NCBI GenBank assembly: GCA_947504115.1
Contig: CANNGH010000002.1
Location: forward strand, 124,001 to 188,000
Source: an uncultured Sedimentitalea sp.
Lineage (GTDB): Bacteria > Pseudomonadota > Alphaproteobacteria > Rhodobacterales > Rhodobacteraceae
Length of the DNA: 64,000 nucleotides
Reading direction: 5' to 3'
Shown here: positions 1 through 64,000 of the stretch, piece by piece
How positions within the stretch are numbered: position 1 is the first letter of the stretch
Layout: every line of letters begins with the position of its first letter
Made by a program: the position numbers and the translations under genes
Notes under the pieces: generated by a model
Databases searched by the model: none
What the model saw: only the letters and a program-made list of their open reading frames with translations
What the model was told of the DNA's origin: nothing

Positions 1-117
1 GCCTGTAATTACAGGCCCGCCCGTGCATTCGCATGTCAGTGGCACCGATCCTGCAAAACTGCTGCAAGGATTGGTGACTACACGAAAGTCCAGTTCGCCA
101 GCCGAAAGGACACAAGG

Positions 118-1260
118 ATGGATTTTGCACTCAGCGAGGAACAGACCGCGATTTTCGACATGGCCCGCGCCTTCGGGCAGGACGAAATCGCCCCCCATGC
201 CCGCCAGTGGGAGGCTGATGGGACCATCCCCAAGGCGCTCTGGCCCAAGGTGGGCGAATTGGGGTTCGGCGGCCTCTACGTGTCCGAGGAATCGGGCGGC
301 GCCGGGCTGACCCGTCTGGACGCGACGCTGGTCTTCGAAGCGCTGTCGATGGCCTGCCCCTCGGTCGCGGCGTTCCTGTCGATCCACAACATGTGCGCGC
401 GGATGCTCGACAGCTTTGCCGACGACGCGTTGAAGGCCCGGGTGCTGCCCGACGTGCTGAGCATGAACACGGTATTGTCCTATTGCCTGACCGAACCGGG
501 ATCTGGCAGCGATGCGGCGGCGCTGAAAACCCGCGCCGCGCGCAGCAATGACGGCTATGTGCTGAACGGCACCAAGGCGTTCATCTCCGGCGGCGGCTAT
601 TCCGACGCCTATCTGTGCATGGTGCGCACCGGCGAGGATGGGCCTAGGGGAATTTCCACGCTCTATGTCGAGGATGGCACGCCCGGCCTGTCCTTTGGCG
701 GGCTAGAGGACAAAATGGGCTGGCGCAGTCAGCCCACGGCGCAGGTGCAGTTCGACGATTGCCACGTCCCGGCGGAAAATCTGGTGGGCGAAGAGGGCAA
801 GGGGTTCCGCTATGCCATGGCGGGGCTGGATGGCGGGCGGCTGAATATCTCGGCCTGCAGCCTCGGCGGCGCTCAGGCGGCGCTGGACCTGACGCTGCAA
901 TATATGGGCGAGCGCAAGGCATTCGGGCAGAGCATCGACCAGTTCCAGGGGCTGCAATTCCGCCTCGCTGACATGGAAACCGAGCTTCAGGCGGCGCGCA
1001 CCTTCCTGCGGCAGGCGGCGTGGAAGCTGGACATTCAGGCCCCCGACGCCACCAAGTTCTGCGCCATGGCGAAGCGGTTCGTGACCGATACGGGCTCGAA
1101 GATCGTCGATCAATGCCTGCAACTGCATGGCGGATACGGCTATCTGGCCGATTACGGGATCGAAAAACTGGTCCGCGATCTGCGCGTGCACCAGATACTG
1201 GAAGGCACGAACGAAATCATGCGCGTGATCGTGGCGCGCGCATTGCTGGCCGAACGCTAA
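118..1260 (+). CDS. acyl-CoA dehydrogenase, probable isobutyryl-CoA dehydrogenase
   Basis: 380-aa ORF with acyl-CoA dehydrogenase motifs (YCLTEPGSGSDAAALKT, QILEGTNEIMRVIVAR); followed by HIBCH and mmsB, i.e. valine degradation context. Confidence 0.9.
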   Translation: MDFALSEEQTAIFDMARAFGQDEIAPHARQWEADGTIPKALWPKVGELGFGGLYVSEESGGAGLTRLDATLVFEALSMACPSVAAFLSIHNMCARMLDSFADDALKARVLPDVLSMNTVLSYCLTEPGSGSDAAALKTRAARSNDGYVLNGTKAFISGGGYSDAYLCMVRTGEDGPRGISTLYVEDGTPGLSFGGLEDKMGWRSQPTAQVQFDDCHVPAENLVGEEGKGFRYAMAGLDGGRLNISACSLGGAQAALDLTLQYMGERKAFGQSIDQFQGLQFRLADMETELQAARTFLRQAAWKLDIQAPDATKFCAMAKRFVTDTGSKIVDQCLQLHGGYGYLADYGIEKLVRDLRVHQILEGTNEIMRVIVARALLAER

Positions 1261-1274
1261 AAAAGGGGGCGCGC

Positions 1275-2330
1275 ATGTCCGACATCGAAATCCGCAAGAC
1301 CGGGCGCGCGGGTCGCATCACCCTGACCCGGCCCGAGGCGCTGAACGCGCTGACCTATGAGATGTGTCTGGCCATCCACGCCGCCCTTGAAGACTGGCGC
1401 GCGGATAGCGGCGTCGATCTGGTGGTGATCGACGCCCTTGGCGACCGCGCGTTCTGCGCCGGGGGCGACATAGCCGACATGTACCGCTCGGGGACGAACG
1501 GGGATTACGATTACGGGCGACGGTTCTGGCGCGATGAATACCGCATGAACGCGGCAATTGCGGAATATGAAAAACCCATCGTCAGCTTCATGCAGGGTTT
1601 CGTCATGGGCGGCGGCGTCGGCATCGGCTGTCACGGCTCGCACCGGATCTTGGACACCGACACGCGCATGGCCATGCCGGAAACCGGCATCGGGCTGGTC
1701 CCGGATGTGGGCGGAACCTATCTGCTGGCGCGCGCGCCGGGTCGTGTTGGGGAATATCTGGGGCTGACGGGCGCACGGATGGACCCCGACGACGCGATTC
1801 GCGCCGGTTTCGCCGACATGTTCATTCCGCGCACGGAGTGGCTGACCTTGATCGACGAACTGGAACGCGGCGGCGATACGGCCTGTCTCACCCCTTCGCT
1901 GCAGGACCCGCCGCCCGGGGTGCTGCGCACCGAGCGCGAGATGATCGACCGGCTGTTCGGCAGCGCGACGCTGACCGATATTGCCACCGCCCTGCGCGCC
2001 GAGACGCAGGATTTCGGGCAGACGACCCTTGACGCGATGCAGCGCAATTCGCCGCTGTCGATGGCCTGCGCCCTGGCCATGGTGCGCGACCTTCGCACAC
2101 AGGGCACCACGATGCGGGCGGCGCTGCGGCAGGAATACCGTTTCACCTGGCGGGCGATGGAACGGGGCGATTTTCTCGAAGGTATCCGTGCCGCGATCAT
2201 CGACAAGGACCGCCAGCCGCGTTGGCGCCATGCGGGCATGGACGTGCCCGAACAGGCGGTCGCGGCGATGCTGGCCCCGCTGGACGAGGACGAGTTGACA
2301 TTCACCACGACGGAAGGGACGGCATCATGA
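1275..2330 (+). CDS. 3-hydroxyisobutyryl-CoA hydrolase / enoyl-CoA hydratase family
   Basis: Start MSDIEIRKTG at 1275 after a GGGGG-rich RBS; crotonase motifs AFCAGGDIADMY, FVMGGGVGIGCHGSHRI, MPETGIGLVPDVGGTYLLAR. Confidence 0.9.
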   Translation: MSDIEIRKTGRAGRITLTRPEALNALTYEMCLAIHAALEDWRADSGVDLVVIDALGDRAFCAGGDIADMYRSGTNGDYDYGRRFWRDEYRMNAAIAEYEKPIVSFMQGFVMGGGVGIGCHGSHRILDTDTRMAMPETGIGLVPDVGGTYLLARAPGRVGEYLGLTGARMDPDDAIRAGFADMFIPRTEWLTLIDELERGGDTACLTPSLQDPPPGVLRTEREMIDRLFGSATLTDIATALRAETQDFGQTTLDAMQRNSPLSMACALAMVRDLRTQGTTMRAALRQEYRFTWRAMERGDFLEGIRAAIIDKDRQPRWRHAGMDVPEQAVAAMLAPLDEDELTFTTTEGTAS

Positions 2331-3199
2331 AAATCGGGTTCATCGGACTGGGCAATATGGGCGCGCCCATGGCCGCCAATCTGGCCAATGCCGGGCACGA
2401 CGTCACCGGGTTCGACATGGCCGAGGTTTCGGTCGAAGGCGTGACGATGGCCGAATCGGCCGCAGCGGCGGCGAAGGGGGCCGAGGTCGTCATCACCATG
2501 CTGCCCAACGGCGACATCCTGCGCGCCGTCGCCGCCGAAGTGATCCCGGCCATGGAGGCGGGCGCCGCCTTTGTCGATTGCTCTACGGTCGATGTGGACA
2601 GCGCCCGCGACGTGGCGCAGCAGGCCGAACAGGCCGGGTTGCTGGCCGTCGATGCACCGGTTTCCGGCGGGATCGGCGGCGCGTCGGGCGGCACGCTGAC
2701 CTTCATGGCGGGCGGTTCGGACGCGGCATTTGCCCGCGCCGAGCCTCTGTTCGACATCATGGGCCAGAAGGCCGTGCATTGCGGAGAGGCCGGGGCCGGA
2801 CAGGCGGCCAAGATCTGCAACAACATGATACTGGGCGCCACCATGATCGTCACCTGCGAGGCGTTCGCGCTGGCCGACAAGCTGGGGCTGGACCGGCAGA
2901 AGATGTTCGACGTGGTGTCGACCTCTTCGGGCTATTCGTGGTCGATGAACGCCTATTGTCCCGCGCCCGGTGTCGGGCCGACCTCGCCCGCCGACAACGG
3001 CTATAAACCCGGCTTCGCCGCCGACCTGATGCTCAAGGATCTGCGCCTGGCGCAGCAGGCCGCCGCAAGCGCCGATGCCGACACGCCGATGGGCGAACTG
3101 GCGCAGCGCCTTTACGCGCAATTCGTCGAGAACGAGGACGGCAAGGGTCGCGATTTCAGCGCCATGCTGCCCCGGTTCGAAAAGCGCGGGCGCAGCTGA
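2327..3199 (+). CDS. mmsB: 3-hydroxyisobutyrate dehydrogenase
   Basis: MKIGFIGLGNMGAPMAANL Rossmann motif, DAPVSGGIGGASGGTL, GQAAKICNNM; ATGA overlap with the upstream stop. Confidence 0.93.
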   Translation: MKIGFIGLGNMGAPMAANLANAGHDVTGFDMAEVSVEGVTMAESAAAAAKGAEVVITMLPNGDILRAVAAEVIPAMEAGAAFVDCSTVDVDSARDVAQQAEQAGLLAVDAPVSGGIGGASGGTLTFMAGGSDAAFARAEPLFDIMGQKAVHCGEAGAGQAAKICNNMILGATMIVTCEAFALADKLGLDRQKMFDVVSTSSGYSWSMNAYCPAPGVGPTSPADNGYKPGFAADLMLKDLRLAQQAAASADADTPMGELAQRLYAQFVENEDGKGRDFSAMLPRFEKRGRS

Positions 3200-3290
3200 A
3201 CGCCCTGCCCCTTCAGCACGGCGGGAACCGCTTCGGCCCCGGTGGCGTTGTCTCCGAAACCGGGGCCGGTTTTGGCGGGGGACATCAAAC

Positions 3291-4382
3291 GTGAACGCAG
3301 CCGAGCGTCTTTACGCGCCCATCATGGGCATTTTCATCATTCTGCTTGTGCAAATCATGCTGTGGGGCGCGAATTTCCTGATTCCGCTCACGGCCGCGAT
3401 TCTGGCCTATCTGGTATTCAATCGCCCCCGCCGATGGCTGCGCCGGCTGGGTCTACCGGACATGGTGATCGCCGCGCTGTTCACCACGTTGCTGTTCGTG
3501 CTGTTCGGCGTCGCCGTGATCTGGTTCGCCGAGCCGGTCACCAATTTCGTGCAGGATCTGCCCCGGCTCCTGCGCGAGGTTCAGGCGACAGTATCCGGAC
3601 CGGATGGCGCGCTTTCGGCGGTCAGCGAGGCCGCGAAAGCGGTCGACGACGCGGTCGACGGTGCCAAGGAAAAAGGCGCGATGGAGGTCGAGGTGGTTGA
3701 AGGATCATCCGCGACCCTGACCTTCATGTCCTTGGCTCCGCGACTGGTCAGCCAGGTCATATTCGCGATCTTCATGACGTTCTTCTTGATCGCGTCGGGA
3801 GATTTCTTCGTCCAGCGCATGGTCGAAAGCATGGAATCCTTCAGCGACAAGCGCCGCGCCGTGCAGGTGGTCCACCATATCGAGGACCGTCTGGGCCGGT
3901 ATCTGGGCAGCATCGCGCTGATCAATGCGGGGCTCGGGATGGCCATCGGCGGGGCGATGGTCTTATGGGGCATGCCGAACGCGCTGGCCATCGGGCTGAT
4001 GGGATTCGTTCTTAATTTCGTCCCGTTTCTGGGTGCGGTCATGGGCGCGACGATTGCAGGTTTCGTCGCCTTCGTGAGCTTCGGAGAAATCTGGGGCGCG
4101 ATCGGCGTCTTTGCAACCTACATGGCGCTAACCTCGATCGAAGGGCAATTGGTGACGCCGATGCTGGTGTCACGCCGGATGCGGCTGAACACGCCGGTTC
4201 TGTTCCTCGTCGTGGCTTTTTTCGCTTACATCTGGTCGGTCGTGGGAATGGTGGTGGCCGTGCCGATCCTGATCGTGGCCAAGACCGTCTGCGATGAAAT
4301 CAAGGGGCTGCAACGCATCGGTCACTTTCTGGGCGACAGCAACGACGAGACCTTGCGCGAGCGCCGCGCACGTATGGAGTAG
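3291..4382 (+). CDS. AI-2E family transporter (PerM-like permease)
   Basis: Multi-TM protein with FVPFLGAVMGA and EGQLVTPMLVSRRMRLNTPVLFLVV motifs; GTG start at 3291 proposed. Confidence 0.85.
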   Translation: MNAAERLYAPIMGIFIILLVQIMLWGANFLIPLTAAILAYLVFNRPRRWLRRLGLPDMVIAALFTTLLFVLFGVAVIWFAEPVTNFVQDLPRLLREVQATVSGPDGALSAVSEAAKAVDDAVDGAKEKGAMEVEVVEGSSATLTFMSLAPRLVSQVIFAIFMTFFLIASGDFFVQRMVESMESFSDKRRAVQVVHHIEDRLGRYLGSIALINAGLGMAIGGAMVLWGMPNALAIGLMGFVLNFVPFLGAVMGATIAGFVAFVSFGEIWGAIGVFATYMALTSIEGQLVTPMLVSRRMRLNTPVLFLVVAFFAYIWSVVGMVVAVPILIVAKTVCDEIKGLQRIGHFLGDSNDETLRERRARME

Positions 4383-4404
4383 CATCGCAGCCAGAGAACA
4401 GCGC

Positions 4405-7263
<2,859 letters not shown>

Positions 7264-7328
7264 GATGCCCCCGGGAATGCAGGGTTAACAGATAAAGCGT
7301 GTTGTCCGAGTCTCCAACCCGAAAAGCG

Positions 7329-7343
7329 GAACGCAACCGGAAC
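7329..7343. promoter_or_regulatory. Putative LexA/SOS box GAAC-N7-GAAC in the uvrA/DUF488 divergent promoter
   Basis: GAACGCAACCGGAAC matches the alphaproteobacterial direct-repeat SOS box (GTTC-N7-GTTC on the other strand), 66 bp upstream of uvrA. Confidence 0.75.
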
Positions 7344-7402
7344 ATGGGCGGTTGCCGGCTTTTGCCCAAGGGCTAGATCACATCGGACAGGAGGATGCAG
7401 CC

Positions 7403-7753
7403 ATGGATATAAGAACGCAACGCGCCTATGACGACCCCAACCGCGATGATGGTTACCGGATTCTCGTGGACCGGCTGTGGCCGCGCGGGGTCGCCAAGGA
7501 GGATCTGAACCTTGACGAATGGAACAAGGACCTGGCCCCGAGCGACGATCTGCGCAAATGGTTCGACCACGACCCCGACAAGTGGGACGAGTTTCAGGAC
7601 CGTTACCGCAAGGAGCTGGACAAGCAGACCGAAGCGGTGAACGACCTGTTGAAACACGTCAGAAAGGGCCGCGTCACGCTGGTGTTCGGCGCCAAGGACG
7701 AAGAGCACAGCAACGCCGAGGTGCTGCGGGATTACCTGCGTGAAAAGGCCTGA
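7403..7753 (+). CDS. DUF488 family protein
   Basis: MDIRTQRAYDD...GYRILVDRLWPRGV...FGAKDEEHSNAEVLRDYL. Confidence 0.85.
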   Translation: MDIRTQRAYDDPNRDDGYRILVDRLWPRGVAKEDLNLDEWNKDLAPSDDLRKWFDHDPDKWDEFQDRYRKELDKQTEAVNDLLKHVRKGRVTLVFGAKDEEHSNAEVLRDYLREKA

Positions 7754-7759
7754 AAGCCA

Positions 7760-9154
7760 TCACATGTGAATGACGCGCCCATAGGCGTCGAGCACCGATT
7801 CATGCATCATTTCCGACAGGGTTGGATGCGGGAAGACGGTGTTCATCAGGTCTTCCTCGGTGGTCTCCAGCGTGCGCCCTACGACATAGCCCTGGATCAG
7901 TTCGGTCACCTCGGCGCCGACCATGTGTGCGCCCAGCAATTCGCCGGTTTTCGCGTCGAACACGGTCTTGACCATGCCTTCGGTTTCGCCAAGCGCGATG
8001 GCCTTGCCGTTGCCGATGAAGGGAAAACGCCCGACCTTGATCTCGTATCCCAGTTCCTTGGCCTTCGCCTCGCTATAGCCGACCGAGGCCACCTGCGGCT
8101 GGCAATAGGTGCAGCCGGCGATGCTTTCGGGTTTGACGGGATGCGGATTCTGCCCGGCAATCAGTTCGGCCACCATCACGCCCTCGTGGCTGGCCTTGTG
8201 CGCCAGCCAGGGCGCGCCGGCGACATCGCCGATGGCATACAACCCCTCGACCCCGGTGCGGCAATATTCATCGGTCAGCACATGGGTGCGGTCGATCTTG
8301 ACGCCCAGTTTCTCCAGCCCCAGCCCCTCGGTATTGCCGACGATGCCGACGGCGGAAATCACCGTGTCGAAATCGAGCTTTTCCGTCTTGCCGCCGCTTT
8401 CGATATGCGCGGTCACCTTGCCCTTGGCGCGATCCAGCTTCTTGACGCTGGCCTTTTCCAGGATAGTCATGCCCTGCTTGACGAACTGCTTTCTGGCAAA
8501 GGCGGAAATCTCGGCATCCTCGACCGGCAGGATGCGGTCCATCACCTCGACCACGGTGGTGTCGGCGCCCAGCGTGTTGTAAAAACTGGCGAATTCGATC
8601 CCGATGGCGCCCGAGCCGATCACCAGCAGTTTCTTGGGCATCCGCTTGGGTTGCAGCGCGTGGCGGTAGGTCCAGACCAGATCGCCGTCGGCCTCGAGTC
8701 CGGGCAATTCGCGGGCGCGGGCACCGGTGGCCAGAACGATGTTCTTCGCTGTCAGCTCTTCGCTGCCCTTGTCGGTCTTGAAGCTGACGCGGCCCTTGGC
8801 GGGGATCGTCGCCTCGCCCATGAAAACGGTGATCTTGTTCTTCTTCATCAGATGACCGATGCCGCCCGACAATTGCCCGGCCACCTTGCGCGAGCGTTTC
8901 ACGACGCCGTCCAGATCGTAACCGGGCTTGTCGGCCTTCAGCCCGAATTCCTCCGCCCGTTCGATCAGGTGGAACACCTCGGCGCTACGCAGCATCGCCT
9001 TGGTCGGGATGCAGCCCCAGTTCAGGCAGATACCGCCCAGGTTTTCCCGCTCGATTATGGCGACGCTCATCCCCAGTTGCGCGGCGCGGATCGCGGCCAC
9101 ATAGCCGCCCGGACCGGCCCCGATCACGATCAGGTCAAAGGATTTGCTTGCCAT
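7760..9154 (-). CDS. lpdA: dihydrolipoyl dehydrogenase
   Basis: 464 aa: IGAGPGGYVAAIRAAQLG, GGICLNWGCIPTKAML redox motif, FPHPTLSEMMHE C-terminus. Confidence 0.96.
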   Translation of the reverse strand: MASKSFDLIVIGAGPGGYVAAIRAAQLGMSVAIIERENLGGICLNWGCIPTKAMLRSAEVFHLIERAEEFGLKADKPGYDLDGVVKRSRKVAGQLSGGIGHLMKKNKITVFMGEATIPAKGRVSFKTDKGSEELTAKNIVLATGARARELPGLEADGDLVWTYRHALQPKRMPKKLLVIGSGAIGIEFASFYNTLGADTTVVEVMDRILPVEDAEISAFARKQFVKQGMTILEKASVKKLDRAKGKVTAHIESGGKTEKLDFDTVISAVGIVGNTEGLGLEKLGVKIDRTHVLTDEYCRTGVEGLYAIGDVAGAPWLAHKASHEGVMVAELIAGQNPHPVKPESIAGCTYCQPQVASVGYSEAKAKELGYEIKVGRFPFIGNGKAIALGETEGMVKTVFDAKTGELLGAHMVGAEVTELIQGYVVGRTLETTEEDLMNTVFPHPTLSEMMHESVLDAYGRVIHM

Positions 9155-9235
9155 GTCGATATGTCCCCGGCGGTAAAACTGGTTCCGTGGTAAACCAGTT
9201 TCGCATCGGCATCAACGCCGAGCGAGGTCACCCGA

Positions 9236-9814
9236 TCACGCCGCCTTTTTCAGTTTCCGAACCGTCTGGCTATAGCCGCCGGATTCCAGGTACTCGGCTT
9301 CTTCGGGTGTAGTGGCACGATCCAGCGCATCGTTGCGATAGGGGAAGCGGCCGAATTCGCGGATCACCTCGCGATGGGCGCGGGCATGCAACATGTTGTC
9401 CGCACCGGTTTCGGGCATCCGGTCGATGATCAGGCGCACGCAGCGGTCCTGATCGCACAGGTTCTCGGAATGCATCAGCGGCAGGTAAAAGAACTGCCGT
9501 TCCGGTTCGGCGATGCGTCTGTCCCAGCCTTTCGCGATGGCAAGCTTGGTCGCCGCCAGCGCCAGACGGTCGGTGGCGAACGCCTTACCCGAGCCGCGAA
9601 ACATGTTGCGCGGAAACTGGTCGGTCAGGATGATGAAGGCCAGCTTGCCGCGCGCATCGACCATCCAGTCGCCCAACCGGCCATCGCGCGCCTCGTTCCA
9701 GGTGGATTCGAAACGGTCGCGGATGTCGCGATCGAACGCCGCGTCCTGTTCGTACCAACGACTTGGGCCGGCCTCGTCCAGCCAGAAACTCAATACGTCC
9801 TCAGGACCAACCAT
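9236..9814 (-). CDS. DUF924 family protein
   Basis: MVGPEDVLSFWLDEAGPSRWYEQDAAFD...LTDQFPRNMFRGSGKAFATD; start at 9814 proposed. Confidence 0.85.
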   Translation of the reverse strand: MVGPEDVLSFWLDEAGPSRWYEQDAAFDRDIRDRFESTWNEARDGRLGDWMVDARGKLAFIILTDQFPRNMFRGSGKAFATDRLALAATKLAIAKGWDRRIAEPERQFFYLPLMHSENLCDQDRCVRLIIDRMPETGADNMLHARAHREVIREFGRFPYRNDALDRATTPEEAEYLESGGYSQTVRKLKKAA

Positions 9815-9920
9815 CGGTCTGCTCCACTCTTCACGGCCCACCTGCGTCTTGACTGTGGGACGGAACGCATGCGGGTTACAATCACAAATTGCGACAGCGG
9901 CGACATAATGCGTATCGTCT

Positions 9921-11198
9921 TCAGGCCGCAGCGGGCGAATCGGGATCGTCCTCGTCCTGTCCGGCCTCGATGGCGACCTCCTGCGCCAGTTCCAGCGCGA
10001 CCTGCGTCGCCGCTGGATACATCTGCGCCATGTGGCCGGTTTCCGACACCGGCACCGATGGGCGCCGCGTGGCGCGCCACGCAGCATAAAGCGCCAGTGC
10101 GAACAGCAATATCGCGATGTAAAGGAAGAACCCGGATGGCCCGAACACGTTGTCCCCCATCAACCAGCCGGTGATCAGCGGCCCCGCGATGGCCCCCAAT
10201 CCGTTGATGAAGACGAGGCCCCCCGACGCGGCGGCCATGTCTTCATTGTCCAGATAATCGTTGGTATAGGCGATCAGCAGGGAATAAAGCGGGTTGCTCA
10301 GCCCTCCGATCAGGAAGGCGGCAAGCAGCAGCATCCCGTATTGTCCGCCCAGAAGCATCCCGACCATCGAGCCGACACCGGCGACGCCGGCCACTCCCAT
10401 GATCAGCGCCCGCCGGTCCATCCGGTCCGACATCCAGCCCAGAGGATACTGGATCACCGTCGCACCGATATAGAACGTGGCGACAAAGATCGAGATCTGC
10501 ACCAGACTGAGCCCGATCCGCGCCCCGTAGACCGCGCTCATTCCGAACTGGGCCGCGAACACGCCGCCCAGGAGGAACATGCCGACGATACCCAGCGGCG
10601 ATGTCTGGTAGAGCTTCTTCAAAGTCATCGGTTTGGTCGTGTCGAAAGCCGGCGTCGGGCTGATCGACAGCAGGATCGGGCCAAAGGACACCGAAATCAG
10701 CACCGAGGCGATGACGAAGGTTTCATATCCCGCCGGATCGCCCACCAGCAGCAGTCCCTGTGCACTGACGATGCCGATCATCTGCACCATCATGTAAAGC
10801 GACAGCGCCTTGCCGCGGTTGCGGTTGTCGGCGGCATTGTTCAGCCAGCTTTCCGCGGTGACGTAAACGCCCGAAAAGCAGAACCCGATGATCACCCGCC
10901 CCAGCGACCAGGCGACAGGGTTGGTAAAGGCGGGATAAAGGATCATCACCGCCGAGATGAACGAGGCCAATGCCGCGAACACCCGCACATGCCCGACCCG
11001 GCGGATCATCTCGGGGGCCATGCGCGAGCCGCCGAGGAAGCCGAGGAAATAGGCCGACATGACGAAGGACATTTGCAGCGTCGTAAAGCCTTCGATCTCG
11101 CCGCGCACGCCCAGCAGGGTGCCTTGCAGGCCGTTGCCCACCATCAAAAGCCCCATTCCCAGAAGCAGCGCCCACGCGCTTGACAGAACCTGCAGCAT
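9921..11198 (-). CDS. MFS transporter
   Basis: About 12 hydrophobic segments; MLQVLSSAWALLLGMGLLMVGNGLQGTLLGVR start; GWMSDRMDRRALI motif. Confidence 0.88.
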   Translation of the reverse strand: MLQVLSSAWALLLGMGLLMVGNGLQGTLLGVRGEIEGFTTLQMSFVMSAYFLGFLGGSRMAPEMIRRVGHVRVFAALASFISAVMILYPAFTNPVAWSLGRVIIGFCFSGVYVTAESWLNNAADNRNRGKALSLYMMVQMIGIVSAQGLLLVGDPAGYETFVIASVLISVSFGPILLSISPTPAFDTTKPMTLKKLYQTSPLGIVGMFLLGGVFAAQFGMSAVYGARIGLSLVQISIFVATFYIGATVIQYPLGWMSDRMDRRALIMGVAGVAGVGSMVGMLLGGQYGMLLLAAFLIGGLSNPLYSLLIAYTNDYLDNEDMAAASGGLVFINGLGAIAGPLITGWLMGDNVFGPSGFFLYIAILLFALALYAAWRATRRPSVPVSETGHMAQMYPAATQVALELAQEVAIEAGQDEDDPDSPAAA

Positions 11199-11303
11199 TG
11201 TCTTGCCTTTCCTTCGGCCCGGCGTGAGTTTCGGTTCGTCCTGACATCGCCAATGATGGCGGGTCGCCCTTGGGCGCGACAAACCCGAGTCGCTTTTGCG
11301 ACC

Positions 11304-12368
11304 TCAGATCGCCTTACGCGCCCGCGGGATCAATAGCGAGGCGTCACCGTACGAAAAGAAACGGTATTCCCGCGCGATCGCATGGGCATAGATCGCGGCG
11401 ATCCGCTCGCGCCCCATCAGCGCCGAAACCAGCATCATCAGCGTCGATCGCGGCAGGTGGAAATTCGTCATCAGCGCGTCCGCAACGGCGAATTCGAACC
11501 CGGGATAGATGAAGATGTCGGTTTCGCCCTCCCATGGCGCGATCCGCCCGCCGCGCGCCGCCGTTTCGATCAGGCGCAACGCGGTGGTGCCCACGGGAAT
11601 GATGCGGCCCCCGGCCTGTTGCGTGGCGGCGATCTCGGCGGCGGCCTGTGCGCTGACCCGGCCGCGTTCCGCGTGCATCCGGTGGTGTGTCACGTCCTCG
11701 ACCTTGACCGGCAGGAAGGTGCCCGCGCCGACATGCAGCGTGACGTGGGTGAAGTCGACGCCGCGCGCGCGCAACGCCGCCAGCAGCGGCGCATCGAAAT
11801 GCAGTGACGCGGTGGGCGCGGCCACGGCGCCGGGATGGCGCGCGAAGACGGTCTGATAATCGGTCTTGTCGCGCGCATCGGCAGGGCGGCGGGCGGCGAT
11901 ATAGGGCGGCAGCGGCATCGCGCCGGCCTGCGCCAGCGCGGCGTCGAAATCATCCCCCGCGAGGTTGAAGGACAGCACGCCCTGCCCCTCGGCCACGTCC
12001 ACCAATGTGGCGCTGAGATCGGCGTCGAATTCGATGATCTCGCCCACGCGCAGCTTTCGCAGCGGTTTGACCAGTGCGGCCCAGCCCCCGTCGGCGCGCG
12101 GCTCCAGCAGCGTGACCTCGACCTGCGCGGCGGTGCGCCCTTGGGCACCCTCGCGCCAGCGCCGGCCCGACAGGCGCGCGGGGATCACGCGGGTGTCGTT
12201 CAGCACCAGCCGGTCGCCGGGGCGCAGCCAGTCCGGCAGATCGCTTACCCGCGCATCGGTGATCGCATCGCCCTCCGCCACCAGCATCCGCGCCGAAGAA
12301 CGCGGCACGGCGGGGCGCGTGGCGATCAGGTGCTCGGGCAGGTCGAAATCGAAATCGCTCAGCTTCAT
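11304..12368 (-). CDS. queA: S-adenosylmethionine:tRNA ribosyltransferase-isomerase
   Basis: 354 aa: [62 protein letters not shown]. Confidence 0.97.
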
Positions 12369-12410
12369 GGCGCGCGCTATAGGCCCGCGCCGCGCCGGCG
12401 CGCAACCCCT

Positions 12411-15400
12411 CTAGCGCTCGCCGCCCCGGCCGCTGCCGGGATCGCGCCCGTTGCGCTGCCGCTCGGGGCCGGCGGCGGTGCCATCGACGGGGCGCGGCGC
12501 GGCGCGGAATATGTCGCGCAGCATGCCCGGCATCAGCGCCGATAGCGGGTTGACCTGAACGGAAGGGGATGCCGCCGGGCCGCTCAGCGTATAGTTGAAC
12601 CCGAAGACGCCCTCGCCCTTGCGGGTCAGGAAACTGCCGATGCTGTTGAGCAGATAGACCGGCGAGATCACGCCGCGCATGTCCAGCCATTTGCGCCCGA
12701 TGTCATAGGTGCCGTCCATCGACAACCCGATTGAGGGGCCGACCGCGCTGCTGGAAAACAGCGTGAGCTGCGTTGGCGTCAGACGGAATTTCGCATCGAC
12801 CTCGGCGAAATGGATGCCCCGTCCCGACAATTCGTCCAGCAGCCCGACAACGCTCAGCGCATCCAGCAGGGCGGCGATGGCCGGGGCATCGGTGACGCGG
12901 GTGTCGGTGATGCGCACGACGCCGTCGAACTGGCCCGGATCGCCGGTGGGGCTGAGCGTCATGTCGAACTGCCCGCCCCGTCCCTGCGTCAACAACCCGG
13001 CGGACCGGATCACCCCGCCCGCGTCATTCGATTGCAGGCGGATCGCGCTGCGCCCCGATTGCGGCGCGATCTGCCCGGCGATGCCGGTGCCGTCATTGAT
13101 CCGCGCGGTGAAGGTGCCGGCCAGGCCGCCGGCATTGCCGAACGCGCCCTGAAACCCGGTCAGCGCGATGGTATCGTTGACCTGCACCCGGTCCAGCGCC
13201 ACATCCAGCCGCCCGCCGTTCTTGCCTCCGCCCGTGCCGAATTGCGCGCCACGCAGATCCAGTGTTCCGTTCAGGACGTGGATATCCGCGGGCCTGTCGG
13301 TGCCGCGCCCGATCACTTCGACGCTGGCCTCCAGCCAGTCGCCCACGCGCACGGAACTGAGCAGCGCGCGTTCGAGCCCGCCGCCCGGTCGCGGCACCAC
13401 CGCGCCCGTCGCCGCCAGCCCCGGCGCGCGCAATTGCAGGCGGTCCACACGCATCTGCGGCCCCAGTGTCGCGGCCAGCGCGAATGTTCCCGTCGCCGCC
13501 GCTCGTTTCGACCAGCCCAGTTGCGGGATGGACAACCCGATCCCTGCGAGATCCGATTTCAACTCCAGCGAGGGCGGTTCGTCCTTGCGCAGGGCCAGCG
13601 TGAAATCGCCCCTGCCCTGCCCCGACAGGCTGCCCGGCGGCAGGCCGATGGAAAACGCATCGAGCACATTTTGCGACAGTTCGACCTGTCCGGTGACGCG
13701 GCTTTGTCCGGCGGTCTCCTTGCCCAGCTTCTGCTGCCAGACCATATCCAGCGGCACCCCGCCGATCGTGCCCGCCCCGCCAAGGGTCAGCCCGTCCTGA
13801 TCGCCGCTGATGCGCAGCGACGGAAAGGCCAGCGTCTGGCCCGGCACCAGAACCGTGCTTTGGGCCTCATGGATGGTGCCGTCGAAATCGAATACGAATT
13901 CCTCGGGCGGGACGCCCTTTTTCAGCGGCATGTGCAGTGATCCGGCAAGTCGGACCTGCCCCTGCGCAAGATCGACCGGCAGGTCGGTCGCCCGCAGCAC
14001 CCGCAGCGGCGGACGGTCCAGCAGCGACAGCGCCGCCGTGACCGAGCCGGCCACATCCAATCGCACAATGCCGGGCGCGGCCTTGCGGATCGTGGTGTCG
14101 GGGATGATGAACGAGGTTCCCGCGATCTCCAGCGGGCCGCCCTGATCCGGCGTCACCCGCCCCTGCGTGGCCGTCACGACCAGCCGATGATCGATCAGGG
14201 TGGCCTGTCCCGCAGCCCCGGTGATAGGGGGCATGGTTTTCAGGAACCGCACGGTCCCGCCGGAAAAGTCGAAATCGACGTAGATGTCGGGCTTTTCACC
14301 CGGCCGGGCGCGCAGTGCGATGTCGATGTCGTTCAACTGCCCGCCCGAAAGATTCTCGTCCAGCCACTTGCGCGGCTTGTGAAATACCGTGGCCGGCCAG
14401 AGTTCGACCAGACGCTCGGGCGTCAACCGGTCGGCGCGCCCATCCACCGCCAGCCGCCAGCCGTCCGGCTCGGCCCAGACCTCGCCGGACACCTGCAACT
14501 GCGTTTGATCGTCCGCCACATGCATCTGGCCCAGCGTCAGGCGGAACGGGTCCAGATCCAGCCGGAAATCGGCGGCCGCCCCCTTGAGCCGGATCGGATC
14601 CGCGTAAAGCCCGGCAGGGTTGAGATCGAGCGCGCCGAACGTGAACTGGCCGGTCAGCCCGCTGAGCCGCCCATCGGCGATGCCGTCAAGCCAGGCTCGC
14701 CCCTCTGCGCTGCCGCTTCCCCAGTCGCTGACCACCGACAATTCCTCGAATGTCAGCACCTGCTCGCCGGGGTCAAAGGTGAAATCGCTGCGCGCACCGG
14801 AAAACGGGATCGGACTGGTCTGGTCGGTCGGCTGCACGACGCCGGCGCCGATCTCCAGCGTGGCCGAAAGCGGCCCCAGCGCGCCCTGCGCATCGACCGA
14901 GCCGCGCAAACCGCCTGAAATCGGCGCGCGCAACACATCGAGCCAGCCAAGCGCCACCGTCTGCGCGGCGATGTCGCTGGCGTGGATGTCGCGCACCGAC
15001 ACGCCGAAGCGGGCCGCCTGTTCACCGATGCGCGTGGCATAATCGGCCTCGACCGCGCTGGCGTAATCGCCGCCGCTCAGCACCGCGAAACTGCTTGTGG
15101 CGCTCAGATCGGCGCCGTCGCGCGCCAGTGCGATCTGCCCGCCGTCCAGCGTCCAGACCCGACCGTCGCGCGCGTCTTCATAGCGCAGCGTCAGCGCTTC
15201 GATGTCGAACGAGGCGAGCGCGCGGAACTGCGGTTGCGCCAGCGTTTGCGTCCAGTGCGCCAGAAGCTGCGGCAGGCTGGCCCCGCTTTGGAATGGCGCA
15301 TTTTCCGCCCCCAGCAGCAGCGCGAAACCGCCATCGGCGTCGCGGCGCAGGGTGGCGAAGAGGCCCGACAGCAGCACATTGCGCGGTTCGATCCGGCCGC

Positions 15401-15800
15401 GCAGCAGCGGGCGCATCGCCAGGCTGGCCTCGGCGTCGGCCAGCCGCGCGATGCGCTGCCCGTCGGCGGCCGCCAGCGTGACGTCGCGCAGGTGCAGGCG
15501 CGGTCGCCAGCCCTTGTTGACCACCAGCGTCAGGTCACCGAATCCGACCTGCAAACCGCCCAGATCCTGCTCGATCCGCGTTTCGATCCGGGCGCGCAGC
15601 CAGTCGGGCGCATGCAGGGTCTGCCCGATCAGCAACACCACGGCGATGCCTGCGGCAATACCGGTCAGCGCCGTGCCCAGCAGTGCCCACAGCCCGGCGC
15701 GCCGCGCCCGCCGGATGGCGCGGCGCAGCCCGACAGCGGTCGGTTCGGGCCGCGCGCCGGCCGCTTGCTGTTGCCTGTCCGTGCCGATTGTGAAATCCAC
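12411..15800 (-). CDS. AsmA-like / DUF3971 (YhdP-type) large envelope protein
   Basis: About 1130-aa ORF with N-terminal TM and long beta-rich repeat body; GTG start near 15800 chosen so as not to overlap bcp; the ORF-track extension to 16256 is antisense to bcp. Confidence 0.75.
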   Translation of the reverse strand: MDFTIGTDRQQQAAGARPEPTAVGLRRAIRRARRAGLWALLGTALTGIAAGIAVVLLIGQTLHAPDWLRARIETRIEQDLGGLQVGFGDLTLVVNKGWRPRLHLRDVTLAAADGQRIARLADAEASLAMRPLLRGRIEPRNVLLSGLFATLRRDADGGFALLLGAENAPFQSGASLPQLLAHWTQTLAQPQFRALASFDIEALTLRYEDARDGRVWTLDGGQIALARDGADLSATSSFAVLSGGDYASAVEADYATRIGEQAARFGVSVRDIHASDIAAQTVALGWLDVLRAPISGGLRGSVDAQGALGPLSATLEIGAGVVQPTDQTSPIPFSGARSDFTFDPGEQVLTFEELSVVSDWGSGSAEGRAWLDGIADGRLSGLTGQFTFGALDLNPAGLYADPIRLKGAAADFRLDLDPFRLTLGQMHVADDQTQLQVSGEVWAEPDGWRLAVDGRADRLTPERLVELWPATVFHKPRKWLDENLSGGQLNDIDIALRARPGEKPDIYVDFDFSGGTVRFLKTMPPITGAAGQATLIDHRLVVTATQGRVTPDQGGPLEIAGTSFIIPDTTIRKAAPGIVRLDVAGSVTAALSLLDRPPLRVLRATDLPVDLAQGQVRLAGSLHMPLKKGVPPEEFVFDFDGTIHEAQSTVLVPGQTLAFPSLRISGDQDGLTLGGAGTIGGVPLDMVWQQKLGKETAGQSRVTGQVELSQNVLDAFSIGLPPGSLSGQGRGDFTLALRKDEPPSLELKSDLAGIGLSIPQLGWSKRAAATGTFALAATLGPQMRVDRLQLRAPGLAATGAVVPRPGGGLERALLSSVRVGDWLEASVEVIGRGTDRPADIHVLNGTLDLRGAQFGTGGGKNGGRLDVALDRVQVNDTIALTGFQGAFGNAGGLAGTFTARINDGTGIAGQIAPQSGRSAIRLQSNDAGGVIRSAGLLTQGRGGQFDMTLSPTGDPGQFDGVVRITDTRVTDAPAIAALLDALSVVGLLDELSGRGIHFAEVDAKFRLTPTQLTLFSSSAVGPSIGLSMDGTYDIGRKWLDMRGVISPVYLLNSIGSFLTRKGEGVFGFNYTLSGPAASPSVQVNPLSALMPGMLRDIFRAAPRPVDGTAAGPERQRNGRDPGSGRGGER

Positions 15801-15830
15801 CCTGCCATCTGCCGTCAACGGAGGTTCCCG

Positions 15831-16298
15831 ATGCCCGACATTTCCGATCCTGCCCCGGATTTCGCCCTGCCCCGCGATGGCGGCGAAACCGTGCGCCTGT
15901 CCGCCCTGCGCGGCGGCGCGGTTGTCCTGTTTTTCTATCCCCGCGATGATACGCCGGGCTGCACCACGGAATCCATCGCGTTTTCCGACGCGGCGCAGGC
16001 CTTTGCCGATGCCGGGGCGATTGTGCTGGGCGTATCCAAGGACAGCGTCGCCAGCCACGAGAAATTCGCCGCCAAACACGCGCTCGGCGTGCCGCTTCTG
16101 TCGGACGAGAACGGCCGGACCTGCGAGGATTACGGCGTCTGGGTCGAAAAGAAGATGTATGGCAAGACCTTCATGGGGATCGAGCGGTCGACCTTCCTGA
16201 TCGACGCCGAAGGGCGCATCGCGCGCGTCTGGCGCAAGGTCAAGGTGCCGGGCCATGTCGTCGAGGTGCTGGAGGCCGCGCGTGCCCTGGCTGCCTGA
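15831..16298 (+). CDS. bcp: thioredoxin-dependent thiol peroxidase (peroxiredoxin, BCP type)
   Basis: MPDISDPAPDFALPRDGGETVRLSALRGGAVVLFFYPRDDTPGCTTESIAF. Confidence 0.95.
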   Translation: MPDISDPAPDFALPRDGGETVRLSALRGGAVVLFFYPRDDTPGCTTESIAFSDAAQAFADAGAIVLGVSKDSVASHEKFAAKHALGVPLLSDENGRTCEDYGVWVEKKMYGKTFMGIERSTFLIDAEGRIARVWRKVKVPGHVVEVLEAARALAA

Positions 16299-16504
16299 GC
16301 GTCAGGCGTTGCCTTTCGGTCACGGTTGCGACAGAACCGCCGCGCCGCGCTTGTGTCGGCAGGTTCTTGCCAGTTTTGCCCGCGACGACGCGACACGGGA
16401 CAAGTTTCTTGCCCAGGTCCGGATGGCTGTTTAATGACCCCAAGGCAAGGGGCACCCCAAGATCATGCTGTCCCGTATACAGGACCACACGAGGGAACGA
16501 AGTC

Positions 16505-17836
16505 TTGCGGACACGTCTGGCAATCCGAATCCACAGCCTGCTCGAGCGGAAGTTTCCCGAACGCCGCCTGTTTCTGAAATCCGACACCGACACGCGGTTC
16601 ATCCGGCTGAAATCGGAAACCCAGTTCCTGACCATGCTGGCGGGTTCGGCTGTCGTGGCCTGGGCGATCGTCGCCACCGCGATCCTGCTGATGGATTCGA
16701 TCGGGTCGGGCAATTTCCGCGATCAGGCCAGACGCGATCAACACACGTATCAACAGCGCCTCAACGCCCTGTCGCGCGAACGCGACAACCGCGCAGAAGA
16801 GGCGCTGGCCGCACAGGAACGATTCAACACCGCGCTGGCTCAGGTCTCGGCGATGCAGTCCGAACTGCTGGCCTCGGAAACCCGCCGGCGCGAACTGGAG
16901 ACCGGCATCGACGTGATCCAGACCACCCTGCGTACCGTGATGAAGGACCGCGAAAGCGCGCGCACCGCGCTGGCCGAACTGAAGGAAAAGACCAACGGGT
17001 CGGACACCGTGCTGGCCGCCGCCGAGGGCGCCCCGGTGCCGATGGGCTTCATGGCCGAGGCGCTGGCGCGCACCGCGCAGGAACGCGACCGCATCGCGAC
17101 CGACGCCCAGAGCGCGCTGGTCACGGCGCAGGAGCTTGAGCGTGAAATCAAACTGATGCAGGAGCGCAACGATTACATCTTCCACCAGCTGGAAGAGGCG
17201 ATGGCGATCTCGGTGGAGCCGCTGGACAAGATGTTCCGCAATGCCGGCCTGTCTCCCGACTCGCTGCTGAAACAGGTCCGCAGCGGCTATAGCGGCCAGG
17301 GCGGTCCGCTCACCCCTTTGGCGATATCCACCCGCGCTGACGGGCAAGCCGCACCCGACGAGGCGCGGGCGAACGGGATCCTGAACCGGATGGATCAGCT
17401 GAACATGTATCGCATCGCTGCGGAAAAGGCGCCCTTCGCCCAGCCGGTGCTGAGCGCCTTTCGCTTCACCAGCCCGTTCGGCGGGCGCCGCGATCCCATC
17501 ACCGGCGGGCGGCGGACCCATAACGGAACCGATTTCGCCGCCGCGCACGGCACCCACATCCATGCCACCGCCGATGGCGTGGTGGTCAAGGCGGGACGCG
17601 CCAGCGGCTTTGGCAAGATGGTCAAGATCAAGCACGCCTTCGGGATCGAGACGCTTTATGCGCATGCGTCGAAGATCCACGTGAAGACGGGCCAAAGGGT
17701 CTCGCGCGGGGATCACATTGCTGATATGGGTAGCACCGGACGGTCCACCGGCACGCATCTCCACTACGAGGTGCACGTGAATGGCACACCCGTTAACCCG
17801 ATGACCTATATCAAGGCTGCAAGAGATGTTTTCTAA
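16505..17836 (+). CDS. M23 family metallopeptidase (LmdC-like, membrane-anchored)
   Basis: N-terminal TM, long coiled coil, C-terminal LytM domain (GGRRDPITGGRRTHNGTDFAAAHGTHIHATADG...GTHLHYEVHVNG). TTG start at 16505 proposed. Confidence 0.88.
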   Translation: MRTRLAIRIHSLLERKFPERRLFLKSDTDTRFIRLKSETQFLTMLAGSAVVAWAIVATAILLMDSIGSGNFRDQARRDQHTYQQRLNALSRERDNRAEEALAAQERFNTALAQVSAMQSELLASETRRRELETGIDVIQTTLRTVMKDRESARTALAELKEKTNGSDTVLAAAEGAPVPMGFMAEALARTAQERDRIATDAQSALVTAQELEREIKLMQERNDYIFHQLEEAMAISVEPLDKMFRNAGLSPDSLLKQVRSGYSGQGGPLTPLAISTRADGQAAPDEARANGILNRMDQLNMYRIAAEKAPFAQPVLSAFRFTSPFGGRRDPITGGRRTHNGTDFAAAHGTHIHATADGVVVKAGRASGFGKMVKIKHAFGIETLYAHASKIHVKTGQRVSRGDHIADMGSTGRSTGTHLHYEVHVNGTPVNPMTYIKAARDVF

Positions 17837-18365
17837 AAGCAAAATTCAGGAACCCGGCTCGAAAGCGCCGGAAACGGTCAAGCCGACCGCCACCCCCACG
17901 CCGCCGCCGTCCGGCCAGCCGCAGGGCGAACACAAGCAAAGCGCGCCCAAGGCCAAACCCCCAGCCTCGACGCTGTCATCCGATCTCAACATCACCGGCA
18001 ACATCAAGACCAGCGGCGACATCCAGGTCGAAGGCACGGTCGAGGGCGATATCCGCGCGCATCTGCTGACCATCGGCGAAAGCGCGACCATCAAGGGCGA
18101 AGTCACCGCCGATGATGTGGTGATCAACGGCCGCATCGTCGGTCGCGTGCGCGGGCTGAAGGTGCGTCTGACATCGACCGCGCGGGTCGAGGGCGACATC
18201 ATCCACAAGACCATCGCCATCGAGAGCGGCGCGCATTTCGAAGGCTCGGTCCAGCGCCAGGACGACCCCCTCAGCGCCGGGCGCAGCGCCACCCGTCAGC
18301 AGCAACAGCAGGGCGCGGGCGGCAACCCCTCCGCCGGCACCCCGCCACGCCAGGACGCATCCTGA
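17826..18365 (+). CDS. bactofilin
   Basis: SSDLNITGNIKTSGDIQVEGTVEGDIRAHLLTIGESATIKGEVTADDVVINGRIVGRVRG beta-helix repeat; overlaps the M23 gene by 11 nt. Confidence 0.93.
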   Translation: MFSKSKIQEPGSKAPETVKPTATPTPPPSGQPQGEHKQSAPKAKPPASTLSSDLNITGNIKTSGDIQVEGTVEGDIRAHLLTIGESATIKGEVTADDVVINGRIVGRVRGLKVRLTSTARVEGDIIHKTIAIESGAHFEGSVQRQDDPLSAGRSATRQQQQQGAGGNPSAGTPPRQDAS

Positions 18366-18475
18366 CGCCGGCAAACGCGTGAAACTGGCGTCGCCGGGAA
18401 ACCTGCGGCGCCGGTGTCGTTTCCGGCGGCAAAGCGTGACCGATTTTTGCGATTTGCGATGCGGGCACTCGCCCG

Positions 18476-19213
18476 TCAGTGCGCGGGCGCCGCGCAGATT
18501 TTCCGGTAATCGTCGCCGATGCGCAGCATGCCCACCGCCAGAATTGCGGTGAACGCGACCGCCACCATCTCGCCGCCATCCTCGACAACGCCGAGTGCGT
18601 AGTCGAGATGCTCGGGCAGCGCGACGTGCAGCATATCTACGACCAACCCGAAAAATACCAGCGCCGCGAACGATGCGGCGACGAGGGCCGCGATGCCCAA
18701 ATCCCCCGGCTTGCGCCGGGTCCATGCCCAGATCGCGAGCGCAACCACAAGCGGCAGAACGAGGGCCCAGGCCATCAGTTCACCGAGATCCTGCGCCCGC
18801 AACCCGAGGACCGGCTGCAGGTCCAGGGACAACACGAACTTAAGACCGGCGCGTTCGTGGTATTGGGCGGAATCGTCGAACCATATGAACGCATAGATGA
18901 AACTCAGCAGCAATGGCAGCCGGGTCCGGTATTGCAGAAAGCAGAGAAAGAACACCATCGCGCTGAAAAACGCGAGGCCGTGCATGTAGCTTTCGGGGAA
19001 ACTGTCCTCGCGCGAGAGGTCCATCAGCTCCGACAGGCCGGTATCCTGCTGCTGGGTCAGCACGACAGCAAGGACGAGTATCACCAGCGTTGCTATGGCG
19101 ATCAGTTTCGTCATGCCGACGGTTGCCGCATCCCGCGCCATGAGACGGAGAAAGAGCGCGGCCTGTCCGGCGACGTTTTCGGGCGGGGCGTGGCGGAGCG
19201 TTGGTGAAGACAT
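18476..19213 (-). CDS. Hypothetical multi-pass membrane protein
   Basis: 245-aa ORF with about 6 hydrophobic segments; no recognised domain. Confidence 0.65.
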   Translation of the reverse strand: MSSPTLRHAPPENVAGQAALFLRLMARDAATVGMTKLIAIATLVILVLAVVLTQQQDTGLSELMDLSREDSFPESYMHGLAFFSAMVFFLCFLQYRTRLPLLLSFIYAFIWFDDSAQYHERAGLKFVLSLDLQPVLGLRAQDLGELMAWALVLPLVVALAIWAWTRRKPGDLGIAALVAASFAALVFFGLVVDMLHVALPEHLDYALGVVEDGGEMVAVAFTAILAVGMLRIGDDYRKICAAPAH

Positions 19214-19364
19214 GAAAACCTTGGATGAAAAAGGGGCGCTGGTCCGGGGGCCGCCCTTGGGGGCGGGTCCGACAGATGCCGCGCAATGTGCCGCTGGCGC
19301 TCCGGATAGCCGGAACCACCGGCCCGACCACGCGGGCCGGGCCGGGTATGACGACCGGTTCCGG

Positions 19365-19910
19365 TCAGTCGGTGACTGTCACGCTTTCCATGCGGTCGGG
19401 TTCGCCGACCACCGCGCCGTTGGGGCCGTCGCCACGTTTGATCGCATCGACCACATCCATGCCGTCGGTGACGCGTCCAACGACGGTATATTGCCCGTTC
19501 AGGAACGCGCCTTCGTCGAACATGATGAAGAACTGGCTGTTGGCGCTGTTGGGATCCTGACTGCGGGCCATGCCGACCACACCGCGCTCGAACGGGATGT
19601 CGGAAAACTCGGCCTTGAGGTTCGGACGCTCGGAGGCGCCGGTGCCCGCGCGGCGCATGTCGCCGCCCTTTCGCCCATATTGCACATCGCCAGTCTGGGC
19701 CATGAAGCCGTCGATCACGCGATGGAACACCACGCCGTCATAGGCGCCCGCCTGCGCCAGCGCGGTCATCTGCGCGACGTGTTCGGGGGCGACGTCCTCG
19801 AGCAGGTCGATGGTGACGGTGCCGTTGGCCTGCCCCGCCACATCGATCTTGAGACCGGTGGCCAATGCCGGGCTGGCCATCAGCGTGAAGAGAACTGCGA
19901 GTTTACGCAT
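19365..19910 (-). CDS. peptidyl-prolyl cis-trans isomerase, cyclophilin type, exported
   Basis: Signal peptide MRKLAVLFTLMASPALA then cyclophilin motifs FHRVIDGFMAQTGDVQYG, SANSQFFIMF. Confidence 0.92.
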   Translation of the reverse strand: MRKLAVLFTLMASPALATGLKIDVAGQANGTVTIDLLEDVAPEHVAQMTALAQAGAYDGVVFHRVIDGFMAQTGDVQYGRKGGDMRRAGTGASERPNLKAEFSDIPFERGVVGMARSQDPNSANSQFFIMFDEGAFLNGQYTVVGRVTDGMDVVDAIKRGDGPNGAVVGEPDRMESVTVTD

Positions 19911-20409
19911 CGGCGGCCACCTTGACGCTGATCATGCGGTCCGGATTCGCCGGAGGCTCGCCCTTGGCGATGGCATCGACATGCTCCATCCCGTCGATCA
20001 CGCGGCCATAGACGGTGTATTGCCCATTCAGAAAGTGGTTGTCCTTGAAGTTGATGAAGAACTGCGAATTGGCCGAATCCGGGTTGGCCGAGCGCGCCGC
20101 GCCCAGCGTGCCCCGGTCATGGGGCAGCTTGGAAAACTCGGCCGGAACATCGGGATGCTCGGATCCGCCGGTTCCGGCGCGCCCCGGGTTGTAGTCCTTT
20201 TCCATGTTGGCGTGCTGCACATCGCCGGTCTGGGCCATGAAGCCGTCGATCACGCGGTGAAAGGCGACGTTGTCATAGGCGCCGGCGCGGACCAGCGTCT
20301 TCATGCGCTCGACATGTTTTGGCGCGACGTCCGGCAACAGCTCGATCACGACAGTGCCGTCTTTCAACTCCATCAGGATGGTGTTTTCTGGGTCTTTGAT
20401 TTCGGCCAT
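19903..20409 (-). CDS. peptidyl-prolyl cis-trans isomerase, cyclophilin type, cytosolic
   Basis: FHRVIDGFMAQTGDVQHA, SANSQFFINF; no signal peptide; overlaps the downstream paralog. Confidence 0.93.
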   Translation of the reverse strand: MAEIKDPENTILMELKDGTVVIELLPDVAPKHVERMKTLVRAGAYDNVAFHRVIDGFMAQTGDVQHANMEKDYNPGRAGTGGSEHPDVPAEFSKLPHDRGTLGAARSANPDSANSQFFINFKDNHFLNGQYTVYGRVIDGMEHVDAIAKGEPPANPDRMISVKVAADA

Positions 20410-20539
20410 CGGACTCTCCTGTCTATACCGGCTTTGACGTTTTACCTAAAGCCGCGACGGAAGATTGCCAAGTCAGCCATTGACGATTGGCGGAAATAAG
20501 GGAAAAACCGCCCCGTTTGCGCAGTGATGGAGTTTTGCG

Positions 20540-21727
20540 ATGGACTGGAAGACGCTGGACGAGATGGCGCTGGACGACAAATCGGTTCTGGTGCGTGTCG
20601 ATCTGAACGTGCCGCTGGAAAACGGCGCTGTCAGCGACGACACCCGCATTCAGCGCATCGTTCCCACGATCCGCGACATTCTCGATGCCGGCGGGCGGCC
20701 GGTGCTGCTGTCGCATTTTGGCCGTCCCAAGGGCACGCACCGCCCCGACATGTCATTGCGTCCGCTGGCCGAACCGCTGGCTGCGGCGCTGGGGGTGCCG
20801 GTGATGTTCTGCGCCGATTGCCGGGGTCCGGCCGCGCAGGCCGCGGTGGCCGCGCAGCAACCGGGCCAGGTGGTGCTGCTGGAAAACACCCGCTTTCAGC
20901 CCGGCGAGAAAAAGAACGACCCCGATCTGGCCGCCGCCTTTGCCGAACTGGGGGACGTCTATTGCAACGACGCGTTTTCCTGCGCGCACCGCGCCCATGC
21001 CTCGACCGAAGGCGTGGCGCATCTGCTGCCCTCGTGTGCGGGGCGGTTGATGGAGGCGGAACTGAGCGCGCTGGACGCCGCCCTTGGCAATCCCGAGCGC
21101 CCGCTGGCGGCGCTGGTCGGCGGCGCCAAGATATCGACCAAGCTGGACCTGCTGGGCCATCTGGTCGAACGGGTCGATCATCTGATCGTCGGCGGCGCCA
21201 TGGCCAACACATTTCTTGCGGCGCAGGGATTCGGCGTGGGCACGTCGCTGTGCGAACATGACATGACCGACACCGCCGCCGCGATTCTGAAGAAGGCGCA
21301 GACCACCGGCTGCAAGGTGTTGCTGCCCGAGGATATCGTCGTCGCGCGTGAATTCAAAGCCGGCGCCGACAGCAGCACGGTGCCCGCCGATCAATGCCCG
21401 GCGGACGCGATGATCCTGGATGCCGGACCACGGACCGTGGCGCGCATCTGCGATGTGATGGAGCAGGCCAGGACGCTGATCTGGAACGGCCCGATGGGCG
21501 CCTTCGAGATCGCGCCCTTCGATGCCGCCACCACCGCCGCCGCGCGCAAGGCGGCCGAACGCACGCGCGCAGGTGCATTGGTCTCGGTGGCCGGCGGAGG
21601 CGACACGGTCGCGGCGCTGAAACAGGCCGGGGTGACGGATGATTTCAGCTATGTCTCGGCAGCGGGGGGCGCATTCCTGGAATGGATGGAAGGCAAGACC
21701 CTGCCCGGCATCGCCGCGCTGCTTTAG
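20540..21727 (+). CDS. pgk: phosphoglycerate kinase
   Basis: [55 protein letters not shown]. Confidence 0.97.
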
Positions 21728-21741
21728 CGGGCGTTCACGCT

Positions 21742-21797
21742 AACCCGTTGCATGGTGTGCGCACCTTGCCTATGCACGGGTTGGACAGGGCATAGGC
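21742..21797 (+). promoter_or_regulatory. Overlapping inverted repeats in the pgk-fba intergenic region
   Basis: Stem A AACCCG(T)TGCAT/ATGCACGGGTT (21742-21753 / 21772-21782) and stem B GCCTATGC/GCATAGGC (21768-21775 / 21790-21797) share bases 21772-21775. Confidence 0.5.
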
Positions 21798-21832
21798 CCT
21801 TTGTACCGAGCACGATCAGGGGGATCAGGACG

Positions 21833-22723
21833 ATGAACCAGAAACAGGCAGAGCAGATGCGCGACGGCAAAGGTTTTGTCGCGGCACTGGACCAGAGCGG
21901 CGGTTCGACCCCCAAGGCGCTGGGGCTTTACGGCATTCCCGAGTCGGCCTGGGAGGGTGAGGAGCAGATGTTCGATCTGGTCCACGAGATGCGCACCCGG
22001 ATCATCAAGTCTCCGGCCTTCAAAGGCGACAAGGTGATCGGCGCGATCCTGTTCGAAAACACCATGGACCGGCAGATCGACGGCAAGCCCACAGCGGCCT
22101 ATCTTTGGCAAGAGCGCGGTGTCGTGCCGTTCCTCAAGGTGGACAAGGGGCTGATGGACGATCTGGACGGTGTGCGCCTGATGAAGCACATGGAGGATCT
22201 GGACGCGCTGCTGACGCGGGCCGTGGAAAACGGGATCTTCGGCACCAAGATGCGCTCGGTCATCGACGCCGCCAACGCGACCGGCATCGCCGCCATCGTC
22301 GCCCAGCAGTTCGAGGTGGCACGGCAGATCCTGGATCACGGTCTGGTGCCCATCGTCGAGCCCGAGGTGACGATCAGCATATCCGACAAGGCCCAGGCGG
22401 AAGACATCCTGCGCGACGAGATCGCCCGCCATCTGGACGCGCTGCCCGACGATGTGCAGGTGATGCTGAAACTGACCCTGCCCGAAACCGCCAACCTCTA
22501 CAAATCGCTTATCGATCATCCGCGCGTGATGCGGGTGGTGGCGCTCTCGGGCGGCTACAGCCGGGCCGAGGCAAACGAGCGGCTGGCGCAGAACAGCGGT
22601 GTCATCGCCAGCTTCTCGCGTGCGCTGACCGAAGGGCTTTCGGCGCGGCAGGACGACGCGGAGTTCGACCGCACGCTGGCCGAAACCATCGACAGCGTCT
22701 ACGAGGCGTCGGTCGCGGGTTGA
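21833..22723 (+). CDS. fructose-bisphosphate aldolase class I
   Basis: MNQKQAEQMRDGKGFVAALDQSGGSTPKAL...GVVPFLKVDKGL...VPIVEPEV. Confidence 0.93.
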   Translation: MNQKQAEQMRDGKGFVAALDQSGGSTPKALGLYGIPESAWEGEEQMFDLVHEMRTRIIKSPAFKGDKVIGAILFENTMDRQIDGKPTAAYLWQERGVVPFLKVDKGLMDDLDGVRLMKHMEDLDALLTRAVENGIFGTKMRSVIDAANATGIAAIVAQQFEVARQILDHGLVPIVEPEVTISISDKAQAEDILRDEIARHLDALPDDVQVMLKLTLPETANLYKSLIDHPRVMRVVALSGGYSRAEANERLAQNSGVIASFSRALTEGLSARQDDAEFDRTLAETIDSVYEASVAG

Positions 22724-22731
22724 TGGGAAGA

Positions 22732-22795
22732 GGGGCGGGGTGATCCCCGCCCTACGGATCCGACGGGCGTAAGGCGGGGTTAACCCCGCCCTACG
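22732..22795. repeat. Two adjacent GC-rich palindromes (GGGGCGGGGTGATCCCCGCCC and GGCGGGGTTAACCCCGCC) between convergent genes; REP-like and/or bidirectional terminator
   Basis: Perfect/near-perfect inverted repeats; related copy at 44769-44792. Confidence 0.7.
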
Positions 22796-22804
22796 CAAAA
22801 CGGC

Positions 22805-23302
22805 TCAGGACTCGTCTTCGGCTCCGGCGCTCATGTATTTCGCCGTGAAGGCCGGTTCGCCCATGCGGTCGAGCAGGCGCAGTTGCTGATCCAGCCAGTC
22901 CCAGTGGCCTTCCTCGTCCAGCAGGATCTCCTCGAACAGGGCGCGGCTGCCGATGTCGTCGCCGTCAAAGGCGCTGCGGGCCGCCTTGGTATAGAACGCG
23001 ATGGAATCCTTCTCGTCCTTGCGGTCGGCCTCGAACATCTCTTTCAAATCCTTGGCGGGACGCGGATTCTTCTGCGGTTCCATCACCGGTTCGCCGCCGA
23101 GATAAAGCATCCGGTCGATGAAACGTCCGGCATGGTCCAGCTCCTCGTGCATCTCCTCGCGCATCTTGTCGGCAAGGCGATCGAGGCCCCAATCGTCCAG
23201 CACATGCGCGTGCAGCAGGTATTGGGTTACCGCCGACAATTCCATCGACAGCGCGGTTTGCAGGTTTGACAGGCTTTCCTTGTTCTCATCCATTGTGATC
23301 AC
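22805..23302 (-). CDS. bfr: bacterioferritin
   Basis: Ferritin-like four-helix ORF: LQTALSMELSAVTQYLLHAHVLDDWGLDRLADKMREEMHEELDHAGRFIDRMLYLGGEP. Confidence 0.9.
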   Translation of the reverse strand: MITMDENKESLSNLQTALSMELSAVTQYLLHAHVLDDWGLDRLADKMREEMHEELDHAGRFIDRMLYLGGEPVMEPQKNPRPAKDLKEMFEADRKDEKDSIAFYTKAARSAFDGDDIGSRALFEEILLDEEGHWDWLDQQLRLLDRMGEPAFTAKYMSAGAEDES

Positions 23303-23389
23303 TCCTTTCGTGTCAGTGGTCCGGTGGAATCATCATCCGACATAAGGCCGTGACGCTGGCCGACAAGGCGGCGGGCGACAATGCCGCAG

Positions 23390-25009
23390 TCAGCCCAGAC
23401 GCGACAGGATCGCATCGCTATCCAGTCCCGACACGCTGCCCGGCACCATCCCGCGCTCGCCGGTCAGGCGGGTGGCGATATAACCATCCGAGACCGCAGC
23501 GGGCGCGGTTTCGATCAAGGTGGCCGCCGTCAGCAGACTGGCCAGGCTTTCAACGAACCAGCGCGCCTCGCCCTCGTCAGACAATTTCGGCCAGCGGGCG
23601 CGATGGGCATCGAGCGCGGTGTCATAGTGCCGGTTCGCGCCGCGCGCCGCGTCCAGCGCGTGGTTCAACGCCTCGCCCGCCAGCGGCTCCTTCGCCAGCG
23701 TGCGCAGGATATCAAGGCAGATGACATTGCCCGACCCTTCCCAGATGCCGTTCAGCGGCGCCTCGCGGTAGAGCATGGGCATCGGCGTGTCCTCGATATA
23801 GCCCATGCCGCCCAGCACCTCCATCGCCTCGGCGATCACCGGCACGCAGCGCTTGTTGTTGAGGAACTTGACCAGCGCCACGCCGATCCGCGCCAGCGCG
23901 CGGTTCTCCGCCCCCTGCCCGTCAAAGGCGCGCGCCATGGCAAGGCCCGAGGCCAGCGCCCCCTCCCAATCCAGGGCCAGATCGGCCAGGACCGCGCGCA
24001 TCAGCGGCTGGTCGATCAGGCGGCGCTGAAAGGCGCTGCGCCCGTTGACCCACCAATGCGCCTCGCTCAGTGCCGCGCGCATCAGGCCGGCGGGGGCGAT
24101 GGCGGTGTCGAGACGCGTGTGATGAACCATCTCGATGATGGTGCGCACCCCTGTCCCCTCGTCGCCCAGACGGTAAGCCAGCGCATCGACATATTCGATT
24201 TCGGCACTGGCATTGGCGCGGTTGCCCAGCTTGTCCTTGAGCCGTTGCAGGCGGATGGAGTTGCGTTCACCCTCCAGCCAGCGGGGCACGAGGAAACAGG
24301 TCAGCCCGCCGTCGGCATAAGCCAGCGTCAGGAAGCCATCGGACATCGGCGCCGAACAGAACCATTTGTGGCCGGTCAGGCGGTAATGATCGCCATCGCG
24401 CCGCGCCTGCGTGGAATTGGCGCGCACATCCGATCCGCCCTGTTTCTCGGTCATGGCCATGCCCATCGTCGCGGCCCGTTTCTGGGTGACGGGGCGCAGC
24501 GAGGGATCGTAATCCGCCGCCGTCAGGCGCGGCTGCCAGAGTGCGGCCAGATCGGGATCACCCGACAGCGCGGGCACGGCGGCATAGGTCATGGTCAGCG
24601 GACAGCAGGTGCCCGGTTCGACCTGAGACAGCATATAGACATGCGCGGCGTGGGTGACGTGACCCCCCGGCTGACCGTCCCATGCGGCGGCGGCATATCC
24701 CTGCCGCGCGCCGACGCGCAGGCAATGGTGATAGCCGGGATTATAGGCGATCTCGTCCAGCCGTCGCCCGGCGCGGTCAAAGGCGACCAGCCGGGGCGGG
24801 TCGCGACGCGCGTCTTGCGCCGCCTGCGCCATTTCGGCGCTGCCATAGGCGGTGCCGGCGCGGGCCAGATCGTCGGCGCGTCCGCCGAACCGGTCGATCG
24901 CGCCCTGCAGGGGCATGTCGGTGGACCACAGATCGCGCGAGTCTTGCGGCACCGGCTGGTTCGTGACCTCGTGGGTGCCGAGTTGATCGCGAGCGGGAAT
25001 GGGGCGCAT
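23390..25009 (-). CDS. acyl-CoA dehydrogenase, AidB-like
   Basis: MTEKQGGSDVRANSTQA, HKWFCSAPMSDGFLTLA, GIWEGSGNVICLDILR; start MRPIPARDQ at 25009. Confidence 0.85.
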   Translation of the reverse strand: MRPIPARDQLGTHEVTNQPVPQDSRDLWSTDMPLQGAIDRFGGRADDLARAGTAYGSAEMAQAAQDARRDPPRLVAFDRAGRRLDEIAYNPGYHHCLRVGARQGYAAAAWDGQPGGHVTHAAHVYMLSQVEPGTCCPLTMTYAAVPALSGDPDLAALWQPRLTAADYDPSLRPVTQKRAATMGMAMTEKQGGSDVRANSTQARRDGDHYRLTGHKWFCSAPMSDGFLTLAYADGGLTCFLVPRWLEGERNSIRLQRLKDKLGNRANASAEIEYVDALAYRLGDEGTGVRTIIEMVHHTRLDTAIAPAGLMRAALSEAHWWVNGRSAFQRRLIDQPLMRAVLADLALDWEGALASGLAMARAFDGQGAENRALARIGVALVKFLNNKRCVPVIAEAMEVLGGMGYIEDTPMPMLYREAPLNGIWEGSGNVICLDILRTLAKEPLAGEALNHALDAARGANRHYDTALDAHRARWPKLSDEGEARWFVESLASLLTAATLIETAPAAVSDGYIATRLTGERGMVPGSVSGLDSDAILSRLG

Positions 25010-25185
25010 GATCTGATCCTCCTTGCGGTCAGGATAGGCGAATCGCGCCGGTTTTCCCACCGGAGCGTTACGTTGCACCGTAAAAACCCCGCCCCCCGGC
25101 CATGCAGGGGATTCACAAGACGAATCGAGTATGCGATATTGCCGCCCAGATGCCCGCAAAGGGTGCCCAGCAAGGCAGAGCAGTT

Positions 25186-25485
25186 TTGATCCGTTCCAGC
25201 AGACCCGGTTTTGGCGCCCTGATCTATTTCGCCATCGCGTTTCTTTTGTGCACCTACTTCACCTTTGCCGCCGTGCAGGGCGATTACGGCCTCTTCCGGC
25301 GGGTCGAGATTGCCGCGGAGGCCGAGACGCTGCGCACGCAGCTGGACCGGATGCAGACCCAGATCGCCACCATGGAGAATCTCACGCGGCGCCTTTCGGA
25401 CGATTATCTGGACCTCGACCTGCTGGACCAGCAGGCCCGGTCCGTGCTTGGCCTGTTGCGCGCGGATGAACTGGTGATCCGTTGA
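25186..25485 (+). CDS. septum formation initiator family protein (FtsB/DivIC-like)
   Basis: N-terminal TM followed by coiled coil (FAAVQGDYGLFRRVEIAAEAETLRTQLDRM); TTG start proposed; located upstream of pdhA. Confidence 0.75.
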   Translation: MIRSSRPGFGALIYFAIAFLLCTYFTFAAVQGDYGLFRRVEIAAEAETLRTQLDRMQTQIATMENLTRRLSDDYLDLDLLDQQARSVLGLLRADELVIR

Positions 25486-25573
25486 ATTCGGAGCGCGCGC
25501 CGCGCACAAGTCTGGACGCGCGCGAAACGCCGAGTCATTATGACCTCGAAAGCTGCCCGATTTTATGCTTCTG

Positions 25574-25593
25574 ATAGTTTAGCGCTAAACTAT
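25574..25593. promoter_or_regulatory. 20-bp perfect palindrome ATAGTTTAGCGCTAAACTAT upstream of pdhA
   Basis: Exact dyad symmetry, 26 bp before the pdhA ATG. Confidence 0.75.
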
Positions 25594-25618
25594 TTCCATC
25601 GAAGGGGATGATCACCAC

Positions 25619-26629
25619 ATGGCTGCCCGGAAAACCACCAAGCAACCCAACGTCGCCGCCGAGGATCTGAAACGATATTATCGCGAGATGCTGCTGATCC
25701 GCCGATTCGAGGAAAAGGCCGGTCAGCTTTACGGCATGGGCCTGATCGGCGGGTTCTGTCACCTCTATATCGGTCAGGAGGCCGTGGTCGTCGGTCTGGA
25801 AGCCGCCGCCGAGGAAGGCGACAAGCGGATTACCTCCTATCGCGATCACGGCCACATGCTGGCCAGCGGCATGGATCCGGACGGAGTGATGGCGGAACTG
25901 ACCGGACGCGAAGGCGGCTATTCCAAGGGCAAGGGCGGCTCGATGCACATGTTCAGCCGCGAAAAGCATTTCTATGGCGGGCATGGCATCGTCGGTGCGC
26001 AGGTGCCGATCGGGGCCGGGCTGGCCTTTGCCGACCGCTACAAGGAAAACGGGCGGGTGACCTTCACCTATTTCGGCGATGGTGCCAGCAATCAGGGCCA
26101 GGTCTATGAGACCTTCAACATGGCCGCCCTGTGGAAACTGCCGGTGGTTTTCGTGATCGAGAACAACCAGTATGCGATGGGCACGGCGCAAAAGCGCTCG
26201 ACTTCGACACCCGAACTCTATACCCGCGGCGAAGCCTTCGGCATCCCCGGCGAACAGGTGGACGGAATGGATGTGCTGGCCGTGAAGGAGGCCGGCGAAA
26301 AGGCGGTGGCGCATTGCCGGTCCGGCAAGGGACCGTACATCCTTGAAATCAAGACCTACCGCTATCGCGGCCATTCGATGTCGGACCCAGCGAAATACCG
26401 CACCCGCGAAGAGGTGCAGAAGGTGCGCGAGGAACGCGACTGCATCGAACATGTGCGCACCCTGCTGCTGGACGGCAAGCATGCCAGCGAGGAGGATCTG
26501 AAAGCCATCGACAAGGAAATCAAGCAGGTGGTCAACGACGCCGCCGAGTTTGCCAAGAACAGCCCGGAACCGGCGCTGGACGAACTCTGGACCGACATCT
26601 ACGCCGAAGCGGCGCCACAGAACGCCTGA
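25619..26629 (+). CDS. pdhA: pyruvate dehydrogenase E1 component subunit alpha
   Basis: [60 protein letters not shown]. Confidence 0.97.
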
Positions 26630-26643
26630 AGGGATACCGAGCA

Positions 26644-28014
26644 ATGGCAACCGAAATTCTCATGCCCGCCCTGTCGCCGACCATGGAGGAAGGCACGCTG
26701 TCCAAATGGCTGGTTAAAGAGGGCGACACCGTCTCGGCCGGTGACATTCTGGCCGAAATCGAAACCGACAAGGCCACGATGGAATTCGAGGCGGTCGACG
26801 AAGGCATCCTCGGCAAGATCCTGATCGACGAGGGCAGCGAGGGCATCAAGGTGAACACGCCGATCGCGGTGATGGTGGAGGACGGCGAAAGCGTCGAGGA
26901 CGCCGCCGCCGAGGCAAAAGCCCCTACCACCCAACCGGCGGCGGAAAAACCCGCGCCGCAGGCCAAGGCCGCCGACAGCGCCCCGCCCGCCCCCGAATCC
27001 GACACCAGCCCCGACTGGCCCGAAGGCACCACGCTGAAACAGCAGACCGTGCGCGAGGCCCTGCGCGATGCCATGGCCGAGGAAATGCGCCGCGACGAGG
27101 ATGTGTTCCTGATGGGCGAGGAGGTCGCCGAGTATCAGGGCGCCTACAAGATCAGCCAGGGCCTGCTGGACGAGTTCGGCGCGCGCCGGGTTGTCGATAC
27201 GCCGATCACCGAACACGGCTTTACCGGTCTTGCGGTCGGCGCGGCCTTTGGCGGATTGCGCCCCATCGTCGAATTCATGACCTTCAACTTTGCCATGCAG
27301 GCGATGGATCAGATCGTGAACTCGGCCGCCAAGACGCTTTACATGTCCGGCGGGCAAATGGGCGCTCCAATTGTGTTCCGCGGTCCCAACGGCGCGGCGG
27401 CGCGTGTGGCCGCCCAACACAGCCAGGATTTCGCGGCCTGGTACATGCAGATTCCGGGGCTGAAAGTGGCGATGCCCTATTCGGCCAGCGATGCCAAGGG
27501 GTTGCTCAAGACAGCGATCCGCGACCCCAATCCGGTGATCTTCCTGGAGAACGAGATCCTCTACGGGCGCAGCTTCGACGTTCCCGACATCGAGGATTAC
27601 ACCGTGCCCTTCGGCAAGGCCCGCATCTGGCGCGAAGGCGACGACGTTACCATCGTCAGCTTCGGAATGGGGATGAGCTATGCCTTGGAAGCAGCCGAAA
27701 AGCTTGCGAAAGACGGGATCGAGGCCGAGGTGATAGACCTGCGCACCTTGCGCCCGATGGATACTGCCGCGATCATCAGGTCGGTGCAAAAGACCAACCG
27801 CTGCGTCACCGTCGAGGAGGGATGGCCGCAAGGCTCGGTCGGCAGCTATATCAGTTCGGTACTGATGCAGGAGGCGTTCGACTGGCTGGACGCGCCCGTG
27901 ATCAACTGCACCGGCAAGGACGTGCCGCTGCCCTATGCCGCCAATCTCGAGAAATTCGCGCTGACCAGCACCGATGAAGTGATCGAGGCGGTGCGCAAGG
28001 TCACCTACAAATAA
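26644..28014 (+). CDS. pdhB: pyruvate dehydrogenase E1 component subunit beta with N-terminal lipoyl domain
   Basis: N-terminal lipoyl domain ([17 protein letters not shown]) plus E1-beta transketolase domain ([25 protein letters not shown]). Confidence 0.97.
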
Positions 28015-28026
28015 GGAGGAAGGGCC

Positions 28027-29322
28027 ATGCCCACGGAAATCCTGATGCCCGCCCTCTCGCCGACGATGGAGGAAGGCACGCTCGCCAAGTGGCTGATCAA
28101 GGAGGGGGACATTGTCGCGGCGGGGGACCTGCTGGCCGAGATCGAAACCGACAAGGCCACGATGGAATTCGAAGCCGTGGACGAAGGCACCATCGGCAAG
28201 ATCCTGATCGAGGAAGGCACCGAAGGCGTCAAGGTCAACAGCCCCATTGCCGTGCTGCTGGCCGAAGACGAAAGCGCCGAGGATATCAACACCACATCCA
28301 CCCGCGCGCCGGAAGCCGCCAAAGCGGCTGACGCGGGCGACAAGGCGGCCCCCGCAGGGGGCTCCGCGAAGTCCGCTGCCGCCCCTGCGGCGCCCCGAAC
28401 GGACAGTGGCGACCGCATCTTTGCCTCCCCTCTCGCGCGCCGGATTGCCGCCGACAAGGGGCTGGACCTGTCGCAGATCGCCGGATCGGGGCCGCGCGGT
28501 CGCATCGTCAAGGCCGATGTCGAAACCGCCAGACCTCAGGAAACACCGCGCCGCGAAGAGTCGCCGGCTCCCGCAGCGGCCATGGCCGCCGGGCCGTCGG
28601 CTGATACGGTGGCGAAAATCTATGCCGACCGCGATTACGAGGAAATCAAGCTCGACGGCATGCGCAAGACCATCGCCGCACGCTTGACCGAGGCAAAGCA
28701 GTCGATCCCGCATTTCTACCTGCGCCGCGATATCCGTCTGGACGCGCTACTGAAATTCCGCGGTGACCTGAACAGACAACTGGAGGGCCGAGGCGTAAAA
28801 CTTTCGGTCAATGATTTCATCATCAAGGCCTGTGCGCTTGCCTTGCAATCGGTGCCCAAGGCCAATGCGGTCTGGGCGGGCGACCGCGTCCTGCAACTGA
28901 CCCCCTCCGACGTGGCCGTCGCCGTTGCCATCGAAGGCGGATTGTTCACGCCGGTGCTGCGCGACGCCGAGATGAAATCGCTCTCGGCGCTTTCGTACGA
29001 GATGAAAGACCTCGCCGCCCGCGCCCGCGATCGCAAGCTGGCCCCCCATGAGTATCAGGGCGGCAGTTTCGCGGTTTCCAACCTCGGCATGTACGGGATC
29101 GACAATTTCGACGCCGTCATCAATCCGCCGCATGGCGCGATTCTCGCGGTTGGCGCCGGGGTGAAGAAACCGGTGGTCGGCAAGGATGGGGAACTGGCGG
29201 TGGCGACGATCATGTCCGTCACCCTGTCGGTGGATCACCGGGTCATCGACGGCGCGCTGGGTGCGGAATTGTTGCAGGCGATCGCCGACAATCTGGAAAA
29301 TCCGATGGTCATGCTGGCCTAG
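28027..29322 (+). CDS. pdhC: dihydrolipoamide acetyltransferase (E2) of pyruvate dehydrogenase
   Basis: Lipoyl domain, Ala/Pro linkers, peripheral subunit-binding domain ([33 protein letters not shown]), catalytic [15 protein letters not shown]. Confidence 0.97.
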
Positions 29323-29335
29323 CGGGTCTGCCGGC

Positions 29336-29360
29336 AAGCCGCGCAACATCGGCGCGGCTT
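29336..29360. terminator. Hairpin AAGCCGCGC-loop-GCGCGGCTT between convergent pdhC and cysE
   Basis: Perfect 9-bp inverted repeat with 7-nt loop; no strong T-run. Confidence 0.6.
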
Positions 29361-29372
29361 GTCCGGATATCC

Positions 29373-30182
29373 TCAATCGTAGTCGGGAAACAGCTGATCC
29401 ATGCTGATCGAGGGCTGACCGCATCCCGCTTCACCAACGATCCGTGCCGGCACACCGGCCACCGTCTTGAAGGCCGGAACCTCGTTCAGAACCACCGACC
29501 CAGCCGCGATTCGGCTGCACTGCCCGACGGGAATGTTCCCCAGAACCTTGGCGCCGGCGCCGATCAACACGCCATCGGCAATCTTGGGGTGTCGATCCTC
29601 TTTCTCTTTTCCGGTGCCGCCCAACGTCACCGAATGCAGCATCGAGACATTGTTGCCCACCACCGCCGTCTCGCCGATCACGATGGAGTGGGCGTGGTCG
29701 ATCATGATGCCCTTGCCGATACGTGCATTCGGATGAATGTCGATCCCGAAGATTTCGGATACCCGCATCTGGATGAAATAGGCCAGATCGCGCTTTCCCT
29801 GCGTCCACAGCCAATGCCCGACGCGGTAGGCCTGCACCGCCTGATAGCCCTTGAAATACAGGATCGGCTGCAACAAGCGATGGCATGCCGGATCGCGCTC
29901 GTAAACCGCAACCAGATCGGCACGTGCCGCATCGATCAGATCCGGACAATCCACATAAGCCTCATCCGCGATTTCCCGCAGCACCACCATCGACATCTCG
30001 TTTGAATACAATTTGGCCGCAAAACGGTAGGACAGCGCCTTTTCCAGCGTCTTGTGGTGCAGAATGCAGGCGTGGACCAGCCCGCCCATCAGAGGCTCCT
30101 TGCGGATGGCCTCCTGCGCTTCGTCCCGGATCCGGTCCCAGACCGGATCGACCGGAGAGATGTTCCTGCGTGTCTCAGCCAT
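29373..30182 (-). CDS. cysE: serine O-acetyltransferase
   Basis: DIHPNARIGKGIMIDHAHSIVIGETAVVGNNVSMLHSVTLGGTG hexapeptide repeats. Confidence 0.96.
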   Translation of the reverse strand: MAETRRNISPVDPVWDRIRDEAQEAIRKEPLMGGLVHACILHHKTLEKALSYRFAAKLYSNEMSMVVLREIADEAYVDCPDLIDAARADLVAVYERDPACHRLLQPILYFKGYQAVQAYRVGHWLWTQGKRDLAYFIQMRVSEIFGIDIHPNARIGKGIMIDHAHSIVIGETAVVGNNVSMLHSVTLGGTGKEKEDRHPKIADGVLIGAGAKVLGNIPVGQCSRIAAGSVVLNEVPAFKTVAGVPARIVGEAGCGQPSISMDQLFPDYD

Positions 30183-30282
30183 GGCGACGCCTCCTTCTTT
30201 CGGCTCATATTAGCCATCTAACGCGGAGAACACCAATCGCAAAGCGGCGATACGACCGAATCGGTCTTTGCCAGGCAGGACC

Positions 30283-30588
30283 TCATTCGGCAAAGCCGCG
30301 GGCCACGCCAAGATGGTGTTCGACCAGTCCGCTCAACACGATTTCGAAACAGCGGCAATAATCCGGATCGTCAAAGCCCGGCTCATCGGCCAGAGGCCGT
30401 TTGCGCGCCGCGGCCATGAGCGAGCCATTGCCCCAAAGCGGATGCACGCGCCCGGTTTGACGCCGATAGCGGTCAGCGTGCTCGGCCTCGCGGATCACCC
30501 GCCTGCAAACGACCTCCCGCGCGTCGGGTGTGACCATCAGCAGCGCGCGTGCCGCGCTGCTGACATCTCCGTGCAAAATAGGCCGCAT
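30283..30588 (-). CDS. Conserved hypothetical small protein at the 3' end of the GTA cluster
   Basis: 101-aa ORF starting 5 nt after the gp15 stop; same strand; probably cotranscribed. Confidence 0.55.
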   Translation of the reverse strand: MRPILHGDVSSAARALLMVTPDAREVVCRRVIREAEHADRYRRQTGRVHPLWGNGSLMAAARKRPLADEPGFDDPDYCRCFEIVLSGLVEHHLGVARGFAE

Positions 30589-30592
30589 GCCG

Positions 30593-33500
30593 TCAAACCG
30601 GCAATCTGGCGATCACGCCGGGACCGGGCCCGTAGCGCGCGGAAATCTGTGCCACCTCGACATGAACCGAGGCATCAACGGCGTCCTGCGCCTGCATCGC
30701 GACGGAATAAACCCAGTCAGGCGTGTTCACCGTCACCGATCGCAGGATCGTTTCGCCTCGCCGGACCTGGACAAGATAACGTTCCTGCTCCTCGCCCATC
30801 GGCACCTCGACACCGTTCCAACTGTCCCCGTCAACGCGCGTCCGCCGGATCCAGCGTGCCCGAACGGTGCCCTCCGGTGTCCGCTCAAGACGCAGATGAC
30901 ATGGCGAGTATGGCCGCAACCCGTTGCCGTCGAACGCTTCCACCCGGTGCACATAAACCGGATCGTCATAACCGCGCCGTGCCGGGCCGATACGGTAATG
31001 CTGCGCCACCCGGCGTTGCACGCTTTTCAGGGCGATCTGCTGCACTGCCCCCTCCAGCAGGACGAACCACGACCCCGCAGGCCAGACGTCAGGCATGAGG
31101 GCGTCACTGCCCAACTGGCCCCGCAGGCGACCGGACAGCCACCAGGTATCGCGCTCGATCAGATCGGCTTGCCGGAACTGGAACAGTTCCCACCGGTCGC
31201 CCGATCCATCGCCGATGGCTGCGAGGTTCGCACCGTTCAGTAACGCCTCGCGGCTGCGACTCTCCAGCGCGCCGTTGAACAGCCTGACCTGAAGCGGCGC
31301 CCCGTTGTCCCAAAGCCCGGATCTGGCCCGATGCAGCGGCGTTTGAGTCTGGCCCATTGTCGCGCGCGCGGCGATGATTTCGTTCAGCGCATAATTGTCA
31401 TCGCTGCCCGACGTGTAAACCGCCACCGATCCGGGCCATGGCGTGGCCGTTACAGCAAGATGCGGTGCGTGCGGGACCTCGTCCCCGCTCATCAACGGCA
31501 GATCCATGAACAGCGGCAAAACCGGAACCAGAGGTTCGAAGGCGCTTTGGACGGGATCATCATCCGCCATTTCCGATGGGGAATAGACGTCCGGCTCTAT
31601 CCTGACGGCCTCGATCAACTGAAGCGCCGATTGCTCGACACGGTCGATACGGTAGAGGCTGTCACCCTCCCCTGCATCCGCCGGAAGACGCACGACATCG
31701 CCCGCGCCCCAGGCCATCCGCGAAGGCGGCAGCGCGAACCGCACGGTTTCGCGGGCCACACGCGCTTCGGTCAGCCAGCGTTCGACTGTCTGGCGCCCTT
31801 CGGCGCGGGTCATCGCCAACGGCAATTCGCTGGTCGTGACCGCGTGGGTCGCTGCATCGGGCAGAACCGCTTCTTCCGTGGCGACACCATGATCCGCACC
31901 TGACTTGATGAAACGCACCCGCACGCGACCGGACAGGTCCGCCTCGCTGTCACGCACCTGATCGACCAATCCGTCGATCTCATCGGTTTCCGCAAACGTT
32001 TGGCGATCCAGGTCACGCGGTCTGGCGATACCCCGCATGACGAATTTCAGAATACCATCCCGCTCGATCGCATCGAACCCGTAGCGCAGCATCAGCGGCT
32101 GCAAGGCCTTGCGCGCGTCTGCGACCTCTTCCATCGTATAGCCGCGCACGATTCCATGCAGCATCGACGTGTCGATTGCCGTCACCCCCGTGCGCTGACA
32201 GATCTCATGGACGACCGATGCCAGCGTCCGGCTTGCCGTGCGCCCATTCAGCCAATGGCCGCGCGCATGGTTCGCACCGTCGCTCCATTGTTCGCGATTG
32301 TTGGGAAAAACCGGAAACGGGCGCGCATCCCAAGCCCAGACATAAGCGTTTGCGAGATCCAGCATCGGCGCGTCGTAAAGCGGAGATATCGGGTTGTTTT
32401 CCGCCTTTCGCCAATGGCCCAGAACCGCCTCCAGATACCGGCGCTGGATCAGGTCGTCGCGCTGGCCGTTGGAATATTCCGGCAGGCTGGATTCCGACGA
32501 CTTGCTGTCGAGGAACTTGTTGGGCTGGTTGGTCCCCTTGTCCACTGCCGCGCAGCCGAATTCCGTAAACCAGATCGGTTTGGATCGCGGCACCCACGCG
32601 GTCGGCGCAGTCTGACGAACCCCGCCGATGCGTTCGTGATGCGTGTTCTGCCACCAGTTGCGAATATCCTTGTAGCGCCAGATCCACGGCTCATCATGGT
32701 CATCGTCGGAAATCGGCGTGCGGATCTGCGCCGCCCGCGCCTCGGGCGAATGGTAAAACCAGTCGTACCCTTCGCCACCCTCGACGTTCGCCTCAAGATA
32801 CCCGTGTTCATGGATGCTGTGCCAACCGGCCGCGGCATCGGCATGATCGTCCCCGTCGCGCCAATCCGACAGCGGCATGTAATTGTCGATTCCGACGAAA
32901 TCGATGTCGCCATCGGCCCAAAGCGGATCGAGATGGAAATACCGATCACCGCTGCCGTCCTGCGGCTGATAGCCCCAGTATTCCGACCAATCCGCCGCAT
33001 AGCCGATTTTCGTTTCGGGCCCAAGCAGCACGCGAACCTCGCTGGCAAGCGCGCGCAACGCCGCGACGGCGACAAATCCATCCTGCCCGCGGATCTGCGT
33101 CAGACCGCGCATTTCCGATCCGATGCAAAAGGAATCGACCCCACCGGCGGCTGCGCACAGCGCCGCATAGTGCAGAATGAAACGGCGCAGGCTCCATTCC
33201 TGCGGGCCATTATAAAGCACCTGCCCCGGCCTGACCTGAAAATCACTGGCCCTGGCCGAACCGAAAAACGCCGCGACCTGCTGGGCCGCCTGCGCCGTCC
33301 CGTCCGGCGATCCGTCCCGCCCCGGTGCCATCGACAGCGTAATCCGCCCGCGCCACGGCAATGCCGGCTGGTTTTCGGCTCCGGTCCAAGGATCAAGCAG
33401 CCCGTTCCCCTCCTGCTGATCCATCAGGATGAACGGATAGAACATCACCCGTTGGCCCTTTTCGCGAAGGTGCCGGATCGCTTCGATGACCGACCGGTCG

Positions 33501-34525
33501 GCCGGGGTGCCGCCATAGATCGGACGCCCGGCTTTCTGCGCAATCTCCTCTGCCGCGCCGCGGTTCAGCCCCGAAACCTGCCAACGCATGTTGCTGCCTT
33601 CATACGCCTTGCGCTCGACCTTGGGTTTTATCCGGCACTCGCCACAGCGCAGGTCATCGCCGAACCAGGATACCACGAGCGAGGTCGCCCCGCAGCTTGG
33701 CAGTTCCTCGTTCAGGGCATCCACGGAGGTGACAAAATCGCTCTTGCCCGATGGCGAATGCGTATTAGCCGGCCACGCGCTGCCCGGCCCGTCCGAGTAA
33801 TAGACCGGGGTCGTCGCCAGCGCGTATTCTCCGGTGCCGGGTATCATCGCGACGCCTTCGATCAATTGACCGGGATCTTCCGCGAACCCCGGCGCACCGG
33901 GTTGCTCGGCCCGAATGACCTCGAACGAGAATTGCGGAACGCGGTTGCCGAACCGCTCCAGCGGCAGATCCTCGATCACCACATAGGCCGTGCCGCGATA
34001 CGCCGGCACCATGCCCGCACCCTCGACCGCTTCCATGGTCGGATCGGGCGACTGATCCAGTGTTCCGGAATAGATGCGCAGATTCAGATCATCGCGCGCG
34101 ATCTCTTCGCCATCTGCCCACCCCCGCCCGACGGTCTGGATCTCGCCCTCGCACAGCGCGACCGCCAGCGATACCGAATAGCTGTACGCGGTCGTTTTCG
34201 GCGGTGTCGGTCCGCCCTTGCCACCCCCGCTGGTGGTCGTGGTCTCCTGAAAATCCGATGCCCAGATGACCTGTCCGCCGACGCGGCAGCGGCCATAGAC
34301 CTGTGCAATCGGCATGCCATCGCCCGCATGGGTCAGGCGAAACCTGTCGACCTTGCCGGTCTCGACGGGCGCCGACCCAGATCCGAGCAGGCGCTCGTCG
34401 ATCATCCGCCCCAATGTCGCGCCAACCGCGCGCCCCACCGCAACCGAAGACAATCCCGCGAGCGTGCCTCCGATCGAGCCACCAATGGCCGCGCCAGCAG
34501 CCGAAAGAAGTATCGTCGCCATCAC
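30593..34525 (-). CDS. GTA gp15-like host specificity/tail protein with TIM-barrel domain
   Basis: 1310 aa: glycine-rich N-terminus, internal TIM-barrel-like region (IGYAADWSEYWGYQPQDGSGDRYFHLDPLWADGDIDFVGIDNYMPLSDW), phage tip region. Confidence 0.93.
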   Translation of the reverse strand: MMATILLSAAGAAIGGSIGGTLAGLSSVAVGRAVGATLGRMIDERLLGSGSAPVETGKVDRFRLTHAGDGMPIAQVYGRCRVGGQVIWASDFQETTTTSGGGKGGPTPPKTTAYSYSVSLAVALCEGEIQTVGRGWADGEEIARDDLNLRIYSGTLDQSPDPTMEAVEGAGMVPAYRGTAYVVIEDLPLERFGNRVPQFSFEVIRAEQPGAPGFAEDPGQLIEGVAMIPGTGEYALATTPVYYSDGPGSAWPANTHSPSGKSDFVTSVDALNEELPSCGATSLVVSWFGDDLRCGECRIKPKVERKAYEGSNMRWQVSGLNRGAAEEIAQKAGRPIYGGTPADRSVIEAIRHLREKGQRVMFYPFILMDQQEGNGLLDPWTGAENQPALPWRGRITLSMAPGRDGSPDGTAQAAQQVAAFFGSARASDFQVRPGQVLYNGPQEWSLRRFILHYAALCAAAGGVDSFCIGSEMRGLTQIRGQDGFVAVAALRALASEVRVLLGPETKIGYAADWSEYWGYQPQDGSGDRYFHLDPLWADGDIDFVGIDNYMPLSDWRDGDDHADAAAGWHSIHEHGYLEANVEGGEGYDWFYHSPEARAAQIRTPISDDDHDEPWIWRYKDIRNWWQNTHHERIGGVRQTAPTAWVPRSKPIWFTEFGCAAVDKGTNQPNKFLDSKSSESSLPEYSNGQRDDLIQRRYLEAVLGHWRKAENNPISPLYDAPMLDLANAYVWAWDARPFPVFPNNREQWSDGANHARGHWLNGRTASRTLASVVHEICQRTGVTAIDTSMLHGIVRGYTMEEVADARKALQPLMLRYGFDAIERDGILKFVMRGIARPRDLDRQTFAETDEIDGLVDQVRDSEADLSGRVRVRFIKSGADHGVATEEAVLPDAATHAVTTSELPLAMTRAEGRQTVERWLTEARVARETVRFALPPSRMAWGAGDVVRLPADAGEGDSLYRIDRVEQSALQLIEAVRIEPDVYSPSEMADDDPVQSAFEPLVPVLPLFMDLPLMSGDEVPHAPHLAVTATPWPGSVAVYTSGSDDNYALNEIIAARATMGQTQTPLHRARSGLWDNGAPLQVRLFNGALESRSREALLNGANLAAIGDGSGDRWELFQFRQADLIERDTWWLSGRLRGQLGSDALMPDVWPAGSWFVLLEGAVQQIALKSVQRRVAQHYRIGPARRGYDDPVYVHRVEAFDGNGLRPYSPCHLRLERTPEGTVRARWIRRTRVDGDSWNGVEVPMGEEQERYLVQVRRGETILRSVTVNTPDWVYSVAMQAQDAVDASVHVEVAQISARYGPGPGVIARLPV

Positions 34526-34968
34526 CGGATCTCCTGCGGAAAGTCAAAACATGCCACCACACGCCGCCGCCACGGCGCGCTCAACGGGCTTTCGATCACG
34601 CCATGCCCCGAATAGGCATGGACAAAGCGGGGATCATCGCCGGTCTCCGTCACGATCCCCAGATGCTTGGCCACCGATCCGGCGCGCATCCGGAACAGGA
34701 TGACGCATCCCGGCTCCAGTGCGCCCGCCCGCCGCTCAATCAGATGACGTCGCGCCGCGCGCCAAAGCCGCTCGTCCCGCTGCGGCTCGGACCAGTCCAT
34801 CGAATAGGCCGGAATTGCCTCCGGCTCGTGACCATGGAGTTCGCGCCAGACGCCCCGGATCAATCCCAGACAGTCCGTTCCCGCCCCGCATGTCGCCGCC
34901 TGATGCCGGTAGGGCGTGCCGACCCAGCGCCGCGCGGCGGCAACGATGCTCTCACGTGCCACGCTCAT
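34522..34968 (-). CDS. GTA gp14-like NlpC/P60 family peptidase
   Basis: AARRWVGTPYRHQAATCGAGTDCLGLIRGVWREL; ATGA overlap with gp15. Confidence 0.92.
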   Translation of the reverse strand: MSVARESIVAAARRWVGTPYRHQAATCGAGTDCLGLIRGVWRELHGHEPEAIPAYSMDWSEPQRDERLWRAARRHLIERRAGALEPGCVILFRMRAGSVAKHLGIVTETGDDPRFVHAYSGHGVIESPLSAPWRRRVVACFDFPQEIR

Positions 34969-35855
34969 CGCCGGCTCTTTCCCGTGTTCGCACCCGATCG
35001 CCTCGGCACGGCCATGACCCAATCATCGCCGGGAATATCGGGAAAACCCTGAAAATTGACCAGATTGTTGAACTTCAACCGGCAGGTCTCCATGCGCTTG
35101 TCGCATCCCGCCTCCAGCCGCACCCGGTCGCCCGGACCGATAGGGGCGCGAATCGGCTCCCACAATTCGATCAGACGGGCGTTGCCGTCGAACCGGTCAT
35201 GCTTGATCAGCCCCCACAGCCCGTTGGCGGCACCGCTCAGAACGCTCAGCCGACCGCGCGCAAACCAGCCGGGTTCAAATTCCGTCATCCCGCTCCAGCG
35301 AAAAATCCGACCGTCCTCGACATGCGCAATCGCAAGCGTTTCCGCGTATCCGGGCTGCTCTAGGTCGAACGCACAGGCCCTGTCGCCCAGCACGGCGGTG
35401 CACGGCGTTTGATAGATCCGGCCCAGCGGGCGGTTCAGCGCCTCGGTCAGCCCGCGCAACTCGGCATGGAACGCGCCGCCGCTGCGCCGCAACTGTCCGA
35501 GGGTACCGCGAAACTGCAACCAGCGCACGGTGACATCGGCCCAGTTCACCAGCCAAGCGCGCACTTCTGCCTGATCGAACCGCCCGGCCTCGATATCCTC
35601 TTCGGTGATCGCCGCGTCGCTCAACGCGCCGATCGCCTCGCTGTTGTCCACCGATAGCCCGGTGCTCTGCTGAAGCGCCATCGCCGACAATCCGGTATCG
35701 GCCCGAAATGTAAGTCCCTCGAACGCCAGCGAACAATCGTGATCGGTAAAGCCATACTGAACTCCGTCCCTGCGCGTGATCGCCCAGGCCCGGCACAACG
35801 TCGTCAGCCCGCCGGCGACATGATCCTGAAATCGCGTGTCCATGCCTGTCATCAC
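34965..35855 (-). CDS. GTA gp13-like DUF2163 family protein (tail hub)
   Basis: TTLCRAWAITRRDGVQYGFTDHDCSLAFEGLTFRADTG; CxxxxCxxKFNNLVNFQGFPDIPGDDW C-terminus. Confidence 0.9.
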   Translation of the reverse strand: MMTGMDTRFQDHVAGGLTTLCRAWAITRRDGVQYGFTDHDCSLAFEGLTFRADTGLSAMALQQSTGLSVDNSEAIGALSDAAITEEDIEAGRFDQAEVRAWLVNWADVTVRWLQFRGTLGQLRRSGGAFHAELRGLTEALNRPLGRIYQTPCTAVLGDRACAFDLEQPGYAETLAIAHVEDGRIFRWSGMTEFEPGWFARGRLSVLSGAANGLWGLIKHDRFDGNARLIELWEPIRAPIGPGDRVRLEAGCDKRMETCRLKFNNLVNFQGFPDIPGDDWVMAVPRRSGANTGKSRR

Positions 35856-36484
35856 ACCCGCACCTCTACAACCGGCACGTTCGGCACGTCGCCCGCCTGA
35901 AAACTGGCCACGCTGGTCTGGATGCGATCGGTATCGAACCGCACCGGCACGTCGAACTCGAATCCGGCGGTAATCTCCATCGTCTCCGCCGGAGGATGCC
36001 GAAACACGATGCGCCCCGTGGTCAGGTCCACGTCGAAATCCACCGCCTCGCGCATCTCGTCCTGCTCGATGCCGATCCGCACCGTTCCGGCCACCGGCTT
36101 GAGGATGGGCCGCGCATAGCTGAACCCGCCCGAACGATAGGTCTTGATCAGCTGGAACTCGCTGCGATGTCCGTCAGCAACCGCTATGACCTGATCGCCG
36201 AACGCCACCTCCGCCGAGGCGCGCGCCGATTTGAAGTCCGACCAGTCCTTCCAGCGGAATCCGAACATCTGCCCGCGCCGCGCCTCGAAAAACGCGATCA
36301 GCGTTTCCACGTCGTCCAGGCTACGCATCCCAAGCCCGGCATCATAACGCCGTCGGGAATGCGCCCAGGGCGTGTTGCGTTCCTCGAAGCCGTTGGCCAG
36401 CGTCACCACATCCGTGCGCCGCTCCGGCCCCCCGACCGAGCCGAAACTCAGACTCGCCGGAAATCTCACCTCGTGAAAGCTCAT
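35852..36484 (-). CDS. GTA gp12-like DUF2460 family protein (distal tail)
   Basis: MSFHEVRFPASLSFGSVGGPERRTDVVTLANGFEERNTPWAHSRRRYDAGLGMRSLDDV. Confidence 0.92.
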   Translation of the reverse strand: MSFHEVRFPASLSFGSVGGPERRTDVVTLANGFEERNTPWAHSRRRYDAGLGMRSLDDVETLIAFFEARRGQMFGFRWKDWSDFKSARASAEVAFGDQVIAVADGHRSEFQLIKTYRSGGFSYARPILKPVAGTVRIGIEQDEMREAVDFDVDLTTGRIVFRHPPAETMEITAGFEFDVPVRFDTDRIQTSVASFQAGDVPNVPVVEVRV

Positions 36485-36508
36485 CTTGTTTTCCCCTTCC
36501 TGTCCGAA

Positions 36509-37171
36509 TTAGCGGTTGCGATTGCCGCGCCCCATGGCGCGACCCATCTGCGCGGCGATCTGCGCCTGGCTGCGGCGAAATCCCTGCACGTCGGGCGTTG
36601 TGATGTTCATCACCACGTTCACCGGCGCCGCCCCGCCCGCGCTGCGCACGCCCAGCTTGCCATCGGCCCCGCGCGCCAGCGGCATGATCGCCTCGGGTCC
36701 GGCCTCGCCCATCAATCCGCGCCCGCCGCGCATGGGAAAGCTGACCGGCCCGCTGACCACGCCCCCATTGGCAAACGGCATCACCCGCCCCTGCGCGAAA
36801 CCGGCACCATCGGCAAAGGGTAGCATTCCCTCGACCATCCCATTGACCCCGCGCGCCAGCATCCCGCCAACGTGATCGGTCACCGGTTTCATCGCCGCCG
36901 AATAGGTGGTCTGGATCATCGACCGCGCCACCGTTTCCAACGCGTCAGACAGCTTGACACCGTCGAACACCAGGCCGTCGAACGCCCGCCGCAGACCCTT
37001 GGACAAACCGCGTTCCAGCACCGCCACGTCCTTGCCGGTCGCCGCCAATGCCTCACGCATACGGCGCAATTCACTGTCAAACCCCGCCGCCATGCTGGCC
37101 GCGGCGCCAAGGCTGTCCTCCAGCGCGGCGCTCTGCTGTTCCAGATCGCCCATCGTGTCCTGCTCACTCAT
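36509..37171 (-). CDS. GTA gp11-like short tape measure protein
   Basis: Coiled coil plus MPFANGGVVSGPVSFPMRGGRGLMGEAGPEAIMPLARGADGKLGV; start MSEQDTMGDL. Confidence 0.9.
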   Translation of the reverse strand: MSEQDTMGDLEQQSAALEDSLGAAASMAAGFDSELRRMREALAATGKDVAVLERGLSKGLRRAFDGLVFDGVKLSDALETVARSMIQTTYSAAMKPVTDHVGGMLARGVNGMVEGMLPFADGAGFAQGRVMPFANGGVVSGPVSFPMRGGRGLMGEAGPEAIMPLARGADGKLGVRSAGGAAPVNVVMNITTPDVQGFRRSQAQIAAQMGRAMGRGNRNR

Positions 37172-37367
37172 CGCCCTCTCCTTTCGGCTGGTCGGGCCAG
37201 GCCGCCAGCAACGCATCCAGCCCCGCCCGCGAGAGCGGAGCGGCATCGCCGCCCTGCCCCAGCATCAATCGCAATTCCGCCGGGGTCAGACGCCAGAACA
37301 CATCCGGCGCCAGACCCAGCCCTTGCATCCCGGCCCGCATAAGCGCGGGCCAGTCGAACCCGCTCAT
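37164..37367 (-). CDS. GTA tail assembly chaperone-like small protein
   Basis: MSGFDWPALMRAGMQGLGLAPDVFWRLTPAELRLMLGQGG; ATGA overlap with gp10. Confidence 0.85.
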   Translation of the reverse strand: MSGFDWPALMRAGMQGLGLAPDVFWRLTPAELRLMLGQGGDAAPLSRAGLDALLAAWPDQPKGEGDE

Positions 37368-37693
37368 TGCGGCTCGGGCACCACGAAGGCGCGTGCCAGC
37401 AACTCGGCCGCCACGCGTGCCGCTGCCAACGGCCCGCCCTCGATGTCGGCGCCACCCAGTTCGGCGGGGGCCATGTCGATGCCCCCGCCCCGCAAGCCCG
37501 CAGCGATCAGCGCCAGCACATCGCGCGCCGAAAACCCGCCGCTTTCGAACCGCTGCACCAGATCGACCAGCGATCCCGCCTCCAGCGCCTGTTCCAGTTC
37601 CGCCAGCGCACCCAGCGTCAGCTTCAGCACACGGCGCTGGCCGTCGATCACCAGCGCCGCCTCGCCCGTCCATGGATTGGCCATGGCGATCAA
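37364..37693 (-). CDS. GTA gp10-like tail tube assembly protein
   Basis: NPWTGEAALVIDGQRRVLKLTLGALAELEQALEAGSLVDLVQRFE. Confidence 0.88.
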   Translation of the reverse strand: MIAMANPWTGEAALVIDGQRRVLKLTLGALAELEQALEAGSLVDLVQRFESGGFSARDVLALIAAGLRGGGIDMAPAELGGADIEGGPLAAARVAAELLARAFVVPEPQ

Positions 37694-38103
37694 AGCGCGG
37701 TAAAGGTCAGCGCCCCGGCGCTGGCCAGCGACAGCTCATAGGTCGCCTCGCCATTGTGACTGCCGGCATATTCGATGGAGGTCACCTGAAACGGCCCCTC
37801 GACGATACCGAAATCGGGGATGATGACCTGAAAGCCCGGCGTCAGCCCCTCGAAGAACAATTGCCGCGCGCGCTCATCCGTGCTGGCATCGCGAAACACC
37901 CCCGATCCGGAAATCGCCGCCGAGCGCACACCCGCGCCGCCCAGCAATTCACGCCAGCCGCCCTGGCTTTCCAGGCTGGTCACATCCACGCTCTCGGCGT
38001 TGAAACTGACCCGCGTAGCCCGCAGCCCCGCGATGGTCTGGAACTGCCCGTCGCCGGTCATGTCCACCTTCACCAACAGATCCTTGCCGTTCTGAGCACC
38101 CAT
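37690..38103 (-). CDS. GTA gp9-like major tail protein (TP901-1 family)
   Basis: MGAQNGKDLLVKVDMTGDGQFQTIAGLRATRVSFNAESVDVTSLESQGGWRELL. Confidence 0.93.
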   Translation of the reverse strand: MGAQNGKDLLVKVDMTGDGQFQTIAGLRATRVSFNAESVDVTSLESQGGWRELLGGAGVRSAAISGSGVFRDASTDERARQLFFEGLTPGFQVIIPDFGIVEGPFQVTSIEYAGSHNGEATYELSLASAGALTFTAL

Positions 38104-38118
38104 ATCCGTATCTCCTGT

Positions 38119-38541
38119 TCAAACTGTCTGATTGTCTTCGACGCGCGCACGAAACCGCATATCGATCCGGCGCACGCGCCCCGCCTTGCCGGTGCGTCTG
38201 GCATCGGCCCGATCGAACCACATCCCCACCAGCCGCCCCCCCTCCAACGGCAGGTCGCGGTTCAGCAGCGCATCGCCGATCGCACCCGCCACCGCCTTGG
38301 CCCGGGCAAAGCCAGCGCCATCGCTGATCACCGACACGGTAAAGCGATGCTCCGCCCCCGCGCCGCTTATGTCCGACCGGTCCCGCACCGTTTCCGCGCC
38401 GATGCTCACATAGGTCTCGGGCACCTCGCCCATCGGCAGCGCGTCATAGATCGCCGTGCCGACCAGCGCGCTTACCGCGCTGTCGCCCAGCAGATGCTGA
38501 TACACCGCACCCTGCAGATCGCCCGCGATTGCATAGGTCAT
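38119..38541 (-). CDS. GTA gp8-like DUF3168 family tail terminator
   Basis: MTYAIAGDLQGAVYQHLLGDSAVSALVGTAIYDALPMGEVPETYVSIGAETVRDRSDISG; ATGA overlap with gp7. Confidence 0.88.
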   Translation of the reverse strand: MTYAIAGDLQGAVYQHLLGDSAVSALVGTAIYDALPMGEVPETYVSIGAETVRDRSDISGAGAEHRFTVSVISDGAGFARAKAVAGAIGDALLNRDLPLEGGRLVGMWFDRADARRTGKAGRVRRIDMRFRARVEDNQTV

Positions 38542-38876
38542 GTCGCCACCTCCTCTTCCGCGAAACAGGTCAGATACCGCCCGAACGGGTCCCGCTCGGC
38601 CACGGCCTGAATGACGAACACCCGCGCACCTTCGCGAAGGCGCTGTCCCGGCTTGGGCCGCGACGGCGCGCCAACCGGGGCAGAGCGGACCACGATCTTC
38701 CATCCGACCGTGGAAACCGGCGCGCCGGATTCGTCGCGCTCGCGTCCGGTGCGCAACGTGGCGTCACCCCACAGATTGCCCAGTACGGTCCAGGTCTCGA
38801 CATATCCGCCCGCGTTGTCGGGCTGGCGCACCGGGGTTTCCAGCGCCAGAAAGCGGGTCAGATGCGGCACGCTCAT
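38538..38876 (-). CDS. GTA gp7-like head-tail adaptor
   Basis: MSVPHLTRFLALETPVRQPDNAGGYVETWTVLGNLWGDA; ATGA overlap with gp6. Confidence 0.88.
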   Translation of the reverse strand: MSVPHLTRFLALETPVRQPDNAGGYVETWTVLGNLWGDATLRTGRERDESGAPVSTVGWKIVVRSAPVGAPSRPKPGQRLREGARVFVIQAVAERDPFGRYLTCFAEEEVAT

Positions 38877-39466
38877 CGTGCTACCCCCAGCCGCATCACC
38901 CGGTAACGCTGGATCAGGCTGGTCACGCCGAAAGGCATGCACCCGGCGCTCAGCGCGGTTTCATGACGGTATTCGTGATAATGCGCCGCCAGCAGCAGCA
39001 CCGCCTGGCCCAGATCGGCCGGCAGATCGCCCCAGTCCTCGGCCATGCCGGCAATCATCCGAACCACCAGTTTGCCGCCCATCGGGACCGCCGGCAGCAA
39101 GGCTCCCACGGGTCGCAAACGGGGCCGCTGGCTGTCCGGCTCCAGCCGGACGCTGTCCAACGGCAGCACGGTTTCGCTGCCGCCCGCATCCGTCGTCGTG
39201 ACGGCGGCGATTGCCAGCACCGGGGCCACCGGCAGCACCTGCCCCGCACGGTCGCGCCAGCCCGCCAGCTCCCAGCTGAACTCGCGCCGGATCAACACCT
39301 TGCCGGTGCGCGCCTCGATTGCGACAATCGCCGCTCGCAGGAACCCTCGCAGAATCCCATCCTGCAACCCGTCATCGCCAAACCCGGTTCCCAGCCGCAA
39401 ATGCGCCTTGAACTGTTCCACCGGCAGGGCCGCATCGGGCACGGTGGTTTCTTCGATCAACATCAT
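38873..39466 (-). CDS. GTA gp6-like head-tail connector
   Basis: MMLIEETTVPDAALPVEQFKAHLRLGTGFGDDGLQDGILRGFLRAAIVAIEARTGK. Confidence 0.88.
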   Translation of the reverse strand: MMLIEETTVPDAALPVEQFKAHLRLGTGFGDDGLQDGILRGFLRAAIVAIEARTGKVLIRREFSWELAGWRDRAGQVLPVAPVLAIAAVTTTDAGGSETVLPLDSVRLEPDSQRPRLRPVGALLPAVPMGGKLVVRMIAGMAEDWGDLPADLGQAVLLLAAHYHEYRHETALSAGCMPFGVTSLIQRYRVMRLGVAR

Positions 39467-39485
39467 CAATTCACATCCCATGCTC

Positions 39486-39626
39486 GGACCCCTCCGGGGC
39501 CAATCCAGTCTGGTCGGCAGGCGCGTGCCACCCCACGTTGCTCGGACGGAGGGGGAGCAGCTAGACAACGCGAGGGGTCTCTTCCCGGCACGCGCCCACC
39601 ACAGCCCCGACCTGCGCCGGGGCTGT
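39486..39626 (-). ncRNA. Structured RNA region (three successive hairpins) between GTA capsid and gp6
   Basis: H1 ACAGCCCC/GGGGCTGT (39601-39626); H2 GGCGCGTGCC/GGCACGCGCC with nested ACCCC/GGGGT and CGTTG/CAACG (39520-39596); H3 GGaCCCC/GGGGCC (39486-39501). Confidence 0.6.
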
Positions 39627-39637
39627 ATCCGGCCCTC

Positions 39638-40819
39638 TTACGAGGTGCCGAATTTCAGCAGCTTGATCGCCGCGAAATCGCTGACGTCGCCACCCACACG
39701 CTTGGTCGCATAGAACAGGACATGCGGCTTGGCGCTGAACGGGTCACGCAACACGCGCAGATCGGGGCGCTCGGCGATGGTGTAACCAGCGGCGAAATCG
39801 CCGAAGGCCACCGCCATCGCGTCCGCAGCGGGATCGGGCATATCTTCGGCGATCAGCACCGGATAGCCCATCAACCGCGCGGGCTCGGCCGCGGCCAGAC
39901 CGTCGGACCACAGGAACCGCCCGTCATTGTCCTTGAGCTTGCGCAGATGGCCCGCGGTTTTCGAGTTCATCACGAAACTTGCGTTGGCCCGGTATTGCGC
40001 CCCCAGCGCATAGACCAGTTCGATGATCGCATCGCCGTCGCCAATATCGCCACTGACGCCCGTGGGAACATAACCCAGATTGCCCCAGGTCCAGACGTCA
40101 TTATCAACCGATGCATGGTTCAGAATGCCACGCGGCTTGTCCAGACCGTCGCCGGCGATGAAGGCCGCCGCCTCGGCGCGCGCGAACTTGTCGGCGATGC
40201 GCCCGGCCAGCCAGCCCTCGATGTCGAATGCGCTGTCATCCAGCAGCCGCTGGCTCGCCTTGGGCAGCGCGCTCAGCTCGTGCAATGCGATGGTGATGCG
40301 GTCGATGATCGGCGTTGCGGTTTCGGAAACCGCGCCGGTCTCGCTCGCCCAGCCGGCCCCGACCTCGCCATGATCGACCAGCACGTCATAGGTCGTCGCC
40401 TCGACATTCACGACCGAGGCCACGGCCCGGATCGACGCGGTCGAACGCAGCACCGACTGCACCCGCTCGGATGTCTGCGGATCCACCAGGAACCCGCCAT
40501 CGCCGTTCACCGCCGTGGACATCGCCTTGCTCTCGACCTCCAGCCCGCGCAGACCGTCATCGTCACCCGAGCGCAGGTAGGCATTGAACGCCTTCTGGTG
40601 GGGCGCACCGGCATCGGTGCTGGCGGCCAGATGCGGACGCGCCGCGGCAATTGATTTTCTGTTCAGCATGTTCACTCGCTCTTCCGTTTGTTGCAGTCTG
40701 GTTTCAAATTCGTCCCTGAAGCCCCTGATCTCGCTGACAAAGCCGGTCATCGCCTGCTTTACCTCGCGAACCATGGGCACACCGTCCCCGGCCAAGGCCG
40801 ATCCATCGGTCTTGCTCAT
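39638..40819 (-). CDS. GTA gp5-like major capsid protein (HK97 fold)
   Basis: MSKTDGSALAGDGVPMVREVKQAMTGFVSEIRGFRDEFETRLQQTEERVNMLNRKS... HK97-type capsid with N-terminal coiled coil. Confidence 0.95.
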   Translation of the reverse strand: MSKTDGSALAGDGVPMVREVKQAMTGFVSEIRGFRDEFETRLQQTEERVNMLNRKSIAAARPHLAASTDAGAPHQKAFNAYLRSGDDDGLRGLEVESKAMSTAVNGDGGFLVDPQTSERVQSVLRSTASIRAVASVVNVEATTYDVLVDHGEVGAGWASETGAVSETATPIIDRITIALHELSALPKASQRLLDDSAFDIEGWLAGRIADKFARAEAAAFIAGDGLDKPRGILNHASVDNDVWTWGNLGYVPTGVSGDIGDGDAIIELVYALGAQYRANASFVMNSKTAGHLRKLKDNDGRFLWSDGLAAAEPARLMGYPVLIAEDMPDPAADAMAVAFGDFAAGYTIAERPDLRVLRDPFSAKPHVLFYATKRVGGDVSDFAAIKLLKFGTS

Positions 40820-40856
40820 CGTCACATCCTGTCTGTTGTGAGAATTCGGCGCGCGG

Positions 40857-41453
40857 TCAGCGTCGCGCCAGTTCCAGCCGCGCGTCCTCAAGGACGGCTG
40901 CCAATTCGCGCATGGCGGCGTCGGTTTCCGGCTCCTGCCCCTTTTTCGCCACCCGCGCACTGGGCAGCATCGGGAATGTCACCAGCGACACCTCCCAAAG
41001 CTCCAGTTCACTCAAGAGCCGTTGGCCCTTGTCGTTCTTGCCCGCCCGCCGCGTGCGATAGCCGATCGACAGCCCGTCGATCACCCCCGCCGCGACCAGC
41101 GCCGCCGCCTCGCGCCCGGACTGCGTGCTGTCAAGAATCCGCCCCTTGACCCACAACCCGCGCTGGTCTTCGCGCACCTCGTCCCAGACGCCGATCGGCT
41201 TGGCCGGATCGTGCTGCCAGAGCATCTTGATGCTTTGCCCGCGCCCTTTCAGCGCCTTCAGCGACAGCCCATAGGCGCCCTCCTGCACGACGTCGCCGCC
41301 CTGATCCGCCTGCCCGAACAGGCTGGCATAGCCCTCGATCACGGCCCCGTCGCTGACGCTCAGTGCCGCGCCGAACCCGGCAAACTTGCATTCCAATCCG
41401 CTATCGATCTGCATCAACCGCTCCTCATAACCCATTGAAGTTCCGCCTGTCAT
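40857..41453 (-). CDS. GTA gp4-like HK97 prohead protease
   Basis: IEGYASLFGQADQGGDVVQEGAYGLSLK...MLWQHDPAKPIGVWDEVREDQRGLWVKGRIL; start overlaps upstream stop (ATGA). Confidence 0.93.
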   Translation of the reverse strand: MTGGTSMGYEERLMQIDSGLECKFAGFGAALSVSDGAVIEGYASLFGQADQGGDVVQEGAYGLSLKALKGRGQSIKMLWQHDPAKPIGVWDEVREDQRGLWVKGRILDSTQSGREAAALVAAGVIDGLSIGYRTRRAGKNDKGQRLLSELELWEVSLVTFPMLPSARVAKKGQEPETDAAMRELAAVLEDARLELARR

Positions 41454-41683
41454 GGTGCCGCCGCGATGAAGGACTGCACGGCCTGGCCCAGGATCATCGC
41501 CGCCACGCCGTAGACCGCCAGCCACAACCGCCGCTCCAGCCGCTCCATCCCTTCCTCAAGCCGGTCCAGCCGCTTGTTAAGGTTGTCGTTATGGATCTGG
41601 CTGACCCGCTCATGCGCCACCAGCCGCAGCCCCGGGGCACATTCGAACGGTTCGTATTTCGCCCGTCCGTCATTCATCGTCAC
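41450..41683 (-). CDS. GTA gp3.5-like small coiled-coil/TM protein
   Basis: 77 aa with coiled coil (NLNKRLDRLEEGMERLERR) and C-terminal TM (LWLAVYGVAAMILGQAVQSFIAA). Confidence 0.8.
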   Translation of the reverse strand: MTMNDGRAKYEPFECAPGLRLVAHERVSQIHNDNLNKRLDRLEEGMERLERRLWLAVYGVAAMILGQAVQSFIAAAP

Positions 41684-42860
41684 CGGCCTCCGCCAACGCA
41701 GGCAGGCCCAGCAGCGCGCGTTTTTCCACGTCGCTCAGAAAATCTGCCCGGGCCACACGCGCCCATTGCGCGTCGCGCTCGCTGGCCAGCGCCGGAACCT
41801 GATCGAGATCCGGTTTCAACTCCAGCACCTCGCCGGTATATCGCCCCAGCCAATCCGACAGCGCCGACGCGACCCGCGTCGCCAGCGGCAGCACGGTCAG
41901 CCGATAGAATGCGCGGTTCGCCTCCTGGTAATTGGCATAGGTCGCATCGCCCTGGATCCCGATCAGCATCGGCGGCACCCCGAAGGCCAGCGCGATCTCG
42001 CGCGCCGCCGCCTCCTTGGTCTTGTGGAATTCCATGTCGCTGGGCGAAAACCCCATCGGCTTCCAGTCCAGCCCGCCTTCCAGAACCATCGGCCGCCCGG
42101 CATTGCGCGCGCCCTGATAATTCGCCTCGATTTCTTCGGACAGGCGCTGGAACTGGTCTTCGGCCATGCTGCCATGGCCATCGCTGCCCCGGAAGACCAG
42201 CGCCCCGCTGGGTCGCGCCGCATTGTCCAGCAGCGATTTCGACCAGCGGCTCGCGCTGTTATGCACATCAAGCGCCATCGCGGCGGCCTGCAGGGGCGAG
42301 AACCCGTAGTGGTCGTCATGTGGATGAAAGGTCTTCACATGACAGATCGGCGACACCGCCCCGCTGGCATCGAACCGCACCTTGCGCCCGCCGACGCTGT
42401 ATTCATAAGCCACCGGCCAGCCATCGCTGCCGGGAACCACGCTCATCCGGTCCGAGCGCAGCACATGCAGCTCCACCGGCGCCGCCTGCCCCTCGACGCA
42501 GACCGCCTCGATATAGGCGTTGCCCGACAACAGCAGTTGCGCGAACAGCGCCTCCATCAACTCGGCCCGTCCCTGCGCCTGGTTGGGCTGACGCACCAGC
42601 GCCAGCAGCGGGTGCTGGTCATAGCGTCGGTCGCAATCCTGCAACACCAGCGGCAGCGCCGCCGCCGCCTCGGCAATCAGCTTGACCGTCCGGAACCCCA
42701 CCGGGTTGCCCGAAAACCCGGTGCGCGTCAGCGAGACCGTATCGCGCGGGCTCCAGGTCACGCGCCCCGAGCTGGAATAGGCGACCACTCGCCCGGTTGC
42801 GCTCGCCTTGCTCTCGGGCACACGCGCCTGGGCCCCGCGACGCAAGAAATCAAATACCAT
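41670..42860 (-). CDS. GTA gp3-like portal protein (HK97 family)
   Basis: MVFDFLRRGAQARVPESKAS...LLSGNAYIEAVCVEGQ...IALAFGVPPMLIGIQGDATYANYQEANRAFYRLTVLPL. Confidence 0.94.
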   Translation of the reverse strand: MVFDFLRRGAQARVPESKASATGRVVAYSSSGRVTWSPRDTVSLTRTGFSGNPVGFRTVKLIAEAAAALPLVLQDCDRRYDQHPLLALVRQPNQAQGRAELMEALFAQLLLSGNAYIEAVCVEGQAAPVELHVLRSDRMSVVPGSDGWPVAYEYSVGGRKVRFDASGAVSPICHVKTFHPHDDHYGFSPLQAAAMALDVHNSASRWSKSLLDNAARPSGALVFRGSDGHGSMAEDQFQRLSEEIEANYQGARNAGRPMVLEGGLDWKPMGFSPSDMEFHKTKEAAAREIALAFGVPPMLIGIQGDATYANYQEANRAFYRLTVLPLATRVASALSDWLGRYTGEVLELKPDLDQVPALASERDAQWARVARADFLSDVEKRALLGLPALAEAGDDE

Positions 42861-42983
42861 CTGTGATGCTCCTATCTGTTCATCGCGCTGGTCTGACATG
42901 CGCCAACCGGCCCTTCGAAAACCGTTTTGACAGACCAATGGTAAAACTTGGGAAATGCACCGTGCGGTGGTTTGGCAACGGTG

Positions 42984-44354
42984 TCAGAGAACCCGCAGAC
43001 GCGGCCGCAGGATCTGGCGCGAGGGCGCGATGATCAACTCATGCAGCGCCCAGACCAGCGCATCGACCCGGTCGGGCGATCCCGCGCCTTCATAGCCGCG
43101 CGCGGTCATCAGGCACATCTGTTCTTCCAGCAGGTCCATGCCCGCGACGTGGCGCACCCGCCCCTGTTCATACAGCGCGGCCACAGGCTCGGCCCGCGCC
43201 GCCTTGCCGCGCGTGGCATGCACCGCCTTGAACGGCACCAGCGGGTCCACCTGCCGGATCACCTCTTCGACCAGTTGTCCGCCCTGATTGACCTCGGCCA
43301 CCAGCCGCTCGGCGCCGAATCGCTCCATCGCGGCGATCGCCGCCCTTGCCCAGCCGACCGGGCCGACCCCCTGCACCGTGCAATCGGCCAGCACATAGGC
43401 GCGCCAATCCTGCGGCGGTCCCTGCGTGCAGGCCCCGACCACGACAATCCCGCATTCATCTGCCGTCTTGCCCGAACTCACCGCCGGGTCCAGCGCGACC
43501 ACCACGCGGTCCAGCGCCGGCACCGATGCGATCCGTGCCGCCTCAAACATGGCACCGCTCCACAGCGCGCCCTCGGCATCGGCCAACAGCACGCCGTCCA
43601 GTTCCTGTCGCCCCAGCCGCGTGCCGGCATAGCGCGCCCGCACCTCTTGCAGAAAGCTCGCCGCCAGATTGGCACGGTTCGCCTCGGTCGGCGCATGGGT
43701 CACCACGGTCGAAGATGCGGCCAGCAACCGCTTCAGCACGCCGACATTGCGCGGTGTCGTCGTCACGCAAACACGCGGATCATCGCCCAATCGCAGCGTG
43801 AATTGCAGCATGTCCCATGTTTCCTCGGCCTTCTTCCACTTGGCCAGTTCATCGACCCAGGCCGCGTCGAATTGCGGCCCGCGCAGCGCGTCGGCGTCAT
43901 GCGCCGAAAACGCCTGCGCCGTGGCACCGTTGGGCCAGACCAGCTTGCGCTCGCCGGCCTTCCAGACCGGTCGGCGATCCGGCGGCGAACATTCCAGTAT
44001 CCCGCTCTCGCCAAACACCATCACGTCGCGCACCTGATCATAAGTCTCGCCCACCAGCGCCACGCGCCGCGCGCGCCCCGTGTCCATCGGCGCGCCGCCC
44101 TCGACCTGTGCGCGCACCCATTCGGCCCCGGCGCGGGTCTTGCCCGCACCGCGCCCGCCCATGATGACCCAGGCCCGCCAATCGCCCTCGGGGGGCAGTT
44201 GATGCGGCAGCGCCCAGAACTCGAAAAGAAAAGGGAGGGCAAAAAGCCCTCCCTCCCCGATGTCATCCAGAAACGTCTCGCGGATCGCAGCAGGCGCGCA
44301 AGCGAACCAATCTGCACCCGACTTCAAGTCGAGCCTGCACAAGGTCGAGCGCAT
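42984..44354 (-). CDS. GTA gp2-like large terminase (start uncertain, overlaps gp1)
   Basis: LPFLFEFWALPHQLPPEGDWRAWVIMGGRGAGKTRAGAEWVR Walker A; VVALDPAVSSGKTADECGIVVVG nuclease motif. In-frame ATGs at 44399 and 44354, both inside gp1. Confidence 0.92.
   Translation of the reverse strand: MRSTLCRLDLKSGADWFACAPAAIRETFLDDIGEGGLFALPFLFEFWALPHQLPPEGDWRAWVIMGGRGAGKTRAGAEWVRAQVEGGAPMDTGRARRVALVGETYDQVRDVMVFGESGILECSPPDRRPVWKAGERKLVWPNGATAQAFSAHDADALRGPQFDAAWVDELAKWKKAEETWDMLQFTLRLGDDPRVCVTTTPRNVGVLKRLLAASSTVVTHAPTEANRANLAASFLQEVRARYAGTRLGRQELDGVLLADAEGALWSGAMFEAARIASVPALDRVVVALDPAVSSGKTADECGIVVVGACTQGPPQDWRAYVLADCTVQGVGPVGWARAAIAAMERFGAERLVAEVNQGGQLVEEVIRQVDPLVPFKAVHATRGKAARAEPVAALYEQGRVRHVAGMDLLEEQMCLMTARGYEGAGSPDRVDALVWALHELIIAPSRQILRPRLRVL
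44233..44253 (-). terminator. Terminator-like hairpin GGGAGGGC-TTTTT-GCCCTCCC followed by TTTTCTTTTC, inside the 5' part of gp2
   Basis: Perfect 8-bp stem, 5-nt loop, T-rich tract immediately downstream on the minus strand. Confidence 0.55.
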
Positions 44355-44607
44355 AGCCCCCTTGCACGATTCCGGCCTGTCTTTGTTGTTGTTCGACAAG
44401 GCTTGCCTCCACCTTCTGACAGGTCCGCAGCAACGTTTCCAGCGCTGCGACCTGTTTGGTCCCAGTTACAAGTTCCGCATCCTCCCCGGCCTGTATCTGC
44501 CTGCTCAGGTCTGATGCCTGTCTGCGCAGGTCGCGAACCGAATCTTCCAGCGAAGCCAGCAACTCCGCTGTCCGTTGAATCCGCTCTTCCGGGGTAATCA
44601 AAGTCAT
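44263..44607 (-). CDS. GTA gp1-like small terminase
   Basis: 114-aa coiled-coil protein at the RcGTA gp1 position: MTLITPEERIQRTAELLASLEDSVRDLRRQASDLSRQIQAGEDAELVTGTKQVAALETLLRTCQKVEASL. Confidence 0.85.
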   Translation of the reverse strand: MTLITPEERIQRTAELLASLEDSVRDLRRQASDLSRQIQAGEDAELVTGTKQVAALETLLRTCQKVEASLVEQQQRQAGIVQGGYALDLVQARLEVGCRLVRLRACCDPRDVSG

Positions 44608-44654
44608 GTTTGCCCATCGACCTCATGCGAGAGTGATCTCCGCACGAGAGAAAT

Positions 44655-44692
44655 GAAAAAGCGACCGGCGGGATCACTCCCGCGGCCGCTTG
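44655..44692 (-). terminator. Intrinsic terminator-like hairpin in the gp1 leader
   Basis: Minus strand AAGCGGCCGCGGGA-GTGA-TCCCGCCGGTCGCTTTTTC: 14-bp stem (one GU, one bulge), GUGA loop, U-run. Confidence 0.7.
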
Positions 44693-44709
44693 CCCACTTC
44701 TTCTAGCAT
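44674..44709 (-). CDS. Candidate 11-codon leader peptide MLEEVGKRPRE upstream of GTA gp1
   Basis: ATG lies 7 nt after a TATAGG -10 box (apparently leaderless); TGA stop lies in the loop of the terminator hairpin. Confidence 0.35.
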   Translation of the reverse strand: MLEEVGKRPRE

Positions 44710-44716
44710 GACACAA

Positions 44717-44745
44717 CCTATACGCGAATTCGGCCGGTATGTCAA
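44717..44745 (-). promoter_or_regulatory. Sigma70-type promoter TTGACA-N17-TATAGG
   Basis: -35 at 44740-44745, 17-bp spacer, -10 at 44717-44722 (minus strand). Confidence 0.7.
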
Positions 44746-44768
44746 CCCCGAATGCAACAGTTCTGCCA

Positions 44769-44792
44769 TCGTAGGGCGGGGTTCACCCGCCT
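44769..44792. repeat. REP-like element copy CGTAGGGCGGGGTTCACCCGCC
   Basis: Shares the GTAGGGCGGGGTTNACCC core with the palindromes at 22732-22795. Confidence 0.6.
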
Positions 44793-44806
44793 CCCCCCGC
44801 CGAAAT

Positions 44807-45961
44807 CTACTGCCCCGGTCGGTTCGCTTCGATGTCGCGCCACTTGGCGACATTACGGTTATGCTCTTCCAGCGTCTCGGCAAAGGCATGCCCCCCCGAG
44901 CCATCGGCCACGAAGAACACGAACTCCGTCCGCGCCGGCGCCACCGCCGCCTCAAGGCTCGCAAGCCCCGGATTGGCGATCGGCGTCGGTGGCAGCCCTT
45001 CGATCACATAAGTGTTCCATGGCGTCGCCTGGCGCAACTCGCTCTGCCGCAATCCGCGTCCCAGTACGCCCTTGCCCTTGGTCACGCCATAGATCACCGT
45101 CGGATCGGTCTGCAAACGCATGCCCCGTTGCAGCCGGTTCACGAACACGCTGGCGACCTGCCCGCGCTCATCCGGAACGCCGGTCTCCTTTTCGATGATC
45201 GAGGCCAGAATCAGCATTTCCTCGGGACTGTCCAGCGGAATGCCCTCTTCTCGACTCTCCCAGGCGGCGGCGATTCGCAGATCCTGACGGTTTTGCATCT
45301 GCGCCACCAGATCGGCCCGCAACGTCCCCGGCACCACTTCATAGCTGTCCGGCGCCAGACGGCCTTCGGCCGGCACGTCACCGACCTCGCCCTCCAGCAC
45401 GTCGATCGCCTTCAGCGCCTCGACCACCTGCCAGTTGGTCACCCCCTCGGCCAGCGCGATGCGATAGCGCGTATCCACCTCATCCCGCTTTGCCACATAA
45501 GCCTCGGGAGCTTCGTCGACCAGCGGATCGAACTCGGCCAGTTCCACGAATTCGTTCGTCGCCGGATCCAGTTCGCGCACTCGCGCGAACGTGTGGTTCA
45601 CCCCCACCCGATAAACGATCTCGGTTCCGCAGGTGCTGGCTCCGCCACGGGTGATCTGATCGACGATCTGCTCCATCGACGCGCCGGGCTGCAACAGAAA
45701 GCTGCCCGCTTTCAGCTTGCCTGCCTTGTCGGTGTAATCCGCCCCGATCCGAAAGATCGTCGGATGCCGCACCGCGCCCTGATCCGCGAGATCGCGACTG
45801 ACCTTGATGATGTTCGACCCGCGCTCAACCCGCAGGCAGATCGCCTCGCCCAGCGGCCCTTCTGCCGTATATTGCGACTTGCCCCACAGGATCACGCCGC
45901 CGACAAGAAACAACCCCACGATCAGGAAGGTCAGCATGTTCGAGGCAAGGCTGCGCCACAT
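44807..45961 (-). CDS. mltG: endolytic transglycosylase MltG
   Basis: LILASIIEKETGVPDERGQVASVFVNRLQRGMRLQTDPTVIYG; TPWNTYVIEGLPPTPIANPGLASLEAAV. Confidence 0.95.
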   Translation of the reverse strand: MWRSLASNMLTFLIVGLFLVGGVILWGKSQYTAEGPLGEAICLRVERGSNIIKVSRDLADQGAVRHPTIFRIGADYTDKAGKLKAGSFLLQPGASMEQIVDQITRGGASTCGTEIVYRVGVNHTFARVRELDPATNEFVELAEFDPLVDEAPEAYVAKRDEVDTRYRIALAEGVTNWQVVEALKAIDVLEGEVGDVPAEGRLAPDSYEVVPGTLRADLVAQMQNRQDLRIAAAWESREEGIPLDSPEEMLILASIIEKETGVPDERGQVASVFVNRLQRGMRLQTDPTVIYGVTKGKGVLGRGLRQSELRQATPWNTYVIEGLPPTPIANPGLASLEAAVAPARTEFVFFVADGSGGHAFAETLEEHNRNVAKWRDIEANRPGQ

Positions 45962-47226
45962 CAGTCGATCTTTCCGAACAGGACGCTGGCATTGGTGCCG
46001 CCAAAGCCGAAGGAGTTGGACAGCGCCACGTTGATCTCGCGCTCGCGCTTGGTGTTGGGTGCCAGATCCACCGGCGTGTCCACCGCCGGATTGTCCAGAT
46101 TGATCGTCGGCGGCGCCACCTGATCGCGGATCGCCAGGATCGAGAAGATCGCCTCGATCGCGCCCGCCGCGCCCAGCAGATGCCCCGTCATCGATTTGGT
46201 CGAGGACATGGTGACCTTGCCGGCCGCGTTGCCCATCATTCGCTCGACCGCCGCCAGTTCGATGGTGTCGGCCATGGTGCTGGTGCCATGGGCGTTGATG
46301 TAATCCACCGCCGAGGGCTCCAGTCCCGCATGCTTCAGCGCGGCCCGCATCGAGCGTTCCGCCCCGTCGCCATCCTCGCTCGGCGCGGTGATGTGATAGG
46401 CATCTCCCGACAGGCCATAGCCCAAAACCTCGGCGTAGATCCGCGCGCCGCGCGCCTTGGCGTGCTCGTATTCCTCCAGCACCACGACGCCCGCGCCCTC
46501 GCCCATCACGAACCCGTCGCGGTCGCGATCATAGGGGCGGCTGGCGGCCTTTGGGTCGTCGCCATATTTCGTGCTCAGCGCCTTGCAGGCATTGAACCCG
46601 GCAATCCCGATTTCGCAGATCGCCGCCTCGGCGCCGCCGGCCACCATCACATCGGCATCGCCATACCGGATCAACCGGCTGGCATCGCCGATGGCATGGG
46701 CCCCGGTGGAACAGGCCGTCACGACCGCATGGTTCGGGCCCTTGAAGCCGTGCCGGATGCTCACCTGCCCGGACACCAGATTGATCAGTGCGCCCGGAAT
46801 GAAGAACGGCGACACCCGGCGCGGTCCGCGCTCCTTGATCAGAACGGCCGTGTCCGCGATCGAGTTCAGCCCGCCGATCCCCGAACCCAGCATCACGCCG
46901 GTGCGCTCGCGGTCCTCTTCGGTCTCGGCGCTCCACCCGGAATCGCGTACCGCCATATCCGCAGCCGCAATCCCGAACAGGATGAAATCGTCGATCTTGC
47001 GCTGTTCCTTGGGCGGCAGCCAATCGTCGGCGTTGAACGTACCGTCGCTGCCGTCGCCGCGGGGCACCTCGCAGGCATAGGTCGTCGCAACGCCGCTGGC
47101 CCGCGCATCGAACCGCGTGATCTGCCCCGCTCCCGACCGTCCCTCGAGAATCCGCGACCAGCTTTCCTCGACCCCGCTGGCCAGAGGAGTCACCAACCCC
47201 AGCCCTGTCACTACAACTCTGCGCAT
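45961..47226 (-). CDS. fabF: beta-ketoacyl-ACP synthase II
   Basis: RRVVVTGLGLVTPLASGVEESW; TACSTGAHAIGDA active site; NSFGFGGTNASVLF. Confidence 0.97.
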   Translation of the reverse strand: MRRVVVTGLGLVTPLASGVEESWSRILEGRSGAGQITRFDARASGVATTYACEVPRGDGSDGTFNADDWLPPKEQRKIDDFILFGIAAADMAVRDSGWSAETEEDRERTGVMLGSGIGGLNSIADTAVLIKERGPRRVSPFFIPGALINLVSGQVSIRHGFKGPNHAVVTACSTGAHAIGDASRLIRYGDADVMVAGGAEAAICEIGIAGFNACKALSTKYGDDPKAASRPYDRDRDGFVMGEGAGVVVLEEYEHAKARGARIYAEVLGYGLSGDAYHITAPSEDGDGAERSMRAALKHAGLEPSAVDYINAHGTSTMADTIELAAVERMMGNAAGKVTMSSTKSMTGHLLGAAGAIEAIFSILAIRDQVAPPTINLDNPAVDTPVDLAPNTKREREINVALSNSFGFGGTNASVLFGKID

Positions 47227-47355
47227 CCGCTGCCCTCTTGCCTCAACTCGCCTGCGTGCTCAATCGTCCCACGCTCTTACCGCGCGCGGGGGGAGGTGGG
47301 CAAGGGCGCAGCGCATGGCAAATGGCCGGGTTTCGCCAATCGTTCGCGCTGGGGG

Positions 47356-48099
47356 TTACTGGAATTCCGCAATCGGTTCCGGCTCCGGACGGGCGATGGC
47401 CAGCGCCTCGGCCAGATCCACCGATCCGTCCATCAGCGCCCGCCCCATGATCGCCCCGGCGATGTTCTGCACGTATTTCAGCCGCGAGACGTCATCCAGA
47501 CTGCGCACCACGCCGCTCGCGATCACCGGCGCGCGCATGTTGGCGGCCAGCCCCGAGATCACGCCCAACTGCGCATCGATCTCGCCGATGTCGCTGTCGA
47601 TATCGGTCACGATGAACCCGGCCAGCGGCAGGTCGGCGAACCCTTCGATGAACCCCTCGGGCGTGAAGGCGCTGGCACTGCGCCACCCGTCCACCATCAC
47701 CTGTCCCTGCCAGACATCCACCGCCAGAACGATCTGGTCGGGGTGATACTTGACCAGATCGCGCACCGCCTGCGGCTCCCATTTGGCCCAGCTGCCGATC
47801 ACGATATGACCCGCGCCCTTGTCCAGCCAATGCAGGACACCGTCGCGGCTGCGCAACCCGCCGCCCAGTTGCACGGGGATACCGGCGGCGCGAATGATCC
47901 GCTCGATCACGTCGGCATTGTCGCCCTGCCGAGCCACGGCGTCCAGATCGGTCAGATGCATCCAGTCGGCCCCCGCCGCCGCAAAGCTGCACGCCATCTC
48001 GACCGGGTCCACGTCGTGAACCGTCGGCTCGTCCAGCCTGCCATGTGCCAGCGTCACGCAGCGCCCCTGCTGCAACTGTATCGTCGGATAGATCCTCAC
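47356..48099 (-). CDS. HisA/HisF-like TIM-barrel paralog (divergent active site)
   Basis: RIYPTIQLQQGRCVTL (canonical YPAIDLKDGxCVRL), VQLGGGLRS, IVIGSWAKWEP, LAVDVWQGQVMVDGW, IMGRALMDG; GTG start. Confidence 0.88.
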   Translation of the reverse strand: MRIYPTIQLQQGRCVTLAHGRLDEPTVHDVDPVEMACSFAAAGADWMHLTDLDAVARQGDNADVIERIIRAAGIPVQLGGGLRSRDGVLHWLDKGAGHIVIGSWAKWEPQAVRDLVKYHPDQIVLAVDVWQGQVMVDGWRSASAFTPEGFIEGFADLPLAGFIVTDIDSDIGEIDAQLGVISGLAANMRAPVIASGVVRSLDDVSRLKYVQNIAGAIMGRALMDGSVDLAEALAIARPEPEPIAEFQ

Positions 48100-48260
48100 G
48101 GTCGTTCCCCCGGTTATGGCATTGCGCCCGCGATCATAACACAGACCGGCCCGTTCCCGCATGCGGCAAAAGTTTCGTCGCGTTGACGGCGGCTTGCGTC
48201 ACTGACGGCCACGAAAGCCCGAAAGCAGCGCCTATCCGGCCGCCTGTCGCGTCTCCGCGC

Positions 48261-48297
48261 AAAGAAAAACGGCGCCTTCCGCCAGGGAAGACGCCGC
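48261..48297 (-). terminator. Intrinsic terminator of acpP
   Basis: Minus strand CGGCGTCTTCC-ctggc-GGAAGGCGCCG-TTTTTCTTT. Confidence 0.85.
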
Positions 48298-48321
48298 TCT
48301 CTACCTGAGGTCCGCCTGGGA

Positions 48322-48555
48322 TCAGGAGGCTTCCTTGATGAATTTCACCGCATCGCCAACGGTCTGGATGGTTTCGGCCGCATCGTCGGGGATCTCGATA
48401 CCGAACTCTTCCTCAAAGGCCATGACCAGTTCGACCGTATCCAGACTGTCTGCACCCAGATCGTCGATGAACGAGGCGTTATCGGTCACCTTGTCCTCTT
48501 CAACACCCAGATGCTCCACTACGATCTTCTTCACGCGGTCTGCGACATCGCTCAT
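48322..48555 (-). CDS. acpP: acyl carrier protein
   Basis: [51 protein letters not shown]. Confidence 0.98.
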
Positions 48556-48833
48556 TTCAGTTCCTCGTTCCTTTACGGGCCAGCGGCCCAAGTCTTCGCC
48601 CGATCCGGGCCGGTGATCCCGGTGGTCCGGGCGTGGAATGGCGGCACCAGCGGCCCCGCTCGCGTATTTCCGGTGCCTATAGCACAGTCGTTGACGATGG
48701 CAAACGCTTTCGCCGGGGGGCCAGAGCACCCCGGAATCGCAGCCTGCGCACCATCGCGACACGATAGGGTATCGCCGTTACCGCCACAAGACACCGGCTG
48801 TTTGCGCCCCCTGATCAGATGCCGAACGGCCCC

Positions 48834-49571
48834 TCACAGCATCGCCATGCCACCGTTGACATGCAGGGTGGCACCGGTGACATACCCCGCCTCGGGGCTG
48901 GCCAGATACAGCACGGCGGCGGCGATCTCGTCCGGGCTGCCCATGCGTCCGGCCGGCACCTTGGTCAGGATCGCCGATTTCTGCTCATCCGTCAGCTTGT
49001 CGGTCATTGCGGTCTCGACGAAACCTGGCGCGACCGCATTCACCGTGATGCCACGGGTGGCGACCTCATAGGCCAGAGATTTGCCCATGCCGACCACGCC
49101 CGCCTTGGCGGCGGCGTAATTGTTCTGTCCCGGATTGCCGATGGCGCCGACCACGCTTGTGATATTCACGATCCGTCCCCAACGCGCCTTCATCATGCCG
49201 CGCAGCACACCCCGGCACAGCCGGAAGGTCGCGGTCAGGTTCACGTCGATCACGCTCTGCCATTCCTCGTCGGACATGCGCATGAACAGGTTGTCACGGG
49301 CGATCCCGGCATTGTTCACCAGGATGTCCACGCGGCCCATCGCCTGAGCGGCCTGTTTCGGCAGCGCCTCGACCGCCTCCATGTCGCTGAGGTTGCAGGG
49401 CAGCACATGCGCGCGCTCGCCCAGTTCCGCCGCCAGCGTCTCCAGCGGTTCCTGCCGTGTGCCAGACAGGCCCACGCTCGCCCCCGCGCCGTGCAGCGCG
49501 CGCGCGATATCACCGCCGATGCCGCCCGAAGCGCCGGTGATCAGCGCGCCCTTTCCAGTCAGATCAAACAT
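48834..49571 (-). CDS. fabG: 3-oxoacyl-ACP reductase
   Basis: MFDLTGKGALITGASGGIGGDIARAL; NNAGIARDNLFMRMSDEEW; YAAAKAG. Confidence 0.97.
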   Translation of the reverse strand: MFDLTGKGALITGASGGIGGDIARALHGAGASVGLSGTRQEPLETLAAELGERAHVLPCNLSDMEAVEALPKQAAQAMGRVDILVNNAGIARDNLFMRMSDEEWQSVIDVNLTATFRLCRGVLRGMMKARWGRIVNITSVVGAIGNPGQNNYAAAKAGVVGMGKSLAYEVATRGITVNAVAPGFVETAMTDKLTDEQKSAILTKVPAGRMGSPDEIAAAVLYLASPEAGYVTGATLHVNGGMAML

Positions 49572-49597
49572 GCTTCTCTCCCTGTGTTATGGCCGGT

Positions 49598-50536
49598 TCA
49601 ACCAAGGCTGGCCGCTGCATCCCTGACCTCGTCGGGGGTGCCGATGGCACGGGTGGCGATGCTGCGGTCGATCCGCCGGATCATGCCGGACAGCGCCTTG
49701 CCGGCCCCGATCTCCCAAATCTCGTCCACGCCATCGGCGGCCATCGTCAGCACGCTCTCGCGCCAGCGCACGGCACCGGTGACCTGCTCGACCAGCAGCG
49801 CGCGGATTTCCTCGGGGGCGCTGACCGGTGCAGCGCTGACATTGGCGATCAGCGGCACCGAAGGGGCCTTGATCGTCACCGCCTCCAGCGCCTCTTTCAT
49901 CACCCGCGCCGCCGGCTCCATCAGCGCGCAATGGAACGGCGCGCTGACCGGCAGCATCAGCGCCCGCTTGGCGCCGCGCCCCTTGGCCAGTTCGACGGCC
50001 CGTTCCACCGCCGCCTTGTCGCCGGACACCACGACCTGCGCCGGATCGTTGTCATTCGCCGCTTCGCAAACATCGCCCTGCGCCGCCTCGGCGGCGATCT
50101 CGCGCACCGCCGCGAGGTCAAGCCCCAGCAGCGCCGCCATCGCACCCTGCCCGACAGGCACCGCATCCTGCATCGCCTGCCCGCGCGTGCGCAGCAGCCG
50201 CGCGGTGTCTGCGATGCTGATCGCCCCCGCCGCCGCCAGTGCCGAATATTCGCCCAGCGAATGGCCCGCCACATAGGCCGCAGCGCCCAACTCGACACCC
50301 TGGGCCGCCAGCGCGCGCATCGCCGCCAGCGATGTCGCCATCAATGCTGGCTGCGCATTGCGGGTGAGCGTCAGATACTCGATCGCGCCGCTCCAGATGA
50401 GATCGCTCAGCTTCTCCCCCAGCGCCTCGTCCACCTCGTCGAAAACCGCGCGCGCCTGCGGATAGGTTTCGGCCAATGCGCGGCCCATGCCGATGGCCTG
50501 CGCGCCCTGACCGGGGAATACGAATGCTTTGCTCAT
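49598..50536 (-). CDS. fabD: malonyl-CoA-ACP transacylase
   Basis: MSKAFVFPGQGAQAIGMGRAL; VAGHSLGEYSALAAAG. Confidence 0.97.
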   Translation of the reverse strand: MSKAFVFPGQGAQAIGMGRALAETYPQARAVFDEVDEALGEKLSDLIWSGAIEYLTLTRNAQPALMATSLAAMRALAAQGVELGAAAYVAGHSLGEYSALAAAGAISIADTARLLRTRGQAMQDAVPVGQGAMAALLGLDLAAVREIAAEAAQGDVCEAANDNDPAQVVVSGDKAAVERAVELAKGRGAKRALMLPVSAPFHCALMEPAARVMKEALEAVTIKAPSVPLIANVSAAPVSAPEEIRALLVEQVTGAVRWRESVLTMAADGVDEIWEIGAGKALSGMIRRIDRSIATRAIGTPDEVRDAAASLG

Positions 50537-50673
50537 GACGTCTCCGAATGATAACCGGTTTCGCATTAACTCGCACGTTGTCAAAGCACAACGCCTGCGC
50601 ATGCGCGCAACCACGCGAATTCCGCCGGAAATGCCGCCCCGCAGCCTTGCCTGACCGTCCAAAGCGTGTATAT

Positions 50674-50745
50674 GGGGCCATCCCGGCGCATCGTTTTGAA
50701 CCGCGCAGACTCTCGTGGCGGGGCCGCGACCGGGATGCTGGCCCC
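50674..50745 (+). promoter_or_regulatory. Structured leader upstream of rpsF (candidate S6:S18 autoregulatory motif)
   Basis: GGGGCCA-TCCCGG ... CCGGGA-TGC-TGGCCCC long interrupted stem, 40 nt before the rpsF ATG. Confidence 0.5.
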
Positions 50746-50784
50746 TCCTATGAAATGCGCCTCGATACAAGAACAGGAGTCCAC

Positions 50785-51138
50785 ATGCCACTCTATGAGC
50801 ATGTCATGATTGCGCGCCAGGATCTGTCCAGCACGCAAGCCGAAGGTCTGATCGAACATTTCGGAACCGTGCTGGCCGACAATGGCGGCACGCTGGTCGA
50901 CCAGGAATACTGGGGCGTCAAGACGATGGCCTACAAGATCAACAAGAACCGCAAGGGTCATTACGCCTTCCTGCGCTCGGACGCGCCCGCCGGGGCTGTT
51001 CAGGAAATGGAACGCCTGATGCGCCTGCATGACGACGTGATGCGCGTGCTCACCATCAAGGTGGACGAGCACAAGGAAGGCCCGTCGGTGCAGATGCAGA
51101 AACGCGACGAACGCGACAGCCGTCGCGAGCGCCGTTGA
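50785..51138 (+). CDS. rpsF: 30S ribosomal protein S6
   Basis: MPLYEHVMIARQDLSSTQAEGLIEHFGTVLADNGGTLVDQEYWGVKTMAYKINKNRKGHYAF. Confidence 0.98.
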   Translation: MPLYEHVMIARQDLSSTQAEGLIEHFGTVLADNGGTLVDQEYWGVKTMAYKINKNRKGHYAFLRSDAPAGAVQEMERLMRLHDDVMRVLTIKVDEHKEGPSVQMQKRDERDSRRERR

Positions 51139-51167
51139 TCGAACGCTTGAGTAAAGGACGCTAAACC

Positions 51168-51395
51168 ATGGCAGCCAAACCATTTTTCCGTCGCCGCAAA
51201 GTCTGCCCCTTCTCGGGCGACGACGCACCGACTATCGACTACAAAGACACCCGCCTGCTGCAGCGCTATATCAGCGAGCGCGGCAAGATCGTGCCCTCGC
51301 GCATCACCGCGGTGTCGGCCAAGAAACAGCGCGAACTGGCCCGCGCGATCAAGCGCGCCCGCTTTCTGGCGCTGCTGCCCTACGCCGTGAAATAA
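51168..51395 (+). CDS. rpsR: 30S ribosomal protein S18
   Basis: [67 protein letters not shown]. Confidence 0.98.
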
Positions 51396-51407
51396 GGAGA
51401 TAGGCAG

Positions 51408-52031
51408 ATGCAAGTGATCCTTCTCGAACGCGTGGCCAAGCTGGGCCAGATGGGCGATGTCGTCGAGGTCAAGCCCGGCTTCGCGCGCAACTACCTGCTG
51501 TTGCAGGGCAAGGCGCTCAGCGCCTCGCAGGCCAATATCGACGCCTTTCAGGAGCAGAAAGCCCAGCTCGAGGCGCGCAACCTGGAGTCCCGCAAGGAGG
51601 CCGAGGCGCTGGCCGACCGTCTGGGCGACGAAACCTTCGTGGTGATTCGCCAGGCGTCCGATGGCGGCAACCTCTATGGCTCGGTCACGACCCGCGACGC
51701 CGCCGACGTCGCCACCGAGGCGGGCTATTCCATCGACCGCAAACAGGTCCTGATCCGCACACCGATCAAGGAACTGGGCCTGCATGAAATCGAGGTGCAT
51801 CTGCATCCCGAAGTCATGGTCACGATCACCCTCAACGTCGCCCGCTCTCCCGAAGAGGCCGAGCTTCAGGCGTCGGGACGCTCGATCCAGGAACTGGCCG
51901 CCGAAGAAGAGGCCGCCGCGGATTTCGAGGTTTCGGAACTGTTCGACGACATCGGCGGGGCCGCATCCGAGGACGACGCGCCCCAACGCACGACCGAAGA
52001 GTCCGAGGACGAGGACAACCGGACGGAATGA
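51408..52031 (+). CDS. rplI: 50S ribosomal protein L9
   Basis: [37 protein letters not shown]. Confidence 0.98.
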
Positions 52032-52055
52032 CATCCGTCACCATGTCGACATCAA

Positions 52056-52083
52056 GGGCCGCGCCTGTCGCGGCCCTTTTTTT
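52056..52083 (+). terminator. Intrinsic terminator of the rpsF-rpsR-rplI operon
   Basis: GGGCCGCG-cctgt-CGCGGCCC-TTTTTTT. Confidence 0.93.
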
Positions 52084-52096
52084 CGTCATGGGGCCT

Positions 52097-56397
<4,301 letters not shown>

Positions 56398-56459
56398 TCA
56401 GGTCCAGCGTGGAAACGACATCGACCGGCGGCGCCGTCGCCGGTCATCCGGTCCGGAAA

Positions 56460-57176
56460 TCAGGCGCCCACGGCGAGCCGCGGATTATCCAGTTCCTCTC
56501 CGCGCGGATCGCGCAGGACATAGCCCCGGCCCCAGACGGTTTCGATGTAATTGTCCCCGCCCGTGGCGTTGCTGAGCTTCTTGCGCAGTTTGCAGATGAA
56601 CACGTCGATGATCTTCAACTCGGGTTCGTCCATGCCGCCGTAGAGATGGTTCAGGAACATCTCCTTGGTCAGCGTCGTGCCCTTGCGTAGCGACAGAAGC
56701 TCCAGCATCTGATATTCCTTGCCGGTCAGATGCACCGGCTCGCCCTCCACCTCGACCGTCTTGGCATCGAGATTGACCGAGATCTTGCCTGTATGGATCA
56801 TCGATTGCGAATGCCCCTTGGACCGCCGGATGATCGCGTGGATCCGCGCCACCAGTTCCTCGCGGTGGAACGGCTTGGTCAGGTAATCGTCCGCACCGGA
56901 CCCGAACCCCTTGATCTTGCTGTCAGTATCATCCGCTCCCGACAGGATCAGGATCGGCGTCTGGATGCGCGCCAGCCGCAACTGGCGCAGAACCTCGTGG
57001 CCGTTCATGTCGGGCAGGTTCAGATCCAGCAGGATCAGGTCGTAATCATAAAGCTTGGCCAGATCGATGCCCTCTTCGCCCAGATCGGTGGCGTAGACAT
57101 TCAGATTGGCATGGGTCAGCATCATTTCGATGCTCTTGGATGTTGTTGGGTCGTCCTCGACCAGCAGCACACGCAT
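56460..57176 (-). CDS. ctrA: cell cycle response regulator CtrA
   Basis: [67 protein letters not shown]; OmpR-type DNA-binding domain. Confidence 0.97.
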
Positions 57177-57235
57177 TCTCGTTATACTCCGCCTGTTTCG
57201 TATCCCTCGGTGGCATTAACCCTGTCCCAAAAGAG

Positions 57236-57250
57236 TTAACCACACGTTAC
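57236..57250. promoter_or_regulatory. Candidate CtrA box TTAA-N7-TTAC upstream of ctrA
   Basis: TTAACCACACGTTAC, 60 bp upstream of the ctrA ATG; additional half-site TTAACC about 20 bp nearer the gene. Confidence 0.5.
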
Positions 57251-57276
57251 CGTAATCTTCTTTATGGCGCCACATC

Positions 57277-57555
57277 CTAAGGTTGTCGATACTTTTGCAA
57301 CGCGGTCGCTTTCAGCGCGTCCTCGCCATGGGTCGCGACGGCCCGCATCCACGAGGCAAACTCCTCTTCGCTGAGGTCGTATCTGCCGAGCGCCTCGCTC
57401 TTGGGCAACAGCCCGTACAGCACCCCGCGCACCACCGCCGCCTTGCGTGACGCGACCCATCGCCGCGTGGTGGCGGGCGGCAGGTCGGCCCGCGTCATGA
57501 CGGTGCCGTCCGGCAGCGTGACCGCACGCGGCCCATCCAGTTTTTTCAGAAACAT
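57277..57555 (-). CDS. sciP: DUF1153 family protein (SciP-like CtrA inhibitor)
   Basis: MFLKKLDGPRAVTLPDGTVMTRADLPPATTRRWVASRKAAVVRGVLYGLLPKSEALGRYDLSEEEFASW. Confidence 0.88.
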   Translation of the reverse strand: MFLKKLDGPRAVTLPDGTVMTRADLPPATTRRWVASRKAAVVRGVLYGLLPKSEALGRYDLSEEEFASWMRAVATHGEDALKATALQKYRQP

Positions 57556-57686
57556 CGCCTGCTTTCCCTTGCATCCCGCGCTCAGGGTTGCATCAACAGG
57601 TTTAACGGGTCATGAAACCGGCCCCTTGAGAATCCTTCGGATTTTCCTATATTCTGCGCAACTTTCCCCGAACAGGAGCCGCCGCC

Positions 57687-58832
57687 ATGGCGCTGGACAC
57701 AGAGACGCCGCTGAACTCACTCGGCTTTGCCAAACCGCCGGCGCAGACCCGCGTGGTGGTGGCGATGTCGGGTGGCGTGGATTCGTCGGTCGTGGCCGCG
57801 CTGCTGGCGGATCAGGGCTATGACGTGGTGGGGGTCACGCTGCAGCTTTACGACCACGGCGCGGCGCTGGCGAAAAAAAGCGCCTGCTGCGCCGGGATCG
57901 ACATCCACGATGCCCGCCGGGTGGCCGAGGAACGCGGTTTTCCGCATTACGTGCTCGATTACGAAAACATCTTCAAGGATGCGGTGATCGACGAATTCGC
58001 CGACAGTTATCTTGCGGGTGCGACGCCGGTGCCCTGCATCCGTTGCAACGAACGCGTCAAGTTCAAGGATCTGCTGGAAACCGCGCGCGATCTGGATGCC
58101 GATTGCATGGCGACGGGCCATTATATCCAGCGCAAGGTCGGGGAAAGCGGGCCGGAGTTGCATTGCGCCGCCGATGCCTCGCGCGACCAAAGCTATTTCC
58201 TGTTCTCGACCACGCCGGAACAGCTCGATTTCCTGCGCTTTCCACTGGGTCATCTGCCCGGCAAACAGGCGACCCGCGATCTGGCGGCACAATACGGGCT
58301 GGCCGTGGCGGACAAGCCCGACAGTCAGGATATCTGCTTCGTGCCCAACGGCGATTATGCGAGCGTGATCGAGAAACTGCGCCCCGGCGCGGCGGATCCC
58401 GGCCAGATCGTCCACGCGGACGGGCGCGTGCTGGGCGAACATTCCGGCGTCATCCACTACACGATCGGCCAGCGTCGCGGTCTTGGCATCGGCGGTCTGT
58501 CCGAACCGCTTTATGTAGTGAAACTGGACGTCGAGAAGAAGCAGGTGATCGTCGGCCCCAAGGACATGCTGGCCACCCGCGAGGTTCCGGTACGCGAGAT
58601 CAACTGGCTGGGCGATGCCCCCATCACCAGCCGGGCGGAATGGCCGATCTCGGTCAAGTTGCGGTCCACCCGACCCGCAAGCGAGGCCATCTTGCGCCCC
58701 CTGTCGGACCGGGAGGCGACGGTGGAACTGCTGTCACCGGAAGAGGGCGTTTCGCCGGGGCAGGCCTGCGTGTTCTATGAAACCGGCGGCAGCCGCATCC
58801 TTGGCGGCGGCTGGATCTGGCGCGGCTACTGA
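57687..58832 (+). CDS. mnmA: tRNA-specific 2-thiouridylase
   Basis: [62 protein letters not shown]. Confidence 0.97.
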
Positions 58833-59980
58833 CCAAACCCCGCCAGCACGGCGCGCGCCGCACGCAGGCCCGGCTCCTCGCCGCCTTGGCCCAGCCGCTG
58901 CATCGTCAGCGCCATCGCCTGTTCCTGCGCCTGCGGGGCGGCGTGAACCTGTTCCAGTTGCCGGGCTATCAGATCGGGTTTGCACGCAGGGCCAAGGCAT
59001 TCCGGCACGGTGCGGGTCTCTGACACCAGATTGACCAGCGTCACCGTGTCGATCAGCGCCATGCGCCGCATGATCTGCCAGGTCAGCCACTGGAAATCAT
59101 AGGCCACCACCATCGGCGTCTGCGCGGCCGCCAGTTCCAGCGACACGGTGCCCGATGCCGCCAGCGCCAGATCGGCCCCGGCAAAGGCGGCACGCTTGTG
59201 CGCCCTTGCGGTTTGCGCATCATGTGCGCGGGGGTCCAGAACGACGGGCGGGACCGGCCAGGAAGCGGCCTGCTCGCGCACCAGCGCCGCCACCGGGGCG
59301 GCGGCGGGCAGGACCAGCCGCATCCGGGGGTGCCGCGCGGCGAAACGTCCAAGCGCCGCGCCAAAGATCGGGGCAAGGCGCGCGACCTCGCTCCGCCGCG
59401 ATCCGGGCAGCACAAGCACATATGGCCCCTCCAGATCGTAAGCTGCCCGGAAAGCGGCGATCTCGGCCGCATCGGCCTGTGGTTGCGCAACGACCGGATG
59501 GCCGACGAAATCGCACTCCATCCCGGCGGCCTGCATCAACGGCGGCTCGAACGGCAGCAGGGCCAGCACGTGGTCGATCACCCGCGCCATCCTGGCCGCG
59601 CGCCCGGGCCGCCACGCCCAGACCGAGGGCGCGACATAATGCACCGTGCGGATCGCGGTCTGCGCCTTGACCAACCGCGCGACGCGCAGGCAGAAATCGG
59701 GGCTGTCGATGGTGATCAGCACATCCGGCGCGGTGTCGATCACCGCGCGCGCGCTTTCGGCGATGCGGCGTTTCAGGTGGCGGTATTTCGGCAGGATCTC
59801 GGCCAGCCCCATGACGCTGAGTTCGTCCATGGCGAATCGGCTGTGCAGCCCCTGCGCCTGCATCAACGGCCCGCCGATCCCGTCGAAGGCGACATCCGGG
59901 CACAATTGCCGCAACCCCGCCATCAGCGCCCCACCCAGGGCATCGCCCGATGGCTCGCCTGCGATCAGGAACACCCGCAT
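58826..59980 (-). CDS. lpxB: lipid-A-disaccharide synthase
   Basis: [49 protein letters not shown]. Confidence 0.96.
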
Positions 59981-60768
59981 CAGCCCGTCCGCACCCAGAG
60001 GAACAGGCCCAGACGATCACATTCCGCCACGACCTGCGCGCGGTGCAGCACCAGAACGCCACCTGCCGCGATCACGATGCCGTCAAGGCCCGCCTCGGCA
60101 GCGCGATGAACGGTATGCGGCCCGACGGCAGGCAGATCGGCGCGGCGGTCCTGATCGGGCTTCGGTGCCTTGAACAGGATACCGCCGGACCCGTCGGGGC
60201 GCGCGCGCAGGCTGTCCAGCATCCAGTCGGTGCCGAAAAGCGTCTCGATGGCCAGGGCCTGACCGTCGCGCACGACGCAGCATTGCCCGACATCGACGCG
60301 CGACATGGCGGCGATGATCGCCTGCCCGCGCTCGGCGTCGCGCTGCGCGCGCTCAACCGGCTGGCGAATGGTGGCACATCCCGGTGCGGCGACCAGCCCC
60401 GGCGCGATGTCATGCGCGGGGCGTATGGTAAATCCTGCGTTCTCGAAAATCCGCATCACACCGCGCAATGCGCCGTCATCGCCTTGCATCATCGCCTGTT
60501 GCAGGACGGGTATCAGTGGCTTCGTCGCGTCATCGATTTCCGCCGGGTCGATAGCGGGCCGCGTGATCGCCCCGGCCAGGCAGATATCGCGCACGCCGCG
60601 CGTGCGCAGATCGGCCAGCACGGTGCCCAACCGCTCCAATCGAAACGTCACGTCAATCGCGAGGCCGTCGGGCGCATGCCCCTCGAGCGCGCAGACCAGC
60701 GGAGCCTCGTCGAGTTCGGCCAGCAACGCGGCGGGAAGATCGCCCGAGCCGACGATCAGGGCCAGCAT
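59980..60768 (-). CDS. lpxI: UDP-2,3-diacylglucosamine diphosphatase LpxI
   Basis: DUF1009 architecture: MLALIVGSGDLPAALL...IRRP-like AITRPAIDP...GCCVVRDGQALAIETLFGTDWML; in lpxA-lpxI-lpxB context. Confidence 0.92.
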   Translation of the reverse strand: MLALIVGSGDLPAALLAELDEAPLVCALEGHAPDGLAIDVTFRLERLGTVLADLRTRGVRDICLAGAITRPAIDPAEIDDATKPLIPVLQQAMMQGDDGALRGVMRIFENAGFTIRPAHDIAPGLVAAPGCATIRQPVERAQRDAERGQAIIAAMSRVDVGQCCVVRDGQALAIETLFGTDWMLDSLRARPDGSGGILFKAPKPDQDRRADLPAVGPHTVHRAAEAGLDGIVIAAGGVLVLHRAQVVAECDRLGLFLWVRTG

Positions 60769-60769
60769 G

Positions 60770-61555
60770 TCAGCGCCCCGGCGTCAGGAAATGGCGGTCG
60801 CTGTCCGTCGTCACGAAATCCACGATTTCCTGCACATAGGCGCTGTCGGTCCGCTGACCCAGCGCGCGGGCGCGGTCGTGAAACGTGCCGTCGCCCTGCT
60901 CCAGAACGCGAAAGGCGGCGCGCAAGGCCGCGATATCCTCGCGCGGAATGCCGCGCCGTTTCAGTCCGACAAGGTTCAGCCCGTGCAACCGACCGCGCTC
61001 GGCCTGCACCAATCCGTAGGGGATCACGTCATTGGTCACCATAGTCACCGCCCCGATGATCGCGCCGCGCCCGATGCGCACCCATTGATGCACCCCCGAA
61101 AGCCCGCCGACGATCACGTCGTCTCCCAGCACGCAATGCCCCGCAATGGCGGCGGAATTCACCACGATCACCCGGTCGCCCACCTGCGCGTCATGGGCGA
61201 TATGGCTTCCGGCCATGAACAGCCCGTCATCGCCGATCCGCGTGACGCCGCCCCCACCCGCGGTGCCGGGATTCATCGTCACATGCTCGCGGATGCGGTT
61301 GCGCGCGCCGATCAAAAGCCGGCTGTGTTCGCCCTTGAATTTCAGATCCTGCGGAATTTCACCGATCACCGCGAAGGGAAAAATCACCGTATCGGCGCCG
61401 ATCTCGGTGTCGCCGGTGATCACCACGTGGCTTTTCACCTCGACCCGGTCGCCCAGCACAACGTTCTCACCGATCACGCAGAACGGTCCGACCGATACGC
61501 TCTCGCCCAGCGTCGCGCCGGGTTCGATCACCGCCGAAGGATGGATCTGCGCCAT
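60770..61555 (-). CDS. lpxA: UDP-N-acetylglucosamine acyltransferase
   Basis: MAQIHPSAVIEPGATLGESVSVGPFCVIGENVVLGDRVEVKSHVVI hexapeptide repeats; NLVGLKRRGI. Confidence 0.96.
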   Translation of the reverse strand: MAQIHPSAVIEPGATLGESVSVGPFCVIGENVVLGDRVEVKSHVVITGDTEIGADTVIFPFAVIGEIPQDLKFKGEHSRLLIGARNRIREHVTMNPGTAGGGGVTRIGDDGLFMAGSHIAHDAQVGDRVIVVNSAAIAGHCVLGDDVIVGGLSGVHQWVRIGRGAIIGAVTMVTNDVIPYGLVQAERGRLHGLNLVGLKRRGIPREDIAALRAAFRVLEQGDGTFHDRARALGQRTDSAYVQEIVDFVTTDSDRHFLTPGR

Positions 61556-61558
61556 CCC

Positions 61559-62023
61559 CTAGGCTTTCGGGAAATCGATCATCGCGGTGAATTCGGCCTC
61601 GGCGGCCAACTCACCGGCAACGGTTGCCTGCCCGCCGAATTTCCACACCTTGCCGCCCGGCTTGCCGCGCAGCGTGGTCACGCGCATCTCCAGCACATCG
61701 CCGGGGCCGACCTTGCGGCGGAACTTGCATTTGTCGATGGCCATGAAATAGATCAGCAGATCCTTGTCCGCCATGTCCAGCGCCGTGCCGATCATCACCC
61801 CCGCCGTCTGTGCCATCGCCTCGACGATGGTGACGCCGGGCATGACCGGGGTGCCGGGGAAATGGCCCTGAAAATGCGGCTCGTTCATGGTGACGTTCTT
61901 GATGCCCGTCGCGCCGTTCGTGCCGTCGATATCCACCACCCGGTCCACCAGAAGAAACGGGTAGCGATGCGGCAGGATCGCCTGGATCGCCTGGATATCC
62001 GCGCTCTGCAAACTGTCTGTCAT
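61559..62023 (-). CDS. fabZ: 3-hydroxyacyl-ACP dehydratase
   Basis: [48 protein letters not shown]. Confidence 0.97.
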
Positions 62024-62092
62024 GATCCGGCTTTCCGTTCTGGCGTTTATGCGCGCCTAGCTATCAACCTGCGCGGCGCTCGGCAAGACGCG

Positions 62093-62707
62093 CTATTGCG
62101 CATCCTCGACGGGCTCGTCCGTCTCTTCCGCATCCTCGGCACCGTCGCCGATGGTCGCGTCGATCCGGGCGACCGCCAGATCGGTGATGTCGGTGCTGTC
62201 CGCGCTCAGGAACACGCTGGAGCGTTCCAGGATGACGCTGGCACCGCTTTCGCGCATCAGCGTCACCAGGATCGGGCGCGCGACGCTCAGGAATTCACCC
62301 CGCGCACTGTCCTGCCGCTCGCCCAGATCGCGGGCCTTGGCCTCCTGCTCGCGCCGGATGCGCTGCACCTTTTCGTCGAAGGCATCGGCAAGCGTGCGAA
62401 ACGCGGCCGGTTGCATTTCGGCGCGGCGCTCGGTCAGCGCGCGCTCCTCCTCCATCAACTCGGCCTCGATCCGACGGTTCTCGGCGGCCAGCGCGGTGCC
62501 CTGGGCCTCGATCTCGCGCATCACGCGCTGGCCATAGGCCGAGTCGGCGAACAGACGGTCGGGCGCGACTGTCAGGATCGCGCTGTAGGGCAGACTGTAG
62601 GACAAATCAGGCGACCGCGTCTGCGCAGCGATCGGTCCGCCGAAAGCGATAGCCAGGGCGACAATCGCCCCGGCCGCAGATCGCAACATCCGATCCCCCG
62701 ACGCCAA
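62093..62707 (-). CDS. OmpH/Skp family outer membrane chaperone
   Basis: Signal-like N-terminus, central coiled coil, directly downstream of bamA. Confidence 0.88.
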   Translation of the reverse strand: MASGDRMLRSAAGAIVALAIAFGGPIAAQTRSPDLSYSLPYSAILTVAPDRLFADSAYGQRVMREIEAQGTALAAENRRIEAELMEEERALTERRAEMQPAAFRTLADAFDEKVQRIRREQEAKARDLGERQDSARGEFLSVARPILVTLMRESGASVILERSSVFLSADSTDITDLAVARIDATIGDGAEDAEETDEPVEDAQ

Positions 62708-62708
62708 G

Positions 62709-64000
62709 CTAGAATTTCGCCTGGATGGTCAGATCGAAGGACCGCTCCTCATCGTAGTCTTCCTTGCTGATCGCCTTGGAAAAGTTGAAGCGCAGCGGCC
62801 CGATCCCGGTGGTCCAGAGCAGCGACAGGCCGACCACATGGCGCCACGCGCCGTCGGCGCCGCGAATATCGCCGCTACCGGCGGTGTTCACATTGTCCAG
62901 ATCCCAGAGGTTTCCGACATCGTAGAAAGCACCGCCGCGCAGACCCAGTTCCTCGGGCAGGCCCAGCGGGAATTCGGCCTCGAACCGCGCGACCGCATAA
63001 AGGTTGCCGCCAAGCGCGTCGTTGACACCATTGGAAAAGTCACGCGGGCCGACCCCGGCCGGGTCAAAGCCGCGGAACGTGTCGGTGGTCAAAATGTACC
63101 GGTCCAGGGTGCGGCTGAAATTGTCACCCCGCCAATGCAGCGCGCCACCCTCGAACGTGGCGCGCAAGGTGACCTCCTCGTTCAGGATACGGGTCTGTGC
63201 GACGGCCTTGGCATTGGTGCGGATGAATTCGTTGTCGCCACCCAGACCGGCGAAATCGGCGCCCAGTTCGAACAGCCAGCCGGCATTGGGGTTCAACCCG
63301 GTCAGACGGCTGTCATAGCTGTAAGTGAAGCCCAGCGAACTGGTGTCACGCTCGCCCATGGCGATTTCGTTGGCGATCACCGCGCTGGTGGTCACGTTGC
63401 TCCCGCGCGATTTCATCTCGCTCTGCTGCCAGGAATAGCGCACCTGCAACCGGCTGTTTTCGCCCAGCGGAAAGGACAGCGACGGGTTGAAGAACGCGCG
63501 GTCGGTATTGTAGTTGGCAAAGCTCGACTCGCGGCTCGACAACCCCAGATTGATGCCAAATGCCAGATCGCGGCCCAGCAGGTAGGGTTCGACAAAGCTC
63601 AGGACATATTCTTCGGTGTCCTCGGCGGTCGACGCCGAAAACGACAGCCGCTGGCCGCGACCCAGGAAGTTGTTTTCCGACAGGCCAAGCGCCACGCCAA
63701 AGCCGTCATTGGCCGAATACGATCCGCCAAGGCTGAGCGATCCGGTCGGCTGTTCCTCGACATTCACGTCGACGACCACCTGTTGCGGGCTCGACCCCTC
63801 CCGCGCCTCGACATCGGCCTCGGCGAAATACCCCAGCGCGCGGATGCGTTCGGCGCTTTCGCGGATCTCGCGCGGGTTGAAGGGATCGCCCTCGACGATG
63901 CGGAACTGCTGGCGCACGACGCGGTCCAGCGTGGTGGTATTGCCCTCAATGTCGATGCGTTCGACAAAAACGCGCGGTCCCTTGGTCAGCGCGAACTGCA
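62709..64000 (-). CDS. bamA: outer membrane protein assembly factor BamA (5' end outside window)
   Basis: POTRA (FVERIDIEGNTTTLDRVVRQQFRIVEGDPFNPREIRESAERIRALGYF) and Omp85 barrel; frame stays open to the window edge. Confidence 0.95.
   Translation of the reverse strand, partial: QFALTKGPRVFVERIDIEGNTTTLDRVVRQQFRIVEGDPFNPREIRESAERIRALGYFAEADVEAREGSSPQQVVVDVNVEEQPTGSLSLGGSYSANDGFGVALGLSENNFLGRGQRLSFSASTAEDTEEYVLSFVEPYLLGRDLAFGINLGLSSRESSFANYNTDRAFFNPSLSFPLGENSRLQVRYSWQQSEMKSRGSNVTTSAVIANEIAMGERDTSSLGFTYSYDSRLTGLNPNAGWLFELGADFAGLGGDNEFIRTNAKAVAQTRILNEEVTLRATFEGGALHWRGDNFSRTLDRYILTTDTFRGFDPAGVGPRDFSNGVNDALGGNLYAVARFEAEFPLGLPEELGLRGGAFYDVGNLWDLDNVNTAGSGDIRGADGAWRHVVGLSLLWTTGIGPLRFNFSKAISKEDYDEERSFDLTIQAKF

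Follow-up and report, generated by a model that had tools for sequence, protein, structure and literature searches.

How the structural genes of a gene transfer agent (GTA) are transcribed from a promoter that is followed, ahead of the first gene, by an apparent intrinsic terminator is the question raised by the locus described here. RcGTA of R. capsulatus is the archetypal gene transfer agent, and there is no settled account of how its structural genes are activated by GafA. The window, which is the whole stretch of 64,000 nucleotides that was analysed, carries such a locus on its minus strand, and all features described below are on that strand. Its portal is a close relative of Rcc01684, the GTA portal of R. 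capsulatus, and this kinship, together with the order of gp1, large terminase and portal, identifies the locus as a GTA structural cluster. The first gene, gp1, occupies the small terminase position (44263-44607, start at 44607), with the large terminase and then the portal next. Upstream, and outside the element considered here, lies mltG (YceG; 44807-45961), with its 3′-end about 100 nt upstream.

The promoter comprises a −35 element TTGACA (44740-44745), a 17-nt spacer (44723-44739) and a −10 element TATAGG (44717-44722), just where an earlier note on this DNA had placed them. That note called the promoter near-consensus, which is true of the −35 element but not of the −10 element, where the last two positions are poor; because TATAGG lacks the final T, a consensus scanner run on the window listed the terminator and missed the promoter. 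The spacer contains the CGnnCG core of a GCGnaCGGTC motif (column conservation of 1.2-1.7 bits), and the window matches the motif at its C, G, C and G positions but not at its T position. From the promoter spacing and the RNA-seq start in R. capsulatus, transcription is predicted to begin at about 44710/44709, and the transcript would open with a near-invariant initial transcribed sequence, CATGCTAGAAGAAGTGGGC (44692-44710). The terminator hairpin H1 follows (44659-44691; stem arms 44691-44678 and 44673-44659), with the GUGA loop and U-run that had been claimed for it; its 14-pair stem carries one bulged C, and the U-run consists of five U (44656-44660). An outer helix, H0 (44649-44701), pairs 44701-44693 with 44657-44649, encloses both H1 and the U-run, and can form only in readthrough RNA. 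The 3′-arm of a second hairpin, H2 (44622-44648), runs into the gp1 Shine-Dalgarno sequence GAGG (44624-44621). A 61-nt stretch of this region folds at −32.8 kcal/mol (z = −5.6), and none of 200 shuffled sequences was as stable. With promoter, terminator and gp1 in this order, which is conserved between genera, GTA transcription from the promoter must pass the terminator, as the earlier note had argued.

Using gp1 as the query, 32 loci were collected, and the stretches just 5′ of gp1 were strikingly similar among them. A covariance model built from 27 aligned leaders (R1) matches 191 of 298 Rhodobacteraceae genomes in a sample of nearly one per genus, and this recurrence of the whole element argues that it is real beyond chance. 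In an order-level sample of 121 genomes, R1 matches 86, with Rhodobacteraceae accounting for all of the matches listed, and across 289 Alphaproteobacteria genomes it scores strongly in two only, both of them Rhodobacteraceae; by eye, the best outsider of this class-wide search (L262) is an unrelated terminator. Among 78 named loci, picked by similarity to the R. capsulatus portal and so not an even sample, 77 match at E < 1e-4 and the remaining one is marginal, and R. capsulatus, R. viridis, Paracoccus, Thioclava and Gemmobacter are included. The window genome holds a single strong copy (118.8 bits), the next best matches being its own antisense strand and weak terminator-like sequences, as is expected if the leader has one dedicated user. 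A search of Rfam returned no known family (best mir-128, 24.9 bits against a gathering score of 49), and, judged against the open-access literature and Rfam, the leader is deeply conserved and apparently undescribed. The phage records searched gave no meaningful DNA match to it. The exact leader pattern does occur in 27 IMG/VR “viral” contigs (L230-L256); some of these could be GTA clusters classified as viral, or else phages that share the late promoter.

Not every locus carries the full element. An R1 match is absent from about 27 of 103 gp1-bearing genomes (hand count), and some of the 25 diverged loci inspected have the promoter and start motif but no U-run terminator, while a few keep both. 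The terminator is thus widespread, but it is neither universal nor indispensable everywhere. Three of the diverged loci (L022, L279, L295) retain the −35 element and a GCTGGA-type or similar start motif with no terminator by a simple test; the start motif may have a function that is independent of the terminator.

Across 99 genera, the −35 element reads TTGAC almost without exception and the spacer keeps GCGnaCGGTC, while the −10 element is loose (TATAGG, TATAAG, TATACC, TAGAAA and others). The first transcribed bases, CA[T/A]GCT[A/G]GAAGA..TGGGC, are nearly fixed. Within them, the fixed start bases CA.GCT.G fall in no helix and could serve as a contact for GafA or polymerase, as a pause element or as the seed of a small RNA. 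All 97 leaders measured have H1 and a U-run of 3-7 T, with a median hairpin energy of −23 kcal/mol and a U-run that begins a median of 48 nt downstream of the predicted start. Further upstream, many relatives (L003, L005, L012, L014, L015, L018, L025) have an element like ACCGTACGGTTAG about 30-45 bp before the −35 element, not obvious in the window, which is a candidate site for the N-terminal domain of GafA or for another activator.

Support for the helices was assessed on an alignment built by MAFFT without structure (A1), in which H0, H1 and H2 are all supported and changes on both sides occur at 17 of 27 pairs. On each of five covariation measures, the observed value lies above all 500 shuffles. 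Shifting the partners in a slide control cuts the paired cells from 86% to under 50%, a comparison that favours the structure in that it was derived from the consensus and folds of the same sequences. When 3′-arms are exchanged between species, H1 (z of −12 to −15) and H0 (z of −5 to −6) become weaker, and H2 less so (z = −3.3). At one H0 pair, the change from A-U to C-G shows an association between the two sides (Fisher p = 2e-6, with some rows misplaced by the automatic reading of that position). Single-pair tests on a tree of TerL all point in the same direction but are underpowered, with too few changes for significance, and relatedness therefore inflates the covariation figures. The covariation of H0 indicates that the readthrough RNA is under selection. 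The earlier note had pointed to an alignment of relatives as the place to look for a conserved mini-ORF and a covarying stem; the stem is conserved between genera and covaries, and the mini-ORF is not conserved.

One regulator that binds at this promoter in R. capsulatus is GafA. The R. capsulatus strain DSM 1710 (L150) carries the leader, with the −35 element from 2005, the −10 element from 2028, the A of ATGCTAGG at 2040 and the g1 ATG at 2134. A probe bound by GafA covers 76-125 bp upstream of R. capsulatus g1 and includes the −10 element and the RNA-seq start (PMC6363796), and the C-terminal domain of GafA binds a fragment holding the −35 element, the −10 element and the start (PMC9638019). 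If g1 begins at the same codon and the strains are colinear, the published probe maps to L150 2009-2058, i.e. the tail of the −35 element, the spacer, the −10 element, the start and the initial transcribed sequence, with binding known at the level of the probe rather than of single bases; the hairpin begins at 2059. GafA also interacts with the omega subunit and has been explained as a polymerase recruiter (PMC9638019). In Caulobacter, the GafA C-terminus has a homolog in GafZ, which binds a palindrome within the −35/−10 spacer and acts as an antiterminator, allowing polymerase through terGTA and E. coli rrnB T1, and the authors raised the possibility of an unrecognised antitermination activity in GafA (PMC11150451). 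The conserved spacer motif lies where the GafZ element does and, by this analogy, is a candidate for the site at which the C-terminal domain of GafA binds.

The window genome encodes a GafA-type protein outside the window (375 aa, with an N-terminal HTH-like match and DUF6456), and its gene shares a contig with the GTA leader, at a distance of about 75 kb (C2 92422-92832, L148). A DUF6456 protein was counted by hand in 187 of 191 leader-bearing genomes and in 85 of 107 genomes with no detected leader, a co-occurrence that is confounded by incomplete genomes and by the joint dependence of both on having a GTA. The stretch upstream of gafA contains no GCGnnCG[GC]T motif and the gafA promoter no strong match to the spacer motif, and a PDB search with GafA returned no match.

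Taken together, we regard a Q-like antitermination leader for GafA as the best explanation of these features, and as a probable one. RNA polymerase would start near 44710 on the promoter of the GTA structural cluster, and without GafA most transcription would stop about 50 nt on, where H1 and its U-run would bring about the release of a short leader RNA. Once GafA is made, its GafZ-like, DUF6456-containing C-terminal part would bind the spacer of the promoter, the initial transcribed sequence or both. The bound GafA would load onto the early elongation complex, and the polymerase, now termination-resistant, would run through H1 and later stops and transcribe gp1 and the rest of the cluster. 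H0 and H2 would fold in the readthrough RNA, shaping the GTA message at its 5′-end. In most sampled Rhodobacteraceae genera, then, a predicted early stop lies about 50 bases past the GTA promoter, and switch-on probably needs a protein that carries polymerase through, most likely GafA. The earlier note saw in the blocked promoter a way to keep a GTA off in most cells and on in a few; the ON/OFF switch in those few cells may instead sit upstream, in the control of gafA.

The closest precedent is found at the late promoters of lambdoid phages (PR′/tR′), where Q makes polymerase pass an early terminator (PMC6606751). As in the Q system, there is a sigma70-type structural-gene promoter, a conserved spacer element (contact with GafA there being a candidate), a distinctive initial transcribed sequence and a terminator soon after. 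Unlike in the Q system, the presumed regulator is a DUF6456 protein, GafA, and the leader carries the conserved H0 and H2. The sigma-dependent, −10-like pause element that Q needs is only resembled here, by TAGAAG at +5 to +10, in which roughly one in three of the 99 genera has G as the second base; this ill-defined element, the loci without a terminator and the 85 genomes with DUF6456 but no detected leader count against an antitermination leader. GTA control in Caulobacter crescentus by GafY, GafZ, IHF and terGTA shares a homologous regulator, a similar GCG.nCG spacer half, a terminator to pass and one dedicated promoter, but C. crescentus has a degenerate −35 element (AATCAT), a long 5′ UTR and, after the first gene, a terminator that consists of three 150-bp repeats (PMC11150451), whereas here the −35 element is consensus-like, a hairpin terminator stands about 50 nt past the start and before the first gene, and GafY and GafZ are fused as GafA.

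A bolder form of the same reading, which we put forward tentatively and think rather doubtful, makes the leader a new type of antitermination receptor. GafA would recognise both the spacer and the invariant initial transcribed sequence, and it might also read H0/H1 in the nascent RNA. A domesticated phage regulator unrelated to Q would thus control a whole virus-like cluster by processive antitermination, and the terminated leader would accumulate as a GTA-linked small RNA in non-producing cells.

The most serious rival holds that GafA acts at initiation only, as an activator or a sigma-like recruiter via omega, with H1 terminating partially to hold down leaky transcription and with no need of a dedicated antiterminator. 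It fits the published omega interaction and promoter binding, the absence of the terminator from some diverged loci, and the poor −10 element, with which basal initiation may be low. Yet H1 and its U-run, present and stable in every leader measured, would block activated transcription too unless relieved, and the GafA homolog GafZ is itself an antiterminator; we consider an initiation-only role unlikely. The R. capsulatus RcGTA promoter has the same leader in DSM 1710, and the start and the GafA-bound region coincide with it, but GafA is treated as an initiation factor in those papers (PMC6363796; PMC9638019); term searches of both gave no mention of a terminator. The conserved terminator about 50 nt past the start, in R. 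capsulatus too, offers a concrete substrate for the antitermination by GafA that the Caulobacter authors could only suggest, and promoter fusions with and without these 50 nt may have measured different things.

The terminated product of about 50 nt could also function in trans as a small RNA whose conserved 5′-end is its seed, either on its own or besides the role as a leader. Such an RNA would have its own promoter, a near-invariant 5′-end and an intrinsic terminator, and would supply the other explanation that the helix-free CA.GCT.G bases call for. The family also offers a precedent in UpsM, reportedly a small RNA from the leader upstream of the R. sphaeroides dcw cluster; likened by description rather than by sequence, both are leaders before a large gene cluster from which a small RNA is possible, but the clusters differ. 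Against a trans-acting role, a genome search for close complements of the 16-nt 5′ segment found no convincing antisense target beyond the locus itself, and matches with 3 mismatches were fewer than in the control. H0, moreover, pairs the same bases in the readthrough RNA, which places the long transcript under selection too, and the 5′ motif is kept without the terminator at some loci. We judge a trans-acting function improbable, and a short sRNA as a by-product of the leader possible.

That H1 is simply the terminator of mltG and happens to follow the GTA promoter, the alternative offered in the earlier note, draws on the nearness of the mltG end and on the lack of a second U-run terminator between mltG and the promoter in the window. 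In R. capsulatus, however, a hairpin and U-run (AAACCCCGGCTGGGCCCGGGGTTT-TTGCTTT) stand after mltG and before the GTA promoter, and a terminator-like hairpin lies between mltG and the promoter at 36 of 86 loci (by a permissive pattern, and in some cases within long gaps). Furthermore, mltG is missing from the examined stretch at 23 of 109 loci, most of which still score for the leader. Given the separate mltG hairpins in relatives, termination of mltG is rejected as the main function, and this explanation as a whole is very improbable. Last, a ribosome-controlled attenuator, in which translation of the leaderless mini-ORF MLEEVGKRPRE (44674-44709) disrupts the terminator, can point to an ATG at the predicted start (44709) and an in-frame TGA in the loop (44676-44674), both literally present in the window, but is scarcely credible when the start position is ATG in 59 and AAG in 35 of 99 genera with at least 7 changes of state on the TerL tree, an in-frame stop at codon 11 is found in 13 of the 59 ATG-bearing leaders, the R. 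capsulatus leader has the ATG but no stop in its loop, and a segment-swap scan for a competing antiterminator helix gives H0, H1 and H2 only, with a few weaker signals not clearly separable from relatedness. The mini-ORF is rejected as a leader peptide, its start codon and stop not being conserved, and is a chance ORF on sequence kept for other reasons.

A second terminator-like hairpin, AGGGAGGGC-TTTTT-GCCCTCCCT followed by TTTCTTTTC, lies in the window at 44254-44223, 9 nt past the gp1 stop and inside the large-terminase frame. Among 82 relatives, roughly 15 have a stem that beats synonymous shuffles (p < 0.005), and a matching variant, AGGGAGAGC..GCTCTCCCT, occurs; the hairpin is absent in R. 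capsulatus. Its position recalls that of the Caulobacter terGTA just after the first gene.
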